Source: Deltaproteobacteria bacterium GWC2_55_46 | GTDB lineage: Bacteria > Desulfobacterota > GWC2-55-46 | Reading direction: 5' to 3' | Length of the DNA stretch: 64,000 bases | Assembly: GCA_001595385.3 (NCBI GenBank) | Contig: LVEI03000001.1 | Coordinates: 62,001 to 126,000, forward strand | Shown here: one piece after another, positions 1 to 64,000 of the stretch | How the letters are laid out: every line of letters starts with the position of its first letter | Position numbering within the stretch: the first letter of the stretch is position 1 | The notes under the pieces: model-generated | Seen by the model: only the letters and a program-made list of their open reading frames with translations | Database searches by the model: none | Told to the model about the DNA's origin: nothing | Program-made: the position numbers and the translations under genes

Positions 1-111
1 GCGAGGGAGTTCGTAAACATGATCTCGGCCCAGAGGGGCTTTCAGGCCAACTCAAAGATAATAACCACCACAGATGAGCTCCTCGCCGAGCTTGTGAACC
101 TCAAGCGTTAA
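1..111 (+). CDS. flgE: flagellar hook protein FlgE, C-terminal fragment
   Basis: Only the last 36 codons lie in the window; the start is upstream. The fragment has the C-terminal signature of the FlgE/FlgF/FlgG axial family (an Asn-Met-Ile followed by Ala-Gln-Arg, then a Thr-Thr-x-Asp-Glu stretch) and ends in Leu-Val-Asn-Leu-Lys-Arg, which is typical of hook proteins rather than rod proteins. FlgE subunits polymerise into the hook outside the cell. A strong terminator follows, so this is the last gene of an upstream flagellar operon. FlgE is preferred over FlgG because of this tail and because flgF and flgG occur elsewhere in the window. Confidence 0.8.
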   Translation, partial: AREFVNMISAQRGFQANSKIITTTDELLAELVNLKR

Positions 112-130
112 AGAGGCCAAGTGCAGCAAA

Positions 131-170
131 GGGGCGATGGCTTTGGCCATCGCCCCTTTTTTTTGTTTTT
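131..170 (+). terminator. rho-independent terminator after flgE
   Basis: A perfect 11-bp stem (131-141 with 146-156, GGGGCGATGGC) closes a 4-nt loop. Eight T residues follow directly, then G and more T. It ends the flgE operon. Confidence 0.95.
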
Positions 171-183
171 TTGAAGGGCTGAA

Positions 184-197
184 GTCATATTTCTGAC
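184..197 (+). promoter_or_regulatory. FleQ-box-like dyad upstream of the fliL promoter
   Basis: GTCATATTTCTGAC is a GTCA-N6-TGAC dyad lying 119 nt before the -24 GG of the fliL sigma-54 promoter. A near-identical dyad sits 106 nt before the pseB sigma-54 promoter (30589-30602). The FleQ box of Pseudomonas has the same GTCA-N6-TGAC form. A degenerate copy (GTCATATTATTTTAC) lies at 255-269. Binding by a FleQ-type activator is inference; no such activator gene is in the window. Confidence 0.5.
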
Positions 198-315
198 GCG
201 CCTGCATCCAATCCTTTGACGGGACGTGCTGCCACCACTTTTAAGGCTATTCGCGTCATATTATTTTACTTTTAAATCAAGGTACTTGGCAGGTCAGTAT
301 GGCCTTGCCGGGGAC

Positions 316-331
316 TGGCACGGGTATTGCA
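316..331 (+). promoter_or_regulatory. sigma-54 promoter of the fliL operon
   Basis: TGGCACGGGTATTGCA matches the sigma-54 consensus: GG at 317-318 and GC at 329-330, exactly 10 nt apart, with the usual flanking TGGCAC and TTGCA. It lies about 70 nt before fliL, in the 287-nt gap after the flgE terminator. It probably drives the long fliL-to-fliA run. Confidence 0.85.
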
Positions 332-398
332 AAATCAGTAGGCATTCACAAGTCTGAAGATGGCCGGAGAGACCGGAAAGAATACTTAGGAGGCTCAG

Positions 399-893
399 AT
401 GAGCGCAGAAGAGAAGAAGGAAGAGGTAGCACACCCTCCGAAGAAGGGAAAGGGCCTTCTCATCGCCATAATAGCCGTTGCCGTCTTAGGGTTGGGCGCG
501 GGGGCCTATCTTTTCCTCAACGGAAAGTCTGGTAACGCCGGAGAGCACGGCGCAAAAGAGTCCTCGCATGGCGGTGAAAACGGGGACTCAAAGGCGAGTA
601 TCTTCGCCCTCGAGCCTTTCATCGTGAACCTCCAGGACAACTCCGGCACAAGGTACCTTAAGCTCACCGTGAACCTTGAGCTTCCTCCCGGTTCATCGAC
701 CGTCGAGCTTACGGGCCTTGCAACTCAGATAAGGGACTCTCTCATCATACTCTTGAGCAGCAAGAGCTATACGGATATAGGCACTGTAGAAGGCAAGTAC
801 CAGATGAGGGACGAGATAGTGGCCAGGGTCAACCAGTACCTGGCCAAGGATAAGGTAAAGACCGCCTATTTTACTGAATTCGTGATCCAGTAA
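399..893 (+). CDS. fliL: flagellar basal body-associated protein FliL
   Basis: This 164-aa inner-membrane protein has a Lys-rich cytoplasmic N-terminus (1-19), one transmembrane helix (about 20-40), a Gly/His-rich linker and a periplasmic FliL domain (about 65-164) with the conserved Leu-Glu-Pro-Phe-x-Val-Asn-Leu start. FliL is known to surround or stabilise the stator at the basal body. The ATG follows a good AGGAGG. It is the first gene of the operon and lies just before fliM, the usual order. Confidence 0.93.
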   Translation: MSAEEKKEEVAHPPKKGKGLLIAIIAVAVLGLGAGAYLFLNGKSGNAGEHGAKESSHGGENGDSKASIFALEPFIVNLQDNSGTRYLKLTVNLELPPGSSTVELTGLATQIRDSLIILLSSKSYTDIGTVEGKYQMRDEIVARVNQYLAKDKVKTAYFTEFVIQ

Positions 894-903
894 AGGGACC
901 GAC

Positions 904-1896
904 ATGGCAGAGCAGATACTTACACAGGTAGAGGTAGACGCGCTCTTAAGGGGCCTTTCAAACGGCGATATAAAGACCGAGGCTGAAAGGCAGGAGGAAG
1001 GTGAGACCGGAGATGTCCGTTCCTATGACTTCGCCAATCAGGAGAAGGTCATACGCGGCAAGCTCCCGGCCCTTGAGATGATAAACGAGAAGTTCAGCAG
1101 GGCTGCGAGGATACCGCTATTTAACGTGATGAGAAAGACCGTGGACATAAGCCCGGATAGCACCAAGACCCTCAAATACGAGGAGTTCCTGAGAAATTTG
1201 CAGGTGCCGTCGAGCCTGAACGTCTTCCAGCTCATGCCGTTCAGGGGGCAGGGCGTTTTAAGCATCGACCCGAGCCTTGTCTTTCTCATAGTGGACAGCT
1301 ACTTCGGCGGCGACGGAAGGTTCCATAACAGGATCGAGGGCAGGGACTTCACCAACGTCGAGCAGGCGGTCGTGAAAAAGATAGTGGAGGTCATATTCCA
1401 CGAGATGTGCGCTGTCTGGAAGGCGGTACACCCGGTGGAGTTCAAGCCGCTCAGGTCTGAGATGAACCCGCAGTTCGTGAATATCGTCGCACCCTCTGAG
1501 CACGTCATGGTCTCGACCTTCAGGATGGAGATAGAGGCGATCTCCGGCAACTTCTTCATCTGCATACCCTATTCCACGCTCGAGCCGATAAAAGACAAGC
1601 TCCTCGGCTCGCACAGGATAGACAGCTCAGAGGTAGACGTGAAATGGACGGAGAACCTCAAGTCGCAGTTCGCAGGCGTTACTCTCGCGCTTTCCGGCGA
1701 GATAGGGAGGGCGGAGATAAGCATAACGGACCTTCTGAGCCTCAAGGCGGGGGACGTGATACAGCTGGACAGGAAGGTAAAGGACCTGCTGGACGTACAC
1801 GTGGAGGATCTGCCTAAGTTCCTGGCAAGACCAGGCGTCATGGACAACAATTACGCCCTCAAGATGATGGAATCATCCAATGGAGAAAGGAGTTAG
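904..1896 (+). CDS. fliM: flagellar motor switch protein FliM
   Basis: FliM is the middle ring protein of the C-ring; it binds phospho-CheY and sets rotation direction. The 330-aa length is normal. Residues 6-15 (Leu-Thr-Gln-Val-Glu-Val-Asp-Ala-Leu-Leu) form the CheY-binding N-terminal motif. A CheC-like middle domain follows (about 45-230), then a C-terminal SpoA domain that pairs with FliN. It lies 10 nt after fliL and directly before fliN. Confidence 0.97.
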   Translation: MAEQILTQVEVDALLRGLSNGDIKTEAERQEEGETGDVRSYDFANQEKVIRGKLPALEMINEKFSRAARIPLFNVMRKTVDISPDSTKTLKYEEFLRNLQVPSSLNVFQLMPFRGQGVLSIDPSLVFLIVDSYFGGDGRFHNRIEGRDFTNVEQAVVKKIVEVIFHEMCAVWKAVHPVEFKPLRSEMNPQFVNIVAPSEHVMVSTFRMEIEAISGNFFICIPYSTLEPIKDKLLGSHRIDSSEVDVKWTENLKSQFAGVTLALSGEIGRAEISITDLLSLKAGDVIQLDRKVKDLLDVHVEDLPKFLARPGVMDNNYALKMMESSNGERS

Positions 1897-1899
1897 GTG

Positions 1900-2325
1900 A
1901 TGAGCGAGAACGAGCAGGGGACTACGAACGGCGCGATGGACGACCAGTGGAGCACTGCCTTCGAGGAGGCAAAGCAGGCGCAGCCGGCGCCGCAGCCTAA
2001 AAAGAACGAGGTCGAGGCGAGGCCGGCGAGCTTCGGAAATCTCAAGCATGAAAACAACGGGAGCATCACGAACATGGAAATGCTCCTGGACATACCTCTT
2101 ACAGTCGCGGTTGAGATAGGCAGGACGAGGATGCTCGTGAAGGACCTCCTCCAGCTGGGACAGGGGGCGGTGGTCGAGCTTGAAAAGCTGGCTGGAGAGC
2201 CGATGGAGATACTCGTTAACGGCAGGCTCATCGCGAGGGGCGAGGCCGTGGTGGTAAATGACAAGTTCGGAGTGAAGCTTACGGACATCGTGAGCCAGAG
2301 CGAAAGGCTGAACAGGCTGAAATGA
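1900..2325 (+). CDS. fliN: flagellar motor switch protein FliN
   Basis: This C-ring protein binds FliM through its SpoA domain and docks the export ATPase complex. It has 141 aa: about 55 variable N-terminal residues, then a SpoA domain with the typical Leu-Asp-Ile-Pro-Leu-Thr-Val start and the Leu-Val-Asn-Gly-like segment near the middle. The ATG at 1900 is preferred to the GTG at 1897 because it is better spaced from AGGAG. It overlaps fliO by 4 nt. Confidence 0.96.
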   Translation: MSENEQGTTNGAMDDQWSTAFEEAKQAQPAPQPKKNEVEARPASFGNLKHENNGSITNMEMLLDIPLTVAVEIGRTRMLVKDLLQLGQGAVVELEKLAGEPMEILVNGRLIARGEAVVVNDKFGVKLTDIVSQSERLNRLK

Positions 2326-2672
2326 ACGACTCTTACATGTATCTTCTCGTAAAATCGATCCTGACGCTCGTTTTCATCCTCGGCCTCCTCGGGGTGGCCC
2401 TCTACGCCCTCAAGCGTTTTATGAAGGGGCAGGCAAAGGGCAAAAACGGAGCTGCCGCCGACCCGATAAGGGTCGTTGCCACGTCGTTTCTCGGCCCGAA
2501 GAAGAACATAGCCGTTGTAGAGGTTGCGGGAGAGATGCTCGTCCTCGGGCTTACCCCGACGTCGATAACCTTCCTTTCAAGGGTCGAAGGGACAGAAGCT
2601 GTAGAGGAGCTCAGGAAGCTCAAGGACTCGAAACGCAGGCCTTTTTTAAGCATCCTTCAGGGGGGCCTTTAG
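2322..2672 (+). CDS. fliO: flagellar biosynthetic protein FliO
   Basis: FliO is a small membrane protein that helps FliP assemble into the export gate. It has 116 aa, one N-terminal transmembrane helix (about 7-28) and a short basic cytoplasmic domain. The family is poorly conserved, so the call rests on size, topology and position between fliN (ATGA overlap) and fliP. Confidence 0.88.
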   Translation: MNDSYMYLLVKSILTLVFILGLLGVALYALKRFMKGQAKGKNGAAADPIRVVATSFLGPKKNIAVVEVAGEMLVLGLTPTSITFLSRVEGTEAVEELRKLKDSKRRPFLSILQGGL

Positions 2673-2681
2673 GTGGTTCTG

Positions 2682-3449
2682 ATGAAAAGAACGGCGCTGA
2701 TATTATTATCTATAGCCCTCTCACTCGTCGCCTCCTCTGGCGCGGTCTTTGCGGCTGACCAGGTTGGCCCGGTTGGCCTTCCGAACGTAAGTCTCACGCT
2801 TGGCGGCGCAAACTCACCTCAGGGGCTTGCCACGGCGATACAGATAATATTGCTTCTTACGGTCTTGACACTCGCCCCTGCCATATTATTGATGATGACG
2901 TCTTTCACGAGGCTTATAGTCGTATTCTCTCTTCTGAGGCAGGCACTTGGCGTCCAGCAGGCCCCTCCGAACCAGGTGCTTGTAGGGCTCGCCCTCTTCC
3001 TTACTTTTTTCATAATGTCGCCGGCGCTCACCAATATAAACGAGACAGCGCTCAAGCCGTACATGCAGGGGACGATCTCCCAGGAGGCCGCCTTCACCGG
3101 GGCGATAAAGCCTCTTCGCGATTTCATGCTCAAGAACACCAGGGAAAAGGATATGGAGCTTTTCCTGAGGCTTTCAAAGGCCGAGACCCCGAAAACGAAG
3201 GAAGAGATACCGACGCTCGCCCTTATACCGGCGTTCGTCACAAGCGAGCTGAAGACGGCCTTCCAGATAGGCTTTCTCATCTACCTGCCGTTCCTCGTAA
3301 TAGACATGGTCGTCGCCAGCGTCCTCATGTCGATGGGCATGATGATGCTGCCGCCGGTCATGGTGTCGATGCCCTTTAAGCTGATGCTCTTCGTGCTTGT
3401 GGACGGCTGGTACCTGCTGGTCGGCTCTCTCGTGCAGAGCTTCGGATAG
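2682..3449 (+). CDS. fliP: flagellar export gate protein FliP
   Basis: FliP forms the core of the type III export gate with FliQ and FliR. The ATG at 2682 gives 255 aa beginning with a cleavable-type signal peptide (about 1-25), as is usual for FliP. It is followed by conserved membrane segments, including the Leu-Met-Met-Thr-Ser-Phe-x-Arg motif near residue 70. A GTG at 2673 is in frame but less well placed relative to AGGTGG. The fliOPQR order is intact. Confidence 0.96.
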
Positions 3450-3460
3450 GAGACGCGCCA

Positions 3461-3730
3461 ATGACCCCTGAATTTGTGACAAGCATAGGCCGGGAAACCG
3501 TAGAGGTGGTTATCATGGTCTCGGCCCCGATACTGTTAGTAGGCATGGCCGTCGGACTGGTGATAAGCATACTCCAGGCTGTCACACAGATACAGGAGAT
3601 GACGCTTTCTTTCGTGCCGAAGCTCATCGCGGTCTTCATCGCGCTTATAGCGCTGGCACCATGGATGATGGAAGTGATGCTCAAGTTCACGAGCGATATA
3701 TTCACCAACATACCCAACTACATAAGGTAA
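3461..3730 (+). CDS. fliQ: flagellar export gate protein FliQ
   Basis: FliQ is the 89-aa export-gate subunit with two transmembrane helices (about 17-38 and 50-72). Family features include the Gln-Ala-x-Thr-Gln-Ile-Gln-Glu segment between the helices and the following Leu-Thr/Ser-Phe-Val-Pro-Lys. A GGAG stands before the ATG. It ends directly against fliR. Confidence 0.96.
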   Translation: MTPEFVTSIGRETVEVVIMVSAPILLVGMAVGLVISILQAVTQIQEMTLSFVPKLIAVFIALIALAPWMMEVMLKFTSDIFTNIPNYIR

Positions 3731-4501
3731 ATGGACATAGCACAGTACATATTGGCTAATTACTCGACCTTCCTTTTCGTGCTCGTCAGGACCGGGTCGA
3801 TCCTCATGGCAGCGCCGATATTCGGCGCGGTAAACGTGCCGATGCAGATAAAGCTCGGCCTCACCATGCTGATAGCGGTCCTGCTTACGCCGCTTACGCC
3901 TCAGGTCCCCTTGCCCCAGTCGGCCTTTGCACTGGCCGCGTCTGTCGGGGGCGAGGTCCTTATCGGAATAACCATTGGACTTGCCATCAGGTTCGTCCTG
4001 AGCGGCATAGAGTTCGCCGGGCAGGTCGCCGGTTTCCAGATGGGCATCGGCATGGCGACCGTCTACGACCCGCTACACGGCTCGCAAGTAACGGTCCTTG
4101 GAAAATTCCTCAGCATACTCACGCTCCTCATATTCCTCAGCGTAAACGGACACCTGATGGTCATAATGGCCCTTAAGAAGAGCTTTGACGCGATCCCCCC
4201 GTACGGCTTTAATTTTTCAGGCGAGCTTATGGATGGCTTCCTGGCCTTCTCGCGGGAGATATTCGTCCTTGCCTTCAAGTTCTCCGCGCCGGTGGTGGCC
4301 ATATTGATATTCGTGAACGTGGCCCTCGGCATAATGGCGCGCACAGTCCCGCAGATAAACATGTTCGTCATAGGTTTCGCGATAACGATATTCGTCGGTT
4401 TTCTGATGATAGCCATGTCATTGCCGGTCTTCGAGACGGCGGTTACCGCGGTCTTCGACCAGATGTGGCAGGGTGTCTTTAACCTCATGAGGGTGATGTA
4501 A
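3731..4501 (+). CDS. fliR: flagellar export gate protein FliR
   Basis: FliR is the last subunit of the export-gate core, 256 aa with about six transmembrane helices. It begins with no gap after fliQ, using an AAGG inside the fliQ end as ribosome-binding site. Its stop overlaps the flhB start by one base, so translation of the three gate genes and flhB is probably coupled. Confidence 0.95.
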   Translation: MDIAQYILANYSTFLFVLVRTGSILMAAPIFGAVNVPMQIKLGLTMLIAVLLTPLTPQVPLPQSAFALAASVGGEVLIGITIGLAIRFVLSGIEFAGQVAGFQMGIGMATVYDPLHGSQVTVLGKFLSILTLLIFLSVNGHLMVIMALKKSFDAIPPYGFNFSGELMDGFLAFSREIFVLAFKFSAPVVAILIFVNVALGIMARTVPQINMFVIGFAITIFVGFLMIAMSLPVFETAVTAVFDQMWQGVFNLMRVM

Positions 4502-5565
4502 TGGCTGAGGAACAGGGCCAGGAACGCACAGAACAAGCTACATCGCGAAGGCGCGAACAGGCGCGCGAGGAAGGCAATTTCCCCACATCGCGAGAGGTAA
4601 GCACGCTTTTCATGGTCGCCGGCGGGGTGGCGGTCCTCTACTTCTCCTCGACCTGGATGTACTCAGGTGTGGCCGATGTCATGAGGAAGTACTTCCATGT
4701 CTTCAAGGGCGAGCTCGGCATAAAGGAGCTCGACACGATATTCAAGGACCTCTCATGGAGCTTCCTCGTGATAATAGCGCCGGCCCTGGCGATACCGTTC
4801 CTCGGAGCGCTGTCCTACGTCCTCCAGACCGGCTTCAACCTCACGTCAAAGCCGCTCGCGCCTGACTTCAACAAGATCAATCCGCTTGCCGGGATCAAAA
4901 AGTTCTTCTCCATAAACTCGCTCGCCGAGCTTGTGAAATCGGTCCTCAAAGTGAGCGTTCTCTCTTACGTCGTCTACTCCTGCGTAAAGCAGGAATGGCA
5001 GACGATGCCCATGCTCATCGACATGGACGCCGCGCCGTCCGTCCTGTACGTAGGACAGACCACCTTCAAGATAATGCTCAGGACCGTATGGGTCATCGCG
5101 GCCATAGCGGTCATAGATTACGCCTTCCAGAGGTGGCACTTCGAGAAGGGCTTGAGGATGACCAGGGAAGAGATCAGGGAAGAGCACAAGGATACCGAGG
5201 GAGACCCGGTTGTCAAGGCCAGGATCAGGTCCTTGCAGAGGGATATGGCCAGGAAGAGGATGATGCAGGACGTGCCAAAGGCGGACGTCATCCTCACCAA
5301 CCCGACCCACCTGGCTGTCGCCCTTAAATATGACAGGACAAAGGGGAACGCGCCGGTGGTGGTGGCAAAGGGCGCGGGCCTTGTAGCCGAGAAGATCAGG
5401 GAGATCGCGAAAAAGCACGGCGTGCCGGTCCTTGAGAACAAGCCCCTCGCCAGAGGCCTCTTTAAGAGCGTGAAGATAGGGATGGAGATACCGGCGAGCA
5501 TGTACAAGGCCGTTGCCGAGGTGCTCGCGTACGTCTACAGACTGAAATCGAAGGCGAGGAGATAA
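4501..5565 (+). CDS. flhB: flagellar export switch protein FlhB
   Basis: FlhB switches export from rod/hook substrates to filament substrates. It has 354 aa, with four transmembrane helices in the first 210 residues and a cytoplasmic domain. The autocleavage motif Asn-Pro-Thr-His is at 267-270, almost the same place as in Salmonella, so self-cleavage and the switch should work normally. It overlaps fliR by one base and precedes flhA. Confidence 0.97.
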   Translation: MAEEQGQERTEQATSRRREQAREEGNFPTSREVSTLFMVAGGVAVLYFSSTWMYSGVADVMRKYFHVFKGELGIKELDTIFKDLSWSFLVIIAPALAIPFLGALSYVLQTGFNLTSKPLAPDFNKINPLAGIKKFFSINSLAELVKSVLKVSVLSYVVYSCVKQEWQTMPMLIDMDAAPSVLYVGQTTFKIMLRTVWVIAAIAVIDYAFQRWHFEKGLRMTREEIREEHKDTEGDPVVKARIRSLQRDMARKRMMQDVPKADVILTNPTHLAVALKYDRTKGNAPVVVAKGAGLVAEKIREIAKKHGVPVLENKPLARGLFKSVKIGMEIPASMYKAVAEVLAYVYRLKSKARR

Positions 5566-5574
5566 GGAGTGGCC

Positions 5575-7650
5575 ATGGCTGGACTGACAGACACAGCTAA
5601 CTGGAAAAAAAGGGCGGACCTCATGCTGCCGCTGGGCATCGTGGGCATCATCTTCGTGATGATCCTTCCGGTGCCGCCACTGGCCCTCGACCTTTTCCTT
5701 ACCTTCAACATAACGGCGGCGATAATAATACTGCTTGTGGCGGTCTACGTAAAAAAGCCGCTTGATTTTTCGACCTTCCCGGTACTGCTTCTTGTCACGA
5801 CGCTCTTCAGGCTCTCGCTCAACGTCGCGTCCACGAGGATCATCCTCCTCCACGGGGCTGACGGCCCGGAGGCCGCGGGCCAGGTCATAAAATCCTTCGG
5901 TAACTTCGTCGTCGGCGGCAATTACGCCGTCGGCTTCATAGTCTTCGCCATACTCGTCATCATCAACTTCGTCGTCATCACAAAGGGCGCCGGGCGCATA
6001 GCCGAGGTGGCCGCGAGGTTTACGCTCGACGCGATGCCCGGCAAGCAGATGGCGATAGACGCCGACCTGAACGCGGGCCTCATAGGTGACGACGAGGCCA
6101 GGCGGAGGAGGAAGGAAGTCTCGCTCGAAGCCGACTTCTACGGGGCCATGGACGGCGCAAGCAAATTCGTAAGGGGAGACGCCGTGGCCGGCATCCTCAT
6201 CACGGTGATAAATATAGTCGGCGGCCTCATCATCGGTGTAGCCCAGCAGGGCCTTCCGGTAGGCGAAGCCGCCAAGGTCTATACGCTCCTTACCGTCGGC
6301 GACGGGCTTGTAGCCCAGATACCCGCGCTCATCATCTCTACCGCTGCCGGTATCGTCGTATCGAACGTCAACTCGGAGGCTGGCTTAAGCGACAGCATCG
6401 GAAAGCAGTTCCTGTTTTCTCCCAAGCCTTTGCTCATCGCCTCCGCCATACTCTTCGTCTTCGGTCTCATACCCGGACTGCCGCACATAGCCTTCCTCAC
6501 GTTCTCGATCGTGACAGGCGCGGTGGGCTACATCGTCTACAAGACCGCCGAGGACAGAAAGGCCGAGGAGCTCGAACAGGAGAAGGCCGCTGCCAGGCCC
6601 GCCGCGAAGAAAGAGGCGGTGGACGAGGTACCGCTTATAGATACCTTGAGCCTCGAGGTCGGCTACAGGCTCATCCCGCTTGTCGATTCCTCCGAGGGTG
6701 GAGAGCTCCTTGAGAGGGTGAAGGCCATAAGGAGGCAGTTCGCCGAGGAGATGGGCATCATGGTGCCGGCTGTCCATATAAAGGACAACCTGCAGCTTAA
6801 GCCCGCTGAGTACCTCTTCCTCGTCAAGGGCGTAGAGGTCGCGAGGGGCGAGCTCCTTGCTGGCCATTCCCTCGCTATAGACCCGGGTAACGCACAGCCG
6901 GGTCTCGACGGCGTGCCTACCACCGACCCGGCCTTCGGCCTGCCGTCGATCTGGGTGCCTGACGCGCAGCTTGAAAAGGCGCAGCTCATGGGCTACACGG
7001 TCGTGAACCATTCCGCTGTAATAGCCACGCACGTTACAGAGGTCATAAGGGGCCACGCCAACGAGATACTTGGCCGCCAGGAGGTTCAGGTGCTTATCGA
7101 CAGGGTGGCGAAGACCCATCCCAAGGTGGTCGAAGAGCTTGTCCCGGGCATGCTGAGCCTCGGAGGCGTGCAGAAGGTCCTGCAGAACCTCTTGAAGGAG
7201 AGGGTCTCTATAAGGGACCTGCAGACCATACTGGAGACCCTTGCCGATTACGCGTCGATCACTAAAGATACAGACCTCCTCACAGAGTACGTGAGGATGG
7301 GGCTCGCGAGGCAGATAACCAAGAGCCACATCTCATCTGACTACACTATCCAGGCGATAGCCTTGAGCAACGATATCGAGGACGCGATAGTGAAATCCGT
7401 GCACGAGACCCCCCAGGGCTCCTTCTTGACGATCGAGCCCGGGCTCGCGCAGAGGATACTCGGGAAGGTCAAGGAGGGGCTTGAGGAGGCAATGTCAAAG
7501 GGGCACCAGCCAGTGCTCCTTGTTTCGCACCAGACGAGAAGGTTCGTCAGGAGGCTCACCGAGAGGGTCTTTCCGGCGGTGACCATCCTTTCTCACAATG
7601 AGATATCAAGTAACGCACGGGTACAGACACTAAAGGTGGTGAGGTTATAG
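5575..7650 (+). CDS. flhA: flagellar export protein FlhA
   Basis: FlhA is the nonameric export-gate protein that receives substrates and chaperones. It has 691 aa: about eight transmembrane helices in the first 320 residues, the conserved cytoplasmic FHIPEP loop (region 140-205), then a linker and the FlhA-C domain. The ATG at 5575 lies 5 nt after GGAG; the upstream GTG at 5569 would overlap that site. It is two bases before flhF. Confidence 0.97.
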   Translation: MAGLTDTANWKKRADLMLPLGIVGIIFVMILPVPPLALDLFLTFNITAAIIILLVAVYVKKPLDFSTFPVLLLVTTLFRLSLNVASTRIILLHGADGPEAAGQVIKSFGNFVVGGNYAVGFIVFAILVIINFVVITKGAGRIAEVAARFTLDAMPGKQMAIDADLNAGLIGDDEARRRRKEVSLEADFYGAMDGASKFVRGDAVAGILITVINIVGGLIIGVAQQGLPVGEAAKVYTLLTVGDGLVAQIPALIISTAAGIVVSNVNSEAGLSDSIGKQFLFSPKPLLIASAILFVFGLIPGLPHIAFLTFSIVTGAVGYIVYKTAEDRKAEELEQEKAAARPAAKKEAVDEVPLIDTLSLEVGYRLIPLVDSSEGGELLERVKAIRRQFAEEMGIMVPAVHIKDNLQLKPAEYLFLVKGVEVARGELLAGHSLAIDPGNAQPGLDGVPTTDPAFGLPSIWVPDAQLEKAQLMGYTVVNHSAVIATHVTEVIRGHANEILGRQEVQVLIDRVAKTHPKVVEELVPGMLSLGGVQKVLQNLLKERVSIRDLQTILETLADYASITKDTDLLTEYVRMGLARQITKSHISSDYTIQAIALSNDIEDAIVKSVHETPQGSFLTIEPGLAQRILGKVKEGLEEAMSKGHQPVLLVSHQTRRFVRRLTERVFPAVTILSHNEISSNARVQTLKVVRL

Positions 7651-7651
7651 C

Positions 7652-8746
7652 ATGCGGATCAAACGGTTTACAGCCTCTTCAGTCAGGGAAGCGATAAAGG
7701 ACGTAAAGGCCGAGTTCGGGGAGAACGCCCTGATACTGAGCACCAAGCGGCTCGGGGCTGGGATGCATGAGGTGGTCGCAGCCATAGATTATGACCTGAC
7801 AAATCCGATAAGCCTGGACCTTGATGATAGAAGAAGCAGGCAAACGGCTCCCGTCCAGGAAAGGAATACCGGGACGCTTGCCCCCCAGGTCGATGACTTA
7901 AGGAAGGAGATCAAGGAGCTAAAGGAACTTAAGAAGCTCTGTATGGCGATGGTCTCCAGCTCCGGGAGCCCGGTCTCAGATATCTTCAACAGGCTTGAGG
8001 AGAACCTGGCGGCAGGCGGCGTGGACAGGCGCCTTGCCAGGAAGATACTGATGAACACCTTAAGCGGCGTGACCAAGGAGAAGGCCGCTGACATAGTCTA
8101 CCTGAAGTCGTGCATAAGGAAGAAGGTCTATGAAAGGATCGCTGTCGCCGACCCGCTCGCCGGTAAAGGTGTTGTCGCCTTTGTAGGCGCCGCGGGCGTC
8201 GGGAAGACCACGACTATCGCAAAGCTTACGGCGGTGAACGCGCTCAGGAAGAAGAGGCGGACGGCTCTCATTACGATGGACACATACAGGATAGCGGCCG
8301 CCGAGCAGCTCAAGGTCTACGGCAAGCTCATGGGCGTGCCTGTGGAGGTCGCCAGGGACCTTAACGAGCTCAGGGGCTGCATCAAAAATCATGATGACAA
8401 GGAGCTTATCCTCATCGACACGGCCGGAAGGAGCCAGAGAGATTCATCCGGCATGAACGAGCTCAAGGCCATGTCAGCCGCGGCCCCTGAGGTGAAGTTC
8501 AACCTGGTGCTTAATTCGCAGACAAGGGACGAGGCCCTTTACGAAGCCATAAAGGGGTTCGGCGCGCTTCCCATCGACTCGCTTACGTTCACGAGGCTGG
8601 ACGAAGGCACGGTCCACGGGCCTATATTGAATGCCATGGTACTGGCCAAGAAGCCTGTCGCGTACCTTTCAACGGGAGCGCGCGTGCCGGAGGACATAGA
8701 AGCAGCCTCAAGGGAACGGCTCATGCAATTCATAATGCCGAATTAA
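7652..8746 (+). CDS. flhF: flagellar GTPase FlhF
   Basis: This SRP-type GTPase sets the place of flagellar assembly, usually a pole. In its 364 aa, an N-terminal B domain precedes the NG GTPase. The P-loop Gly-Ala-Ala-Gly-Val-Gly-Lys-Thr is at 179-187, followed by Asp-Thr-Ala-Gly-Arg and Thr-Arg-Leu-Asp-Glu. It is paired with flhG, which normally stimulates its GTPase. A polar flagellum is inferred. Confidence 0.95.
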   Translation: MRIKRFTASSVREAIKDVKAEFGENALILSTKRLGAGMHEVVAAIDYDLTNPISLDLDDRRSRQTAPVQERNTGTLAPQVDDLRKEIKELKELKKLCMAMVSSSGSPVSDIFNRLEENLAAGGVDRRLARKILMNTLSGVTKEKAADIVYLKSCIRKKVYERIAVADPLAGKGVVAFVGAAGVGKTTTIAKLTAVNALRKKRRTALITMDTYRIAAAEQLKVYGKLMGVPVEVARDLNELRGCIKNHDDKELILIDTAGRSQRDSSGMNELKAMSAAAPEVKFNLVLNSQTRDEALYEAIKGFGALPIDSLTFTRLDEGTVHGPILNAMVLAKKPVAYLSTGARVPEDIEAASRERLMQFIMPN

Positions 8747-8756
8747 GGAGAAGGGA

Positions 8757-9614
8757 ATGGATCAGGCTGTGACACTAAGAAGATTTGCCGAAGAGAACCA
8801 AGAAGTCCCAGTGACGAGGGTCATATCGGTCAGCAGCGGCAAGGGCGGGGTTGGCAAGACCAACTCGGTCATAAACCTTGCCATAGCGTTTTCGAGGATG
8901 GGTAAAAAGGTGCTTCTCCTTGACGCGGACCTCGGGCTCGGCAACCTTGACGTCCTTCTGGGGCTTGCCCCCAGGTACAACATGGGGCATCTCCTTCGCG
9001 GGGAGAAGAGCATAGGCGAAGTGCTCGTAGACGGCCCGGAGGGGATATCCATACTCCCGGCCAGCTCAGGGGTCCAGGAGCTCACCTCTCTTTCCGCGGA
9101 AGAGAGGCTTGCGCTCGCTTCTCACCTTGAGGAGCTGGAAGAGGCATTCGACATAATGATAATAGATACGGGCGCCGGGATATCGAGCAACGTCCTTTTC
9201 TTCAACGTCGCGGCGCAGGAGATAATGGTCGTCGTAACTCCTGAGCCGACCTCGATAACAGACGCCTATGCCCTCATGAAGGTGCTCCTCCACAAACACG
9301 GCGAGAGGAGGTTCAAGCTCCTCGTGAACGAGGTAAAGAACAGAAAGGAAGGGATCGAGGTCTACAGGAAGATAAGCCTTGCCGCCGAAAGGTTCCTGAG
9401 TATCTCGGTAGAGTACGTCGGCTGCGTGCTCCTCGACGAGAACGTGCATAGGTCTGTAATCAGGCAGAAGGCCGTAATGGAGCTTTATCCTGAATCGAAG
9501 GCGAGCCAGTGCTATCAGGACATAGCGAAGGAGTTATGCGCTTCCCCCGCGCAGGATGGACTCAAGGGCGGGATGCAGTTTTTCTGGAAGCAGTTCCTGA
9601 CGAGAAATATCTGA
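8757..9614 (+). CDS. flhG: flagellar number regulator FlhG (FleN/YlxH, MinD-like ATPase)
   Basis: FlhG is a MinD/ParA-type ATPase that limits flagellar number and activates FlhF. It has 285 aa. The deviant Walker A Gly-Lys-Gly-Gly-Val-Gly-Lys-Thr is at 28-35. The N-terminal Asp-Gln-Ala-x-x-Leu-Arg at 2-8 resembles the known FlhF-activating motif. In relatives FlhG also restrains FleQ, which fits the FleQ-like boxes in this window, though that link is inference. Confidence 0.95.
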   Translation: MDQAVTLRRFAEENQEVPVTRVISVSSGKGGVGKTNSVINLAIAFSRMGKKVLLLDADLGLGNLDVLLGLAPRYNMGHLLRGEKSIGEVLVDGPEGISILPASSGVQELTSLSAEERLALASHLEELEEAFDIMIIDTGAGISSNVLFFNVAAQEIMVVVTPEPTSITDAYALMKVLLHKHGERRFKLLVNEVKNRKEGIEVYRKISLAAERFLSISVEYVGCVLLDENVHRSVIRQKAVMELYPESKASQCYQDIAKELCASPAQDGLKGGMQFFWKQFLTRNI

Positions 9615-9650
9615 AACCGGGATCCGAATCCTAAGAAGAGGAAGTGGGAC

Positions 9651-10367
9651 ATGCAAACTATCGCGAGACCAGACAGAGACAGGCTTCTTGAGGAGAACAT
9701 ACACCTGGTGAAGATAATCGCCTACCAGGTAGCCGTGAACCTCCCGCCTCATATCGACGTCAACGACCTCATAAGCGCCGGAACGATAGGCCTCCTTGAG
9801 TCGATAGACAGGTTCGACACAAGCAAGGGCGTCCAGTTCAACACCTACGCCTCCATAAGGATCAGGGGCTCGATACTGGACGAGCTCCGGAGCATGGACT
9901 GGATGACCAGGTCGATGAGGGACAAGTCGAACCAGCTTGAGAAGGCCTACGACGAGATAGAGAAGCGGACCGGGAGGCCGGCAGAGACCGAGGAGGTCGC
10001 CAAGTTCCTGGATATCTCCACCGACGCCCTGAACAAGATCCTGAGCCAGGTAAGCGCTCTTAGCGTCATGAACCTCGAGGACCTCGGTATGAACCATGAC
10101 GACGGCATGGACATCCTGGAGTGCATAAAGGATCCGGAGGGCGTTGACCCGATGACCGTCGTAAAGTTCAACGAGATCAAAAGGAAGGTCGCCGAGGCGG
10201 TAGAGGCGCTCCCTGAAAAGGAAAAGCTCATCATATCACTTTACTACTATGACGAGCTTACGCTCAAGGAGATAGGCAAGATCCTTGACATAACCGAGTC
10301 CAGGGTCTGCCAGCTTCACAGCCAGACCATGCACAGGCTAAAAGGAAGGCTCAAAAAAATACTTTAA
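9651..10367 (+). CDS. fliA: flagellar sigma factor sigma-28 (FliA/WhiG family)
   Basis: This alternative sigma factor directs RNA polymerase to late flagellar and chemotaxis promoters. It has 238 aa with sigma regions 2, 3 and 4 in order. The region-2 segment carries Ala-Gly-Thr-Ile-Gly-Leu-Leu-Glu, and the region-4 helix-turn-helix is at the end (Leu-Lys-Glu-Ile-Gly...Glu-Ser-Arg-Val-Cys-Gln). Likely targets with a constant 12-nt spacer occur at 26387, 47401 and 51075. Its inhibitor flgM is at 26457. Confidence 0.96.
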   Translation: MQTIARPDRDRLLEENIHLVKIIAYQVAVNLPPHIDVNDLISAGTIGLLESIDRFDTSKGVQFNTYASIRIRGSILDELRSMDWMTRSMRDKSNQLEKAYDEIEKRTGRPAETEEVAKFLDISTDALNKILSQVSALSVMNLEDLGMNHDDGMDILECIKDPEGVDPMTVVKFNEIKRKVAEAVEALPEKEKLIISLYYYDELTLKEIGKILDITESRVCQLHSQTMHRLKGRLKKIL

Positions 10368-10395
10368 GGACTTTTCGCGGCGCGCGCAGAAAAAT

Positions 10396-10423
10396 TAAAG
10401 AATTACCGTCTTTTACCCGATAA
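10396..10423 (+). promoter_or_regulatory. possible sigma-28 promoter before the HEAT-repeat/che block
   Basis: TAAAGAAT-N12-CCCGATAA resembles the sigma-28 consensus (TAAAGTTT and GCCGATAA) with the same 12-nt spacer as the better promoters here. The predicted start would leave a leader of only about 10-13 nt before the gene at 10439, which weakens the call. Confidence 0.4.
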
Positions 10424-10438
10424 AAGGGAAGGGTGAAT

Positions 10439-12361
10439 ATGGAAAATAACGATTCTATGAGGGAAATGCTCGTTTCCCAGGACCCTTACCTCAGAAGGGA
10501 CGCGTGCGAAGCCATCGGGGATGGCAGGATGGAGGAGTTTATCCCGGCCCTGGTAACGGCCCTTAGGGACGATGACCCTGGCGTAAGGGAAGCGTCCATC
10601 CACGCGCTTACCTCAATAGGCGGCGAAAAAGTGGCCTCTGCCATAGCGCATCTGCTGGGTGAAGAGAGTGCTGTCTTGAGGAACATCGGGATAGAGATAC
10701 TCGAGCTCCTGGGTCCTGACGCCTTTATGACGCTTGCCGGGCTCCTGGACCATGAAGACGACGATATTGTAAAGTTCGCTGTTGATATTATTTCAAATAC
10801 GAGGGAAGAACGCTCGCTTTCTATCCTCTTCCCGCTTATAAGCCACAGGAACCCGAATGTGAGGGCCTCTGTTGCCGTCTGCCTTGGAAGGCTCAAGTCG
10901 CCTGAAGCCGTGCCTGTGCTTTTAAAGGCCCTTGAAGACACAGAAGAATGGGTAAGGTTTTCCGCTATCGAGGGGCTCGGCCTTGTTCGTGACGGAAGGG
11001 CCCTTGAACCGTTGATAGGGCTTATAAAGACCGATTCCGGCCTGATAAAAGAGGCGGCTATAGACGCCGTGGCGAAGCTGTCATCTATCGAAGACGCGGT
11101 AGCCGTGCTCGCAACACTCAAGCCGATGGTGCGCAAGGGCAGGTCCTTCAGCACAAACGGCATAGTAGAGCTCATGGAAAAGGTATTCTCGCCGGGATCC
11201 GATTTCAGGCCTTCGCTGGAGTTCAAGAAGACGTACTTCAGCTTCTTTTCAAAGGCGTTCGAGGATGAGGACAGGCATGGCAAGTTAAAGGCACTGAGGG
11301 GGCTGGCGCTCCTGAGGCTCCCGGCAGGGGAAGGCATCGACCGGGTATTCTGTTTTATCGAGGCTCAAAACGAGCTGGACGAGGAGACGGAGGCCTTCCT
11401 TGTAGATACAATAGTCGCGCTCTCGGGAAGGCGTCTCCTTCCAGAGCTTAAGGAGAACCTTAAGCAGGGCTCAAAGTGCCTCAGGATAATCGTCAAGGCG
11501 CTCGGAGAGATGAAATTAGCTGCCGCGGTCCCTGTCCTGCAGCACCTGGTGGCCAGGGTCGCGAAGAACGAGATGAGAGAAATAGTCGTCGCGCTCGAGT
11601 CCATCGGATCGACCAGTTCGATAGAGGTGCTCTATCAGTTCCTTGAAAGCTCTGACGGCCACACGCGGAAGATCGCCGCCAGGGCGCTTTCCTCACTTGC
11701 CGGGCCATCGGCGGTCTCTTCTCTTTTCGATGCCGTGCGCAGGGAGTCTTACAGGGACGTGATGGAGGAGATAACAGACAGCCTTGCCCTGATACCCGCT
11801 GATTCCGTGAGAAAAGGGTTTATAGCCCTGCTTGAGGCTGATAACGAGCAATTAAGGGAAATGGGCGCAAGGGGGCTCGGCGCCATAGGCGACGAAGAGG
11901 CCCTCGACGTGCTTAAAAAAGCGGCGAAGGACACCAGCCACAACGTCAGGAAGGCCGCCTACAAGTCGATGGCCAGGCTTGGCATCCCTTACGCCATAGA
12001 CGAGATCGTCAAGGGATTGAACGACGACAATGACGACGTGAAGCTCTCGGTCCTGAAGGGGCTCGGCGGCTGGAGCGGCGAGAAGATTAAATCCGCCCTC
12101 GTGCACGCGCTGATGGACAGGAACATATGGGTCAGGTATCACTCTGTGCTCCTCCTGGGCGAGCTTGGCGAGCACGATGTGGAAGGACTTATAATTGAAA
12201 AACTCGTAAAAGACGAGGCGCCGGTGAAGGCGGCCGCCGCGAGGGCTCTTGAGAGGCTCGGGGCAACCGAATCGGTCGATATACTGATGCAGTTCGTGGA
12301 CCACCCGGATCCCAGCGTAAGGGGCGCTGTAGAGAGCGCTATAGAATCGCTTAGATGCTGA
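10439..12361 (+). CDS. HEAT-repeat scaffold protein of the chemotaxis operon
   Basis: This 640-aa soluble protein is almost wholly built of HEAT/PBS-lyase-type helical repeats of about 31 residues. The repeated pattern is Val-Arg/Lys-x-x-Ala-x-x-Ala-Leu...Gly, as in 'VREASIHALTSIG' near residue 47. No enzymatic motif is visible. Such alpha-solenoids bind other proteins. It sits between fliA and cheR and overlaps cheR by 7 nt, so a scaffold or sensor role in chemotaxis or motor output is likely but unproven. ATG at 10439 is chosen over GTG at 10433 for its spacing from GGAAGGG. Confidence 0.85.
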   Translation: MENNDSMREMLVSQDPYLRRDACEAIGDGRMEEFIPALVTALRDDDPGVREASIHALTSIGGEKVASAIAHLLGEESAVLRNIGIEILELLGPDAFMTLAGLLDHEDDDIVKFAVDIISNTREERSLSILFPLISHRNPNVRASVAVCLGRLKSPEAVPVLLKALEDTEEWVRFSAIEGLGLVRDGRALEPLIGLIKTDSGLIKEAAIDAVAKLSSIEDAVAVLATLKPMVRKGRSFSTNGIVELMEKVFSPGSDFRPSLEFKKTYFSFFSKAFEDEDRHGKLKALRGLALLRLPAGEGIDRVFCFIEAQNELDEETEAFLVDTIVALSGRRLLPELKENLKQGSKCLRIIVKALGEMKLAAAVPVLQHLVARVAKNEMREIVVALESIGSTSSIEVLYQFLESSDGHTRKIAARALSSLAGPSAVSSLFDAVRRESYRDVMEEITDSLALIPADSVRKGFIALLEADNEQLREMGARGLGAIGDEEALDVLKKAAKDTSHNVRKAAYKSMARLGIPYAIDEIVKGLNDDNDDVKLSVLKGLGGWSGEKIKSALVHALMDRNIWVRYHSVLLLGELGEHDVEGLIIEKLVKDEAPVKAAAARALERLGATESVDILMQFVDHPDPSVRGAVESAIESLRC

Positions 12362-13209
12362 CATTAGGAATAAATAAACCGGCTCTCTCCAACGAGACAT
12401 TCCTGCTTGTGAGGGACATCATATACAGCAGGTGCGGTATCTTCTTCCCGGAGAACAAGAAGTACCTGCTGGAGACCAGGCTCGCGAGAAGGCTCGATGA
12501 GAGAAACCTCAAGACCTTCGAGGACTATTACTATTTCCTGACCTATGACAGGGAAAAGGACAGGGAGCTTCAAAACCTCTTCAACTCGGTCGTCACGAAC
12601 GAGACGAGCTTTTTCAGGGACCCGGTGCAGCTCGATGCCTTCAGAAAGGGCGTTGTGGCGAAGGTCCTCGATGAAAAGGGTCAAAACGGAAACAGGAACA
12701 TCAAGATATGGAGCGCGGCCTGCTCTACCGGGGAAGAGCCTCTTACGCTCGCGATGATGCTTCTTGAGGACGGGGTTCATCTGAAGGGATGGAATATAGA
12801 GATACTCGCGACTGATATAAGCGAAAACGTCCTGAAGGCGGCGGCGGCCGGTTTCTATGAGAAGTACGCGCTTCGGAATACTCCTGAACATTACCTGAAA
12901 AAGTACTTCAGCCCGGCAGGCGAATCGTACACGATAAGCAAGCGGGCGCATGAGATTGTGAAGTTCAAGAGGATGAACCTGATGGACTCTCTCGAGACCA
13001 GGATGGTCAGGGGTATGGACATAGTCTTGTGCAGGAACGTGCTCATATACTTCGATGACGCCTCGAAGAAAAAAGCCATAGGCCATATCTATGACAGCAT
13101 GGACAGGGGCGGCTATCTCTTTGTAGGATTTTCAGAGTCGCTTCACAGCATAACGAGGCTTTTCAGGCCTGTCAGCATAGAGCGTTCCGTAGTCTATAAA
13201 AAAATCTGA
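12355..13209 (+). CDS. cheR: chemotaxis methyltransferase CheR
   Basis: CheR methylates glutamates of chemoreceptors with S-adenosylmethionine. It has 284 aa: an N-terminal helical domain (about 10-85) and a methyltransferase domain with the SAM motif Ala-Ala-Cys-Ser-Thr-Gly-Glu-Glu-Pro near 121-129 and Cys-Arg-Asn-Val-Leu-Ile-Tyr-Phe near 223. It overlaps the HEAT-repeat gene by 7 nt. cheB lies further down the same block; no receptor gene is in the window. Confidence 0.96.
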   Translation: MLTLGINKPALSNETFLLVRDIIYSRCGIFFPENKKYLLETRLARRLDERNLKTFEDYYYFLTYDREKDRELQNLFNSVVTNETSFFRDPVQLDAFRKGVVAKVLDEKGQNGNRNIKIWSAACSTGEEPLTLAMMLLEDGVHLKGWNIEILATDISENVLKAAAAGFYEKYALRNTPEHYLKKYFSPAGESYTISKRAHEIVKFKRMNLMDSLETRMVRGMDIVLCRNVLIYFDDASKKKAIGHIYDSMDRGGYLFVGFSESLHSITRLFRPVSIERSVVYKKI

Positions 13210-13225
13210 TCCGAGAGGCTGTTCT

Positions 13226-13588
13226 ATGGAGAAAAAGATACTGGTAGTCGATGACTGCGATACGACAAGGAAACTGCTGTCGTATATCATCAGGGAGAAG
13301 GGGTATAAGATAATCAGCGCCACAAACGGCATCGAGGCGCTGGAGATCATGGCCACCGATCCCGCCGACCTCATCGTGACCGACCTGAACATGCCGCAGA
13401 TGGACGGCTACGAGCTTTCGAAAAGCCTGAGGGGGCAGGATTCCTACAGGGATATCCCGATAATAATGATAACCACAGAGGCCGGAGAGGCGGACAGGAG
13501 GATGGGCATGGAGGCCGGCGTGACCACCTATCTGTCGAAACCTATCTCGCCGCAGAGGCTTTTATATGAGATAGAGAAGCTCATCTGA
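13226..13588 (+). CDS. single-domain response regulator (CheY-like)
   Basis: A 120-aa stand-alone receiver. The acidic pair is at Asp9-Asp10, the phosphorylation site at Asp53, the Thr in the Ile-Thr-Thr segment, and the Lys in Ser-Lys-Pro near 107. It lacks the Asp-Trp-Asn-Met-Pro signature of the second receiver at 13626, so it may be an adaptation or phosphate-sink regulator rather than the motor-binding CheY. It follows cheR by 16 nt. Confidence 0.9.
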   Translation: MEKKILVVDDCDTTRKLLSYIIREKGYKIISATNGIEALEIMATDPADLIVTDLNMPQMDGYELSKSLRGQDSYRDIPIIMITTEAGEADRRMGMEAGVTTYLSKPISPQRLLYEIEKLI

Positions 13589-13625
13589 CAATAAACCCAT
13601 TTCGCGTTGATCAGGAGGGAGAAGG

Positions 13626-14015
13626 ATGCTGGACAATAATATGAAGATCCTCGTAGTGGACGATTTTTCCACGATGAGGAGGATAATAAAGAATATCCTC
13701 CGCGAGATCGGCTACAACAACGTGGACGAGGCGGACGACGGGACCACGGCGCTGGAGAAGCTGAGGACAGGCAAGTTCGATTTCGTCGTCACGGACTGGA
13801 ACATGCCGAATATGCCGGGGATAGATCTCCTGAAGCACATCAGGCAGGACGATTCTCTCAAGAACACGCCGGTCCTTATGGTCACGGCGGAGTCTGCAAA
13901 AGAGAACGTCGTCACGGCCGTACAGGCCGGAGTAAACAACTATATAGTCAAGCCGTTTACCGCTGCGGCCCTCAAGGAGAGGATCGACCTCATCCTGCAG
14001 AAGGTAAACCAGTAG
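13626..14015 (+). CDS. cheY: chemotaxis response regulator CheY
   Basis: A 129-aa receiver whose numbering matches enterobacterial CheY: Asp12-Asp13, phospho-acceptor Asp57 in Asp-Trp-Asn-Met-Pro, then the switch Thr and Tyr106 before Lys-Pro-Phe. It is the likely motor-binding CheY of FliM and the substrate of the downstream CheZ. One oddity is Pro at position 64 (Asn-Met-Pro-Gly) where Asp is usual. The ATG lies 6 nt after GGAGGGAG. Confidence 0.95.
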   Translation: MLDNNMKILVVDDFSTMRRIIKNILREIGYNNVDEADDGTTALEKLRTGKFDFVVTDWNMPNMPGIDLLKHIRQDDSLKNTPVLMVTAESAKENVVTAVQAGVNNYIVKPFTAAALKERIDLILQKVNQ

Positions 14016-14069
14016 CAGCACGGAAGCCGCGGACGCGTTACTAAAAAAGATTTTTCGGGAGGGGATAAG

Positions 14070-14648
14070 ATGAGCCGACAGGACTGGGGTGTAGTGATGA
14101 ATAAGATACGCGAGGAGCTCTCGGGCCTCGCTAAGTTCATAGACAAGACAAGGAACGGGCTTGATACGATAGAGACGACCGTAAAGATGGGGGCCGAGCA
14201 GTTCCCGGAGGCTTCCAGCCAGCTCTCCGACGTTACCGGCGACCTTGAGAACGCCGCGAACAAGATAATGAGCATAGTAGAGGGGCTCCTGGCGGAGCGC
14301 GACAGGGCAGGTTCACTCCTTAAATCCCTCTCTGAATGGGCCGCCGCCCCTTCTATAGACCCGGGCAAGGGGGCAGCCTTGATAAAAGAGATCGACGGGA
14401 TAAATTCCAAGACCAAGGACGACCTGGTGGAGCTTTTTACCCACATGTCCTTCCAGGACCTCACCGGACAGAAGCTCAAGAAGGTAATAGGATCTCTTGC
14501 GGTAGTAGAGAAGAAGCTGCTGGAGATAGCGTTGAGCTTCGGACTTGAGGACAAGGCCTTTGCCATCTCCGAAGAGCCGAAGCAGCAGAAGGAATTGAAG
14601 ATGAACCAGGACATCGTCGACAAGCTCCTCAAGGAGCTCGGGGCTTAA
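14070..14648 (+). CDS. cheZ: CheY-P phosphatase CheZ
   Basis: CheZ speeds dephosphorylation of CheY-P. It has 192 aa and is mostly long helices. The catalytic segment Phe-Gln-Asp-Leu-Thr-Gly-Gln puts the key residues at Asp130 and Gln134 (Asp143 and Gln147 in E. coli). The C-terminal Asn-Gln-Asp-Ile-Val-Asp-Lys-Leu-Leu motif is the CheY-tethering tail. It sits between cheY and cheA. Confidence 0.93.
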   Translation: MSRQDWGVVMNKIREELSGLAKFIDKTRNGLDTIETTVKMGAEQFPEASSQLSDVTGDLENAANKIMSIVEGLLAERDRAGSLLKSLSEWAAAPSIDPGKGAALIKEIDGINSKTKDDLVELFTHMSFQDLTGQKLKKVIGSLAVVEKKLLEIALSFGLEDKAFAISEEPKQQKELKMNQDIVDKLLKELGA

Positions 14649-14666
14649 ATCCAAAGGGGGAATGCC

Positions 14667-16415
14667 ATGTCGTTTCCTTTGGACGAGATGGATGACATAA
14701 TAAACGACTTTCTTACGGAGTCGTCGGAATCGCTCGAGAGCCTCGATCAGAAGTTCGTCGAGCTTGAGAAGAACCCTGGCGACCTGCCGCTCCTTAACGA
14801 GATATTCAGGTCGATCCACACCATTAAGGGCGCTGCGGGCTTTCTTGGATTCCAGCAGATGGTCGACGTCACCCATGTGACCGAGGACGTGCTGAACAAG
14901 CTCCGGAAATCCGAGATGAGGGTGACCTCCGGCATCACCGACGCCATACTTCAATCGGTCGATCTTATTAAAATACTGCTGAACAACATCCGTGAAAAAA
15001 ACGGAAGGCAGGAGGACACGGCCCCTCTAACGGGTCTTTTGACTGACATACTCAGCGGCAAGCTGGCAGAAAATGAAAAAGAGGCTCCCCCGGCGGCCGT
15101 TACGGCCACTGCCATCGCCGAGGAGGAGCAAAAGCCCCGGAAGATTGAGGAGAATAAGCCCCGGAAGGCTGAGGAGCATAAAGCCCAGAAGGCTGAAGAA
15201 GGCGCCGCCGCCTCAAGGGACCAGTCCATAAGGGTCGATATAGACAGGCTCGATACGGTTTTGAACCTCGCCGGAGAGCTGGTGCTTTCCAGGAACAGGC
15301 TCATGAAGCTTGGCTCCAGGCTCGGCGGAAGCGGGATCACTTCAGAGCTTGAGACGCATCTGAACGAGGCGATAGCGCAGCTCGACCTCGTCACGTCGGA
15401 TCTGCAGCTCGGCGTCATGAAGATAAGGATGCAGCCCGTAGCCAAGGTCTTCAATAAATTCCCCAGGATGGTAAGGGACCTCGCGAGGCAGACAGCCAGG
15501 GAAGTAGAGCTTGCCGTAAGCGGAGAAGAGACGGAATTGGACAAGACCGTAATAGAAGAGATAGGCGACCCGCTTGTCCACCTCATAAGGAACTCAGTCG
15601 ACCACGGGATGGAGTCGCCCGAGGAAAGGGTCGCCAATGGTAAGCCCAGGTGCGGTACCATTGGGCTTTCCGCGTATCAGGAAGGCAGGAACATAATCGT
15701 CTCGGTCTCTGACGACGGCAAGGGTATGGACCCTGAGGCCATAAAGAGGTCGGCTGTAGAGAAGGGGCTTTTAAGCCAGGATGACGCTGAAAAGCTTTCC
15801 GCCAAGGACGCTTTTAACCTCATTTTCCTGCCCGGCTTTTCTACCGCGAGCAAGGTAAGCAACATCTCCGGAAGGGGCGTGGGAATGGACGTGGTCAAGA
15901 CCAACATCTCAAGGATAAACGGCACGATATCGGTCGATTCAGAGGTGGGCAAGGGCACCAGGATAACCTTCAGGCTGCCGTTGACGCTGGCGATAATCCA
16001 GGCCCTCACCGTGGAAGCGGGCGGGGAGATATACGGTATACCTCTTTCCAATGTCGTCGAGAACATCAGGGTGACGGCCAGCGACATAAAGACGATAGAG
16101 GGTAAAGAGGTAATAAACATAAGGGACAAGGTATTCCCGGTGGTCCGGCTCGGGAGCCTGGTATCCGGCGGCGCGGTCCCTTCAACGCAATCTGACTGGA
16201 AGTATATTGTGATAATAGGGATAGGCGAGAGGAACTTCGGCATACTGGTCGAGAGGCTTCACGGCCAGGAAGAAATAGTGATGAAGTCGATGGGCGAGTA
16301 TCTTAAAGGGACGGAAGGCATAGCCGGCGCCTGCATAACAGGCGACGGGAACGTGATATTGATACTGGACATGGCAGGGCTGCTCGCTTCCCAAAGCCTT
16401 GGCTACGTGCATTGA
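14667..16415 (+). CDS. cheA: chemotaxis histidine kinase CheA
   Basis: CheA phosphorylates CheY and CheB in response to receptors. It has 582 aa: an HPt domain (1-110) with phospho-acceptor His51 in Ser-Ile-His-Thr-Ile-Lys-Gly, a charged linker with three 8-residue repeats (about 156-179), a dimerisation helix pair (about 186-250), an HATPase domain (N-box Asn-Ser-Val-Asp-His-Gly, G boxes present) and a C-terminal CheW-like domain. No P2 CheY-binding domain is visible, which explains the short length. Confidence 0.96.
   Translation: MSFPLDEMDDIINDFLTESSESLESLDQKFVELEKNPGDLPLLNEIFRSIHTIKGAAGFLGFQQMVDVTHVTEDVLNKLRKSEMRVTSGITDAILQSVDLIKILLNNIREKNGRQEDTAPLTGLLTDILSGKLAENEKEAPPAAVTATAIAEEEQKPRKIEENKPRKAEEHKAQKAEEGAAASRDQSIRVDIDRLDTVLNLAGELVLSRNRLMKLGSRLGGSGITSELETHLNEAIAQLDLVTSDLQLGVMKIRMQPVAKVFNKFPRMVRDLARQTAREVELAVSGEETELDKTVIEEIGDPLVHLIRNSVDHGMESPEERVANGKPRCGTIGLSAYQEGRNIIVSVSDDGKGMDPEAIKRSAVEKGLLSQDDAEKLSAKDAFNLIFLPGFSTASKVSNISGRGVGMDVVKTNISRINGTISVDSEVGKGTRITFRLPLTLAIIQALTVEAGGEIYGIPLSNVVENIRVTASDIKTIEGKEVINIRDKVFPVVRLGSLVSGGAVPSTQSDWKYIVIIGIGERNFGILVERLHGQEEIVMKSMGEYLKGTEGIAGACITGDGNVILILDMAGLLASQSLGYVH
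15132..15203 (+). repeat. three 24-bp tandem repeats inside cheA
   Basis: Three in-frame 24-bp units (15132-15155, 15156-15179, 15180-15203) encode Lys-Pro-Arg-Lys-(Ile/Ala)-Glu-Glu-x and a diverged third copy. They lie in the linker where a P2 domain would be and could change length by slippage or recombination. Confidence 0.85.
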
Positions 16416-16425
16416 AGGAGAATCA

Positions 16426-17481
16426 GTGAAGATAAGGGTCCTTGTAATTGACGATTCCGCCTTCATGAGAAGGGTCATAAGGCAGATGCTCGAGGCGGAC
16501 CTTGAGATCGAGGTCGTCGGCGCAGCCAGGGACGGAGCGGAGGGCGTTGAGATGGCCCTACAGCTCAAGCCAGACGTCGTGACCATGGATATAGAGATGC
16601 CCAGGATGAACGGGCTCGAGGCTACCGAGATGCTGATGGAGAGGATGCCGTTGCCCATAATAATGGTCAGCTCGCTTACAAGCGAGGGCGCGAAGGCTAC
16701 CTTCGAGGCGCTTGACAAGGGGGCAGCCGACTATATTTCCAAGAACCTCGTCACCTCTGCTTTTGACCTCATGAAGATACAGGACGAGCTTGTCGCAAAG
16801 ATAAAGGCCGTAGCGAAGAGGAAGCCACAATTCGCCACGCTCCGGTCCGAGCAAAAACCGGTTGTTGCCGCTCCAGCTCCACCGCTTCAGAGGAAGGGGT
16901 ACGCCACTCTCAAGATGGCCTTTGTGGCCATAGGGGCTTCAACAGGTGGGCCGAGGGCGGTCCAGTCGATACTCACCAACCTTCCGGGCGGCATGGATAC
17001 GTCCTTTCTTGTGTCGATACATATGCCCAAGGCCTTTACCGGGCCGTTTGCCGAAAGGCTTAACGGCATCTGCAAGATCCCCGTCAAGGAGGCCCAGAAT
17101 GGGGAGCCGATAGGCGCCGGGAAGGTATTCCTCTCTCCGGGCGGGATGCAGACCAAGGTCAGGAAGAAAGGCGTCACCGGGCTCGCCTTCGAGATAGACG
17201 AAGAGCCGAAGAGCGCTCTCTACAAGCCTTGCATCGATATTTGCATGACCTCTGTAGCTGACAGCTACCCGGGGAGGGCGCTTGGTGTCATCCTTACCGG
17301 CATGGGCCACGACGGCATGGAGGGGATGAGGCACATAAAGGAGAAGGGCGGAAAGACACTTGCCCAGAACGAGCAGACGTGCACCGTCTATGGCATGCCC
17401 AAGTCGGTCATCGAGGCGGGCCTGGCCGACAAGGTAGCGCCTCTGGAACTGATAGCGGCTGAAATAGTGAACATGATCTGA
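16426..17481 (+). CDS. cheB: chemotaxis methylesterase CheB
   Basis: CheB demethylates or deamidates chemoreceptors. It has 351 aa: a receiver domain (phospho-acceptor Asp55, in Met-Asp-Ile-Glu-Met-Pro), a linker, and a CheB esterase domain with Gly-Ala-Ser-Thr-Gly-Gly-Pro, Ser-Ile-His-Met-Pro and Gly-Met-Gly-His-Asp-Gly-Met carrying the Ser-His-Asp triad. GTG at 16426 follows GAAGGAG by 5 nt; the earlier in-frame TTG at 16399 lies inside cheA and has no such site. Confidence 0.95.
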   Translation: MKIRVLVIDDSAFMRRVIRQMLEADLEIEVVGAARDGAEGVEMALQLKPDVVTMDIEMPRMNGLEATEMLMERMPLPIIMVSSLTSEGAKATFEALDKGAADYISKNLVTSAFDLMKIQDELVAKIKAVAKRKPQFATLRSEQKPVVAAPAPPLQRKGYATLKMAFVAIGASTGGPRAVQSILTNLPGGMDTSFLVSIHMPKAFTGPFAERLNGICKIPVKEAQNGEPIGAGKVFLSPGGMQTKVRKKGVTGLAFEIDEEPKSALYKPCIDICMTSVADSYPGRALGVILTGMGHDGMEGMRHIKEKGGKTLAQNEQTCTVYGMPKSVIEAGLADKVAPLELIAAEIVNMI

Positions 17482-17500
17482 ACCGGAGACCCTCGCTTAT

Positions 17501-18259
17501 ATGGATATATTGACAATATTAGGCATCGTCATTGGGTTTGGCGCGATCCTTGGGGGGCAGGTCCTCGAAGGCGGGTCTATAGAATCCATCATGCAGGCGA
17601 CCGCGGCCATCATCGTCTTCGGCGGCACTTTGGGCGCGGTCATGGTCAACTACCCCATGCACGTGGTCTCGCTCGCCATCAAGAACGCGAAGTTCGTCCT
17701 CTTGAGCCAGAACTCCGACCCAAATAAGACGATAAAGCTCCTGGCTGAACTTGCCGGGGTGGCGAGGAAGGACGGCCTGCTCGCGCTGGAGAACAGCATA
17801 AAGAAGGTCCAGGACCCGTTCCTCCGGAAAGGGCTCCAGCTTGTAGTCGACGGCACTGAGCCGAAGCTCACCCGTGAGATACTCGAGATCGAGATAGAGC
17901 ATAAGGAAGAGTATAACCTCACCTCGGCCAAGGTATTTGAGTCCGCCGGAGGGTATTCGCCTACGATAGGCATACTCGGCGCGGTCATGGGGCTCATTCA
18001 CGTGATGGAGAACCTCTCTGACCCGCAGAAGCTTGGCGCCGGCATAGCCGTGGCCTTCGTTGCCACTATCTACGGCGTAGGCGCGGCGAACCTTGTCTAC
18101 CTTCCTCTCGCCGGGAAGATGAAGTTGAGGATAAGGGAAGAGGTCATCATGCAGGATATGATAATCGAAGGCCTCATCGCGCTCTCGGAAGGCGAGAACC
18201 CGAGAAGGGTCGAAGAGAAGCTTGTAGGCTTCCTGAGGGACTCGCAGAAGAAAAAATAA
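17501..18259 (+). CDS. motA: flagellar stator protein MotA
   Basis: MotA forms the ion-driven stator pentamer around a MotB dimer. It has 252 aa and four transmembrane helices (two near the N-terminus, two around 145-205). Conserved features are Asn-Tyr-Pro at 50-52 and the Pro after Val-Tyr-Leu in the last helix, with a basic cytoplasmic loop. It resembles the PomA/short MotA type. motB follows 39 nt later. Confidence 0.95.
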   Translation: MDILTILGIVIGFGAILGGQVLEGGSIESIMQATAAIIVFGGTLGAVMVNYPMHVVSLAIKNAKFVLLSQNSDPNKTIKLLAELAGVARKDGLLALENSIKKVQDPFLRKGLQLVVDGTEPKLTREILEIEIEHKEEYNLTSAKVFESAGGYSPTIGILGAVMGLIHVMENLSDPQKLGAGIAVAFVATIYGVGAANLVYLPLAGKMKLRIREEVIMQDMIIEGLIALSEGENPRRVEEKLVGFLRDSQKKK

Positions 18260-18298
18260 CGGGCCTGTTGGCTCCGCTTTTTATTTCGCAGGGGTTAT

Positions 18299-19018
18299 AT
18301 GGCAAGAAAAAAACGGCATGAGGAGCATGAGAACCACGAGCGCTGGCTGGTATCATATGCGGATTTCATCACGCTCCTCTTTGCCTTCTTCGTCAGCATG
18401 TACGCCATCTCATCGGTAAACGAGGGAAAGTTCAGGATATTGAGCGAATCGCTTGCCATAGCCTTCAACCCCTCTCTTTACACCTCTACGAGAAAGCCCG
18501 AGGGGCCGCGGTTCGTAAGGGAGGAGCGCTCCCACATGTCTGATGAGTTCAATGACATGTTCAATAACAACTATGAGAAGGTACGGACAGCCCTCGAGGA
18601 CCTTGAACAGGACAAAAAGCTCACTCTCATCAAGGACGAGCAGAAGATAACGATAAGGATATCCGAGAGCATGCTCTTCACCCCTGGAACGGACGTCCTT
18701 CTCCATGAGGGGCTCGCCGTGATGGACGAGGTGGCAAGGGCGCTTGCCGAGCTGCCGAACAGCATAAGGATAGAGGGGCATACCGACAACATCCCGATCT
18801 CGACCGAGCGCTTTCCTTCCAACTGGGACCTCTCTACCGGCAGGTCGCTCCGGATACTCAAGTACTTCATAGACCATCACAGGTTCGATCCGAGAAAGCT
18901 TTCGGCGCTTGGCTTTGGCGAGTACAGGCCCATCGACACCAACGACACCCCTTCCGGCAGGATGAAGAACAGGAGGGTAGACATAATGGTGCTGAACCCG
19001 GAAATGAACGCGAGATAG
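18299..19018 (+). CDS. motB: flagellar stator protein MotB
   Basis: MotB anchors the stator to peptidoglycan and carries the ion-binding aspartate. It has 239 aa: a short His/Glu-rich cytoplasmic tail, one transmembrane helix with Asp22 in Ser-Tyr-Ala-Asp-Phe, a plug/linker and a C-terminal OmpA-like domain (about 110-235) with Gly-His-Thr-Asp-Asn and a terminal Asn-Arg-Arg-Val-Asp. Confidence 0.95.
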   Translation: MARKKRHEEHENHERWLVSYADFITLLFAFFVSMYAISSVNEGKFRILSESLAIAFNPSLYTSTRKPEGPRFVREERSHMSDEFNDMFNNNYEKVRTALEDLEQDKKLTLIKDEQKITIRISESMLFTPGTDVLLHEGLAVMDEVARALAELPNSIRIEGHTDNIPISTERFPSNWDLSTGRSLRILKYFIDHHRFDPRKLSALGFGEYRPIDTNDTPSGRMKNRRVDIMVLNPEMNAR

Positions 19019-19036
19019 CTGGCGGACTAAATAAAT

Positions 19037-19064
19037 TCAAGTTCAAGGGCGTAACGTCCGAATA
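19037..19064 (+). promoter_or_regulatory. weak sigma-28-like promoter before cheW
   Basis: TCAAGTTC-N12-TCCGAATA lies in the 90-nt gap between motB and cheW. The -35 resembles that of fliC and the spacer is again 12 nt, but the -10 departs from GCCGATAA at several positions. Confidence 0.35.
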
Positions 19065-19108
19065 TTTAAACATAGCTTAGGGCGTGGCGGCCAAAGGAGG
19101 CTTTTGAG

Positions 19109-19588
19109 ATGGACCCGAAAAAGGAACTCGACTTGAGGGAAGTCCTGCAGCTTGTGACTTTCAGGCTTGGCAACGAGGAATTCTCGCTCGATATCCTGCG
19201 AGTGCAGGAGATCATAAGGCATATGGAGATAACCAGGGTCCCGAAGGCCCCTGACTTCGTCGAGGGCGTGATAAACCTGAGGGGCAAGGTCATCCCTGTG
19301 CTCGAGCTCAGGAAAAGGTTCGGCCTTGGCTCCAACGAGAGGACCAACGAGACAAGGATAATAGTCGTCGAGGTCGACGATAAGACTGTCGGGCTCAAGG
19401 TGGACGCGGTGTCAGAGGTCTTAAGGCTCCCGGCTGACAGGGTCGAGCCTCCGCCGGCAATAGCCACAGGGGTGGATTCTGATTATATCAAGGGGGTCGG
19501 CAAGCTTGACGGCAGGCTCCTTATACTCCTTGATGTGGAAAAAGTGCTTACAAAGAGTGAAAAAGACGCGCTTGGGGCGGTTGCCTGA
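19109..19588 (+). CDS. cheW: chemotaxis coupling protein CheW
   Basis: CheW links chemoreceptors to CheA. It has 159 aa, nearly all one CheW domain (about 14-150), with the family patterns Leu-Asp-Ile-x-x-Val-Gln-Glu-Ile, Asn-Leu-Arg-Gly-x-Val-Ile-Pro-Val and Leu-Asp-Gly-Arg-Leu-Leu-Ile-Leu-Leu-Asp. An AAAGGAGG stands before the ATG. It ends the che/mot block. Confidence 0.96.
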   Translation: MDPKKELDLREVLQLVTFRLGNEEFSLDILRVQEIIRHMEITRVPKAPDFVEGVINLRGKVIPVLELRKRFGLGSNERTNETRIIVVEVDDKTVGLKVDAVSEVLRLPADRVEPPPAIATGVDSDYIKGVGKLDGRLLILLDVEKVLTKSEKDALGAVA

Positions 19589-19648
19589 GCACGCTGTTAA
19601 TAGACCTGTGTCCAGTTCCAGATAAAAATAGCCTGTTGTTACCCGTTA

Positions 19649-19663
19649 CCGGGCCTCGCCCGG
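19649..19663 (+). other. short hairpin before the HDOD gene
   Basis: CCGGGC-CTC-GCCCGG forms a 6-bp GC stem ending 17 nt before the HDOD start codon. No T-run follows, so it is not a typical terminator. It may affect translation or mRNA stability. Confidence 0.4.
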
Positions 19664-19680
19664 AATGAGAGGAGAGTAAG

Positions 19681-20529
19681 ATGGCTCAGCCAGCAAAAAG
19701 CCTTGAGGATGTCCTCAGCAAGTCTCTTGAGCTGCCGGTCCTCCCGGCGACCACACAGAAGGTCCTCGTGATGATGGCCGACCCGGATATATCCATAGAG
19801 AAGATCAAGAGGCTCATAAGCGCTGACCCTGGACTTACCACCAAACTGCTGAAGGTGGCAAACTCGGCCTTTTACGGGAGCTACAGGAATATACAGAACC
19901 TCACGCAGGCGATACTGAGGCTCGGCCTCAACTCGGTGAGGAACATAGTGGTGGCCACATCCATGAAGAACGTCTACAAGAGGTTCGGGCTCACCGAGAA
20001 GCTTATCTGGGAGCAGATGTTGGGCTCGGCCCTGGCCGCTAACGTGATAGCGAAGCAGACCAGGAGCTCTGACCCTGAGGACGCCTTCATAGGCGGGCTG
20101 CTGCATGATGTGGGAAAGGTCGTCCTCAACAACGAGTTCCCTGACAAGTTCGCCATGGTGATGCAGAGGGTCTACAATGACTCCATCCCCTTTGATGTGG
20201 CCGAAAGGGAGTACTTCGATTTCTCCCAGAGAGAGGTCGGCGCCTTTATCGTCAAAAAGTGGGGCTTCCCGGAGACCCTTGAATCTCTTATACGCTCTTT
20301 CGACGACCCGGAGGCGCTGTCAAAGGAGAAGTACCTCTCGAACCTTGGCAATGCCATAACCCTGGCTGACAGGATGTGCCAAAAGTTTGGCATGGGATGG
20401 AGGAAACCTGGCGGTGATGAGGTCTCTTACGGTAATCTGCCGGAGTCCCTTGGCATAACCGGCGGCAAGTTAGATGAGCTTGCCGAGAAGGTGAAACTAT
20501 CGCTTGCCCAGAGCGAAGATTTCCACTGA
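19681..20529 (+). CDS. HDOD domain protein
   Basis: A 282-aa protein dominated by one HDOD domain (about 15-215), related to HD phosphohydrolases but usually non-catalytic. It retains a Leu-Leu-His-Asp-Val-Gly-Lys segment near 140-146. The N-terminal Leu-Pro-Val-Leu-Pro-Ala is the usual HDOD start. Such proteins act in signalling, often with CheY or c-di-GMP systems. Its place after cheW suggests a motility role, but its partner cannot be read from the sequence. A terminator follows. Confidence 0.88.
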   Translation: MAQPAKSLEDVLSKSLELPVLPATTQKVLVMMADPDISIEKIKRLISADPGLTTKLLKVANSAFYGSYRNIQNLTQAILRLGLNSVRNIVVATSMKNVYKRFGLTEKLIWEQMLGSALAANVIAKQTRSSDPEDAFIGGLLHDVGKVVLNNEFPDKFAMVMQRVYNDSIPFDVAEREYFDFSQREVGAFIVKKWGFPETLESLIRSFDDPEALSKEKYLSNLGNAITLADRMCQKFGMGWRKPGGDEVSYGNLPESLGITGGKLDELAEKVKLSLAQSEDFH

Positions 20530-20560
20530 CCCGTTTTTCTTATAGATTTTCATCCTTTCA

Positions 20561-20590
20561 GGGGCCTTAAAGGCCCCTTCTTCATTTCCT
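20561..20590 (+). terminator. terminator after the HDOD gene
   Basis: GGGGCC-TTAAA-GGCCCC (20561-20577, extendable to 8 bp) is followed by a T-rich tract. It ends the che/mot/HDOD unit. Confidence 0.7.
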
Positions 20591-20631
20591 CTCTCACTTT
20601 CCATCTATATCCCTCATCTACTGCAGGCACA

Positions 20632-20647
20632 GGGCACGTCTTTTGCA
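20632..20647 (+). promoter_or_regulatory. sigma-54 promoter of the DUF2802-like gene
   Basis: GGGCACGTCTTTTGCA has GG at 20633-20634 and GC at 20645-20646, exactly 10 nt apart, with the typical GGCACG and TTGCA. It lies about 55 nt before the gene at 20702 and just after a terminator. Confidence 0.8.
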
Positions 20648-20701
20648 ACTACATGAACCCCGAGATGCTTTTGACACAACTCCGTACTGGGAGGTCTGGA
20701 T

Positions 20702-21118
20702 ATGTTCTTTTGGGGCGCTGTTCTTTGTGGCATCAATATCGCTTTCATGTGCGGGATATTCTATATCGTTCTTTTCAGGAGAGGGGCCATGAGGCAGCCT
20801 TTCAGTCATACCGCCGGCGATGCCCTTTTGAAGGAGCTTAAAAATGAGCTTTCAGAGGTGCGAAAGGCCTCCTTCAGGCTTGGCGCCGATATTGAACGGT
20901 ACGGCAAGGGTTTGAACGAAAGGCAGGCGGCGATCGAGGATATGATAAGAAAGGCTCAGGCCGTAAGCGCCAAGCCGAGCCGCGATGACGGGGGCGAGGA
21001 CGTATACACCAGGGCCCTCAATATGTACAGGTCAGGGATACCAGCGGGCGAGGTGGCCAGAAGGCTGGGGCTGCTTACCGGCGAGGCCGACCTGCTCTCC
21101 GCGCTTAAAAGGATGTAG
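20702..21118 (+). CDS. membrane-anchored DUF2802-like protein
   Basis: A 138-aa protein: an N-terminal transmembrane helix (about 4-26), a helical coiled-coil-like stretch (about 38-85), and a small C-terminal helix-turn-helix-like domain (about 99-138, with Gly-Ile-Pro-Ala-Gly-Glu-Val-Ala-Arg-Arg). This build resembles the DUF2802 proteins found near flagellar and chemotaxis genes in other proteobacteria; family assignment is from memory of that pattern. It follows GGGAGGT and has its own sigma-54 promoter. Function unknown. Confidence 0.7.
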   Translation: MFFWGAVLCGINIAFMCGIFYIVLFRRGAMRQPFSHTAGDALLKELKNELSEVRKASFRLGADIERYGKGLNERQAAIEDMIRKAQAVSAKPSRDDGGEDVYTRALNMYRSGIPAGEVARRLGLLTGEADLLSALKRM

Positions 21119-21119
21119 T

Positions 21120-21160
21120 GGGAAAAAAAGTCCATGAACGGGAAAAAACGTTCATCATGG
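21120..21160 (+). repeat. tandem 20-bp repeat with internal dyad upstream of flgF
   Basis: Two adjacent copies begin GGGAAAAAA and continue to a CAT (21120-21139 and 21140-21160). Within them ATGAACG (21134-21140) and CGTTCAT (21149-21155) form a 7-bp inverted repeat. The element is about 50 bp before the flgF sigma-54 promoter, a position suited to an activator site, but it does not match the GTCA-N6-TGAC dyads. Confidence 0.45.
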
Positions 21161-21208
21161 CCATAGGGCAAAGGGCTTTTTCAGCAAGCGTTGACAGGTT
21201 TTCGGTCT

Positions 21209-21224
21209 TGGCACGGCTGTTGCA
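21209..21224 (+). promoter_or_regulatory. sigma-54 promoter of the flgF operon
   Basis: TGGCACGGCTGTTGCA has GG at 21210-21211 and GC at 21222-21223 with exactly 10 nt between. It lies about 45 nt before flgF and probably drives flgFGAHI and flgJ. Confidence 0.85.
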
Positions 21225-21267
21225 ACTGTTGCAATTTGAAGCCATTGCCGTGTAAAGGAGGTCCTCG

Positions 21268-21975
21268 ATGGACAAGGGAATATTCGTTGCGCTCTCAGGA
21301 GCCGTCATGCAGGAAAGAAGGATGGAGGCCCTCACAGATAACCTCGCCAACGTAAATACCGCAGGGTTCAAGGCGCAGAGGCCATTGTTTGAGGACGCGA
21401 TAACCGATATCTTCCGGGTAAGGACATTCGGAAAACTTGATGAACTTACGATCGACATGGGGCAGGGGCACGCGCAGAGGACCGAGCGGAAGTTGGATGT
21501 CGCCATAAATGGCGACGGTTTTTTTGTCGTGGAAACGCCTTCCGGTATGAGGTACACGCGGGACGGGAGCTTCACCCTGAATAACGAAGGCAACCTCGTC
21601 ACCATGGAAGGGTATCCCGTGATGGGAGACGGCGGCAGGATAAAGCTTTCTACGCCTGAGGTGCTGATAGACGGAGCCGGCGCGATACACGTTAACGGTG
21701 CGGTTGCCGCGAAGCTTAAGCTCGCCTCATTCATCGACACGGCTGCCCTTAGAAGGGAAGGCGGATTTTTCGCGCCGCTCCCGGGCGCGAAGGAGACCCC
21801 GGCGAGCCCCAATACCCAGGTAGAGCAGGGATATATAGAGGCCTCCAACGTGAACGCCGTGAGGGCCATGACGACCATGATAGAGGCCATGAGGTCATAC
21901 GAGACCAATACGAAGCTTATCCAGAGCATGGACGACATGACAAGGAAGGCCATAGAGGAAGTTGGCAGGACTTAA
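21268..21975 (+). CDS. flgF: flagellar basal-body rod protein FlgF
   Basis: FlgF is a proximal rod subunit. It has 235 aa with the flagellar axial N-terminal motif (Leu-Thr-Asp-Asn-Leu-Ala-Asn-Val-Asn-Thr-Ala-Gly-Phe-Lys) and the C-terminal axial domain with Glu-x-Ser-Asn-Val-Asn-Ala-Val. It starts Met-Asp-Lys-Gly-Ile-Phe-Val-Ala-Leu-Ser-Gly-Ala, typical of FlgF. It is shorter than FlgG and directly precedes it. AAAGGAGG is before the ATG. Confidence 0.93.
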   Translation: MDKGIFVALSGAVMQERRMEALTDNLANVNTAGFKAQRPLFEDAITDIFRVRTFGKLDELTIDMGQGHAQRTERKLDVAINGDGFFVVETPSGMRYTRDGSFTLNNEGNLVTMEGYPVMGDGGRIKLSTPEVLIDGAGAIHVNGAVAAKLKLASFIDTAALRREGGFFAPLPGAKETPASPNTQVEQGYIEASNVNAVRAMTTMIEAMRSYETNTKLIQSMDDMTRKAIEEVGRT

Positions 21976-21994
21976 TCAAAGGAGGGTATGAAAT

Positions 21995-22783
21995 ATGATA
22001 AGGGCTTTGTGGACCGCCTCTACCGGTATGGAGGCGCAGCAGATGAATATAGACATAATCGCGCATAACCTCGCCAACGTCAACACGACAGGCTTCAAGA
22101 AGAGCAGGGTGGACTACCAGGACCTTCTCTATCAGGAGATAAAATCAGCCGGAGCCTCTTCGTCCCCCTCGACCATGGTCCCTACCGGCATACAGATAGG
22201 CCAAGGCGTCAGGACGGTATCGACAGAGAAGATATTCAATCAGGGCAACTTCAAGCAGAGCGGCAACCCTCTTGACATCGCGATAGAAGGCGAGGGCTTT
22301 TTCCAGATATCCAGGCCCGACGGCCAGACAGCCTACACAAGGACCGGCGAGTTCAAGGTCGACAGCGAAGGCCGCCTCGTCACCTCCGACGGCTATATGA
22401 TAGAGCCTCAGATAACGATACCCTCTGACGCGCTCGCGATCACGATAAGCGCGGACGGCATAGTGTCGGTCAAGCAGCCTGGCATAGCAGCGCCCACGCA
22501 GGTCGGGAACCTCGAGCTTGCGAGGTTCATAAACCCGTCCGGCCTTCAGCCGGTCGGAAGGAACCTCTATACTGAGAGCGCGGCCTCTGGTGTTGCCACG
22601 GTTGCCGCTCCGGGGACCGACGGGCTCGGTACGCTTGCCCAGGGCTTCCTTGAGATGTCCAACGTGAGCGTGGTCGAGGAGATGGTATCAATGATAGCGG
22701 CGCAGAGGGCTTACGAGATAAACTCGAAGTCCATCCAGACGACCGACGAGATGCTCCAGACCGCAAACTCGATGAAGAGGTAA
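21995..22783 (+). CDS. flgG: flagellar distal rod protein FlgG
   Basis: FlgG builds the distal rod. At 262 aa it has normal length. Motifs include [12 protein letters not shown] at the start, [11 protein letters not shown], and the C-terminal Val-Glu-Glu-Met-Val-x-Met-Ile-x-Ala-Gln-Arg-Ala-Tyr-Glu. It follows flgF by 19 nt with AAAGGAGGG. Confidence 0.97.
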
Positions 22784-22786
22784 CCG

Positions 22787-23473
22787 ATGTCGCTCCTTCG
22801 CTTTTATATGATAGCCCTCTTCTCGCTCCTCGTCCTTCTTCCAGTACAGTCGGAAGCGGCTACTGACGCGGTCTCCTTTATCAAAAGGGAGCTTTTGAAC
22901 GGGCTGCCATGGGACAAGGGATCGGTTGAGATAGACGAGGTGGAGACACCAGGGCTCGATCCCGCCCAATACGATTCTTTAAGGCTCGACTTGCCCAGGA
23001 GGATCACCTCTCCAGGCAGGATATCGTTTTCGCTGGAGCTGCGTTCAAAAGGCCGGGAGGCGAAGACCATTTGGGGAAGGGCGAGGGTCAGGGTCTTCAC
23101 GGAAGCTGTCGTCGCGCTTAAAGCTTTAAAGGGCAGGACAAAGATCGCCGCCTCTGACCTTAATGTCGCCAGGGTCGAGCTGGAGGAGGCAAGGGATGCC
23201 TTCTCGACTATTGAAGATGCTGTTGGCCAGGTGGTGCTCCGGCCGATAGCCGCCGGGAGCGTTCTGCAAAAGGATTATGTAAGGCCTGAGGTCATTGTGA
23301 AGCGTGGAGAGCGTGTGGCCATCAGGGTAGAGAGCGGCAATATCATGATAAGATCCGCCGGTGTCGCGTCTGAGGACGGGTACAGGGGAGGGACGGTCGC
23401 CGTAAAGACCGCCTCCGGGAAAGAGGTGCTCGGTACCGTAGCCGGGCCGGGCGAGATAATCATCAACTTCTGA
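22787..23473 (+). CDS. flgA: P-ring assembly chaperone FlgA
   Basis: FlgA is a periplasmic chaperone for FlgI. It has 228 aa with a signal peptide (about 1-25, ending near Ser-Glu-Ala-Ala) and a C-terminal SAF-type domain (about 100-228) with the Gly-x-Val-Leu-Gln-x-x-Asp segment. It starts 3 nt after flgG and lies before flgH-flgI, its usual setting. Confidence 0.92.
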   Translation: MSLLRFYMIALFSLLVLLPVQSEAATDAVSFIKRELLNGLPWDKGSVEIDEVETPGLDPAQYDSLRLDLPRRITSPGRISFSLELRSKGREAKTIWGRARVRVFTEAVVALKALKGRTKIAASDLNVARVELEEARDAFSTIEDAVGQVVLRPIAAGSVLQKDYVRPEVIVKRGERVAIRVESGNIMIRSAGVASEDGYRGGTVAVKTASGKEVLGTVAGPGEIIINF

Positions 23474-23482
23474 GACGGTGCC

Positions 23483-24169
23483 ATGAAAAAATTGATAATC
23501 ATACTCGCGGCAGCTGCCGTGGCCGGATGCGCGGCGCCCCAGATAAAAAAGATCGATACCGCGTCCATTCCCGTTAAAAGCGGCACGGTGCCATCAACGA
23601 CCGGCTCCATCTGGCCGGGTGAGACATCGAGGAACGCCCTCTTTCAGGACCTGAGGGCTAAAAACGTCGGCGACATAGTCACGGTCCGTGTCTCCGAGAA
23701 GACGAGCGCGATAAAGGAGGCGAGCACCTCGACGTCGCGCTCTTCGACCAACGACATAGCCGTCTCCAAGCTCTTCGGCCTGCCGTTGAACCTGGGGATG
23801 AGAAACTTCTTGAACCAGGGTCAGCCCTTCAGCCCGGAGATAGAATCGAGCTATGAAGCTGACTTTGACGGAGCAGGCACCACAAAAAGGAGCGGAGAGC
23901 TCAGCGCCGTCATAGCCACAAGGATAGTAGAGGTGCTTTCCAACGGGAACCTCGTGTTGGAGGGGCGCAAGGATACCATAGTAAACAACGAACAGCAGTT
24001 CATAGTCCTAAGCGGCATAGCGAGGCCCGAGGATATAAACGAGGAGAACGTAATCTCCTCCATGCTCCTGTCGGACGCGAAGATAGAGTACTCGGGCAGG
24101 GGCGTTATAGACGATGAGCAGTCTCCGGGCTGGCTCAGGAGGATACTCGACAATGTCTGGCCTTTTTAA
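23483..24169 (+). CDS. flgH: flagellar L-ring lipoprotein FlgH
   Basis: FlgH forms the outer-membrane L ring. It has 228 aa with a lipoprotein signal peptide ending in a lipobox with Cys16 (Val-Ala-Gly-Cys). The family pattern Gly-Ser-Ile-Trp and Asp-Leu-Arg-Ala-x-x-Val-Gly-Asp-Ile-Val-Thr-Val is present. It shows that the cell has an outer membrane. It overlaps flgI by 17 nt. Confidence 0.96.
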   Translation: MKKLIIILAAAAVAGCAAPQIKKIDTASIPVKSGTVPSTTGSIWPGETSRNALFQDLRAKNVGDIVTVRVSEKTSAIKEASTSTSRSSTNDIAVSKLFGLPLNLGMRNFLNQGQPFSPEIESSYEADFDGAGTTKRSGELSAVIATRIVEVLSNGNLVLEGRKDTIVNNEQQFIVLSGIARPEDINEENVISSMLLSDAKIEYSGRGVIDDEQSPGWLRRILDNVWPF

Positions 24170-25259
24170 GATCTTATACATAGCGGTCTCATTCCTCTTT
24201 TTTTCCGCTTATGACGCCGGCGCGGCGAGGATAAAGGACATCGCCTTCATTGATGGGGTAAGGCCAAACCAGCTTGTGGGCTACGGGCTTGTAGTCGGAC
24301 TCAGCGGCACAGGGGATAAATCGAGCGCTGTCTATACGACACAGTCGATAGCGAACATGCTCAACAAGATGGGGCTCAAGTTCGACCCCAAGGCCATCAA
24401 GGTCAAGAACACGGCCGCGGTGCTTGTCACAGCCGAACTGCAGGCCTTCTCCAAACCCGGCTCCGAGATCGACGTGGTGATCTCATCTATCGGGGATGCT
24501 ACAAGCCTTCAGGGCGGGACCCTCATAGCGACCCCTTTGAAGGGGCACGACGGCTCTGTATATGCCGTCGCGCAGGGGCCGCTTGCGCTGGCCGGGTTTT
24601 CTGCCGGAAGCGATACCGTAAAGGTGTCGAAGAACCACCAGACCGCCGCCAAGATACCCGGTGGCGCCATAATCGAAAAAGAGATAGCTCTGGACATAGC
24701 CAACAGGCAGGAGCTTTATCTGTCGCTCCGTAATCCCGATTTTACGACAGCCGAAAGGGTCGCCAGGTCCGTGAACGACTACCTGGGCTTACGCGGGGTA
24801 GCCACGGCCGTGGACGCCGGCAGGATAAGGCTCCTTGTGCCTGAGCAGTTCAGGAACGTGGTCGTGTTCATCTCGAAGGTCGAGGGTATAGACGTAAGCC
24901 CTGACGCCGTCACGAGGGTAGTCGTGAACGAGAGGACCGGCACGGTCGTGATGGGCGAACACGTAAGGATATCGAAGGTCGCCGTATCTCACGGCGACAT
25001 CTCGATAGAGATAAAGACGCAGTACGCCATATCCCAGCCGCCCCCACTGTCCAAAAAGGGCGAAACGGTGGTAGTACCTTACGACAATATGGAAGTAGAA
25101 GAGCAGAAGTCCCGCCTCATCGTCCTGCCGGAGAGCGTAACACTCGGCGAGGTGGTGAGGGCCCTTAACCTGGTAGGCGTTACACCAAGGGACCTTGTGG
25201 CGATACTTCAGGCCATTAAGGCATCCGGCGCATTGCAGGCCGAACTCGAGATAATATAG
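24153..25259 (+). CDS. flgI: flagellar P-ring protein FlgI
   Basis: FlgI forms the periplasmic P ring. The ATG at 24153 gives 368 aa with a signal peptide (about 1-22), then Arg-Ile-Lys-Asp-Ile and Arg-x-Asn-Gln-Leu-Val-Gly-Tyr-Gly-Leu-Val-Val-Gly-Leu, a strong FlgI signature. An AGGAGGA inside flgH precedes this ATG; an earlier in-frame start at 24114 would spoil the signal peptide. Confidence 0.96.
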   Translation: MSGLFKILYIAVSFLFFSAYDAGAARIKDIAFIDGVRPNQLVGYGLVVGLSGTGDKSSAVYTTQSIANMLNKMGLKFDPKAIKVKNTAAVLVTAELQAFSKPGSEIDVVISSIGDATSLQGGTLIATPLKGHDGSVYAVAQGPLALAGFSAGSDTVKVSKNHQTAAKIPGGAIIEKEIALDIANRQELYLSLRNPDFTTAERVARSVNDYLGLRGVATAVDAGRIRLLVPEQFRNVVVFISKVEGIDVSPDAVTRVVVNERTGTVVMGEHVRISKVAVSHGDISIEIKTQYAISQPPPLSKKGETVVVPYDNMEVEEQKSRLIVLPESVTLGEVVRALNLVGVTPRDLVAILQAIKASGALQAELEII

Positions 25260-25279
25260 TAAACCGCAGGAGAGAAAGC

Positions 25280-25492
25280 ATGGGCGCGAAGATATTTGGA
25301 GAAGAGCTTGCTATACAGAAATCATCGGAGATACCCAAGGAATGCAAGCGGTACATATCTCACCACGTGAGGAACGGTCTTGTATCGATTATGGGCGCCG
25401 CGATGAGGCTCAAGGACGAACCGGGGGCCCTCGATGATCTCGAGTGCTGCATAAAGCATATCGCTGTCGACCTTGAAAAGGTCGGCCTTTAA
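25280..25492 (+). CDS. stand-alone DHp/HisKA-like small protein
   Basis: A 70-aa protein between flgI and flgJ. Residues 27-34 (Ser-His-His-Val-Arg-Asn-Gly-Leu) align with the H-box of histidine kinases (Ser-His-Glu-Leu/Ile-Arg-Asn-Pro-Leu), placing a possible phospho-histidine at His28. A second helix follows (about 52-68). There is no ATPase domain, so it cannot autophosphorylate. It could be a phosphotransfer or docking protein, or a decayed kinase fragment. Coding potential is supported by a GGAGAG ribosome site and by its fit between neighbours 21 and 8 nt away. Confidence 0.65.
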   Translation: MGAKIFGEELAIQKSSEIPKECKRYISHHVRNGLVSIMGAAMRLKDEPGALDDLECCIKHIAVDLEKVGL

Positions 25493-25500
25493 GGGAGCCT

Positions 25501-26331
25501 ATGAACAGTATCGGGCCGATAACGCCAGGCAGGACTGATGAGTTAAAGTCCCTTGCCAGGGATAACCCGGCAGAGCTTAAGAAGGCGGTTGCCGACTTCG
25601 AGGCCCTGTTCATAAACCAGATGCTCAAGACCATGCGCGAGACTATAGATAAAAATGAGCTTTTTCATGGCGGCAGCGGTGAGGAGATATATACATCTCT
25701 TCTCGATACAGAGCTTTCAAAGGACATGGCGCGCGCAGGCGGCATAGGGCTTGGAGAGATGCTCCTGAGGGAGCTTTCAAAGGTGGAGAGCGCGGTAGAG
25801 GGCGAAACAATTAAAACAGAGCTGCCTCCGAGGCTCCCGGCTGTAACGCCCCTCAGGTCCGTAGCGCCTGAGCCCATCAAAGCCGTACCATCCGCGCCTC
25901 AAAGACAGGTCCAGGAGCCAAAGGCGCTCTCAGGCGAGGCAGAGCCTTTCATATTCCCGTTAAAGGACGCCAAAAGGGTCAGCTCTGAATTTGGCAGGAG
26001 GGTAGATCCATTCAGCGGCGAAGTAAGGTTCCACCACGGCCTCGACATAGCAGCGAGGCAGGGGACGCCTGTCTACCCCGCTGCCCCCGGCAGGGTAATA
26101 TTCAGTGGACTTAAGGGAGGCTACGGCAATATGATCGAGGTACTCCATGACAACGGGTACGTCACAAGGTATGGTCATAACTCAAAAAATATTGTAAAAC
26201 AAGGGGATATGGTAATACCTTCAGAACCTATGGCATATGTCGGCTCTACAGGCAGGTCAACAGGGCCGCACCTGCACTTCGAGGTCTTGAGGCAGGGGAC
26301 TGCCATAGACCCGAAGAGCATATACGGTTAA
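25501..26331 (+). CDS. flgJ: FlgJ rod-binding domain fused to M23 (LytM) peptidase
   Basis: FlgJ caps the growing rod and opens the wall. This 276-aa protein has an N-terminal rod-binding domain (about 18-95, Phe-Glu-Ala-Leu-Phe-Ile-Asn-Gln-Met-Leu), a Pro-rich linker (about 100-145) and a C-terminal M23 metallopeptidase (about 155-276) with the zinc motifs His-His-Gly-Leu-Asp and His-Leu-His-Phe-Glu. In beta- and gammaproteobacteria the partner domain is a glucosaminidase instead. No signal peptide is seen, consistent with export through the flagellar gate. Confidence 0.93.
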   Translation: MNSIGPITPGRTDELKSLARDNPAELKKAVADFEALFINQMLKTMRETIDKNELFHGGSGEEIYTSLLDTELSKDMARAGGIGLGEMLLRELSKVESAVEGETIKTELPPRLPAVTPLRSVAPEPIKAVPSAPQRQVQEPKALSGEAEPFIFPLKDAKRVSSEFGRRVDPFSGEVRFHHGLDIAARQGTPVYPAAPGRVIFSGLKGGYGNMIEVLHDNGYVTRYGHNSKNIVKQGDMVIPSEPMAYVGSTGRSTGPHLHFEVLRQGTAIDPKSIYG

Positions 26332-26386
26332 GAGGGGGTTGGTGCTGGATTGTCCGGAAATTTGACGCTAAGAGGGCGCGCTCTCC

Positions 26387-26414
26387 TAAAGTTTTTTAAA
26401 AAGATCGCCGATAT
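26387..26414 (+). promoter_or_regulatory. sigma-28 promoter of flgM
   Basis: TAAAGTTT-N12-GCCGATAT is nearly the full sigma-28 consensus. It lies 42 nt before flgM. It gives the feedback known elsewhere, in which sigma-28 drives its own anti-sigma factor, and would also serve flgN, flgK, flgL, csrA and fliW. Confidence 0.85.
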
Positions 26415-26427
26415 GACTGGTAAGAGA

Positions 26428-26439
26428 CCGGATATCCGG
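26428..26439 (+). other. 12-bp palindrome in the flgM leader
   Basis: CCGGATATCCGG is a perfect palindrome between the sigma-28 promoter and the flgM ribosome-binding site (AGGAGGG). It could be an operator or a small RNA hairpin; no evidence decides. Confidence 0.35.
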
Positions 26440-26456
26440 CACTTTAGGAGGGTTCA

Positions 26457-26774
26457 ATGAAGATCGGCGGTAAAAAGCCAGGCGGCGTAGGAACTGACAA
26501 TTTTGTAAAGAAGACCGGTGAGGGCGGGGGGAACGTAAAGAAAAATGATGCCCCCGGGGGGAACCCATCAGGCGACAGCGTTGATATATCGTCCAAGGCG
26601 AGGGAATTAAACAAGGCGAAGGCGCTCCTTGATTCGGTCCCTGATGTAAGGGTAGAGAAGGTAGAAAAGCTTAAAAACGATGTGGAGAACGGGGATTACG
26701 AAGTTGACGCCGGCAAGGTCGCCGAAAAGATGATAGAGCGGGCTGTTCGAGACGCCCTGCACACGAAAAAATAG
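26457..26774 (+). CDS. flgM: anti-sigma-28 factor FlgM
   Basis: FlgM holds sigma-28 inactive until the hook is finished and FlgM is exported. It has 105 aa: a Gly/Lys-rich disordered N-terminus (1-40), the Asp-Ser-Val-Asp-Ile-Ser motif near 41-46, and C-terminal helices with Val-Glu-Lys-Leu-Lys-x-x-Val-x-x-Gly-x-Tyr, the sigma-binding region. It directly precedes flgN and flgK, as in many bacteria. Confidence 0.92.
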   Translation: MKIGGKKPGGVGTDNFVKKTGEGGGNVKKNDAPGGNPSGDSVDISSKARELNKAKALLDSVPDVRVEKVEKLKNDVENGDYEVDAGKVAEKMIERAVRDALHTKK

Positions 26775-26775
26775 G

Positions 26776-27270
26776 ATGCAGACAGACAAGCTCATAGACC
26801 ACCTAAAATACGAGATCCGGCTTTGCAAAGAGCTCGTGACCGTGCTCCAGAAGGAGACGGAATCCATGGCCGGGCGTGATTACAAGTCGCTCTATGAGGT
26901 CGTAGGCCAGAAAGAAAACCTCGTAATGAGGTTGAACGTCCTCTCCCAGGCAAGGGGCAATCTGATCGAAGAGGCGGCCTCCGCCCTGGGGTTATCCCGG
27001 GAAGGCGAGGCTCCGTCCCTGTCATCGGTTATAGAGCATGCCGGGCCAGGGAAAAAGGAATTAGACGACTGCCACAAGACCATCCTTTCTCTCGCCTTCA
27101 GCATCAAGGAGATAAACAGCCTTAACAGCCTTGTGATGGAAAGCTCTCTCGAGAACGTAAAGAAGACGCTCGGCTTTCTGGGGAACTTCCTCCAGTCCAG
27201 CGTCTATAAGCCCGGCGGCACCATAGAGGAGTTCGCGGTAAAGGGCACACGATTGAACAAAGGGGCCTGA
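26776..27270 (+). CDS. flgN: flagellar chaperone FlgN
   Basis: FlgN is the export chaperone for FlgK and FlgL. This 164-aa all-helical protein begins with a heptad-rich helix (about 5-35). It is recognised by size, helical pattern and its place between flgM (1-nt gap) and flgK (1-nt gap). Sequence conservation in the family is low. Confidence 0.85.
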   Translation: MQTDKLIDHLKYEIRLCKELVTVLQKETESMAGRDYKSLYEVVGQKENLVMRLNVLSQARGNLIEEAASALGLSREGEAPSLSSVIEHAGPGKKELDDCHKTILSLAFSIKEINSLNSLVMESSLENVKKTLGFLGNFLQSSVYKPGGTIEEFAVKGTRLNKGA

Positions 27271-27271
27271 G

Positions 27272-28909
27272 ATGTCCAGCCTTAACGCCATATTCAATAT
27301 CGCCAAATCGGCGCTCATGGCCAACCAGAAGGCCATGAACGTGACCGCTCACAATATTACCAACGCGAATACCGACGGTTACACAAGGCAGAGGGCGATC
27401 CTTTCCACCAATAACCCGGTCAACTTCGGGGGCTTGTACTTCGGCACAGGCGTCAACGCCACAGGCATCCAGCGCGTCTATGACTCCTTCCAGACTATCC
27501 AGCTCAGAAGCTCGATGTCGCTCCTTTCCAAATACGAGACCACGGGCCAGCACCTTTCGGCCATGGAAGCGATATTGAACGATTTCGACGGCTCCGGCTT
27601 GAGCACCAGGCTTGACGCCCTCTTCAATTCGTTCCAGGAGGTGGCCACAAACCCGTCGTCCTACGGGGAGAGGTCTGCCCTCCTTGCCAACGCCGGGGTC
27701 CTGGCCGATACGTTCAATACCATCGATTCGAGTATCAGGCTGAACGTAAGCAATATTAACAGCACCATAGAATCGAAGGTGACCGAGATCAACAGCCTGA
27801 CCTCGCAGATAGCCGGGCTCAATCTGCAGGTGTCGGCCTCTGAGCTATCAGGCCTCCAGGCCAACGACCTGAAGGACAGGAGGGACCTCCTTCTGGACGA
27901 CCTCGCGAAGATAGTCGATATCTCGGTCAGCGAAAACGAGAACGGGCAATCGGACGTATTTTTAGGTGGATCATTCATAGTAGCAGGGAACAAGGCCTCT
28001 CTCGTGAGCCTTGAGGCCGACCCAGGAGAGGCTGGGTCATACGATATTATTCTTAATGGCGCCACGATAAACGACAGGATCTCGGCAGGCTCTCTGAGGG
28101 GAGACCTCGACGCGCTCGATTATTACAGCCAGGTCCACGACAAGGTGAACCTGCTTGCGGCCACGCTCGTGAAAGAGGTCAACCTCCAGCACTCGGCCGG
28201 GTACGGGACAGACGGCTCGACCGGGACGGATTTCTTTTCTCCGCTTTCGGTCTACTCAAGGGCAAATAGCTCCAACACAGGCGGGACTGTCATATCCGGT
28301 GGCACTGTCACGGACTTGAGCCAGGTGACCCTCGACGATTACGAGATAAGGTTTTCAGGGCCGGCATCATACACGGTCGTCAATACAGGCACAAACATGG
28401 TCGTCTCAGGCGGCGCGTACACCTCCGGGTCTGCCATAACCTTTGGCGGGCTGAGCGTCACCGTTACCGATGGCTCAGGCACGCCGGCAGCCGGGGACAA
28501 GTTCTTTGTAAGCGTCAGGGAGAACGCCGCGAGGGACTTCTCGGTGGCCGTGACGGACCCGGCGAAGGTCGCTGCCTCTTCTACCGCCGCGGGGGTCCCC
28601 GGGGACAACTCCAACGCCCTTGCCCTTGCCGACCTGAGGGACGCGGCAACCGTTGACGGCTCCTCTTTCGGGAGGTTCTACAGCCGTATAGTGACCGACC
28701 TGGGCACCGATGTTAATAGCGCCAGGCTCAACGCCGACGCCCAGGGGATGTTCACTCAGGAACTCGTGGCTGCGAGGGAGTCGACCTCAGGTGTATCCCT
28801 TGAAGAGGAGGCGATAAACCTCGTGAAGCTCCAGAGGGCTTACGAGGCGGCCGCGAAGCTCATGGCGACAGTCGACCAGATGTTTGAAACCCTTTTGGAC
28901 ATCAGATAG
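27272..28909 (+). CDS. flgK: hook-filament junction protein FlgK (HAP1)
   Basis: FlgK is the first hook-associated protein joining hook to filament. It has 545 aa. The N-terminal axial motif Asn-Val-Thr-Ala-His-Asn-Ile-Thr-Asn-Ala-Asn-Thr-Asp-Gly-Tyr-Thr-Arg-Gln is typical, and the C-terminal Glu-Glu-Ala-Ile-Asn-Leu-Val-Lys-Leu-Gln-Arg-Ala-Tyr-Glu-Ala-Ala-Ala closes the D0 helix. A Ser/Gly/Thr-rich middle forms the outer domains. flgL follows. Confidence 0.96.
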   Translation: MSSLNAIFNIAKSALMANQKAMNVTAHNITNANTDGYTRQRAILSTNNPVNFGGLYFGTGVNATGIQRVYDSFQTIQLRSSMSLLSKYETTGQHLSAMEAILNDFDGSGLSTRLDALFNSFQEVATNPSSYGERSALLANAGVLADTFNTIDSSIRLNVSNINSTIESKVTEINSLTSQIAGLNLQVSASELSGLQANDLKDRRDLLLDDLAKIVDISVSENENGQSDVFLGGSFIVAGNKASLVSLEADPGEAGSYDIILNGATINDRISAGSLRGDLDALDYYSQVHDKVNLLAATLVKEVNLQHSAGYGTDGSTGTDFFSPLSVYSRANSSNTGGTVISGGTVTDLSQVTLDDYEIRFSGPASYTVVNTGTNMVVSGGAYTSGSAITFGGLSVTVTDGSGTPAAGDKFFVSVRENAARDFSVAVTDPAKVAASSTAAGVPGDNSNALALADLRDAATVDGSSFGRFYSRIVTDLGTDVNSARLNADAQGMFTQELVAARESTSGVSLEEEAINLVKLQRAYEAAAKLMATVDQMFETLLDIR

Positions 28910-28919
28910 GAGGGGCTGA

Positions 28920-29801
28920 ATGAGGATCACTCAGAAGCTCTCATATGACGCGTACGTAAACGATATATTCAAGCGGCAGGAGGCCATCTACCGCCTGAAT
29001 AAGCAACTGGCCACGCAGAAGAAGGTGAACGCGCCATCGGACGACCCTGTGAACGCGCACAACATCCTCACCTCTAAATCCCTCCTGTCGAGGTTCGGGC
29101 AGTATGAGAGGAACATTGGCACGGGGCTAGCGCACCTCGGGGTGGCAGAGCAGGCGCTCGACAGGGCCAAGGACGTCGTCATGAGGCTGCAGGAGCTGGC
29201 TGTCACGGCTTCAAGCGGGACGGCGAACTCAGAGTCGATGGGCATGATAAAAAAGGAGGTCGACAACCTCTTTGACGAGCTTGTAAGCATAGGCAACACC
29301 AGCTTTGACGGCAGGTATGTCTTTTCCGGGTACAAGACCGACACCGTGGCTTTTGACGCCTCCGGGGTCTACCAGGGCGACGCGAACGTCCAGTCGATAA
29401 AGGTAAGCCCGACGAGCACCGTGGTCATAGGTGTCAACGGCGGCGAGGCCTTTAGCGGCTCTGGAGGCGGGACCGACCTCATGGCGGCTGTTTCCGCCCT
29501 CTCTTCAGCCCTTGGCTCAAATGATGCCGCCGGTGTGCTGGCGGCAAGGGACGGGCTTGACGCCGGTTTCAGCCAGCTATCCAACGCGGTCTCCGACATA
29601 GGGGGCAAGGTCTCCAGGCTTAAGGCCGCCAATAGCGACATTTCCGTCTATACGCTTGAGCTTGAGTCGACGATCTCCACTCTTGAGGACGCCGATATCG
29701 TGGAGCTTATTACAAGCCTTAAGTCCGACGAGGTGGCCCTTCAGGCCTCGCTGTCTTCGGCTGGAAAGGTCTTCAGCCTCAATATCTTTGATTACATCTG
29801 A
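28920..29801 (+). CDS. flgL: hook-filament junction protein FlgL (HAP3)
   Basis: FlgL is the second junction protein, placed between FlgK and flagellin. It has 293 aa with flagellin-like terminal coils: N-terminal Asn-Lys-Gln-Leu-Ala-Thr-Gln-Lys-Lys-Val-Asn-Ala-Pro-Ser-Asp-Asp-Pro and the FlgL segment Gly-Asn-Thr-Ser-Phe-Asp-Gly-Arg-Tyr-Val-Phe-Ser-Gly. It follows flgK by 10 nt and precedes csrA. Confidence 0.95.
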   Translation: MRITQKLSYDAYVNDIFKRQEAIYRLNKQLATQKKVNAPSDDPVNAHNILTSKSLLSRFGQYERNIGTGLAHLGVAEQALDRAKDVVMRLQELAVTASSGTANSESMGMIKKEVDNLFDELVSIGNTSFDGRYVFSGYKTDTVAFDASGVYQGDANVQSIKVSPTSTVVIGVNGGEAFSGSGGGTDLMAAVSALSSALGSNDAAGVLAARDGLDAGFSQLSNAVSDIGGKVSRLKAANSDISVYTLELESTISTLEDADIVELITSLKSDEVALQASLSSAGKVFSLNIFDYI

Positions 29802-29806
29802 CGGAT

Positions 29807-29824
29807 GAGTCCAGGGATGGACTC
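29807..29824 (+). promoter_or_regulatory. GGA-loop hairpin in the csrA leader (possible CsrA site)
   Basis: GAGTCCA-GGGA-TGGACTC forms a perfect 7-bp stem with GGA in its loop, 25 nt before the csrA start. A second GGA lies in the csrA ribosome-binding site (GGGAGGG). CsrA is known to bind such paired sites to repress its own translation. TTA and a run of A follow rather than T, so a terminator is unlikely. The role is inferred. Confidence 0.55.
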
Positions 29825-29849
29825 TTAAAAAAAAGCCAGGGAGGGCGAA

Positions 29850-30077
29850 ATGCTTGTACTGACAAGGAAGTCGGGAGAAGGGATAAGGATCGGCGATGAT
29901 ATAAAGCTCATCGTCGTTGAAGTGAAGGAAAACCATGTGAAGCTGGGCATAGAGGCCCCGCAGAGCTGCCCGGTGCACAGGGAGGAGATATACCTCAGGA
30001 TACAGGAGGATAACCTCAAAGCGGCGGGCCTGCCCGGGGATATCGCAGACGCCTTGAAAGGATTCATGAAAAAATGA
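29850..30077 (+). CDS. csrA: translational regulator CsrA
   Basis: CsrA is a small RNA-binding dimer that blocks translation by binding GGA motifs. It has 75 aa with the standard start Met-Leu-Val-Leu-Thr-Arg-Lys-x-Gly-Glu and the Val-His-Arg-Glu-Glu-Ile-Tyr segment carrying the RNA-binding arginine. It overlaps fliW by 4 nt, the linkage seen where FliW antagonises CsrA. The fliC leader at 47521 holds a likely target. Confidence 0.97.
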
Positions 30078-30526
30078 ACGTAGCCGCCAATACCGCTTTA
30101 CAGGTAAGTTTTCCCACAAGCCGCTTCGGGCAGGTCTCGGTCGCCGAGGACAGGATAATCCAGTTCGTACATGGGATGCCTGGGTTCGAGAGGCTGAGAA
30201 GGTTCGTCCTCATCGACCACGACCAGGAGGGCATGTTCAGGTGGCTGCAGTCCGCTGAAGACCCGGGGGTAGCGTTCCTCCTGACCGACCCGTGCGCCTT
30301 CAAGCCCGGGTTTTCGGTCCCATTGAAGAAAGGCGAGACCGAGGCGCTTGGGGCCTCTGGTAATGAGAGCCTTTTGACCCTCGTCATGGTCTGCGTCTCC
30401 AAGAACAAGCGCGAGATAAGCCTGAACCTCAAGGGGCCGGTCATCTTCAACGCCGATAACATGAGGGCCGTCCAGTGCGTTATAGACAGGGACGACTATC
30501 CCTCAAGCTTCCTCATCAAGGTCTGA
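30074..30526 (+). CDS. fliW: flagellar assembly factor FliW
   Basis: FliW binds cytoplasmic flagellin and, when flagellin has been exported, binds CsrA and relieves its repression of flagellin synthesis. It has 150 aa: one FliW beta-barrel domain with Phe-x-x-Gly-Met-Pro-Gly-Phe-Glu near 35-40 and Phe-Leu-Leu-Thr-Asp-Pro. It is translationally coupled to csrA (ATGA overlap). Confidence 0.95.
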
Positions 30527-30531
30527 GACGG

Positions 30532-30550
30532 GCCGGAAAAATCTTCCGGC
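30532..30550 (+). other. hairpin after fliW
   Basis: GCCGGAA-AAATC-TTCCGGC is a 7-bp stem right after the fliW stop. No T-run follows. It may stabilise the 3' end or act as a rho-assisted terminator before the glycan operon promoter. Confidence 0.45.
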
Positions 30551-30588
30551 ACGCCAGGCAGGATTTTCGCCATCGACCTGAATTAATC

Positions 30589-30602
30589 GTCATATATTTG
30601 AC
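30589..30602 (+). promoter_or_regulatory. FleQ-box-like dyad upstream of the glycan operon
   Basis: GTCATATATTTGAC (GTCA-N6-TGAC) lies 106 nt before the -24 GG of the pseB promoter and differs at two positions from the dyad at 184-197 before fliL. The shared site suggests that one sigma-54 activator controls both the export genes and the glycan genes. Confidence 0.55.
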
Positions 30603-30686
30603 TTGCACAGGCGCTCTCGGCCTTGAAAATCCTTTTCGCCAGACCCCTCCGCTTCTAACTGCTTGAAAAATCAACGATAATTTTAA

Positions 30687-32940
<2,254 letters not shown>

Positions 32941-32957
32941 AGGAAGAGAGGCCAAAG

Positions 32958-33134
32958 ATGATGCCTAGATACGAATGCGTGGATTGCGGCAGACTTTACT
33001 GGGGCTGGGGGGCGCGTCATCTGATGAACTCCGGGAGGGGCATGATATGCCCTGAGTGCGAGGGCGCGCTCGTCGAAAGAAAAGATAGTGAGCCTAAGCG
33101 CGAAAAGAAGGCGGACGGCACAGAGGCGGCCTGA
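32958..33134 (+). CDS. small zinc-ribbon protein
   Basis: A 58-aa protein with Cys-Val-Asp-Cys and Cys-Pro-Glu-Cys pairs spaced like a zinc ribbon, followed by a charged tail. ATG at 32958 follows GAGAGG by 6 nt; a longer in-frame version from 32901 would overlap pseC and has no ribosome site. Its place between pseC and pseI suggests an accessory part in the sugar pathway, but no function can be read. Confidence 0.7.
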   Translation: MMPRYECVDCGRLYWGWGARHLMNSGRGMICPECEGALVERKDSEPKREKKADGTEAA

Positions 33135-33166
33135 CGCGCCATTACACAAAAGGAGCCAGATTCAGG

Positions 33167-34210
33167 ATGAGGAATATCATACATATCGGCAAAAGGGCGG
33201 TTGGCGCCGGATATCCTGTCTACGTCATCGCGGAGATAGGCTCTAACCACGACTCTGACCTTGAGAGGGCCAAGGAGCTTATAAAGGCCGCCAGGTACGC
33301 GGGGGCGGATGCCGTAAAGCTCCAATCGTTCACTGCTGAAGGGCTCTTTAATCCCCTGAGGCCCGATGAATCCGGCAACTGGGTGGCGCATCCCGCCTAT
33401 CCGGTCATTGAAAGGCTTACAGTGCCTGAGGACTGGCATCCGATACTCATGAAGTACTGCGCCTCTGTCGGCACCACCTTTCTTTCAGCCCCGTTCGACT
33501 CTGGAAGGGCTGAACTATTGAACTCGATAGGTGTAGAGGCCTTCAAGCTCGCCTCAGGCGAGGTCACAAACGAACCACTTCTCAGGCAGGTGGCCTCTTA
33601 CGGCAAACCCGTAATACTTTCAACAGGTGCCGCCTATATGGAGGAAGTAAGGCGCGCGGTAGAGGTTATAACCGGCGCTGGCAACTACCAGGTCGCGCTC
33701 CTCCACTGCGCTTCCCTTTATCCGCCGTCATACGCGGACGTGAACATAAGGGCGATGGTGAGCATCAATAGGGAGTTCGGCTGCCCCGTCGGTTTCTCCG
33801 ACCATACGCCGGGGAATACTGTGCCTGTGGCGGCAGTAGCCCTGGGCGCTTCGATAATAGAGAAGCATATCACCTTCGACAGAGGGCTCAAGGGGCCGGA
33901 CCACCCGTATGCCATGGAGGTAGACGAGTTCAGGCACATGGTCGCGGAGATAAGGAACCTTGAAGCAGCGCTCGGGGACGGGGTAAAAAAACCCTCGCCC
34001 AACGAAATGGCCGAGAGGACGGGCGCGAGGAGGTCGATATACGCGAAGGTCAATATCCCCAAGGGCGAGGTCATAACCTCGGAGAGCTTGAAGCTCGTGC
34101 GCCACGCGTACGGGATGGAGCCAAGGGAATTAAGCGGCATCATCGGGAAGGTCGCGTGCAGGGACCTCTTGAAGGACATGCCGGTAAGGAGCGAGGACAT
34201 ATGCAGGTAA
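33167..34210 (+). CDS. pseI: pseudaminic acid synthase PseI (NeuB family)
   Basis: PseI condenses the 6-deoxy diamino-hexose with phosphoenolpyruvate to the nine-carbon acid. It has 347 aa: a NeuB TIM barrel (Glu-Ile-Gly-Ser-Asn-His near 21-26, Phe-Ser-Asp-His-Thr-Pro-Gly near 208) and a C-terminal SAF/antifreeze-like domain (about 285-347). The pseB/pseC context favours pseudaminic over legionaminic acid. Confidence 0.92.
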   Translation: MRNIIHIGKRAVGAGYPVYVIAEIGSNHDSDLERAKELIKAARYAGADAVKLQSFTAEGLFNPLRPDESGNWVAHPAYPVIERLTVPEDWHPILMKYCASVGTTFLSAPFDSGRAELLNSIGVEAFKLASGEVTNEPLLRQVASYGKPVILSTGAAYMEEVRRAVEVITGAGNYQVALLHCASLYPPSYADVNIRAMVSINREFGCPVGFSDHTPGNTVPVAAVALGASIIEKHITFDRGLKGPDHPYAMEVDEFRHMVAEIRNLEAALGDGVKKPSPNEMAERTGARRSIYAKVNIPKGEVITSESLKLVRHAYGMEPRELSGIIGKVACRDLLKDMPVRSEDICR

Positions 34211-34986
34211 GTACGAAGATGAAACCGGTAATCGCGATCGTGCAGGCGCGCATGGGTTCCACGAGGCTGCCCGGAAAAGTCATGAAGGGCATAGCCGGAA
34301 GGCCGATGCTCTGGCATGTCGTCAACAGGCTAAAGGCGGCAAAGTCCATAGACGACATCATAATAGCCACGACCGACCAGCCGGCTGACGACTTGATAGC
34401 CGAATGGTGCGCTCTTAACGGAACCGGCTGCTACAGGGGTTCTTCAGACGATGTCCTTGACAGGTACTTCTACGCGGCTCGCGGGGCCAAGGCGAATACA
34501 ATCGTGCGTATCACCTCGGACTGCCCTCTTCTTGACCCTGCCCTCGTTGACAGGGCGGTCCTCAAGTTCGCGGAGGGCGGTTTCGATTACGTGAGCATAG
34601 ACCCTTCCTTCCCGGACGGTCTCGACGTAGAGGTCTTCTCTTTCGCTTCCCTTGAGAAGGCCTACATGCAGGCCGGGCTTTCCTCAGAACGCGAGCATGT
34701 AACCCCGTATATCTGGAAGAACCACCAGCGTTTCAGGGTCTGCAAGATAATGAGCGCTGAAGACCTCTCTCACATGCGCTGGACAGTTGACGACGAAAGG
34801 GACTTGAGGCTCGTGACAGCGATATACGAAGGCATCGGGGCCGGCGAAAGGGTCTTCCACATGGAAGAGATATTGAGGTTCCTTGAGAAGAACCCGGGGC
34901 TCCTTGAGATAAACGCGGAGACCACGAGGAACGAGGGCTACGCCAGGTCCATCAAGGAAGACAAGTCGGTCCAGAGGGCCGGCTGA
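34201..34986 (+). CDS. spsF: SpsF-type cytidylyltransferase
   Basis: A 261-aa nucleotidyltransferase with Ile-Val-Gln-Ala-Arg-Met-Gly-Ser-Thr-Arg-Leu-Pro-Gly-Lys-Val, the CMP-sugar synthetase loop, and Arg-Ile-Thr-Ser-Asp-Cys-Pro-Leu. It resembles SpsF of Bacillus more than classical PseF. It probably activates the nonulosonic acid as CMP-sugar. The start at 34201 overlaps pseI by 10 nt; an upstream in-frame start at 34156 is inside pseI. Confidence 0.85.
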   Translation: MQVSTKMKPVIAIVQARMGSTRLPGKVMKGIAGRPMLWHVVNRLKAAKSIDDIIIATTDQPADDLIAEWCALNGTGCYRGSSDDVLDRYFYAARGAKANTIVRITSDCPLLDPALVDRAVLKFAEGGFDYVSIDPSFPDGLDVEVFSFASLEKAYMQAGLSSEREHVTPYIWKNHQRFRVCKIMSAEDLSHMRWTVDDERDLRLVTAIYEGIGAGERVFHMEEILRFLEKNPGLLEINAETTRNEGYARSIKEDKSVQRAG

Positions 34987-35015
34987 GAAGATAAAAAGAG
35001 GTGAGAGGCGCTGTT

Positions 35016-36344
35016 ATGAATCTTGCAGAGAAAAAAGAACTTAAGACGAGCCTTTTTCCTGAATCAGACAGGCTATGGGAAAGGGCGGCCGCCGTCATAC
35101 CGGCTGGCACGCAGACCCTCAGTAAAGGGCCTGACCAGTTCGTGAGGGGGATAACACCAAAGTATCTTAAAAAGGGCAGTGGCTCCCATGTATGGGACGT
35201 TGACGGCAACGAGTATATCGATTATCCGCTGGCCCTCGGGCCGATCCTTCTGGGTTACGACTACGCCCCGGTAAGCGAAGCGGTCATAAGACAGGTGAGG
35301 GAGGGCACCACCTTCACCCTGATGCACCCGCTTGAGGTAGAGGTCGCCGAACTGCTCAAGTCCATTATTCCATGCGCCGAGATGGTCAGGTTCGGCAAGA
35401 ACGGCGCTGACGTCACAAGCGCGGCGGTAAAGGTAGCGAGGGCATATACCGGCAGGGACCATATCGCGTACTGCGGCTACCACGGCTGCCAGGACTGGTA
35501 CGCTGTCGTCACTCCCAGGAACAAGGGCATCCCGAAGGCGCTTGCCGAGTACATGCACCCGTTCGATTACAACCGGATAGAGTCCCTTGAGAAGGTTTTC
35601 GCAGAGCACTCCGGCAAGATCGGCTGCGTGATAATGGAGGTCCCAGGGACAGACCCGGCGATCGACCCCATGACCGGGAAGAACTTCCTCCAGCTCGTGA
35701 AAGAAGCAGCCAACAGGAACGGCGCTCTCTTTGTCCTCGATGAGATAGTAACCGGTTTCAGGTACTCTACCGGCGGGGCGCAGAAGTATTACAACGTCGT
35801 CCCGGATCTTGCCTGCTTCGGCAAGGGCATGGCCAACGGCTTTGCCATATCCGCTATAGCCGGAAGGCGCGAGTTCATGAAAGAGCTTAACGAGGTCTTC
35901 TTCTCCATGACATACTCCGGGGACACCATCGGGCTTGCCGCCGCCAAGGCTACCATAAACGAGGTGCTTGCAAAACCTGTCGTCGAGCACATATGGGAGA
36001 TGGGAGAGATGCTCCATAAGGGCATCAACGGCTTTGCCGAGAGCATCGGCCTTCCTTTCATGATAACCGGCAAGCCGCCCAGGGGAGGCATCTCCGCAAA
36101 AGACAGCTCTGGTAAAGACGACCTGCTCCTTAAGAGCGTATTCCTCCAGGAGACGGTCAAAAGGGGCATCCTTTACGGCGGCCCTGTTTTTATAAGCTAT
36201 TCACATACCGCCGAAGACATACGGAAAACGATAGACGCCTCCTGCGAATCCCTTGAGGCGCTCAAGAAGGCGATAGAGAGCGGCGACCCGGCAAGCGTCC
36301 TCGAAGGCGAGCCTGTCGGAGTGGTATTCAGGCAGAGGAACTGA
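35016..36344 (+). CDS. class-III PLP aminotransferase (glutamate-1-semialdehyde aminomutase-like)
   Basis: A 442-aa fold-type I PLP enzyme. The PLP lysine is in Phe-Gly-Lys-Gly-Met-Ala-Asn-Gly, preceded by Asp-Glu-Ile-Val-Thr-Gly-Phe-Arg. Although HemL-like, its setting argues against heme synthesis; it probably aminates or isomerises a sugar precursor. Related genes occur in other nonulosonate clusters. Substrate unknown. Confidence 0.82.
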   Translation: MNLAEKKELKTSLFPESDRLWERAAAVIPAGTQTLSKGPDQFVRGITPKYLKKGSGSHVWDVDGNEYIDYPLALGPILLGYDYAPVSEAVIRQVREGTTFTLMHPLEVEVAELLKSIIPCAEMVRFGKNGADVTSAAVKVARAYTGRDHIAYCGYHGCQDWYAVVTPRNKGIPKALAEYMHPFDYNRIESLEKVFAEHSGKIGCVIMEVPGTDPAIDPMTGKNFLQLVKEAANRNGALFVLDEIVTGFRYSTGGAQKYYNVVPDLACFGKGMANGFAISAIAGRREFMKELNEVFFSMTYSGDTIGLAAAKATINEVLAKPVVEHIWEMGEMLHKGINGFAESIGLPFMITGKPPRGGISAKDSSGKDDLLLKSVFLQETVKRGILYGGPVFISYSHTAEDIRKTIDASCESLEALKKAIESGDPASVLEGEPVGVVFRQRN

Positions 36345-36371
36345 AGTAAAAAGAAGAGGAGAAAATGGCAG

Positions 36372-37385
36372 ATGATAGCAGATACCAGGGTCCTCGTCGT
36401 TGGCTGCGGTTCCATAGGCAGGCGTCATATAAAAAACCTGAGATCATTGGGGATAAGGAGCTTCATACTGTGCGACACAAGCGAGGAGAGGCTCAGCAAG
36501 GCGGCTTCCGGCATCGATAACCCGGTCCTGACCACAAAGTTTTCGTGCGCCGTAGCCGAGATGCCTGAGGCGGCTGTAGTATGCACGCCTTCATCGCTCC
36601 ACCTTGAAATGTCGATGGAGCTGGCGAAGAACGGGGTCCACCTGCTGATAGAGAAGCCCCTTTCGCATACCCTGGAAGGCATAAAGGAGCTTGAGCATCT
36701 CGTTGAGGAGAAGGGTATAGTGGCCATGATGGCCATGTGCTACAGGTTCCATCCTGTATTCACCCGCATCAAAGAGCTCCTTTCCTCGGATGCGATAGGC
36801 AAGGTCTATCACGTGAACTACTTCGGAGGCCATTACCTTCCGGACTGGCACCCCAACGCGGATTACAGGGTAGAGTACGCCGCGAGGAAAAAGCTCGGTG
36901 GCGGGGTGGTCCTGACCAGCATCCATGGCCTCGACAATATCAGATGGCTCCTGGGCGAGGTCGAGGAGGCCCATGCCTTCGTCGACAAGGTGAGCGACCT
37001 TGAGATGGACGTCGAGGACCTCGCCACAGCCGTGATGAGGCTCAGAAACGGCGTTTACGTGAACTGGCAGACCGATTTCCTCCAGAGGGCTAACCAGCAC
37101 AGGATGGTAATAGCAGGGTCAAAGGGGACGATAAGGGCGAACTTCATCGACGGAACGGTAGAGACCTTCTCCGCCGACTCCGGGGCCTGGCGCTCGGCCA
37201 GGCTTACGTTCGAGACGAACGACATGTACGTCGGCGAGATGAAGCACTTCATGGACTGCGTTGACAGGCGCATTGCCCCATGCCCGGATGTCAAGGATGG
37301 GCACATAACGCTCAAGTTAGCCCTTCAGGTCAAGGGTTCGAGAAACCTCCACGATGAAAGGGAAGGGGTATGCAAAACGGCGTGA
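36372..37385 (+). CDS. Gfo/Idh/MocA family oxidoreductase
   Basis: A 337-aa NAD(P)-dependent dehydrogenase: Rossmann motif Val-Val-Gly-Cys-Gly-Ser-Ile-Gly-Arg-Arg-His near 8-18, Glu-Lys-Pro-Leu-Ser near 95-99, and a C-terminal sugar-binding domain. It probably oxidises or reduces a sugar intermediate, perhaps together with the aminotransferase before it. It overlaps pseG by 16 nt. Confidence 0.87.
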   Translation: MIADTRVLVVGCGSIGRRHIKNLRSLGIRSFILCDTSEERLSKAASGIDNPVLTTKFSCAVAEMPEAAVVCTPSSLHLEMSMELAKNGVHLLIEKPLSHTLEGIKELEHLVEEKGIVAMMAMCYRFHPVFTRIKELLSSDAIGKVYHVNYFGGHYLPDWHPNADYRVEYAARKKLGGGVVLTSIHGLDNIRWLLGEVEEAHAFVDKVSDLEMDVEDLATAVMRLRNGVYVNWQTDFLQRANQHRMVIAGSKGTIRANFIDGTVETFSADSGAWRSARLTFETNDMYVGEMKHFMDCVDRRIAPCPDVKDGHITLKLALQVKGSRNLHDEREGVCKTA

Positions 37386-38380
37386 CTTTCTGGACAGAGG
37401 GCGGGTCGTCCATTGGCATGGGGCACGTGATGCGGTGCGTTCATGTCGCCCGCGCGCTTGAAAGTGAAGAGCTTCCCCTTCATTTCCTCGTCAACAACGA
37501 AAGGCCGGTTATTGAGAGGCTCAATTCAGAGGCGCTCTTTCATATCACTTATCCGTTGACTGGCGCTCACGCGAGCCACCTCTCCGGCGGCGTTGTCGTG
37601 ATAGACACCAAGAGGGACGTGAACGTGCAGGTGCGCCACCTTAAGGAGGACGGCAAGAAGGTAGTCCTCATAGACAACAGGTCTTCCGTTGACGCCGACG
37701 CGGTCGTCATGCCGACCCCGCTTTACAGCGGCGGCAATGAGAGGGGCCTCTTTTCAGGGAGCGATTACATCATAATAGGCGATAACTTCAGAAAGGCGTG
37801 CACTCTCAAGACTCGCAAGCACTCGCTTCCGTTGAAGGTGCTTGTCACAATGGGAGGGTCAGACCCGTTTGACCTGACCGCGATGGTCTTGAAGGCGCTC
37901 CATGACGTCGAAGGCATAGAGGTAACGGTTGTAATAGGCCCGGCGTTCCGTAACGCGGAGGGTGATTGGCCGAAGGACGAGAAGTTCAGGTTCGTCCGAA
38001 ATGTCAAGGACATGGCCCCGCTCATGCGTGAGGCTCATATAGGCTTCACAGCGATGGGCACAACGGTATTTGAGCTGGCTTACATGGGCGTGCCATCTGT
38101 GATTATCGGCAATTATGCGGACGACAGGGCAGACCTCGATTCAATCAGGAAGCTCGGCATCTGCTTGAGCCTCGGCTTCTACATGGACGTAAAGCCATGC
38201 CACATAAAAGAGGCTGTAGACTTTTTCAGGAATGAACGCGCTTACGATGATATGTCTATTAACGCGCGCCGTTTGACCGATGGGAAAGGGGTCTCGCGGA
38301 TCGCGGGGCTTGTAATGTCGCTTCTCAATGGCTTGAGATCTCCGGGGGAGGAAATGAAATGGGCCACAAAGGGAGCCTGA
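37370..38380 (+). CDS. pseG: UDP-sugar hydrolase PseG
   Basis: PseG removes UDP from the diamino-sugar before condensation by PseI. It is a 336-aa GT-B fold protein with Gly-Met-Gly-His-Val-Met-Arg-Cys, the likely general base His19, and the C-terminal Gly-Thr-Thr-Val-Phe-Glu-Leu pattern. It is separated from pseBC by other enzymes but in the same operon. Confidence 0.88.
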   Translation: MQNGVTFWTEGGSSIGMGHVMRCVHVARALESEELPLHFLVNNERPVIERLNSEALFHITYPLTGAHASHLSGGVVVIDTKRDVNVQVRHLKEDGKKVVLIDNRSSVDADAVVMPTPLYSGGNERGLFSGSDYIIIGDNFRKACTLKTRKHSLPLKVLVTMGGSDPFDLTAMVLKALHDVEGIEVTVVIGPAFRNAEGDWPKDEKFRFVRNVKDMAPLMREAHIGFTAMGTTVFELAYMGVPSVIIGNYADDRADLDSIRKLGICLSLGFYMDVKPCHIKEAVDFFRNERAYDDMSINARRLTDGKGVSRIAGLVMSLLNGLRSPGEEMKWATKGA

Positions 38381-39255
38381 TATGCGGCACGAACGGCTTC
38401 CGCGTGATTGACTGCGCGGACTGCGGCTTCATCCATATCGACCCTGTCCCGCGCCCGGAAGAGCTTCAAGAGGTCTACGGCGAGGAGTATTACAGGGATG
38501 AAAAGCCCCTTTTTATTGAAAGGGTCATGGAAGATCTACCCTGGTGGCAGGGCGTCTATGATGACAGGTACGATTTTCTTGAATCGAAGCTTCCATTGGA
38601 CAGGCGCGCTATCCTCGACATAGGCTCTGGCCCGGGCTATTTCCTCAAACGCGGGATGGACAGGGGGTGGAAGTGCCTGGGTGTAGAACCTTCAAGGCAG
38701 GCTGCAGCGCACTCTAAGGGGCTCGGCCTGGAGGTGAGTAACGCTTTCTTTAACAAAGATACCGCCTCGTCGCTTGCGAGCAAATTCGACGCGGTCCACC
38801 TCTCAGAGGTCCTTGAGCACGTCCCCGACCCGGCAGGAATACTCAAGGCCGCAGCCGGCGTGATGGAGACGGGCGGCGTTATATGCTGCGTGGTGCCCAA
38901 TGATTTCAGCCCCGTGCAGAAGGTCCTTACGGAAAAACTCGACTTCAGCCAGTATTGGCTGGCCCCGCCCCACCATATAAACTACTTCAGCTTCCCGACC
39001 TTGACAAAGCTCATGGAGAGGTCAGGGTTCAGGGTCATAAATTCGACGTCGATGTTCCCGATAGACTTTTTTCTGCTCATGGGCGACAACTACGTCGGCA
39101 ATGACGAGGTCGGAAGGGCAAGCCACGCGAGGAGGAAGAAGCTCGATATTTTTCTTAATGAGCCCGGCCTCAGGGACTTCAGGAAGGAAATGTACGAGTT
39201 AATGGCGCGACACGGCATCGGCAGGGAAATGGTCATATACGGGGTGAAAAAGTGA
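38359..39255 (+). CDS. class I SAM-dependent methyltransferase (first of pair)
   Basis: A 298-aa protein: an N-terminal Cys-containing segment ending Asp-Cys-Gly-Phe-Ile-His-Ile-Asp-Pro, then a Rossmann methyltransferase with Leu-Asp-Ile-Gly-Ser-Gly-Pro-Gly-Tyr-Phe near 87-96. The gene at 39252 has the same layout with a full pair of Cys-x-x-Cys motifs; here the first pair is missing. A likely sugar O-, N- or C-methyltransferase. Starts inside pseG behind GGGGGAGG. Confidence 0.85.
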   Translation: MGHKGSLICGTNGFRVIDCADCGFIHIDPVPRPEELQEVYGEEYYRDEKPLFIERVMEDLPWWQGVYDDRYDFLESKLPLDRRAILDIGSGPGYFLKRGMDRGWKCLGVEPSRQAAAHSKGLGLEVSNAFFNKDTASSLASKFDAVHLSEVLEHVPDPAGILKAAAGVMETGGVICCVVPNDFSPVQKVLTEKLDFSQYWLAPPHHINYFSFPTLTKLMERSGFRVINSTSMFPIDFFLLMGDNYVGNDEVGRASHARRKKLDIFLNEPGLRDFRKEMYELMARHGIGREMVIYGVKK

Positions 39256-40070
39256 TCGACAACTGCATGATATGCGGCAGCGGTGAGGCAAGGCCTGCGG
39301 CAGAGGTATCAGGGTACAGCTACGTAAAATGCGCAGGATGCGGTGTCGAGAGGATGGGGGCCTATCCCACGCCCAGGGAGATAAGCGACTTCTATGAAGC
39401 CGGGTACATGAAAAAAAGGGCCGATAACCCGTCTATACATATCCATTTTTCAGATGAGTACAGGGAGGCGTACTTTGCCGAGAAGGACCTTACATTCTCT
39501 GACCTCCGCCTGGCCCCGTCAACGCTTGCCGGAAAGCGGGTCCTTGACGTAGGCTGCGCCAACGGGCAGTTTGTGGAGTATATGAGTAGAAGCGGCGTAG
39601 AGGCCGAGGGCATAGATATATCGAACGAGATGGTCGGTGTTGCAAGGCAAAAAGGGCTCAACTGCGCTGTCCGTGAGCTGACTGATATGGATGGAGAGTA
39701 CGACCTTATAACCATCTGGGACGTAATAGAGCACATGATAGATCCGAAAGCTGCGGTCGGGAAGGCGAGGGCTCTTCTTTCACCCGGCGGCGAGATCATC
39801 ATCCAGTCTCCGTGCACAGGTATGATATCCGAACTTTTCGCGGGAAAGTGGCTCTACTACATGCCGGTAGAGCACATACACCTTTTTTCGCAGGAATCGC
39901 TCTTCGACCTCCTTTCCGGCGCCGGGTTCTCGGTTGTAAGCTGGGTGAGGTTCGGGAGCTGCAACCCCAAAGGCTCCATACCGGACGTCAACAAGAGGGC
40001 GATGGACACCATAGCCAAGCGCCTGGGGTTTGGGGACACCATTGCCGTGAGGGCAAGGAGGATAGGGTAG
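39252..40070 (+). CDS. zinc-ribbon class I SAM methyltransferase (second of pair)
   Basis: A 272-aa protein with an N-terminal zinc-binding pair (Cys5-x-x-Cys8 and Cys27-x-x-Cys30), then a methyltransferase domain with Leu-Asp-Val-Gly-Cys-Ala-Asn-Gly-Gln-Phe. This build is known in sugar C-methyltransferases. GTG start, 4-nt overlap with the preceding paralogue, so the two may act on the same glycan. Confidence 0.86.
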   Translation: MIDNCMICGSGEARPAAEVSGYSYVKCAGCGVERMGAYPTPREISDFYEAGYMKKRADNPSIHIHFSDEYREAYFAEKDLTFSDLRLAPSTLAGKRVLDVGCANGQFVEYMSRSGVEAEGIDISNEMVGVARQKGLNCAVRELTDMDGEYDLITIWDVIEHMIDPKAAVGKARALLSPGGEIIIQSPCTGMISELFAGKWLYYMPVEHIHLFSQESLFDLLSGAGFSVVSWVRFGSCNPKGSIPDVNKRAMDTIAKRLGFGDTIAVRARRIG

Positions 40071-40072
40071 TG

Positions 40073-40834
40073 ATGGACAGCTTTAGCCTCAAGGGTAAGA
40101 CCGCGCTTGTCGTTGGCGGAGGAAGCGGCCTCGGGCAGGCGATAGCCATAGGGCTCGCCGGCGCAGGAGCCTCTGTCATCGTATCCGGCAGGGACAAGGC
40201 CAGGCTCGGCGCTACCGTCAATATGATAAAGGAAAAAGGCGGAGCTTCTTTTGCCGTTCAGATGGACGTACTCGATAGCGCCTCCGTCACAAAGGGCGTA
40301 ACGGAGGCCGTAGATATAAACGGTGGAATAGACATACTGGTCTACTCGGCAGGCGCCCACCTTAAAAAGCCAACGCTCGAGGTAACTGACGAGGAGTGGG
40401 GCCGGATAATAGATACGAACCTCACGGGGGCCTTCAGGGTCTGCAGGGCCGTCGGGGCGCAGATGGTCAGGCAGGGGCGCGGCAAGATGATAAATATAGC
40501 CTCGCTCGGCTCTTTTGTCGCGTTGAAGGACGCTGCCGCGTATACGTCGTCAAAGGCGGGTATCGTCCTTTTGACCAAGAACCTCGCGGTTGAGCTTGCT
40601 CCTTCTGGCATACAGGTAAACGCGATAGCTCCTGGAGTATTCAAGACGTCTCTGAACGAGAGCGTGCTGGTAGGAGAGAGGCTCGAGAGGATACTCTCCA
40701 ACACGCCGATGAAGCGGCTCGGCAGGGTCGAAGAGATCGCCGGGACCGCGGTATTTCTCTCTTCATCGGCATCTGATTTCATAACGGGCGCGGTGATCCC
40801 GGTGGACGGAGGCTTCCTGGCATGGGGGATATGA
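40073..40834 (+). CDS. short-chain dehydrogenase/reductase
   Basis: A 253-aa SDR: cofactor motif Gly-Gly-Gly-Ser-Gly-Leu-Gly near 15-21, Asn-x-Ala-like Ser-Ala-Gly segment, catalytic Ser144, Tyr157 and Lys161. It resembles FabG-type and PtmA-type reductases; PtmA-like SDRs belong to flagellin sugar pathways in Campylobacter. It probably acts on a sugar intermediate. ATG at 40073 is chosen because the longer in-frame extension lies in the preceding gene. Confidence 0.87.
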   Translation: MDSFSLKGKTALVVGGGSGLGQAIAIGLAGAGASVIVSGRDKARLGATVNMIKEKGGASFAVQMDVLDSASVTKGVTEAVDINGGIDILVYSAGAHLKKPTLEVTDEEWGRIIDTNLTGAFRVCRAVGAQMVRQGRGKMINIASLGSFVALKDAAAYTSSKAGIVLLTKNLAVELAPSGIQVNAIAPGVFKTSLNESVLVGERLERILSNTPMKRLGRVEEIAGTAVFLSSSASDFITGAVIPVDGGFLAWGI

Positions 40835-42051
40835 GGAAAAGATCGATAATGATCCTCGGAGCCGGGGTGATGCAGATACCGCTTATAAAAAAGGCCCGCG
40901 ACCTCGGCCTCTTTGTCATCGCCACAGATAAGAACCCGGAGGCCGAAGGCCGTGCTTCCGCAGACCATTATGCTGCCATCGATATAAAAGATGCCAGGGC
41001 GCACGCTCTATGGGCAAAAGCCAACAGGGAAAAGTACAACATATGCGGCGTGGTGGCAGGGGCTGACGTTGCGATAACAGCCGCTACGGTATCTAACGCC
41101 CTTGGCCTCCCCGGAATACCTGTAGATGTAGCGGAGAGGTCGAATAACAAGTGGCTCATGAAAAAGAGGTGGCTTGCCGACGGTGTAGCCACCCCTTACG
41201 CGGAGGAGGTCGAAAGCCTCGCTGAGGCCAGGGCCGCGGCTGAAAAGGTCGGTTACCCCTGCATGGTCAAGGCCATAGATAACGCCGCGTCAAGGGGTTC
41301 AAGGAGGATAGATTCAGGTGCGGAGCTTGAAGACGCGCTCATCGACGCCAAAAGACACTCCTCGACAGGTACCGCCCTTATAGAGGAGTTCGTCGTTGGG
41401 GAAGAGCAAAGCGTTGAGCTTATAATCCACAACGGGGTCCATTACAGGTTTGGCATTGTTGACAGGCACTTCGGCTTCCAGCCCTTTCCGATAGAAGTAG
41501 GCCATACAAACCCGACGAGACTTTCCCTGAACATCCAGGAAAGCCTCTACAGGCTCGCAATCGAAGCCGCCGCTTCCCTTGGCATCGAGTTCGGCCCGTA
41601 TAAGGCCGATACCATCATGACGAAAAGGGGGCCGATGGTCCTTGAGCTTCCCGCGAGGCTTTCCGGCGGCTTCCATTCGCAGTACACGACACCGCTTGCC
41701 ACAGGGCTTGAGCCGCAGAAGATGGCCATAGCGCTCGCCGCCGGCCTCGATATTAAAAAGGAATTTTTCGTGCCGTCGCGCGCGAGGGTCACCGTTTGCA
41801 AGGCCGTCTTCCCTGAGCCCGGAAAGGTCATGTCGATAGAGGGGCTTGAAGAAGCCAGGGCGCTTTCCGGGGTCGATGAGATATTTCTCATGGTCAGGCC
41901 GGGGGAGGAGATAGCGCCATACAGGAATTGCGGCCACAGGGTCTGCTATATAATAGCGAGCGGCGCCGACTACAATTCCGCGGATGAGAGCTGGCAGATG
42001 GCCGCTTCGACCCTCAAGATAGTAACCGCCACGGAGAAGGCCTATGCGTAA
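40822..42051 (+). CDS. ATP-grasp ligase
   Basis: A 409-aa ATP-grasp enzyme, related to carboxylate-amine ligases: pre-ATP-grasp domain (1-110, Gly-Ala-Gly-Val-Met-Gln), nucleotide-binding Met-Val-Lys-Ala with a Ser/Arg-rich loop, Ile-Glu-Glu-Phe, and Met-Val-Leu-Glu-Leu-Pro-Ala-Arg-Leu-Ser-Gly-Gly near the metal site. Such enzymes join a carboxylate to an amine. In this operon it may acylate a sugar amino group; this is inference. Overlaps the SDR by 13 nt. Confidence 0.85.
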   Translation: MGDMRKRSIMILGAGVMQIPLIKKARDLGLFVIATDKNPEAEGRASADHYAAIDIKDARAHALWAKANREKYNICGVVAGADVAITAATVSNALGLPGIPVDVAERSNNKWLMKKRWLADGVATPYAEEVESLAEARAAAEKVGYPCMVKAIDNAASRGSRRIDSGAELEDALIDAKRHSSTGTALIEEFVVGEEQSVELIIHNGVHYRFGIVDRHFGFQPFPIEVGHTNPTRLSLNIQESLYRLAIEAAASLGIEFGPYKADTIMTKRGPMVLELPARLSGGFHSQYTTPLATGLEPQKMAIALAAGLDIKKEFFVPSRARVTVCKAVFPEPGKVMSIEGLEEARALSGVDEIFLMVRPGEEIAPYRNCGHRVCYIIASGADYNSADESWQMAASTLKIVTATEKAYA

Positions 42052-42820
42052 CCCCGTAAAGATGAACGCGGGCAGGGGAAGGGGGCTCAACAGGGTCTTT
42101 TCAGATGAGCTCAGCCCGCTTGCCCTTGATATGCTCGTCCTTGACGCTGGCGATTCGTTTGAGCTCGATACGGCTGGTTTTGAGACGGCTATCGTACCGA
42201 TGAAGGCTCAGGTAGAGGTCCTGTGCGAAGGAAGGTTTTTCACGCTGAAAAGAGAAGACGTCTTCAGCTCTCGCGCCTCTTCCGTGTGCCTGCCAAGGGA
42301 CTGTAAGGCGACGATAAGGGCCTCGTCCTATTCGGAGCTTGCGCTCTGCAAGGCACGGACAGATGAAAAGGGTGAAGCCTTTCTCGTCTCTCCCGCGCAG
42401 GTGCGTGAGAAGACAGTCGGCAGGCAGTTATGGGAGAGGAAGGTAGTCGATATAATAGGCCCTGACCAGAACGCCTCCCGGTTAGTCCTGGGCGAGACCT
42501 TCAACCAGCCTGGGGGCTGGTCGAGTTTCCCGCCGCACAAGCATGATACCCCCGTACCAGGCCATGAAGTCAGGATGGAGGAAGTTTATCTTTTCCGGCT
42601 TAACCCCGCGGAGGGGTTCGGCACCCAGACTATTTACGGGGAAGAGGGGTCGTTCTCTTTCATGGTCGGGGATTATGACGCTGTGACTATTCCATGGGGC
42701 TATCACCCGGTCTCCGCCATGCCCGGCTATGGCCTCTACTATCTCTGGTTCCTTGCCGGGGACGGCAGGACCTTGATGCCCAACACAGACCCGAACTTTA
42801 AGTGGCTGGAGGAGAGATAG
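42044..42820 (+). CDS. 5-deoxy-glucuronate isomerase-like protein (IolB/KduI family)
   Basis: A 258-aa double-cupin protein with the IolB metal site pattern: Phe-Pro-Pro-His-Lys-His-Asp, Met-Glu-Glu-Val-Tyr and, near the C-terminus, Tyr-His-Pro. IolB works in inositol breakdown, but no other iol gene is here. It overlaps the ATP-grasp gene by 8 nt, so it probably isomerises a sugar of this pathway. Confidence 0.83.
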   Translation: MRNPVKMNAGRGRGLNRVFSDELSPLALDMLVLDAGDSFELDTAGFETAIVPMKAQVEVLCEGRFFTLKREDVFSSRASSVCLPRDCKATIRASSYSELALCKARTDEKGEAFLVSPAQVREKTVGRQLWERKVVDIIGPDQNASRLVLGETFNQPGGWSSFPPHKHDTPVPGHEVRMEEVYLFRLNPAEGFGTQTIYGEEGSFSFMVGDYDAVTIPWGYHPVSAMPGYGLYYLWFLAGDGRTLMPNTDPNFKWLEER

Positions 42821-44851
42821 ATGCTCAGCCTTTATACCCTTTTCCACTGTAACCTCGCCTTCTCTTCCATCCCGAGGGAGCACTTCCCGGCGATAATCGA
42901 GAGGTGCTACGCGCCGATACTCGCTCTCGCTGAGAAGGGCTTCCCGGTAGCCCTGGAGATGACCGGCTGGACCCTTAAAGAGGTGAACAGGATCGACCCG
43001 GCCTTTCTGGAAAGGCTCCGGTCGTTATTGCACGATGGAAAATGCGAGTTCATAGGATCGGGCTTTTCACAGGCCATATTGCCTCTCATCCCAGCCGAGG
43101 TGAACAGGTGGAACCTTGAGCTTGGAAATAAATATTACCATGACCTGCTGGGCAGGAGGCCGAGGATAGCCCTCGTGAACGAGCAGACCTTCTCAAGGGG
43201 GATAGTAGACCTCTACAGAGACGCAGGGTATGAGGCCCTGATAATGGACTGGAACAACTCATTTCAGCATAACAGGTATCCAAAGGAATATAAGTATTAC
43301 CCGCAGAGGGCCGCGGGCCTTTCTTCCGACATAGACGTCATCTGGAGCCATTCCATCGCCTTCCAGAAGTTCCAGAGGTGCGTGCACGGCGAGATAAGCG
43401 AAGCCGAGTACCTTGATTATCTCTTCTCTCATGCCTCCACCGGAGAGCGCGGCTTCCTCGTCTACAGTAACGACGCGGAGGTCTTTAGCTACAGGCCCGG
43501 CGGAGAGCCTACGAAAGAGGACGAGTACTTAAGGATATCCGCGCTCCTTGAGAAGATAGCGGCAGACCCACGGGCCTCGCTTGTAACCCCGGGAGGGCTT
43601 CTCAAGTCCCTGAAGGGTAACCCTGACTCCGGCAACATCATTCAGCTTGAATCGGCTGAAACGCCCATAGTCTGTAAAAAGCAGGAGAAGTATAACCCTC
43701 TTCGCTGGGCGGCAACCGGCAGGGACAGCGTACATCTCAATACCGAATGCCACAAGGTCTATGAGAACCTGAAGGCCCTCATAAGGCAGGGCGCCCTTGA
43801 GAAGGAGGCGATCGATGACTTCAAGGAAGTACTATGCGACCTGTGGGGGAGTGACTTCAGGACAAATACCATAGATGAGAAGTACGCGTACTTTCAGAAC
43901 AGGCTCGGTTGGCTGAAGATGGAGACAGAGCGCCTCCTCGGGAACCACCAGCACAGGACCCCTCTTTTGGCCTGGGTATACGGCAGCAGCACAGTCGCTC
44001 ACGCGCCCTCTACCCCGGACGAGGAAGAAGGCACAAGCGTCTCCGGAGAGTTCAGGCCAGAGGCGGTCTCGTCGGAGAACGTTCTCAAGGTATGCACCCC
44101 GAAAGTCCATGCCGAGTTTATCGCTAACAAGGGCTATGCGCTTAAGTCGCTTGTCTTCCCTGACGTTTCAACCTCGCCGCTACTCGGCACATTGCCCCAC
44201 GGCCACTATGAGGACATAAGGCTCGGCGCGGATTTCTTCAGCGGCCACCTCATCCACACCACTCGCGAAGGAAAGCAGACTACCGACTTGATGAAATCGC
44301 AAGTCGAGGTAAAAGAAGAACGTGAAAAGGTGAGCGTGATCATAAAAAGCCAGCTTGGGATAGGTATCCTCTGGAAGAGATACGAGATCTCAAGGTCTGC
44401 CCCGGAGATTAAGCTTACCTACAGGCTAAAGGTCAACGGTCTTGTGGCCTCGTCGCTCCGGGCTGGGATATTTACGCTCGTTCCTTCCGGCTTTGACCGC
44501 GACGATCTCTGGTTCGAGACGGTCAACGGCGGGGCCGGGGCCGAGAGGTTCTACCTCAAGGGGCATGATCTGTCGCACGAAGAGCCGGTAAGCCAGAGCG
44601 TGTCGGCGAGCTCATGCCTCGGCGCCACCGAAGGCTGGATAAGGATAGGAGACAGCAGGAAATCTATTGAGATATCTACCGACAAGTCCAGGCTCTATAC
44701 TGTTCCGATGATAAGGTACATGGAGCTTCCGGGTGAGGACTCGTTCTTCATGAGGGTATATCATTCTCTCGGCGAGTTCGACGATACCGCATGGTGGGTC
44801 TGGCGGGGCTACAATGAGGCTGAATTTACCGTGAAGGCCAAAAGGAGCTGA
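42821..44851 (+). CDS. GH57-like glycoside hydrolase family protein
   Basis: A 676-aa protein with an N-terminal GH57-type barrel (about 1-330): Phe-His-Cys-Asn-Leu-Ala-Phe near 8-14, Val-Asn-Glu121 matching the nucleophile region, and Asn-Asp218-Ala-Glu-Val-Phe matching the acid/base region. A long C-terminal beta-rich part (about 380-676) follows. GH57 enzymes normally act on alpha-glucans; in this operon it may trim or transfer a glycan. No signal peptide, so cytoplasmic. It starts with no gap after the IolB-like gene. Confidence 0.75.
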   Translation: MLSLYTLFHCNLAFSSIPREHFPAIIERCYAPILALAEKGFPVALEMTGWTLKEVNRIDPAFLERLRSLLHDGKCEFIGSGFSQAILPLIPAEVNRWNLELGNKYYHDLLGRRPRIALVNEQTFSRGIVDLYRDAGYEALIMDWNNSFQHNRYPKEYKYYPQRAAGLSSDIDVIWSHSIAFQKFQRCVHGEISEAEYLDYLFSHASTGERGFLVYSNDAEVFSYRPGGEPTKEDEYLRISALLEKIAADPRASLVTPGGLLKSLKGNPDSGNIIQLESAETPIVCKKQEKYNPLRWAATGRDSVHLNTECHKVYENLKALIRQGALEKEAIDDFKEVLCDLWGSDFRTNTIDEKYAYFQNRLGWLKMETERLLGNHQHRTPLLAWVYGSSTVAHAPSTPDEEEGTSVSGEFRPEAVSSENVLKVCTPKVHAEFIANKGYALKSLVFPDVSTSPLLGTLPHGHYEDIRLGADFFSGHLIHTTREGKQTTDLMKSQVEVKEEREKVSVIIKSQLGIGILWKRYEISRSAPEIKLTYRLKVNGLVASSLRAGIFTLVPSGFDRDDLWFETVNGGAGAERFYLKGHDLSHEEPVSQSVSASSCLGATEGWIRIGDSRKSIEISTDKSRLYTVPMIRYMELPGEDSFFMRVYHSLGEFDDTAWWVWRGYNEAEFTVKAKRS

Positions 44852-44856
44852 AAAAG

Positions 44857-46758
44857 ATGGATATTCTTGACAAGAATATCGAAGCGATACGTAAGAATAA
44901 CATGGACCTGGCTCTGCGCCTTTCCGGCTATAACGGAGAACCGGTCCCGATAGAGCAGTCCAGGTCCGGGGCGCCGACATTTAAATACCAGGGCCGCCTC
45001 TTTCACAGCTCCTATGACCCGGTGAAGGAGGCTCTTTTGCAGGCCGACGAGATTCTCTCCAGAAAGCCCGGCTGGGTGCTCCTTTTCGGGTTTGGCTGCG
45101 GACACCTCGCTCAGGCGCTCCTGAAAAAAGGCAGGAAGAACATCATCGCCTACGAGCCATCTGCCGAGATACTCGCTGGTGCCGTTGCCGGATGCGACCT
45201 CGCACGGCTTTTAAGCGAAGTAGACGTCTACGATAATCTTCCGGAGTTTCTCGCCAGGGTAAGGTGCATAGACTGCTTTGAGGACATATTGTGCTACAGC
45301 ACAAACCCATATAAGGCTGCTTTCCCACGGGAGTTGCTTGATTTCATAAGCAAGGTCAACAACGCCCAGACGATGAACAAGGCAGGCGTTTGTACCGATA
45401 TAAGCTCCAGGGATAAATGGGTCGAGAACTACCTTGAAAATATGAAGTATTTCCCGGCTTGTCCGCCTGTGGATACGCTTAAAGGCGGCTTTCACGGCGT
45501 ACCGATGATAATAGCCGGGGCAGGCCCTTCGCTTAAAAAGAATGCGCACCTTCTGAAGGAAGCGAAAGGCAAGGCCGTGATCGTCGCGGCTATCACCGCC
45601 TATAAGCCGCTCCTGAAGTACGGCGTTGTCCCGGATTTCATCATAGCCTCGGAGAAGGTAGACCTCCCTGAGTACTTCGCATATGATGAGAACGACCTTG
45701 AGACAAGGCTCATACTCGGGGACGCCTCGCACCCGGATATGTTCACAAGGCAGGTCGGCGGGAAGTTCGTTTTTTTCAGCGCCTACTCTGCCCTGAGCCA
45801 GGAGCTTGCGCGCCATTGGGGCTCTCATTACTTTCCGTCGATCGGCGGAAGCGTTACGACCGCGGCCCTTGATATAGGCGTGATGTTCGGTTGCGACCCA
45901 GTCATCTTCGTGGGGCAGGACCTCTCCTTTGGCGAGGGGGCCACGCACGCGCCCGGAGGCGTTTACGTCAGCCAGGATATAAAGATAGACAGGGAAAAGG
46001 GAGAGGTCCTGATCGAAGAGGATTATGTGACCCTCAAGGAGAAGGCAAAGAGCAGGTTCAATCTCCTGTGGCTCAAGGGCCTTGATGGGAAGCCGGTGGC
46101 GAGCAAGTACGACTGGGTGACATTCCATCAATGGTTTGAGGACTATATGGCGCATATGAAGAAGATTGGAAACGCTACAAGGGTGCTTAACGCTACCGAA
46201 GGCGGCGCGTATATCGAAGGCATGGAGCACGTGACCCTCAGAGAAGCTCTTGAGAGGCATATAAGGGAAGATCTTCCGATAGAAAATATAATCCGGCAGG
46301 CCGTCGCTGGAAGGCAGGCCCCTGATATTAAAGCGGTCGCCGCGTCTCTGGAGTCCATGCAAAAGGGGCTAAAGGAAATGCGCGTTTCAGCCGATTCTAT
46401 AGTCAAGGAAGCGGAGCAGATAAGGAAGTCGGTCACCGGGGGGCAGGCAGGCCCGGATGCCATTAAAAGCGCGGATAGGATAAAAAGGCTCGAGGATAAG
46501 CTCTTCAAGGACGCGGAGAAGTCGACTTTTATATGGGAATCGCTCATGACGACCACTTACAAGCTCAAGGAATACCTTAGACGACGAGAGGGCGGGGAAA
46601 ACGAGGCGAGTGTCAGTAAGGAGATTGAGACCATCTCCGAGGCCTACAGGGATGTTTCAAGGATGTGCGGACGCTATGCACAGGTCCTCTGGGGCTCGGC
46701 AGAGGGGTTGAAGAAAGCTCAAGGCTCTTGTGGCCGGGCAAGCGTTGCCGCCTTATGA
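44857..46758 (+). CDS. maf: motility accessory factor Maf (flagellin nonulosonate transferase)
   Basis: Maf proteins (DUF115/6-hydroxymethylpterin pyrophosphokinase-like fold) transfer pseudaminic or legionaminic acid to flagellin. This 633-aa protein has an N-terminal domain (about 1-185), the core with Ile-Ile-Ala-Gly-Ala-Gly-Pro-Ser-Leu-Lys-Lys-Asn near 218-229 and Gly-Gly-Ser-Val-Thr-Thr-Ala-Ala, Val-Gly-Gln-Asp-Leu-Ser, and a helical C-terminal domain. It lies last among the pathway enzymes and shortly before fliC. Confidence 0.92.
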   Translation: MDILDKNIEAIRKNNMDLALRLSGYNGEPVPIEQSRSGAPTFKYQGRLFHSSYDPVKEALLQADEILSRKPGWVLLFGFGCGHLAQALLKKGRKNIIAYEPSAEILAGAVAGCDLARLLSEVDVYDNLPEFLARVRCIDCFEDILCYSTNPYKAAFPRELLDFISKVNNAQTMNKAGVCTDISSRDKWVENYLENMKYFPACPPVDTLKGGFHGVPMIIAGAGPSLKKNAHLLKEAKGKAVIVAAITAYKPLLKYGVVPDFIIASEKVDLPEYFAYDENDLETRLILGDASHPDMFTRQVGGKFVFFSAYSALSQELARHWGSHYFPSIGGSVTTAALDIGVMFGCDPVIFVGQDLSFGEGATHAPGGVYVSQDIKIDREKGEVLIEEDYVTLKEKAKSRFNLLWLKGLDGKPVASKYDWVTFHQWFEDYMAHMKKIGNATRVLNATEGGAYIEGMEHVTLREALERHIREDLPIENIIRQAVAGRQAPDIKAVAASLESMQKGLKEMRVSADSIVKEAEQIRKSVTGGQAGPDAIKSADRIKRLEDKLFKDAEKSTFIWESLMTTTYKLKEYLRRREGGENEASVSKEIETISEAYRDVSRMCGRYAQVLWGSAEGLKKAQGSCGRASVAAL

Positions 46759-46781
46759 TAAAAAACGATAGGAGTGAGGTA

Positions 46782-47384
46782 ATGACCCAAGTTTACCTGG
46801 ATGGCATAAGGCTGGATTTTGAGGATAAGGGCAATGATTCCACCATCGGCGAGCTTATCGACGCCGTGGAAAGGGACCTCACTGGCAACAGGAGGTTCGT
46901 AATGGAGCTGTGGGTCGACGGCGAAAGGCTCTCTGAATGGAGGGGGAGCAAGGTGCTCAAAAGGCCCATTTCGGGCTATGAGGACTTCAAGCTCAACACC
47001 GCCTCGATGGAAGAGGTCGCTCTCGAAGGGCTCGACCTTGTTCAGGAGTATATCAGGGTCACAAGGGATAACGTCCCTTTATGCGTCGGGGAATTGAGGG
47101 TAGGGGGCAGCACCAGGGCAGACTCTGCCTTCGCGTCCATCTTCGATGGGCTTGTAGAGATCTTGAGGACGATGGACGCCCTTGCCAGGGGCGGCGAGAA
47201 GTACAATATGGACCTCTTCATGGAGAATCCGGCCTCGTACTTCAATGCGATAATGAGGTGCCTTGAGGAGATGAAGCAGGCCAAAGAGAACGGCGACAGC
47301 GTCCTTCTGGCCGACCTCCTCGAATACGAACTCCAGCCCTTCCTGGAGGCCATGGAGGAGAGGATTTTTCACTTTAACGCGTAG
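46782..47384 (+). CDS. unrecognised protein between maf and fliC
   Basis: A 200-aa acidic soluble protein. Residues 1-60 look like a small alpha/beta domain (strand Val-Tyr-Leu-Asp-Gly-Ile-Arg-Leu-Asp, helix, strand with Leu-Trp-Val-Asp-Gly-Glu-Arg-Leu), perhaps of beta-grasp type; residues 75-200 are helical. I do not recognise the family. The start at 46782 follows GGAGTGAGG; longer in-frame versions run back into maf. It is the last gene before the fliC promoter, suggesting a role with Maf or flagellin. Confidence 0.75.
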   Translation: MTQVYLDGIRLDFEDKGNDSTIGELIDAVERDLTGNRRFVMELWVDGERLSEWRGSKVLKRPISGYEDFKLNTASMEEVALEGLDLVQEYIRVTRDNVPLCVGELRVGGSTRADSAFASIFDGLVEILRTMDALARGGEKYNMDLFMENPASYFNAIMRCLEEMKQAKENGDSVLLADLLEYELQPFLEAMEERIFHFNA

Positions 47385-47400
47385 AGGATCGATTTTGCCC

Positions 47401-47428
47401 TCAAGTCGTAGCTCTGGGGCGCCGATAA
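47401..47428 (+). promoter_or_regulatory. sigma-28 promoter of fliC
   Basis: TCAAGTCG-N12-GCCGATAA: the -10 is the exact sigma-28 consensus and the -35 is close. It leaves a leader of about 130 nt before fliC. Confidence 0.85.
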
Positions 47429-47435
47429 AGTAACA

Positions 47436-47562
47436 AAGGATTCAGACAAACAGGGCCGGAAGGGAGGAAGAACAGAGTTAAAGGCCGGGTGCTGATACCC
47501 TGGAAGCAAAAAACAAAAAACGGCAAGGATGCCGGATCAAAACACTAAGGAGGGTATTACAA
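47436..47562 (+). promoter_or_regulatory. fliC leader with CsrA-type binding sites
   Basis: The leader has eight GGA motifs (at 47438, 47458, 47463, 47466, 47502, 47527, 47534, 47549). The key one is in the loop of a hairpin, CGGCA-AGGA-TGCCG (47521-47534), whose core GCAAGGATGC matches the known CsrA consensus ACARGGAUGU. A second lies in the ribosome site AAGGAGGG (47547-47554). This two-site layout matches the B. subtilis hag leader controlled by CsrA and FliW; both regulators are encoded at 29850-30526. Confidence 0.7.
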
Positions 47563-48390
47563 ATGTCACTTACCATCAATACCAACGTATCGGCTCTTAT
47601 CGCTCAGCAGAACCTGGCTACTTCCAACGCACAGCTCAAGGTAAGCGTACAGAGGCTTTCTTCCGGTTACAGGGTCAACAGCGCAGCCGACGACGCCGCG
47701 GGCCTCGGCAGGGCCGACCAGCTGAGGAGCCAGTCCAGGATGATCCAGGCCTCCATCAGGAACATCAACGACGGCGTCAGCGCCATGGAAGTGAGCGACA
47801 AGGCCGCGGAGCAGATAACCAATATCGTGACCAGGATGGGTGAGCTCGCCGCTTCCGCCGCGCAGGGCACCCTGGATTCGACCAACAGGTCCTATTACTC
47901 CGATGAGTTCGACACGCTCATCAACGAGATAGACAGGATAGCCAACACCACGGAGTTCGGCGGCTACAAGCTCATAAACGGCAACGAGACGTCGATATCC
48001 ATGTATATCGGCTTCAAGACCTCGGCCGACGACAGGCTTACCGTCACTCTCGCGGCCCTTACCGCCGGTACGGCCCTGGGCCTGTCAGCCGGCCTTCTCG
48101 ACACCCAGGCTGGCGCCCTGAGCGCCATCAGCTCTGTAAGCACCGCGCTCAAGACCATAAATGACGCCCGCGCGGTATACGGCGCTTCGACCAACAGGCT
48201 TTCAGCCGCTCTTAGCAACCTCCAGGTGACCTACACCAACTACCAGGCCGCCGAGTCGAGGATCAGGGACGCTGACTTCGCCTTCGAGACCGCGCAGTAC
48301 ACCAGGAACCAGATAATGGTCCAGGCCGGCACATCGGTCCTTGCGCAGGCGAACTCGATACCGCAGAACGTGCTCTCGCTCCTCAGGTAA
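47563..48390 (+). CDS. fliC: flagellin FliC
   Basis: The filament subunit, 275 aa, near the small end of the family. The N-terminal D0/D1 (Ile-Asn-Thr-Asn-Val-Ser-Ala-Leu, Leu-Ser-Ser-Gly-Tyr-Arg-Val-Asn-Ser-Ala-Ala-Asp-Asp-Ala-Ala-Gly-Leu) and C-terminal Asn-Ser-Ile-Pro-Gln-Asn-Val-Leu-Ser-Leu-Leu are conserved. Only about 60 residues remain for the surface domain (about 140-200, Thr/Ser/Ala-rich), where Maf would attach sugar. Sigma-28 promoter and CsrA-type leader upstream. Confidence 0.97.
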   Translation: MSLTINTNVSALIAQQNLATSNAQLKVSVQRLSSGYRVNSAADDAAGLGRADQLRSQSRMIQASIRNINDGVSAMEVSDKAAEQITNIVTRMGELAASAAQGTLDSTNRSYYSDEFDTLINEIDRIANTTEFGGYKLINGNETSISMYIGFKTSADDRLTVTLAALTAGTALGLSAGLLDTQAGALSAISSVSTALKTINDARAVYGASTNRLSAALSNLQVTYTNYQAAESRIRDADFAFETAQYTRNQIMVQAGTSVLAQANSIPQNVLSLLR

Positions 48391-48424
48391 TAAGCGCACC
48401 ATTCAACAAGAGCCTCAAACGGGC

Positions 48425-48450
48425 GCTGGGAGGCCGCAGGGCCTCCCAGC
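48425..48450 (+). other. strong intercistronic hairpin between fliC and flaG
   Basis: GCTGGGAGGCC-GCAG-GGCCTCCCAGC is a perfect 11-bp stem. No T-run follows and the flaG ribosome site comes 11 nt later. It probably stabilises the fliC message or partly stops transcription, which would raise flagellin over cap proteins. Confidence 0.65.
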
Positions 48451-48469
48451 CCACCCATGAGGAGGTAGT

Positions 48470-48814
48470 ATGGGCATAGATATAAGCGCCATCAATTCGA
48501 TCCAGAACGAGTACGCCGAGCACCTTAAAAAGGCTCAGGTACGGACACCTGAGGCAGTACGCGAACAGGGGACATCCCCAAAAGACGGCCCTGCCGGAGA
48601 GTTGGAGGCCGCAGCAGCCGACGTCCAGATATTTTTAAAAAGGCTTAATGCGGAACTGAGGTTCGAGGTCGACGGCGAGCTAAACGAGGTGCTCGTCAAG
48701 ATTGTAGACCCTGAGACCAACGAGGTCATAAGGCAGATCCCGGCAGAGGAGCTTATTACGATAAGGAAGAGGATGAAGGAGCTTGTAGGCGTCCTCTACA
48801 GGAACAATACCTAA
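48470..48814 (+). CDS. flaG: flagellar protein FlaG
   Basis: A 114-aa FlaG-family protein with a variable N-terminus and a conserved C-terminal domain (about 50-110): Leu-Arg-Phe-Glu-Val-Asp-Gly-Glu-Leu-Asn-Glu and Val-Ile-Arg-Gln-Ile-Pro-Ala-Glu-Glu. FlaG affects filament length in other bacteria. It is placed between fliC and fliD, as is common. Confidence 0.92.
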   Translation: MGIDISAINSIQNEYAEHLKKAQVRTPEAVREQGTSPKDGPAGELEAAAADVQIFLKRLNAELRFEVDGELNEVLVKIVDPETNEVIRQIPAEELITIRKRMKELVGVLYRNNT

Positions 48815-48837
48815 AAAGGCCCGCAAGGGAGGCTTCC

Positions 48838-50178
48838 ATGAGCATCACCGCCACTTCAGGCGTAGTCAGCAATATAGATTATCAGTCGCTGATAACACAG
48901 CTCGTCAATGTCAGAAAATATTCCATTAACCAGCTTGAGTCGGAGAAGTCTGCGCTCAAGTCCGCCCAAACCGCGTATTCTAACCTCAGCACCAAGATAA
49001 AAAGCCTCATCACAGCCGCAGATGCCCTTAAGAGCGGCTCTGCCTTCAGTATCTTCAAAACAACTACAAGCGAAAGCTCGTATTTTACGGCTACCGCAGG
49101 CTCGACCTCGGCGGCTGGTTCGTACGAGGTGACCGTCAATAGCCTCGCAAAGGCTCACAGGATAGCCGCCGACGGTGTGGCAACAGACACCACCGTCATA
49201 GCCTCTGCCGCAGGTTCTTTCAGTTTCCAGGTCGGATCCGGCGATGTCCAGACCGTCTCAGTGGACTCGACCACCACCCTTGCCGGCCTCCGGGACTCCA
49301 TAAACGCCCTCGATGCAGGGGTCAGCGCCACTGTCGTGAACGAAGGCACAGGCGCCAATCCATACAGGCTGGTGCTCACGAGCGATACGACCGGCACTGG
49401 CGGCGCGGTCACCATCACACAGAACGATACAACCCTTGCCTTCTCGACGACCCTCCAGGCCGCGCAGAACGCCTCTGTCACGGTTGACGGCATCACCTTC
49501 ACAAGGAGCACGAACAGTGTCTCCGACATAATCACCGGCGTTTCGCTCGACCTCACCGTCGCCGACCCGCTTAAGACTATAACGCTTACCGTAAGCAGGG
49601 ACTCCGAGGAGATCGGGAAGAAGGTAAAAGCCATCGTCGACGCGTACAACGGTGTTGCAAGTTACGTAAAGGCTAACAACAGGTATGACAGCGAGACCAA
49701 GAAGGGAGGGCCCTTCTTCGGAGACGGCGTTGCCAGGAGCGTCTGGGAAGACCTGAGGAGGATAATGACCTCGGCCGTAAGCGGCCTGCCTGATAGCATG
49801 AACAGGCTGCAGCATGTAGGCGTCAAGACCGGTGATGACGGTCTCATGGCTTTTGATTCGTCTGCCTTTTCAACAGCCCTCTCCGGGAGCTACGATGACG
49901 TAGTGAAGATGTTCGTGAAGGGTGAGAGCATTTCCGGCTTCGGCGACCTCCTGTATGAGGCGGCAAGCGATATCGATGATTTTGTCGACGGCAGGATAAA
50001 GGGGCGCCAGAACGGCATTGACAAGAACATCAAGAGGCTGGATGATGATATAAGGGAAAAGGACGCTCAGCTTTTCATATATGAAGAGCAGCTTAGGAGC
50101 CAGTTCACCACGCTTGAGACCATGCTTGCCAGTTTGCAGTCGCAGAGCAACGCCTTGGTCAATTACTTCGGGGGTTAA
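48838..50178 (+). CDS. fliD: flagellar cap protein FliD (HAP2)
   Basis: FliD caps the filament and folds arriving flagellin. It has 446 aa: a conserved N-terminal coil (Ser-Gly-Val-Val-Ser-Asn-Ile-Asp-Tyr), a Ser/Thr-rich middle, and a C-terminal coiled coil ending in Gln-Ser-Asn-Ala-Leu. It precedes fliS, its usual neighbour. Confidence 0.95.
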   Translation: MSITATSGVVSNIDYQSLITQLVNVRKYSINQLESEKSALKSAQTAYSNLSTKIKSLITAADALKSGSAFSIFKTTTSESSYFTATAGSTSAAGSYEVTVNSLAKAHRIAADGVATDTTVIASAAGSFSFQVGSGDVQTVSVDSTTTLAGLRDSINALDAGVSATVVNEGTGANPYRLVLTSDTTGTGGAVTITQNDTTLAFSTTLQAAQNASVTVDGITFTRSTNSVSDIITGVSLDLTVADPLKTITLTVSRDSEEIGKKVKAIVDAYNGVASYVKANNRYDSETKKGGPFFGDGVARSVWEDLRRIMTSAVSGLPDSMNRLQHVGVKTGDDGLMAFDSSAFSTALSGSYDDVVKMFVKGESISGFGDLLYEAASDIDDFVDGRIKGRQNGIDKNIKRLDDDIREKDAQLFIYEEQLRSQFTTLETMLASLQSQSNALVNYFGG

Positions 50179-50181
50179 TTG

Positions 50182-50595
50182 ATGAACGGTGTATCCAGAT
50201 ACCGGAACGTCCAGGTCATGACCGCTGACAAGGTCACTCTGGTGATCATGCTTTATGATGGGATACTGCGCTTCAACAAGCTTGCGCAGAAGGCGGTTGC
50301 CGATGGCGATATCAAGGGCAGGGGGACGCACCTCAACAGGTCCCTTGAGATAATAGGCGAGCTGGCCAATTCCCTTAACAGGGAGGAGGGCGGCGAGATA
50401 GCCGGCAACCTCTCCAGGCTCTACGATTTTTGCGCCATGTGCCTTACAGAGGCCAACCTCAAAAACGACGCGAGCATGATCGAGGCGGCAAACAAGGTGA
50501 TAACCGAGCTTAAGGCCGGCTGGGAGGCGATCTCAGCGGATAGACATAAGCAGGAAAGCCCCTCTGCCGCAAGGAGCATCAGCTGTGGAGTATAG
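50182..50595 (+). CDS. fliS: flagellin chaperone FliS
   Basis: FliS keeps flagellin unfolded for export. It is a 137-aa four-helix protein with Tyr-Arg-Asn-Val-Gln-Val and Val-Ile-Met-Leu-Tyr-Asp-Gly-Ile-Leu-Arg-Phe near 22-32. The ATG at 50182 is preferred over TTG at 50179. It overlaps the next gene by 11 nt. FliS also binds FliW-type partners in some species. Confidence 0.94.
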   Translation: MNGVSRYRNVQVMTADKVTLVIMLYDGILRFNKLAQKAVADGDIKGRGTHLNRSLEIIGELANSLNREEGGEIAGNLSRLYDFCAMCLTEANLKNDASMIEAANKVITELKAGWEAISADRHKQESPSAARSISCGV

Positions 50596-50929
50596 CAGGG
50601 GCGAGTGCCTTGAAAAACTTAACAGGTTGCTTGAAATATCAACGCTACAGGTACGTTTTATAAAGGAAAACCGCTTGGAAGAGTTGTTGCTTTGTCAGGC
50701 GGAAAGGGACCTCCTTTTTTCATATCTTTCTCAAAACAGTCCTCACAGGGGTGACCCGGAGCTTAAGGCGTTGGCCGACAAGATCCGCGAAAACGACAAG
50801 CGTCTGCTCTCAGAGCTCTCAACAGTAATGGGCTCCACCTCCTCGAGGCTCGGACATTTGAAAACCGGGCGCAGCGCCATCAAGGCATACGGCCAGGGCC
50901 AGGGCCCTGAAAAACGAACCATCGGCTAA
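50585..50929 (+). CDS. fliT: FliT-like flagellar chaperone
   Basis: A 114-aa helical protein starting with GTG inside fliS. Size, helical pattern and position after fliD-fliS fit FliT, the chaperone for FliD. Family sequence identity is low, so the call depends mostly on context. Confidence 0.7.
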   Translation: MEYSRGECLEKLNRLLEISTLQVRFIKENRLEELLLCQAERDLLFSYLSQNSPHRGDPELKALADKIRENDKRLLSELSTVMGSTSSRLGHLKTGRSAIKAYGQGQGPEKRTIG

Positions 50930-51074
50930 CAAAAAAACAGGCCATCTCACGCCTGTATGTCTCCTCGGACCTCTCATAAACACATCTTATTTCGCCTCCC
51001 CGCCCTCTATGGCCAGAATCTTTCCAGCATGATGTTTTTTTTATAGTTTTTTTGTTAAAAAGAGTAAAAAAAGG

Positions 51075-51102
51075 TTAAGTTTGCATGCCCTTCTGTCGAT
51101 AT
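51075..51102 (+). promoter_or_regulatory. sigma-28 promoter of a small gene
   Basis: TTAAGTTT-N12-GTCGATAT is a good sigma-28 match with the same spacer as flgM and fliC. It overlaps the ATG at 51101, showing that the true start of the following gene lies downstream. Confidence 0.7.
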
Positions 51103-51136
51103 GAGATTGTCAGATGATCCAACAGGGGGTTTTTCT

Positions 51137-51325
51137 GTGGTCAAGATAGATAGCGCCATCGCCTCGCAGTCTTTACAGGGCTATGAGAAGCCTAAGGAGA
51201 AGGAAGCGGAAAGAGAGCTCCGCAGCGCTGACACAGTCAGCATCTCCGCTGAAGGCAAAAGGCGTCATATCCTCGGGCACGTGCTGGCTAATATCTCCGA
51301 GCCGGTCAAGAGGGATAAGAAATGA
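51137..51325 (+). CDS. small FlgM-like protein, function unknown
   Basis: A 62-aa protein if read from GTG at 51137, which follows GGGGG by 7 nt; an ATG at 51101 lies within the sigma-28 promoter. Its Ala-Asp-Thr-Val-Ser-Ile-Ser-x-x-x-Lys segment resembles the Asp-Ser-Val-Asp-Ile-Ser of FlgM, but the sigma-binding C-terminal helices are mostly missing. It may be a shortened FlgM paralogue or a small export substrate. Confidence 0.6.
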   Translation: MVKIDSAIASQSLQGYEKPKEKEAERELRSADTVSISAEGKRRHILGHVLANISEPVKRDKK

Positions 51326-51447
51326 GCATGCGCTGAGCGTTGCCGCATGCGCGCTTGCGCGGACGCGCCCAGGTCTCGCCTGAACGCGTCTTAAAAACTT
51401 TTGAGTCTTTCAAAATAACGGTCGTTTAAAAAAGACAGCTTGTAATT

Positions 51448-52047
51448 ATGGCTGACGAAAAATTCAAGATACTCATAACCGATGACGACCTCGACCTGAG
51501 GGAGCTACTTACTGAGGCCATAAGGAACTGGGGCTATGAGGTGTCGCTTGCCAGGGACGGCGAAGAGGCGCTTAAAAAGCTCAGGATGGACCACTTCCAC
51601 ATGGTCATCACAGACCTTATGATGCCGGGCATGGACGGGCTTGCCCTTCTCCAGCGCATAAGGGAGCTTGACAAGGACATACTCGTTATCATCATAACCG
51701 GCTACGCCACCATCGAGACCGCGGTAAAGGCCATAGAGAACGGCGCTCATGACTACATAGCCAAGCCGTTCAGGCTCGACGAGCTGATGGTAGTGATAAA
51801 GAACGCGTGCGAGAAGTTGAGGCTCATGATCCAGAACAGGGCCCTTCTGGAGGAGCTCAGGACCGCTTACGGCGAGATAGCCGTCCTCAAGAAGGCGCTC
51901 GGGACCGGCGACGCCATCGCGGCGGACGATCTCCAGGGCCACGACGTCGCAATTGACGCGGTGCAGCGCGAGGTAAACCCGTTGAGGCATCAGGAATATC
52001 TGAGGGAAGCCGACAGGTTCTCGAGGAAACCCTCACCCAAAACTTAG
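51448..52047 (+). CDS. receiver-domain response regulator without output domain
   Basis: A 199-aa protein: a receiver (1-120) with Asp12-Asp13-Asp14, phospho-acceptor Asp56 and Lys-Pro-Phe, then a coiled-coil stretch (about 125-150) and a charged tail with no recognised output. The receiver resembles those of NtrC/RpfG type. It directly precedes the HD-GYP gene, so they may form one signalling pathway. Confidence 0.88.
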   Translation: MADEKFKILITDDDLDLRELLTEAIRNWGYEVSLARDGEEALKKLRMDHFHMVITDLMMPGMDGLALLQRIRELDKDILVIIITGYATIETAVKAIENGAHDYIAKPFRLDELMVVIKNACEKLRLMIQNRALLEELRTAYGEIAVLKKALGTGDAIAADDLQGHDVAIDAVQREVNPLRHQEYLREADRFSRKPSPKT

Positions 52048-52060
52048 GAGAGGTCATACT

Positions 52061-53578
52061 TTGCAGGCGGCAACGGTTTTGCAGATAGAGCATATACGGA
52101 TAATGCTCGTGGATGACGACTCGAACGTCAGGGAAGTACTTGCCGAGATACTGACCAGGAGGGGATGGAAGGTCTCGGAATTCAGCGGGGCGGAGGACGC
52201 GATCAAAGCGCTGCGTCACGAACACTTCGATGTTGTGCTGACTGATATCAATATGCCAGGCATGAGCGGGATGGACTTCCTGCACCTCGCAAAGGAAGCC
52301 GCGCCGGATATCCCGGTGGTGATGGTCACAGGCTACCCGTCCATAGACCTCGCGGTCGAGGCGATAAAGTTCGGCGCGGTGGATTTCCTGCCCAAGCCTT
52401 TCAAGGCAGAGGAGCTGGAGATCATCGTAAGGAAGGCGGTCGGCAACTCGAGGCTCGGAAGCAGGCCCGGTGACAAGACCAGGGCCATAGGCACTTTGCC
52501 GGACCTCGCGAGAAAGAGGCTCGAGGAGAAGATAAAGGAGCTTTCGATACTTAACACCATAAGCGAGTCTTTGGACGATGTTGACGAGAAAGAGGATATC
52601 TTCAGGAAGACCATGGACATCGCCCAGATAATCTCCGACTCTGAAAAGGCCTTCGTGCTCGTGGCCGAGCAGGAAAACGGCGACCTTACAGTGAGGGGGG
52701 CTTCAGGGTACGACAATCCGATAACAGGCTACAGGTTCAGCCCCAAGACCGGGCCGTTCAGGGAGGTGTTGTCCAAGAAGTGCTACTCGTATATGATGGT
52801 TGACGGCGGGACGCTTGGTCCGCTCGTGCCTGGTACGGAGATGACCCCGGTCCTGCTGGCCCCGCTTATAATCAACAGGGAGGTCGTGGTCATACTCGGC
52901 CTTGCGGGAAGGTCCGGCGCCAAGGAGATAACCAACGACGCGCTTGCCCTTCTCCTTAACCTCACCGCCAAGGCGTCACTCAAGCTTGAGAACATAGCCC
53001 TCTCGGAGAACATATTCCAGAGCATCATAGGCGCGCTCAATTCGCTCCTGAACGCCCTTGACGCGAGGGACACCTATACGAAGGACCACTCCCAGAGGGT
53101 CACCCAGTACGCGGTCTCTATCGCGCGCTCCATGAACTGCCCTCAGGACGTAATCGACAGCATCAGCTTCGCGGGCCCGCTTCACGATATCGGGAAGATA
53201 GGCGTCCGCGACGATATACTCCTCAAGGGGGGGACCTTCACCATTGAGGAGAGGGAGATCATGAAGGGGCACGTAGTGAGGGGCGAGGAGATATTAAGGC
53301 CGCTGAATCTCCTTAACTCGGAGAAGTCTGTCGTGCTCTACCATCATGAAAGGTGGGACGGGGAAGGATACCCCAGGGGCCTTGCCGGATGCGAAATACC
53401 GCTTGTGGCCCGTATCTTCAGCGTGGCGGATACCTTCGACGCCATGACCTCTACCAGGCCCTACAGGCATGCGCTCGGCCTCGAAGTGGCCAGGGAAGAG
53501 ATAGTAAGGTGCCGTGGGACCCAGTTCGACCCCGATGTCGTGGACGCTTTCCTTGAAAGCGAAATACTGAAAGGGTAG
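52061..53578 (+). CDS. receiver-GAF-HD-GYP c-di-GMP phosphodiesterase
   Basis: A 505-aa protein that probably breaks down c-di-GMP. Domains: receiver (about 11-130, phospho-acceptor Asp62), short coiled coil, GAF-like domain (about 165-315), HD-GYP (about 330-500). The HD-GYP set is intact: His-Asp in Leu-His-Asp-Ile-Gly-Lys, His-His-Glu and Gly-Tyr-Pro. It starts with TTG after AGGAGAGG. The next gene encodes a PilZ protein. Confidence 0.92.
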   Translation: MQAATVLQIEHIRIMLVDDDSNVREVLAEILTRRGWKVSEFSGAEDAIKALRHEHFDVVLTDINMPGMSGMDFLHLAKEAAPDIPVVMVTGYPSIDLAVEAIKFGAVDFLPKPFKAEELEIIVRKAVGNSRLGSRPGDKTRAIGTLPDLARKRLEEKIKELSILNTISESLDDVDEKEDIFRKTMDIAQIISDSEKAFVLVAEQENGDLTVRGASGYDNPITGYRFSPKTGPFREVLSKKCYSYMMVDGGTLGPLVPGTEMTPVLLAPLIINREVVVILGLAGRSGAKEITNDALALLLNLTAKASLKLENIALSENIFQSIIGALNSLLNALDARDTYTKDHSQRVTQYAVSIARSMNCPQDVIDSISFAGPLHDIGKIGVRDDILLKGGTFTIEEREIMKGHVVRGEEILRPLNLLNSEKSVVLYHHERWDGEGYPRGLAGCEIPLVARIFSVADTFDAMTSTRPYRHALGLEVAREEIVRCRGTQFDPDVVDAFLESEILKG

Positions 53579-53582
53579 CCAG

Positions 53583-54110
53583 ATGGAAGAAAATACATCA
53601 ACCGAAGCCAGGCGCGAGTACGTAAGGACGAACGACCTCATCCCGGTCTACTACGAGGTCCTTCGTGGAGATGAAGAATCCAGGTCCATACTGGACTGGG
53701 AGCTTCTTTTCGACGATATAGAGCCCAAGCCTGAGGAGAACCCCAAGCTATATGAGCTCCTCTTCGACATAAACCAGAAGCTCAACATCCTTTTAAACGA
53801 GATATCTGAGAAGAACGGGTTCAATCTCCCGGTGGCCAGGGAGGTCAATATCTCCGGAGGCGGCTTGAGGTTTATCGCCAAGGACAGGTTCGAGGCTGGC
53901 GCCAGGCTTATGCTCAAGACCTTTCTGCCGACCTACGCCCACGTCATAAGGCTCACGTGCGAGGTCGTAAGGTGTGAGCCTGCCGTTGGCGGCTACGAGG
54001 TGGCGGTCATGTACGCCGGCCTCGATGAGACCACCAGGGACAAGATAATAAAGTACATCTTCGCCAGACAGAGAAAGCTCCTTCGCACCGAAAAGGGAAA
54101 GCCCGAATAA
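53583..54110 (+). CDS. PilZ domain protein (c-di-GMP receptor)
   Basis: A 175-aa protein with the two c-di-GMP motifs of PilZ domains: Arg-Arg-x-x-x-Arg near 10-15 and Asn-Ile-Ser-Gly-Gly-Gly near 90-95. A helical insert (about 30-80) separates them. It starts 4 nt after the HD-GYP gene, so c-di-GMP breakdown and sensing are likely co-expressed, probably to adjust motility. Confidence 0.88.
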   Translation: MEENTSTEARREYVRTNDLIPVYYEVLRGDEESRSILDWELLFDDIEPKPEENPKLYELLFDINQKLNILLNEISEKNGFNLPVAREVNISGGGLRFIAKDRFEAGARLMLKTFLPTYAHVIRLTCEVVRCEPAVGGYEVAVMYAGLDETTRDKIIKYIFARQRKLLRTEKGKPE

Positions 54111-54136
54111 ATACCCCTATCTCTTAAGCATTTGCC

Positions 54137-54165
54137 TTGTCTTCCAACCCCGCGCCATCTATAAT
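54137..54165 (+). promoter_or_regulatory. sigma-70 promoter of tilS
   Basis: TTGTCT-N17-TATAAT is close to the housekeeping consensus. It marks the change from flagellar to housekeeping genes. Confidence 0.75.
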
Positions 54166-54235
54166 CAACAAAACGCGAAAAATGGGAACCTTTCTGTAGA
54201 AAGTGTTCTCCAATAAAGTCACACGCACTGTTGAT

Positions 54236-55621
54236 ATGCCGGACCTTTTAAAACAGGTAAAAGATACCATAAGGAAGCATGAAATGCTCTCCGGCGGAGA
54301 GGCCGTGGTAGCGGCGGTCTCAGGCGGGGCCGACTCCGTAGTGATGCTCCACGCCCTCTGGTCGTTAAGGGACGAACTCAAGCTTAAGATAATCGTCGCC
54401 CACCTCGACCACGGCCTCCGTGGAGCTGAATCGAGGCGTGACTATCTTTTCGTCAAGGGGCTCGCCAGGAGCATGGGCCTTCCTTTTGAGGGCAGGCGGC
54501 TTAAAAAAGGAACGCTCAAGGCCATCGGCGGCTCTGTGCAGGAGGCTGCCAGAAATATAAGGTACGAGTTCCTGGATGAAGTGGCGCGCAAGTTCAAGGC
54601 CGGGAGGATTATTCTCGGTCACACGCTTGACGACCAGGCTGAGACTGTGCTCATGCGACTTATAAAAGGCGCGTCACTTTCAGGGCTTACTGGCATACCT
54701 CCCAAAAGGGAGAAGTATATAAGGCCCCTTATCGAGACCAAAAGGGATGATATCGAGGGATACGCAGGAGAGGCAGGCCTTAAGTTCGTGGTCGACTCAT
54801 CAAACCTTGAGGCTAAGTACCTTAGAAACCGGATAAGGCTCGGCCTCATCCCTGCCCTTAAAAAGGAGTATAACCCGAAGATAACAGAGACCATCGCAAG
54901 GACCGCGGCGCTCCTTGCCGATGATGACGATTATCTTGAAGGGAGAGCGAAAAAAACGCTCGACAGCGCGTTGGTCTCTTCCGTCAGAGGCTCTGTAACC
55001 CTCGACCGTAAAAGGCTACTTCGCCTCCATCAGGCGCTCTCATCCAGGGTATTTCTCATGGCGGCTCGCCTGTTGGGCAGGGAGACGGAGCTTTTGAGCG
55101 CCCACGTCGGGTCGTTTTTAAGCATTGTAAAGGGCAGGAGGCCTAACGCGTCGGTCAAGATGCCGGGCGGGCTCAGGGCAGAGCGGGTCTATGACAGGGT
55201 TACTCTTACGTGGGCGCTGGAGGAGGAATTCCCTGAGTACGAGGTAGAGATACTGGTCCCGGGAAGGACAATGATAGCAGGCGCAGGCGTGATAGTCGCC
55301 AGTATACTGAAGCCTCCATCCAGATTCAAAAGAGAGAAGGACGCGGCCTGGTTCGATTATGCACTGCTCAAGGCCTCTGGCCGCCTTATCGCCAGGCAGG
55401 CAAGGCCCGGCGACAGGATGGTCCCCTTCGGGATGAAGGGGAGGAGAAAACTCAAGGATATTTTCATAGACGAGAAGGTACCCATGGCAGATAGAAAGCG
55501 GACCCCGGTCGTCATTTGCGGCGAGTCTATCATCTGGGTCGCTGGCTTAAGGCAGTCTGCTGGTTTTCGGGTGGGCAAAGGTATCAAGAAGGCGCTTAAG
55601 CTGGAGTTTAGAAGGGAGTGA
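54236..55621 (+). CDS. tilS: tRNA(Ile)-lysidine synthase TilS
   Basis: TilS changes the C34 of tRNA-Ile(CAU) to lysidine, letting it read AUA, a codon used often in this window. It has 461 aa: the PP-loop Val-Ser-Gly-Gly-Ala-Asp-Ser near the N-terminus, His-Leu-Asp-His-Gly-Leu-Arg, Gly-His-Thr-Leu-Asp-Asp-Gln-Ala-Glu-Thr, and a C-terminal TilS substrate domain. ATG at 54236 is preferred; GTG at 54203 is an alternative. Confidence 0.94.
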   Translation: MPDLLKQVKDTIRKHEMLSGGEAVVAAVSGGADSVVMLHALWSLRDELKLKIIVAHLDHGLRGAESRRDYLFVKGLARSMGLPFEGRRLKKGTLKAIGGSVQEAARNIRYEFLDEVARKFKAGRIILGHTLDDQAETVLMRLIKGASLSGLTGIPPKREKYIRPLIETKRDDIEGYAGEAGLKFVVDSSNLEAKYLRNRIRLGLIPALKKEYNPKITETIARTAALLADDDDYLEGRAKKTLDSALVSSVRGSVTLDRKRLLRLHQALSSRVFLMAARLLGRETELLSAHVGSFLSIVKGRRPNASVKMPGGLRAERVYDRVTLTWALEEEFPEYEVEILVPGRTMIAGAGVIVASILKPPSRFKREKDAAWFDYALLKASGRLIARQARPGDRMVPFGMKGRRKLKDIFIDEKVPMADRKRTPVVICGESIIWVAGLRQSAGFRVGKGIKKALKLEFRRE

Positions 55622-55631
55622 CCATTTTCCC

Positions 55632-55660
55632 TTGAGATTTCCTATTGGATTTGTTAAATT
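55632..55660 (+). promoter_or_regulatory. sigma-70 promoter of the gamma-carbonic anhydrase gene
   Basis: TTGAGA-N17-TAAATT lies in the 74-nt gap after tilS, 36 nt before the next start. Confidence 0.6.
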
Positions 55661-55695
55661 CATATACTTTACAAGCCTTTTGCAGCGGGGGTGAA

Positions 55696-56235
55696 ATGCT
55701 CAAGCCTTACAAGGGGATATGGCCCAAGGTCCATGAGAGCGCCTTTATCGAGGAGAGCGCTCAGGTCATCGGGGACGTGGAGATAGGCGAGGGCTCAAGC
55801 GTATGGTTTAACGCCGTTGTCCGCGGCGACGTCCATTACATAAGGATAGGCGCCTGGACAAACGTGCAGGACAATTGCACCCTGCACGTCACCAAGAATA
55901 CCTATCCGCTCATCATCGGCAATGACATAACTATCGGTCATAACGTCGTGCTGCACGGCTGTACTGTAAAGGACAGGTGTCTTATCGGCATGGGCGCCAT
56001 CATCCTCGACAATGCTGAGATAGGCGAGGACACTATCGTAGGCGCAGGCGCCCTTGTGACAGAGGGGGCGAAGATACCTCCCGGTTCTCTCGTGCTCGGC
56101 ATGCCGGCGAAGGTGGTAAGGGTGCTTAGAGATGATGAAAAGGCACGCATACTCAAGTCAGCGCAGAACTATATAGAGTATTCCAGTAACTACGTCCAGC
56201 CCGGGGCCTCGGAGCCCCTTTCAGGAAGGAGTTAA
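55696..56235 (+). CDS. gamma-carbonic anhydrase family protein
   Basis: A 179-aa left-handed beta-helix protein (hexapeptide repeats, about 20-130). The zinc histidines are in Thr-Leu-His-Val and Ile-Gly-His-Asn-Val-Val-Leu-His-Gly. It resembles YrdA/PaaY and gamma-CA proteins; real carbonic anhydrase activity is not proven for many of them. ATG at 55696 behind GGGGGTG gives the normal family N-terminus. Confidence 0.9.
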   Translation: MLKPYKGIWPKVHESAFIEESAQVIGDVEIGEGSSVWFNAVVRGDVHYIRIGAWTNVQDNCTLHVTKNTYPLIIGNDITIGHNVVLHGCTVKDRCLIGMGAIILDNAEIGEDTIVGAGALVTEGAKIPPGSLVLGMPAKVVRVLRDDEKARILKSAQNYIEYSSNYVQPGASEPLSGRS

Positions 56236-56873
56236 TGTTCCAAGACCTTTCTTTCTTAGGACTTATCCAAAAAGGCGGCATTACCGTTGTAGTGCTCGCG
56301 CTCCTCTCCGTCGTCTCCATCGCCATAATGCTCGAACGCGCCTGGGCCTTCAAGAGGTTCAGGAGGGATCTGTTCGAGCTCTTCCCGGCCATTAAAAGGG
56401 CGGTAAACGAAAGCGGCCTGCCTGCGGCATACCAGATGTGCAAGGCGAGCAGCTCTCCGCTTGCCCCGGTCCTCCTCTCCGGTTTTGAGAGGTCAGGGAA
56501 GGGCAAGGACGAGGTCTCTTCCGCGATGGAGCTTGCCGGCAGGATGGAGCTTACGAAGCTCGACAGGTACCTGGGTGTGCTCGGGACCATTGGTTCTACC
56601 GCCCCCTTCATAGGGCTTTTCGGGACAGTGCTCGGCATAATAAGGGCCTTCAGCGACCTTGCTATCGCCGAGGGCGCAAGCCCTGCGGCTGTGGCCGACG
56701 GCATAGCCGAGGCGCTTGTCGCCACCGCAGCCGGGCTTCTGGTGGCCGTTCCTGCTGTAGCGGCTTATAACTTTTTCGTGAGGTCGGCTGCCTCCCGCGC
56801 GCTCGAGCTTGAGACGTGCGCGTCCGAATTCATAGAGCCGATAGGCGCCAATGGGCTGGAAACCAAGAAATAG
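56235..56873 (+). CDS. exbB: ExbB/TolQ family proton channel protein
   Basis: A 212-aa inner-membrane protein with three transmembrane helices (about 14-34, 110-135, 155-180) and the conserved Gly-Leu-Phe-Gly-Thr-Val and Ala-Thr-Ala-Ala-Gly-Leu-Leu-Val-Ala-Val-Pro. With ExbD it turns the proton gradient into force on the outer membrane. TolQ is the alternative; no tolA, tolB or pal is in the window. Confidence 0.88.
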   Translation: MFQDLSFLGLIQKGGITVVVLALLSVVSIAIMLERAWAFKRFRRDLFELFPAIKRAVNESGLPAAYQMCKASSSPLAPVLLSGFERSGKGKDEVSSAMELAGRMELTKLDRYLGVLGTIGSTAPFIGLFGTVLGIIRAFSDLAIAEGASPAAVADGIAEALVATAAGLLVAVPAVAAYNFFVRSAASRALELETCASEFIEPIGANGLETKK

Positions 56874-57267
56874 CCACGAACGCATGATGTCGGAGATAAA
56901 CATCACGCCGCTTACCGACGTGATGCTCGTCCTTCTTGTCATATTCATGGTCACTACCCCGCTTATCATGACCAATGCGTTCAAGGTAAAGCTCCCAAGG
57001 GCGGTAAGCTCTGAAGCTGAGCCCGGAAAAGGCGCGATAGTCACGGTGAGCCAGGGCGGCGAGATAGCCTTGAACGGCAGCCCCGTCGCCATTGACAGGC
57101 TGAACGAAGCCTTGAAGTCATGGTTCGGCTCAGGAGGGGATAAGACGGTGGTCATAAGGGCTGATGGAGGGGTCCGCCATCATATCGTCGTAAAGGTCCT
57201 TGATACGGCAAGGCTTGCGGGGGCCGAGAGGCTCTCTATCGCCACAGAGCACGAGGCGGGCCGATAA
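56851..57267 (+). CDS. exbD: ExbD/TolR family protein
   Basis: A 138-aa partner of the preceding channel: short basic N-terminus, one transmembrane helix with the ion-path Asp in Thr-Pro-Leu-Thr-Asp-Val-Met-Leu-Val-Leu-Leu-Val-Ile-Phe-Met-Val, and a periplasmic domain. It overlaps exbB by 23 nt; ATG at 56884 is a possible shorter start. Confidence 0.9.
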   Translation: MGWKPRNSHERMMSEINITPLTDVMLVLLVIFMVTTPLIMTNAFKVKLPRAVSSEAEPGKGAIVTVSQGGEIALNGSPVAIDRLNEALKSWFGSGGDKTVVIRADGGVRHHIVVKVLDTARLAGAERLSIATEHEAGR

Positions 57268-57271
57268 CCTG

Positions 57272-58240
57272 ATGAGATACGCTTCGATCGACGTCGGCAC
57301 AAATACCCTCCGGCTTCTTATCGCGGAGCCTGAAGGCAGAAATCTCAAGCCTGTAGTCTACAAGAGGAAGATAACCAGGCTCGGCGGCGGATATACCGAA
57401 GGCGCCGGGATCGGGACGGAGGCTGCGGCAAGGACTTTTGCCGCCCTTGAGGAATTCAGGGGTGAGATAGACAAGACAGGCGCATCGACTGTCATGGCCT
57501 TTGCCACAAGTGTCGTGCGCAGAGCCGCGAACAGAGAGTGGTTCACAGATGAGGTCCGCAGGCGCGCAGGGATCGATATAACGGTAATATCCGGCGATGA
57601 AGAGGCCCGCCTTTCCCTTGCGGGCGTCCTCTCCGTCATAGATGATAGAAGAGGCAGGAAGCTCGTGATGGACATAGGGGGAGGGAGTACCGAATTTATC
57701 GCCACACAGGACGGCGCGGCAGTTGGCGCGTGGTCGATGGAGATGGGGGTGGTGCACCTGACAGAAAAGCACCTTAAAACCGACCCCCCTTCAGAAGACG
57801 ACCTCGCTTCGATCGAGGAGGAGGTCAAGGGTATTATCTCTGAGCTTAAATCCCGCATGAGGCGGGATGGCGTGGAAGTCGAAGAGTATTCAGGCGGCCG
57901 CCACGCCTCTTTCGTGGGCACCGCCGGGACCATTACCACGCTTGCCGCGATAGACCAGGACCTTGCTGTCTACGACAGGGCCAGGATAAACAATTATACG
58001 CTTAAGAAGGAACGCATAACGTCCATATACAGGTATATCGCGGGCCTTACGCTGGAAGAGAGGGAGCGGGTGCTGAACCTTGAAAAGGGGAGGGAAGATC
58101 TTATTATTCCCGGCACCGCTATAACCCTCCTGGCCATGGACGCGTTCGGTTTTACAGAGGCAAAGGTAAGCGACGCCGGGCTTCTCGAAGGGATAATAAT
58201 CGACAGGCTAAAGCCCGGTGTCGTGGCGCTTAAATATTAG
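57272..58240 (+). CDS. exopolyphosphatase / pppGpp phosphatase (Ppx/GppA family)
   Basis: A 322-aa ASKHA-fold phosphatase: [10 protein letters not shown] near the start, Gly-Asp-Glu-Glu-Ala-Arg-Leu-Ser, and Asp-Ile-Gly-Gly-Gly-Ser-Thr-Glu. It is the short form without a C-terminal HD domain. It cuts polyphosphate or pppGpp; which one cannot be told. ATG at 57272 avoids overlap with exbD. Confidence 0.92.
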
Positions 58241-58254
58241 CAGGAGGTTTTTTT

Positions 58255-59715
58255 ATGGAACCGCTGAAGATAAGGACGGCTTTGACGTTTGACGATGTCC
58301 TTCTGGAGCCCGCGTACTCGCAGGTGCTTCCGAGGGACGCGGACATATCGACCAGGCTCACCAACGAGATAAGGCTCAATATACCGCTTATCAGCGCGGC
58401 TATGGATACCGTCACGGAATCGAGGATGGCCATATCCATCGCTCTCGAAGGTGGAATAGGGATAATCCACAAAAACCTCTCCGTCGATGACCAGGCGGCC
58501 ATGGTGGACAAGGTCAAGAAGTACGAGTCGGTCGTCATCACAAGGCCGCTTACATTGAGCCCGGAGCAGAAGGTGGCCGACGCTCTGGACATAATGAAGA
58601 AGGAGAACATCTCCGGCTTCCCGATAGTGAAGGACGGGGTCCTCGTCGGCATACTCACGAACAGGGACCTCCGGTTCGAGCTAAACCCGGCAAGGAAGAT
58701 CTCGGAGATAATGACCAAGGACGTGATAACCGCCCCTTACGGCATATCCATAGAGAAGGCCAAGGAGATACTCCACAAGCACAGGATAGAGAAGCTCCCG
58801 GTCGTTGACGCCAAAAAGAGGCTCAAGGGGCTCATAACCGTAACCGACATCGTAAAGAGGGAGAAGTTCCCCAATTCATGCAAGGATAAGTACGGCAGGC
58901 TCAGGGTAGGCGCTGCTGTCGGCATATCGTTCGACAGGGAGGCAAGGATCGACGCCCTGTTAAAGTCCGGCGCTGACGTTATCGTCATCGACACGGCCCA
59001 CGGCCACAGCAAGGGGGTCCTTGAAGCCGTGAGGTCCACGAAGAAGAGCTTCAACTGCCAGCTCATTGCCGGAAACGTCGCTACCGCCGAGGCGGCGGAG
59101 GCGCTCATGAAGGCCGGGGTGGACGCCATCAAGGTCGGGGTGGGCCCTGGGTCAATCTGTACGACAAGGATAGTGACAGGCATAGGCGTCCCTCAGATAA
59201 CGGCGGTGGCCGATGTCGTCAAGGTCGCCAGGAAGAAGAACATCCCGGTCATATCGGACGGCGGCATAAAGTACTCAGGGGATGTCACAAAGGCGATAGC
59301 CTCTGGCGCCGATTCGATCATGATAGGCGGGCTTTTCGCTGGAACCGATGAAAGCCCCGGTGAAACTATCCTTTACCAGGGCAGGACGTTCAAGCTCTAC
59401 AGGGGGATGGGCTCTATCGAGGCCATGAAAAAAGGCAGCAAGGACAGGTACTTCCAGGAAGACGTTGAGAGCGAGCTTAAACTCGTGCCGGAAGGCATAG
59501 AGGGCAGGGTCCCGCACAAGGGGCCGATAGCGGCTACCATCTTCCAGCTCATAGGCGGGTTGAGGGCCGGCATGGGGTACTGCGGTTCCAGGACGATCCC
59601 CGAGCTTCACCAGAAGGCCAGGTTCGTGAAGATTACCCCGTCGGGCTTGAGGGAGAGCCACGTGCACGACGTTACCATCACAAAGGAAGCCCCGAACTAT
59701 AAGCAGGAGGTATGA
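58255..59715 (+). CDS. guaB: IMP dehydrogenase GuaB
   Basis: GuaB oxidises IMP to XMP, the first step to GMP. It has 486 aa: an (alpha/beta)8 barrel interrupted by two CBS domains (about 95-205), catalytic Cys302 in Gly-Pro-Gly-Ser-Ile-Cys-Thr-Thr-Arg. AGGAGG precedes the ATG. Pairs with guaA directly downstream. Confidence 0.97.
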
Positions 59716-59741
59716 GCCGTACCATACGGCAATATCCAGCT

Positions 59742-61292
59742 ATGGACATACATTCACAGAAGATACTGATCCTCGATTTCGGCTCACAGTACACCCAGCT
59801 CATAGCCCGCAGGGTCAGGGAGGCAAAGGTCTACTGCGAGATACACCCCTACAACTGCGGCCCGGAGTTTATAAGGGACTTTAACCCCAGGGGCATAATC
59901 CTGTCCGGCGGCCCGTCGAGCGTCTACGACAAGGGCGCCCCGGTTTTGCCGAAGTCGTTCTTCGACGATGTAACCTCGCCTGTCCTCGGCATCTGCTACG
60001 GCATGCAGCTTACGGCGAAGCTCCTCGGAGGCAATGTCGAGCGCTCCATGAAAAGGGAGTACGGCGGGGCCGACCTCCATATAAAGAAGGCGGACGTCCT
60101 TTTTGACGGCCTTGGCAAGGGGCCCTTGCGTGTATGGATGAGCCACGGCGACAAGGCCCAGAAGCTCCCCGATGGCTTCAGCACCATCGGCACGAGCGAG
60201 AACTCGAGCATCTGCGCCATGCGGGACCGCGCGGGCCGCGTCTACGGGGTACAGTTCCACCCGGAAGTGGCGCACACGCCCAAGGGCGACAGAATATTGA
60301 GGAACTTCGTCATGAAGGTCTGCGGCTGTAAGCCCGCGTGGACCATGAAGTCGTTTATAGATACATCCGTTACCGCCATACGCGAGAAGACCGATGGCGC
60401 CAGGGTCGTCTGCGGCATAAGCGGTGGGGTAGATTCGGCGGTCGCCGCTCTTCTCGTACACAAGGCCATAGGGAGCCGCCTTACCTGCATATTCGTCGAC
60501 AACGGCGTACTGCGTAAGGGCGAGGCTTCAAAGGTCGAGAGCACCCTTAAAAAGAACTTCAATATGAACATAAAGAGGGTCGACGCCTCAGAGCGGTTTT
60601 TAAAGAAGCTCAAGGGCGTCATCGACCCTGAGCGCAAGAGGAAGATAATCGGCGGCGAGTTCGTGAGGGTATTCGAGGAGGAGGCCGGTAAGTTAAAGGG
60701 CGTTAAGTTCCTGGCGCAGGGCACCCTTTACCCGGACGTAATAGAGAGCGTCTCCTTCAAGGGCCCGTCAGCCACCATAAAGAGCCACCATAACGTCGGC
60801 GGGCTCCTTAAGAAGATGAAGCTCGGCCTTGTTGAGCCTCTTCGGGAGCTTTTCAAGGACGAGGTGCGCTCTCTGGGCAGGGAACTCGGCATGAACGAAG
60901 AGATTGTCGGCCGCCAGCCCTTCCCTGGCCCCGGCCTTGCCATAAGGATCATAGGCGAGGTAACGCGCAAGAGGTGCGAGATATTAAGAGAGGCCGACGC
61001 CATCGTGCTCGAAGAGATAAAAGGCGCGGGCCTGTACTCAAGCATCTGGCAGTCCTTCGCGGTCCTTCTCCCCATAAAGACAGTCGGGGTCATGGGGGAT
61101 GAGAGGACCTACGAGAACACGGTGGCGCTAAGGGCTGTAGAGAGCGTCGACGGCATGACAGCCGACTGGGTGAGGCTCCCGTATGACGTTATGGAGCGCA
61201 TATCAAGGAGGATAATAAACGAGGTCAGGGGAGTGAACAGGGTAGTGTACGACATCAGCTCTAAACCGCCGTCAACGATAGAATGGGAGTAG
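59742..61292 (+). CDS. guaA: GMP synthase (glutamine-hydrolysing) GuaA
   Basis: GuaA converts XMP to GMP. With ATG 59742 it has 516 aa: glutamine amidotransferase (Cys85 in Gly-Ile-Cys-Tyr-Gly; His-Pro-Glu), PP-loop ATPase (Ser-Gly-Gly-Val-Asp-Ser) and dimerisation domain. This start best fits the E. coli N-terminus (Cys86). An ATG at 59712 overlapping the guaB stop is in frame, but AGGAGG is only one base before it. Confidence 0.95.
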
Positions 61293-61298
61293 CCAAGC

Positions 61299-62015
61299 AT
61301 GGTTGAGGACCTCAAGGGCAAAGAGACCTGGCGTGTATTCCGCATCATGAGCGAGTTTATCGAGGGCTTCGACGAGCTATCGGACATCGGGCCAGCCGTC
61401 TCCATATTCGGCTCCGCGCGACTCGACAGCAACAAGAAGTACTACAAGCAGTGCGTGGAAGTTGCATCCCTTCTTTCAAAGAACGGCTACGCAGTCATAA
61501 CAGGCGGCGGCCCGGGTATAATGGAGGCGGCCAACAAGGGAGCTTCGCACAACGGCGGCCTCTCCATCGGCCTCAATATAACGCTCCCAAGGGAGCAGAA
61601 GGCGAACAAGTACCAGAACAGGGCCCTTCACTTCAAGTACTTCTTCGCCAGGAAGGTCATGTTCGTAAAGTATGCGGTGGGCTATGTCTGCATGCCCGGC
61701 GGCTTCGGCACGCTCGATGAGCTCTTCGAGGCGTTGACCCTCATACAGACGCATAAGATCTACCCGTTCCCCCTCATACTCTTCGGGAGGGAGTACTGGG
61801 AGCCGCTCATGCATTTCATAAAGAACACCATGTTAAAGCACAAGACCATCGACCCGGATGACCTCGATTATATAGACATAACCGACGACCCGAATGAGGT
61901 CCTCGCCATCATAAACAGGCACATGGACAAGAAGACCAAGCTCATCAAGGGCGCGAGGCCCAAGGCCAGGGAAGAGGGCTCGACCAGGATGAAGAACAGG
62001 AAGATAGTCCCGTAA
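61299..62015 (+). CDS. LOG family protein (TIGR00730)
   Basis: A 238-aa Rossmann-fold protein with Gly-Gly-Gly-Pro-Gly-Ile-Met-Glu-Ala and Pro-Gly-Gly-Phe-Gly-Thr-Leu-Asp-Glu, the two LOG motifs. Relatives are nucleotide 5'-monophosphate nucleosidases or phosphoribohydrolases (PpnN-like, cytokinin-activating). Placed 6 nt after guaA, it may take part in purine nucleotide turnover. Confidence 0.88.
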   Translation: MVEDLKGKETWRVFRIMSEFIEGFDELSDIGPAVSIFGSARLDSNKKYYKQCVEVASLLSKNGYAVITGGGPGIMEAANKGASHNGGLSIGLNITLPREQKANKYQNRALHFKYFFARKVMFVKYAVGYVCMPGGFGTLDELFEALTLIQTHKIYPFPLILFGREYWEPLMHFIKNTMLKHKTIDPDDLDYIDITDDPNEVLAIINRHMDKKTKLIKGARPKAREEGSTRMKNRKIVP

Positions 62016-62024
62016 GGAGGGCTT

Positions 62025-62231
62025 ATGTCAGAATGCGGCCATAACCACGACAGCCACGGCCATGAAGAAGAGCTTAAGGAGGTAACGGTCACCCTCGAGG
62101 AGGAGCAGATAGAGGCGCTCGAGGAGATGGCAGCCGAATACAGGGAGAAGCTCGGGCAGGCCTGGGACCTAAGCGCCATGCTGAGGGTCGCCGTGGGCCA
62201 TTTCCTTACCAAGATGGGGAAGATGACTTAG
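62025..62231 (+). CDS. His-rich ribbon-helix-helix-like small protein
   Basis: A 68-aa protein. Residues 4-16 are rich in His with Cys4 (possible metal site). Residues 18-65 look like a ribbon-helix-helix DNA-binding fold: strand Glu-Val-Thr-Val-Thr-Leu, helix, turn, then helix Leu-Ser-Ala-Met-Leu-Arg. It recalls the NikR N-terminal domain without the ACT domain. A metal-responsive repressor is possible but unproven. The stop codon lies in a direct repeat of the adjoining element. Confidence 0.7.
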   Translation: MSECGHNHDSHGHEEELKEVTVTLEEEQIEALEEMAAEYREKLGQAWDLSAMLRVAVGHFLTKMGKMT

Positions 62232-62394
62232 AAGGCTGTTGAAAAACAGCCTGGTAAAGCAATCCATGGATGGATTGCCAAATTGCGAGACTTGAAAAAT
62301 CGAGCAATTTGTAAGATTTGGACTGATTCATTCAGGCCAAATCTTAGTTGAAAAAGTCCTGGATGGACTTTTTCAACATCCTGTTAGAAGGCTG
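62228..62394 (+). mobile_element. MITE-like hairpin element with 11-bp flanking repeats
   Basis: The direct repeat TTAGAAGGCTG occurs at 62228-62238 and 62384-62394. Between and partly within lie TGTTGAAAAA (62237-62246) and its inverse TTTTTCAACA (62369-62378), plus five successive hairpins (62233-62252, 62259-62278, 62280-62310, 62312-62346, 62347-62377), the last with a perfect 13-bp stem. It encodes nothing. It looks like a small non-autonomous element or REP-type cluster; the repeats may be a target-site duplication. Confidence 0.6.
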
Positions 62395-62410
62395 CCAAAG
62401 AAGTCCAATC

Positions 62411-62437
62411 CGGGGCGTACAAGTCACGTACGCCCCG
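62411..62437 (+). terminator. GC-rich hairpin, probable terminator before sppA
   Basis: CGGGGCGTAC-(7 nt)-GTACGCCCCG is a perfect 10-bp stem in the 329-nt gap 62232-62560. The tail is TAAAACTT, not a good T-run, so termination is likely but not certain. The rest of the gap holds the hairpin element and the sppA promoter; no gene was seen. Confidence 0.5.
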
Positions 62438-62468
62438 TAAAACTTCCGCATAGTACGTCCCGCCACGC

Positions 62469-62496
62469 TTGACCAAACGAGAGCCGTTGATATACT
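62469..62496 (+). promoter_or_regulatory. sigma-70 promoter of sppA
   Basis: TTGACC-N16-TATACT is a good housekeeping promoter, 64 nt before the sppA start. Confidence 0.7.
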
Positions 62497-62560
62497 TTAC
62501 AGGTGCGGCTTCCTTATTCACCCATATCCTTATAGATAGCCAAAAAAAGCAGGGGTTGAT

Positions 62561-63529
62561 ATGAAGATGAAAGCGTTCTTTGTATCCTTTCTTTTGCTAT
62601 TCCTTTCCGGCTGCGTCTTCATAACCATACCAGGGGTAGAGCCTCCAGCCGAGAAGACAATAGGCGGCAAGGGGGGGAATAAGGTCCTTTTACTGGACGT
62701 CTCCGGCATATTGAAGGACGATGACTCTGGCGGGCTACTCGGGGTCAAGTCGAGGCCGAACCTTACCGCGAGGATAAGGGAGGAGCTCGACCTGGCCGCC
62801 TCGGATGGGTCGGTACGGGCGGTAGTGCTCAGAATAAACACACCAGGCGGGTCGGTCACGACGAGCGACATACTTGCCCATGAGATAGAGAGGTTCAAAA
62901 AGAGGAAGAAGGTCCCGGTAGTGGCCGAGCTAATGGACATGGCAACCTCAGGAGGCTACTATATAGCATCATCAGCCGATATAATAATCGCGGAGCCGAC
63001 TACCGTTACCGGGAGCATAGGCGTCGTCGCCTTCAGCGTGAACGCGAGCGGGCTCCTTGAGAAGATCGGCATCACCAACCAGACCATCAAGTCTGGGGCC
63101 TTGAAGGACATGGGCTCTCCGCTTCGCCCGATGACTGAAGAGGATAGAAAGGTGCTCCAGTCTGTCATAGACGGCATGTACGAGAGGTTTCTCGATAAGG
63201 TCATGGAAGGCAGGCCGGGGAGCTTCACCAGGGATGAGCTCAGGGCGGCCGCTGACGGGCGCATCTATACCGCGCGGCAGGCGCTTGATCTCAGGCTCAT
63301 AGATTCCATCGGCTACCTCGACGACGCGATAGAGGCGGCGAAGAAGGCGGCCGGGATCAAAGAGGCCCGGATAATCACTTACGCGCATCCGAGGGCGTAT
63401 AAGAACAATATCTACTCGGCCCTCGCCCCTTCCATAGGGCCGTCGTTGCCTGAAACGCTCGTTATAAACCTCGACGTCGGAAGGCTCGCCGATAGCGGGA
63501 TGCATTTCATGTACATGTGGCTTCCCTGA
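62561..63529 (+). CDS. sppA: signal peptide peptidase SppA (lipoprotein form)
   Basis: SppA cuts leftover signal peptides in the membrane. This 322-aa short form has a lipoprotein-type signal (Cys18 in Leu-Ser-Gly-Cys), which is unusual as most have a plain anchor. The serine nucleophile is Ser130 in Thr-Ser-Gly-Gly-Tyr-Tyr and the lysine base probably Lys177 in Ile-Lys-Ser-Gly. It has its own sigma-70 promoter. Confidence 0.92.
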   Translation: MKMKAFFVSFLLLFLSGCVFITIPGVEPPAEKTIGGKGGNKVLLLDVSGILKDDDSGGLLGVKSRPNLTARIREELDLAASDGSVRAVVLRINTPGGSVTTSDILAHEIERFKKRKKVPVVAELMDMATSGGYYIASSADIIIAEPTTVTGSIGVVAFSVNASGLLEKIGITNQTIKSGALKDMGSPLRPMTEEDRKVLQSVIDGMYERFLDKVMEGRPGSFTRDELRAAADGRIYTARQALDLRLIDSIGYLDDAIEAAKKAAGIKEARIITYAHPRAYKNNIYSALAPSIGPSLPETLVINLDVGRLADSGMHFMYMWLP

Positions 63530-63618
63530 AAGGGCTGTATCCGATGTGACTTGAGTTGTGGCATCCGTGCCGCATTTATGTTAAGCTCACGTGCATAAAA
63601 AGCCTTTAAGGGAGCAGC

Positions 63619-64000
63619 GTGATACAGTCCGGACCGCGGGGCAGACGCCACATTAAAGCTGTTGCCGCATACGCCCTTCTTATAATCCTTTTCTATTCCC
63701 CCGTGATATTCGGCGTGAAAAGCCTATTGCCGTCCCTGTACCAGCCGCACGGCGTTGTTGAGGGAGGCACTTACAAGGAGATGAAACGCACCCCCGTAAA
63801 CTCGTTCAACATAGACATAGCCACACCGGCCTATTACGAGTTCCCGATAAACAAGCTCACGGGCGACCTTTATAAACGTGGCGAGCTGCCGCTCTGGAAC
63901 CCCTATCAGGGCGCTGGCACGCCTCTTGCCGCGCAGTTCTCCACAAGGGTATTCTTTCCGTACCAGATACTCGAGGACATAAGCCCCGTGTGGACGTGGG
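63619..64000 (+). CDS. membrane protein of YfhO-like type, N-terminal fragment
   Basis: The gene runs off the window after 127 codons. GTG at 63619 follows AAGGGAG. It has a first transmembrane helix (about 12-35), then an extracytoplasmic loop with Glu-Leu-Pro-Leu-Trp-Asn-Pro-Tyr-Gln-Gly-Ala-Gly, a pattern of YfhO/GT-C-type membrane glycosyltransferases. The call is from this fragment alone. Confidence 0.7.
   Translation, partial: MIQSGPRGRRHIKAVAAYALLIILFYSPVIFGVKSLLPSLYQPHGVVEGGTYKEMKRTPVNSFNIDIATPAYYEFPINKLTGDLYKRGELPLWNPYQGAGTPLAAQFSTRVFFPYQILEDISPVWTW

Follow-up and report, generated by a model that had tools for sequence, protein, structure and literature searches.

A conserved leader hairpin and a predicted CsrA/FliW flagellin checkpoint in Deltaproteobacteria bacterium GWC2_55_46

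The fliC and csrA-fliW loci

The window, by which we mean the whole 64,000-nucleotide stretch of contig LVEI03000001.1 of Deltaproteobacteria bacterium GWC2_55_46 that was analysed, carries a flagellin gene, fliC, followed by flaG, fliD, and fliS, and a csrA-fliW pair that is preceded by open reading frames reading as flgK and flgL (Table 1). The position of a sigma-28-like element is consistent with a fliC transcript start near 47436, and CCGATA is also found upstream of most of the relatives' flagellin leaders. Just upstream of the flagellin region, at 42821-46758, are the genes for a protein with a GH57 domain and for a large one that is MptE-like (Maf-type), and these neighbours suggest that the flagellin may be glycosylated.

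Table 1. Genes and predicted regulatory features in the window
Feature	Position	Strand	Basis
csrA SD hairpin GCCAGGGAGGGC, candidate CsrA autoregulatory site	29835..29846	+	30/30 csrA loci; weak covariation
csrA	29850..30077	+	75 aa; Pfam CsrA 88 bits; R44, I51, N55
ACAAGGAAG in csrA codons 5-7, candidate CsrA site	29862..29870	+	invariant synonymous codons
fliW	30074..30526	+	150 aa; Pfam FliW 114.6 bits; ATGA overlap with csrA
Sigma-28-like promoter, TCAAG (47401) and GCCGATAA (47421-47428)	47401..47428	+	sequence
Predicted fliC 5' leader (start predicted)	47436..47562	+	placed from promoter and ATG positions
Upstream GGCC...AAGGGAGG...GGCC element, SD-like, unproven	47454..47486	+	family sequence conservation; helix not significant
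Proximal hairpin with CANGGANG hexaloop, predicted high-affinity CsrA site	47521..47534	+	leader conservation, outer-pair covariation
SD AAGGAGGG, GGA 47549-47551, predicted second CsrA site	47547..47554	+	GGA-GGA spacing in 33 leaders
Flagellin gene fliC (ATG at 47563)	47563..48390	+	275 aa; Pfam Flagellin_N 130.4 bits, Flagellin_C 86.6 bits

The original prediction was that a hairpin CGGCA-AGGA-TGCCG with GGA in its loop lies before fliC, about 15 nt from a GGA-containing ribosome site, and that its core fits the CsrA consensus. The hairpin, CGGCAAGGATGCCG, is present as described, with its loop GGA at 47527-47529, and it ends 12 nt before the SD and 14 nt before the SD GGA, which leaves 19 nt between the two GGA triplets. 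Its stem is GC-rich and has a free energy of -7.5 kcal/mol when folded alone. When it is read as a hexaloop, the predicted loop is CANGGANG, which is the loop published as a high-affinity site for CsrA/RsmE. It had also been noted that six more GGA motifs occur in the leader. The count is right, because the leader has eight GGA triplets including those of the loop and the SD, but GGA abundance was dropped as evidence for CsrA control since dinucleotide shuffles of the leader have a mean of 5.5 and at least eight are found in 8.7% of them (p 0.087).

The overlap of csrA and fliW that had been noted at 29850-30526 was borne out, with an ATGA shared by the two genes and Pfam matches of their products to CsrA and FliW. 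CsrA is 75 residues long compared to the 53 positions of the Pfam domain, and R44, I51, and N55 are present in all 30 CsrA proteins, namely, that of the window and those of 29 relatives. Among solved structures, the chain nearest to CsrA is 1t3o from B. subtilis, and those nearest to FliW are 2aj7 and the FliW of 5dmb, 5dmd, and 5jak. Among 59 relatives the identical 37 carry both csrA and fliW, with one csrA each. V51 and N55 of C. jejuni CsrA are required for FliW binding and V51 is replaced by isoleucine in other species (PMC7829508), while N55 of G. sulfurreducens CsrA is likewise required for FliW binding (PMC13407953).

Conservation, folding, and specificity of the hairpin

Flagellin relatives from a genome contig search and from the 59 related genomes gave 33 distinct leaders from the order. 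In all 33, GGCANGGANGCC lies upstream of a GGAGGG SD, and the distance between the loop GGA and the SD GGA is 16-21 nt with a mode of 19; these counts are not independent because the relatives in the order share ancestry. The hairpin was also present in 10 of 10 more divergent leaders that were located by protein similarity, five within the order and five in other families of its class. Among 27 distinct hairpins, the two N positions are the only ones at which the CANGGANG loop changes, and therefore the A and U of the fifth pair as originally drawn do not form a conserved pair and the hexaloop is the best reading. The outer stem pair varies as C-G, G-C, U-A, and U-G with 8 double changes compared to 1.7 in shuffles, and 97.2% of cells are paired in the covariation test compared to at most 68% in slid controls. 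The three inner pairs give no evidence of covariation because they are invariant in the set. Where flagellin genes are in tandem (L079, L101), the upstream leader has been replaced and the hairpin and SD have been kept.

A hairpin like this could act in cis without CsrA, as a stabiliser of the mRNA 5' end, a barrier to RNase, or a translational spacer, and its GC-rich stem in the 5' UTR of a gene that is normally very highly expressed would be in keeping with such a role. A purely structural element, however, has no need for an invariant CA-GGA-G loop that is free only at two N positions, nor for a loop-to-SD GGA distance held at 16-21 nt, and we consider this explanation quite improbable. When the leader is shuffled with its dinucleotides preserved, 0.2% of the shuffles contain a CANGGANG hexaloop closed by four base pairs, and the combination of hairpin, SD, and ATG occurs once in the window where 0.00 is expected.

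Folding of the leader as a single sequence gave a stability no different from that of shuffles (z -0.33), and in the predicted fold an alternative helix, 47493-47501/47551-47559, would itself mask part of the SD. This raises the question of whether the leader is an RNA switch in which the C-rich segment at 47493-47501 pairs with the SD, the SD-like segment at 47460-47467 competes with it, and CsrA is only a modifier. The predicted pairing of UGAUACCCU with AGGGUAUUA agrees with this, as does the complementarity of linker and SD, which averages 11.0 compared to 9.0 in linker shuffles. On the other hand, mean pairing of the SD is 0.49 and changes little, to 0.45, when the linker is shuffled; the pairing is missing in several relatives, and the sequences are too closely related to count as independent. 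Pairing of the linker with the SD was set aside as weak. The upstream GGCC...GGCC helix around (A)AAGGAGGG shows apparent compensatory cases in L101, L105, and L169, but it fails a permutation test (p 0.12-0.14) despite the sequence conservation in the family and is left as unproven. The switch is thus very improbable. RNAalifold applied to the whole leader recovered the proximal hairpin alone. Least credible of all is an intrinsic terminator on the minus strand (CGGCATCCTTGCCG followed by TTTTTT) that would halt antisense transcription, because the terminator scan that matched at 47534-47521 gave 3 sites where 1.1 were expected, and the T-run corresponds to an A-tract that is kept mainly in near relatives; L016, L018, L019, L105, and L169 have lost it but retain the loop.

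To return to the putative CsrA site, the Rfam search gave no match near the gathering score in 47300-48500, and the plasmid collection gave no match. The hairpin motif alone has 38 sites in the genome compared to 14 for the reversed pattern, and it was dropped as a regulon finder since it is too frequent without the SD and ATG. With these included (GGCANGGANGCC-N5-30-AAGGAGG-N4-12-ATG), a search of 63 genomes of the class found 37 places in 32 genomes, of which 35 precede flagellin genes; the two others are L202 and L213, and the reversed pattern gave no match. The RNA element is thus conserved across the class and nearly restricted to flagellin genes. A looser pattern matched in 67 of 395 genomes of the phylum, with 9 matches for the reversed control, and many of its matches outside the class precede flagellin genes (for example, L232-L235, L240-L243, L253, and L258). 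In Desulfuromusa kysingii DSM 7343 (L041), gggcAAGGAAgccc is found at -40. In beta-, gamma-, and alphaproteobacterial leaders among the farther genome contig loci, the CANGGANG hairpin upstream of the SD is absent.

Among phylum genomes with a flagellin domain, the element precedes a verified flagellin gene in 30 of 180 that are FliW-positive and in 2 of 63 that are FliW-negative (p 0.005), and without the class the association has a p of 0.046, with the statistics ignoring kinship and the counts compiled by hand from listings with a pattern that misses other stems. We regard this association as supporting evidence only. Two flagellin leaders in the phylum have the element in genomes in which no FliW was found (G106, G120), and in G041 the element is present while both csrA and fliW were unfound in an assembly that is 92% complete. 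These cases, like the single-sequence fold, weigh against the CsrA/FliW reading.

Some further observations were made on flagellin copies. The relative G031 (L101, L200) has three tandem flagellin genes, each preceded by the hairpin and SD. On the minus strand of L174, upstream of position 430, another flagellin copy in a relative is preceded by the hairpin and SD, but here a minicistron, ATGAAATAA, comes between these and the flagellin ATG, which might point to coupled initiation. Elsewhere in the genome of the window lies what remains of a second flagellin gene, a decayed 3' fragment (L175:1185-1397; G000:C1:2560184-2560393) that is ~83% identical and is without leader or start.

A predicted CsrA/FliW checkpoint on flagellin synthesis

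We propose that the fliC leader serves as an operator with two CsrA sites, from which CsrA is released by FliW, and that FliW is in turn titrated by flagellin; we hold this to be highly likely. One RNA-binding face of a CsrA dimer would hold the loop GGA and the other face the SD GGA, and the bridging dimer would block the ribosome at fliC. FliW, whose gene overlaps csrA, would contact CsrA near N55, in its C-terminal part, and thereby release it, while unsecreted flagellin would titrate FliW. Flagellin would be translated freely only after completion of the hook, once its export is under way. The genome encodes a CsrA whose RNA-binding residues are in place and whose C-terminal part, N55 included, is of the FliW type, a FliW, and a flagellin mRNA with two CsrA-type GGA sites at bridging distance, one of them over the SD. 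The linkage of csrA, fliW, and flagellin and the conservation of the RNA- and FliW-binding residues are plain; binding and repression by CsrA, antagonism by FliW, and the partner switch by flagellin would be expected by analogy with B. subtilis, C. jejuni, and G. sulfurreducens. In the sequences compared, the predicted CsrA/FliW layout finds support in the conservation, covariation, and spacing of the element and in the neighbourhood and co-occurrence of the genes, and the leader hairpin is very probably a new example of the known CsrA/FliW flagellin switch of Bacillus and Campylobacter.

The layout had been likened to that of B. subtilis hag in particular, and this part of the original prediction is weak because Campylobacter flaA is at least as close. 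The flaA CsrA sites are backed by footprints and mutants; two GGA are ~20 nt apart in a CANGGANG-like hexaloop and the ribosome site, the structure is kept through compensatory changes among relatives as it is here, and FliW is the CsrA antagonist, a role predicted for it in our system (PMC4894983). A CsrA dimer bridges best, by the published account, when its sites are 18 nt apart, and those of flaA are 21 nt apart (PMC4894983). The two systems differ in that the SD GGA of flaA is also in a hairpin loop whereas here the SD is outside any conserved hairpin, in that the flaA leader is 45 nt long compared to ~127 nt here, and in that fliW lies away from csrA in the Epsilonproteobacteria whereas the two overlap here (PMC4894983). 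By description, hag also has two CsrA sites, one over the SD, and in B. subtilis FliW antagonises CsrA through the extended C-terminus of CsrA and N55 (Yakhnin 2007, Mukherjee 2011, as cited in PMC7652899). The order flgK-flgL-csrA-fliW is shared with the flgJMNKL-csrA-fliW operon of G. sulfurreducens (PMC11934962, PMC13407953), where an N55-dependent contact of CsrA and FliW has been shown (PMC13407953). That system has been studied for biofilm and electron transfer, and in the available parts of these accounts we found no CsrA site described in a flagellin leader (PMC11934962, PMC13407953). The E. coli glgC leader is similar in that a CsrA dimer binds a high-affinity site in a hairpin loop and a site over the SD, but it works without FliW and CsrA is antagonised by the CsrB and CsrC RNAs (PMC7652899).

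Candidate autoregulation of csrA and implications

It is known in E. coli that csrA is autoregulated. In 30 of 30 csrA loci the csrA SD sits within GCCANGGAGGGC, which is again CANGGANG, and among the 395 genomes of the phylum the motif precedes csrA in 19, of which 11 belong to the order. Covariation of this hairpin is weak because three pairs are invariant and 14 of the 30 loci have an outer pair that does not form. Codons 5-7 of csrA are ACA-AGG-AAG in 28 of 30 loci (T5 is ACA in 30/30, R6 is AGG in 28/30, and K7 is AAG in 30/30), while the adjoining codons vary freely in the 30 loci. The GGA pair at 29840-29842 and 29866-29868 is separated by 23 nt. Conservation of these two sites in the class suggests that CsrA may repress its own synthesis. 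A third CANGGANG-type site, GTCCAGGGATGGAC at 29809-29822, is absent from the csrA leaders of the relatives. In the part of the open-access literature that was available, no report of csrA autoregulation was found for this group.

We can tentatively go further, at somewhat less than an even chance, and suggest that CsrA of this class is mainly a dedicated flagellin regulator that represses itself, with a dimer bridging the two candidate csrA sites, so that csrA, fliW, and flagellin would form one self-limiting circuit. If this is the case, then FliW would increase the synthesis of CsrA along with that of flagellin. It has been proposed that CsrA had its older role in flagellar control (PMC4894983), and our results fit this because csrA and fliW are either both present or both absent here.

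The candidate autoregulation of csrA adds a prediction that would be cheap to test. As judged from the sequences compared, the CsrA/FliW flagellin checkpoint would extend to an uncultured deltaproteobacterial class and would have a specific RNA element there, and the same element before flagellin genes of other families suggests that the checkpoint may reach into further parts of the phylum.
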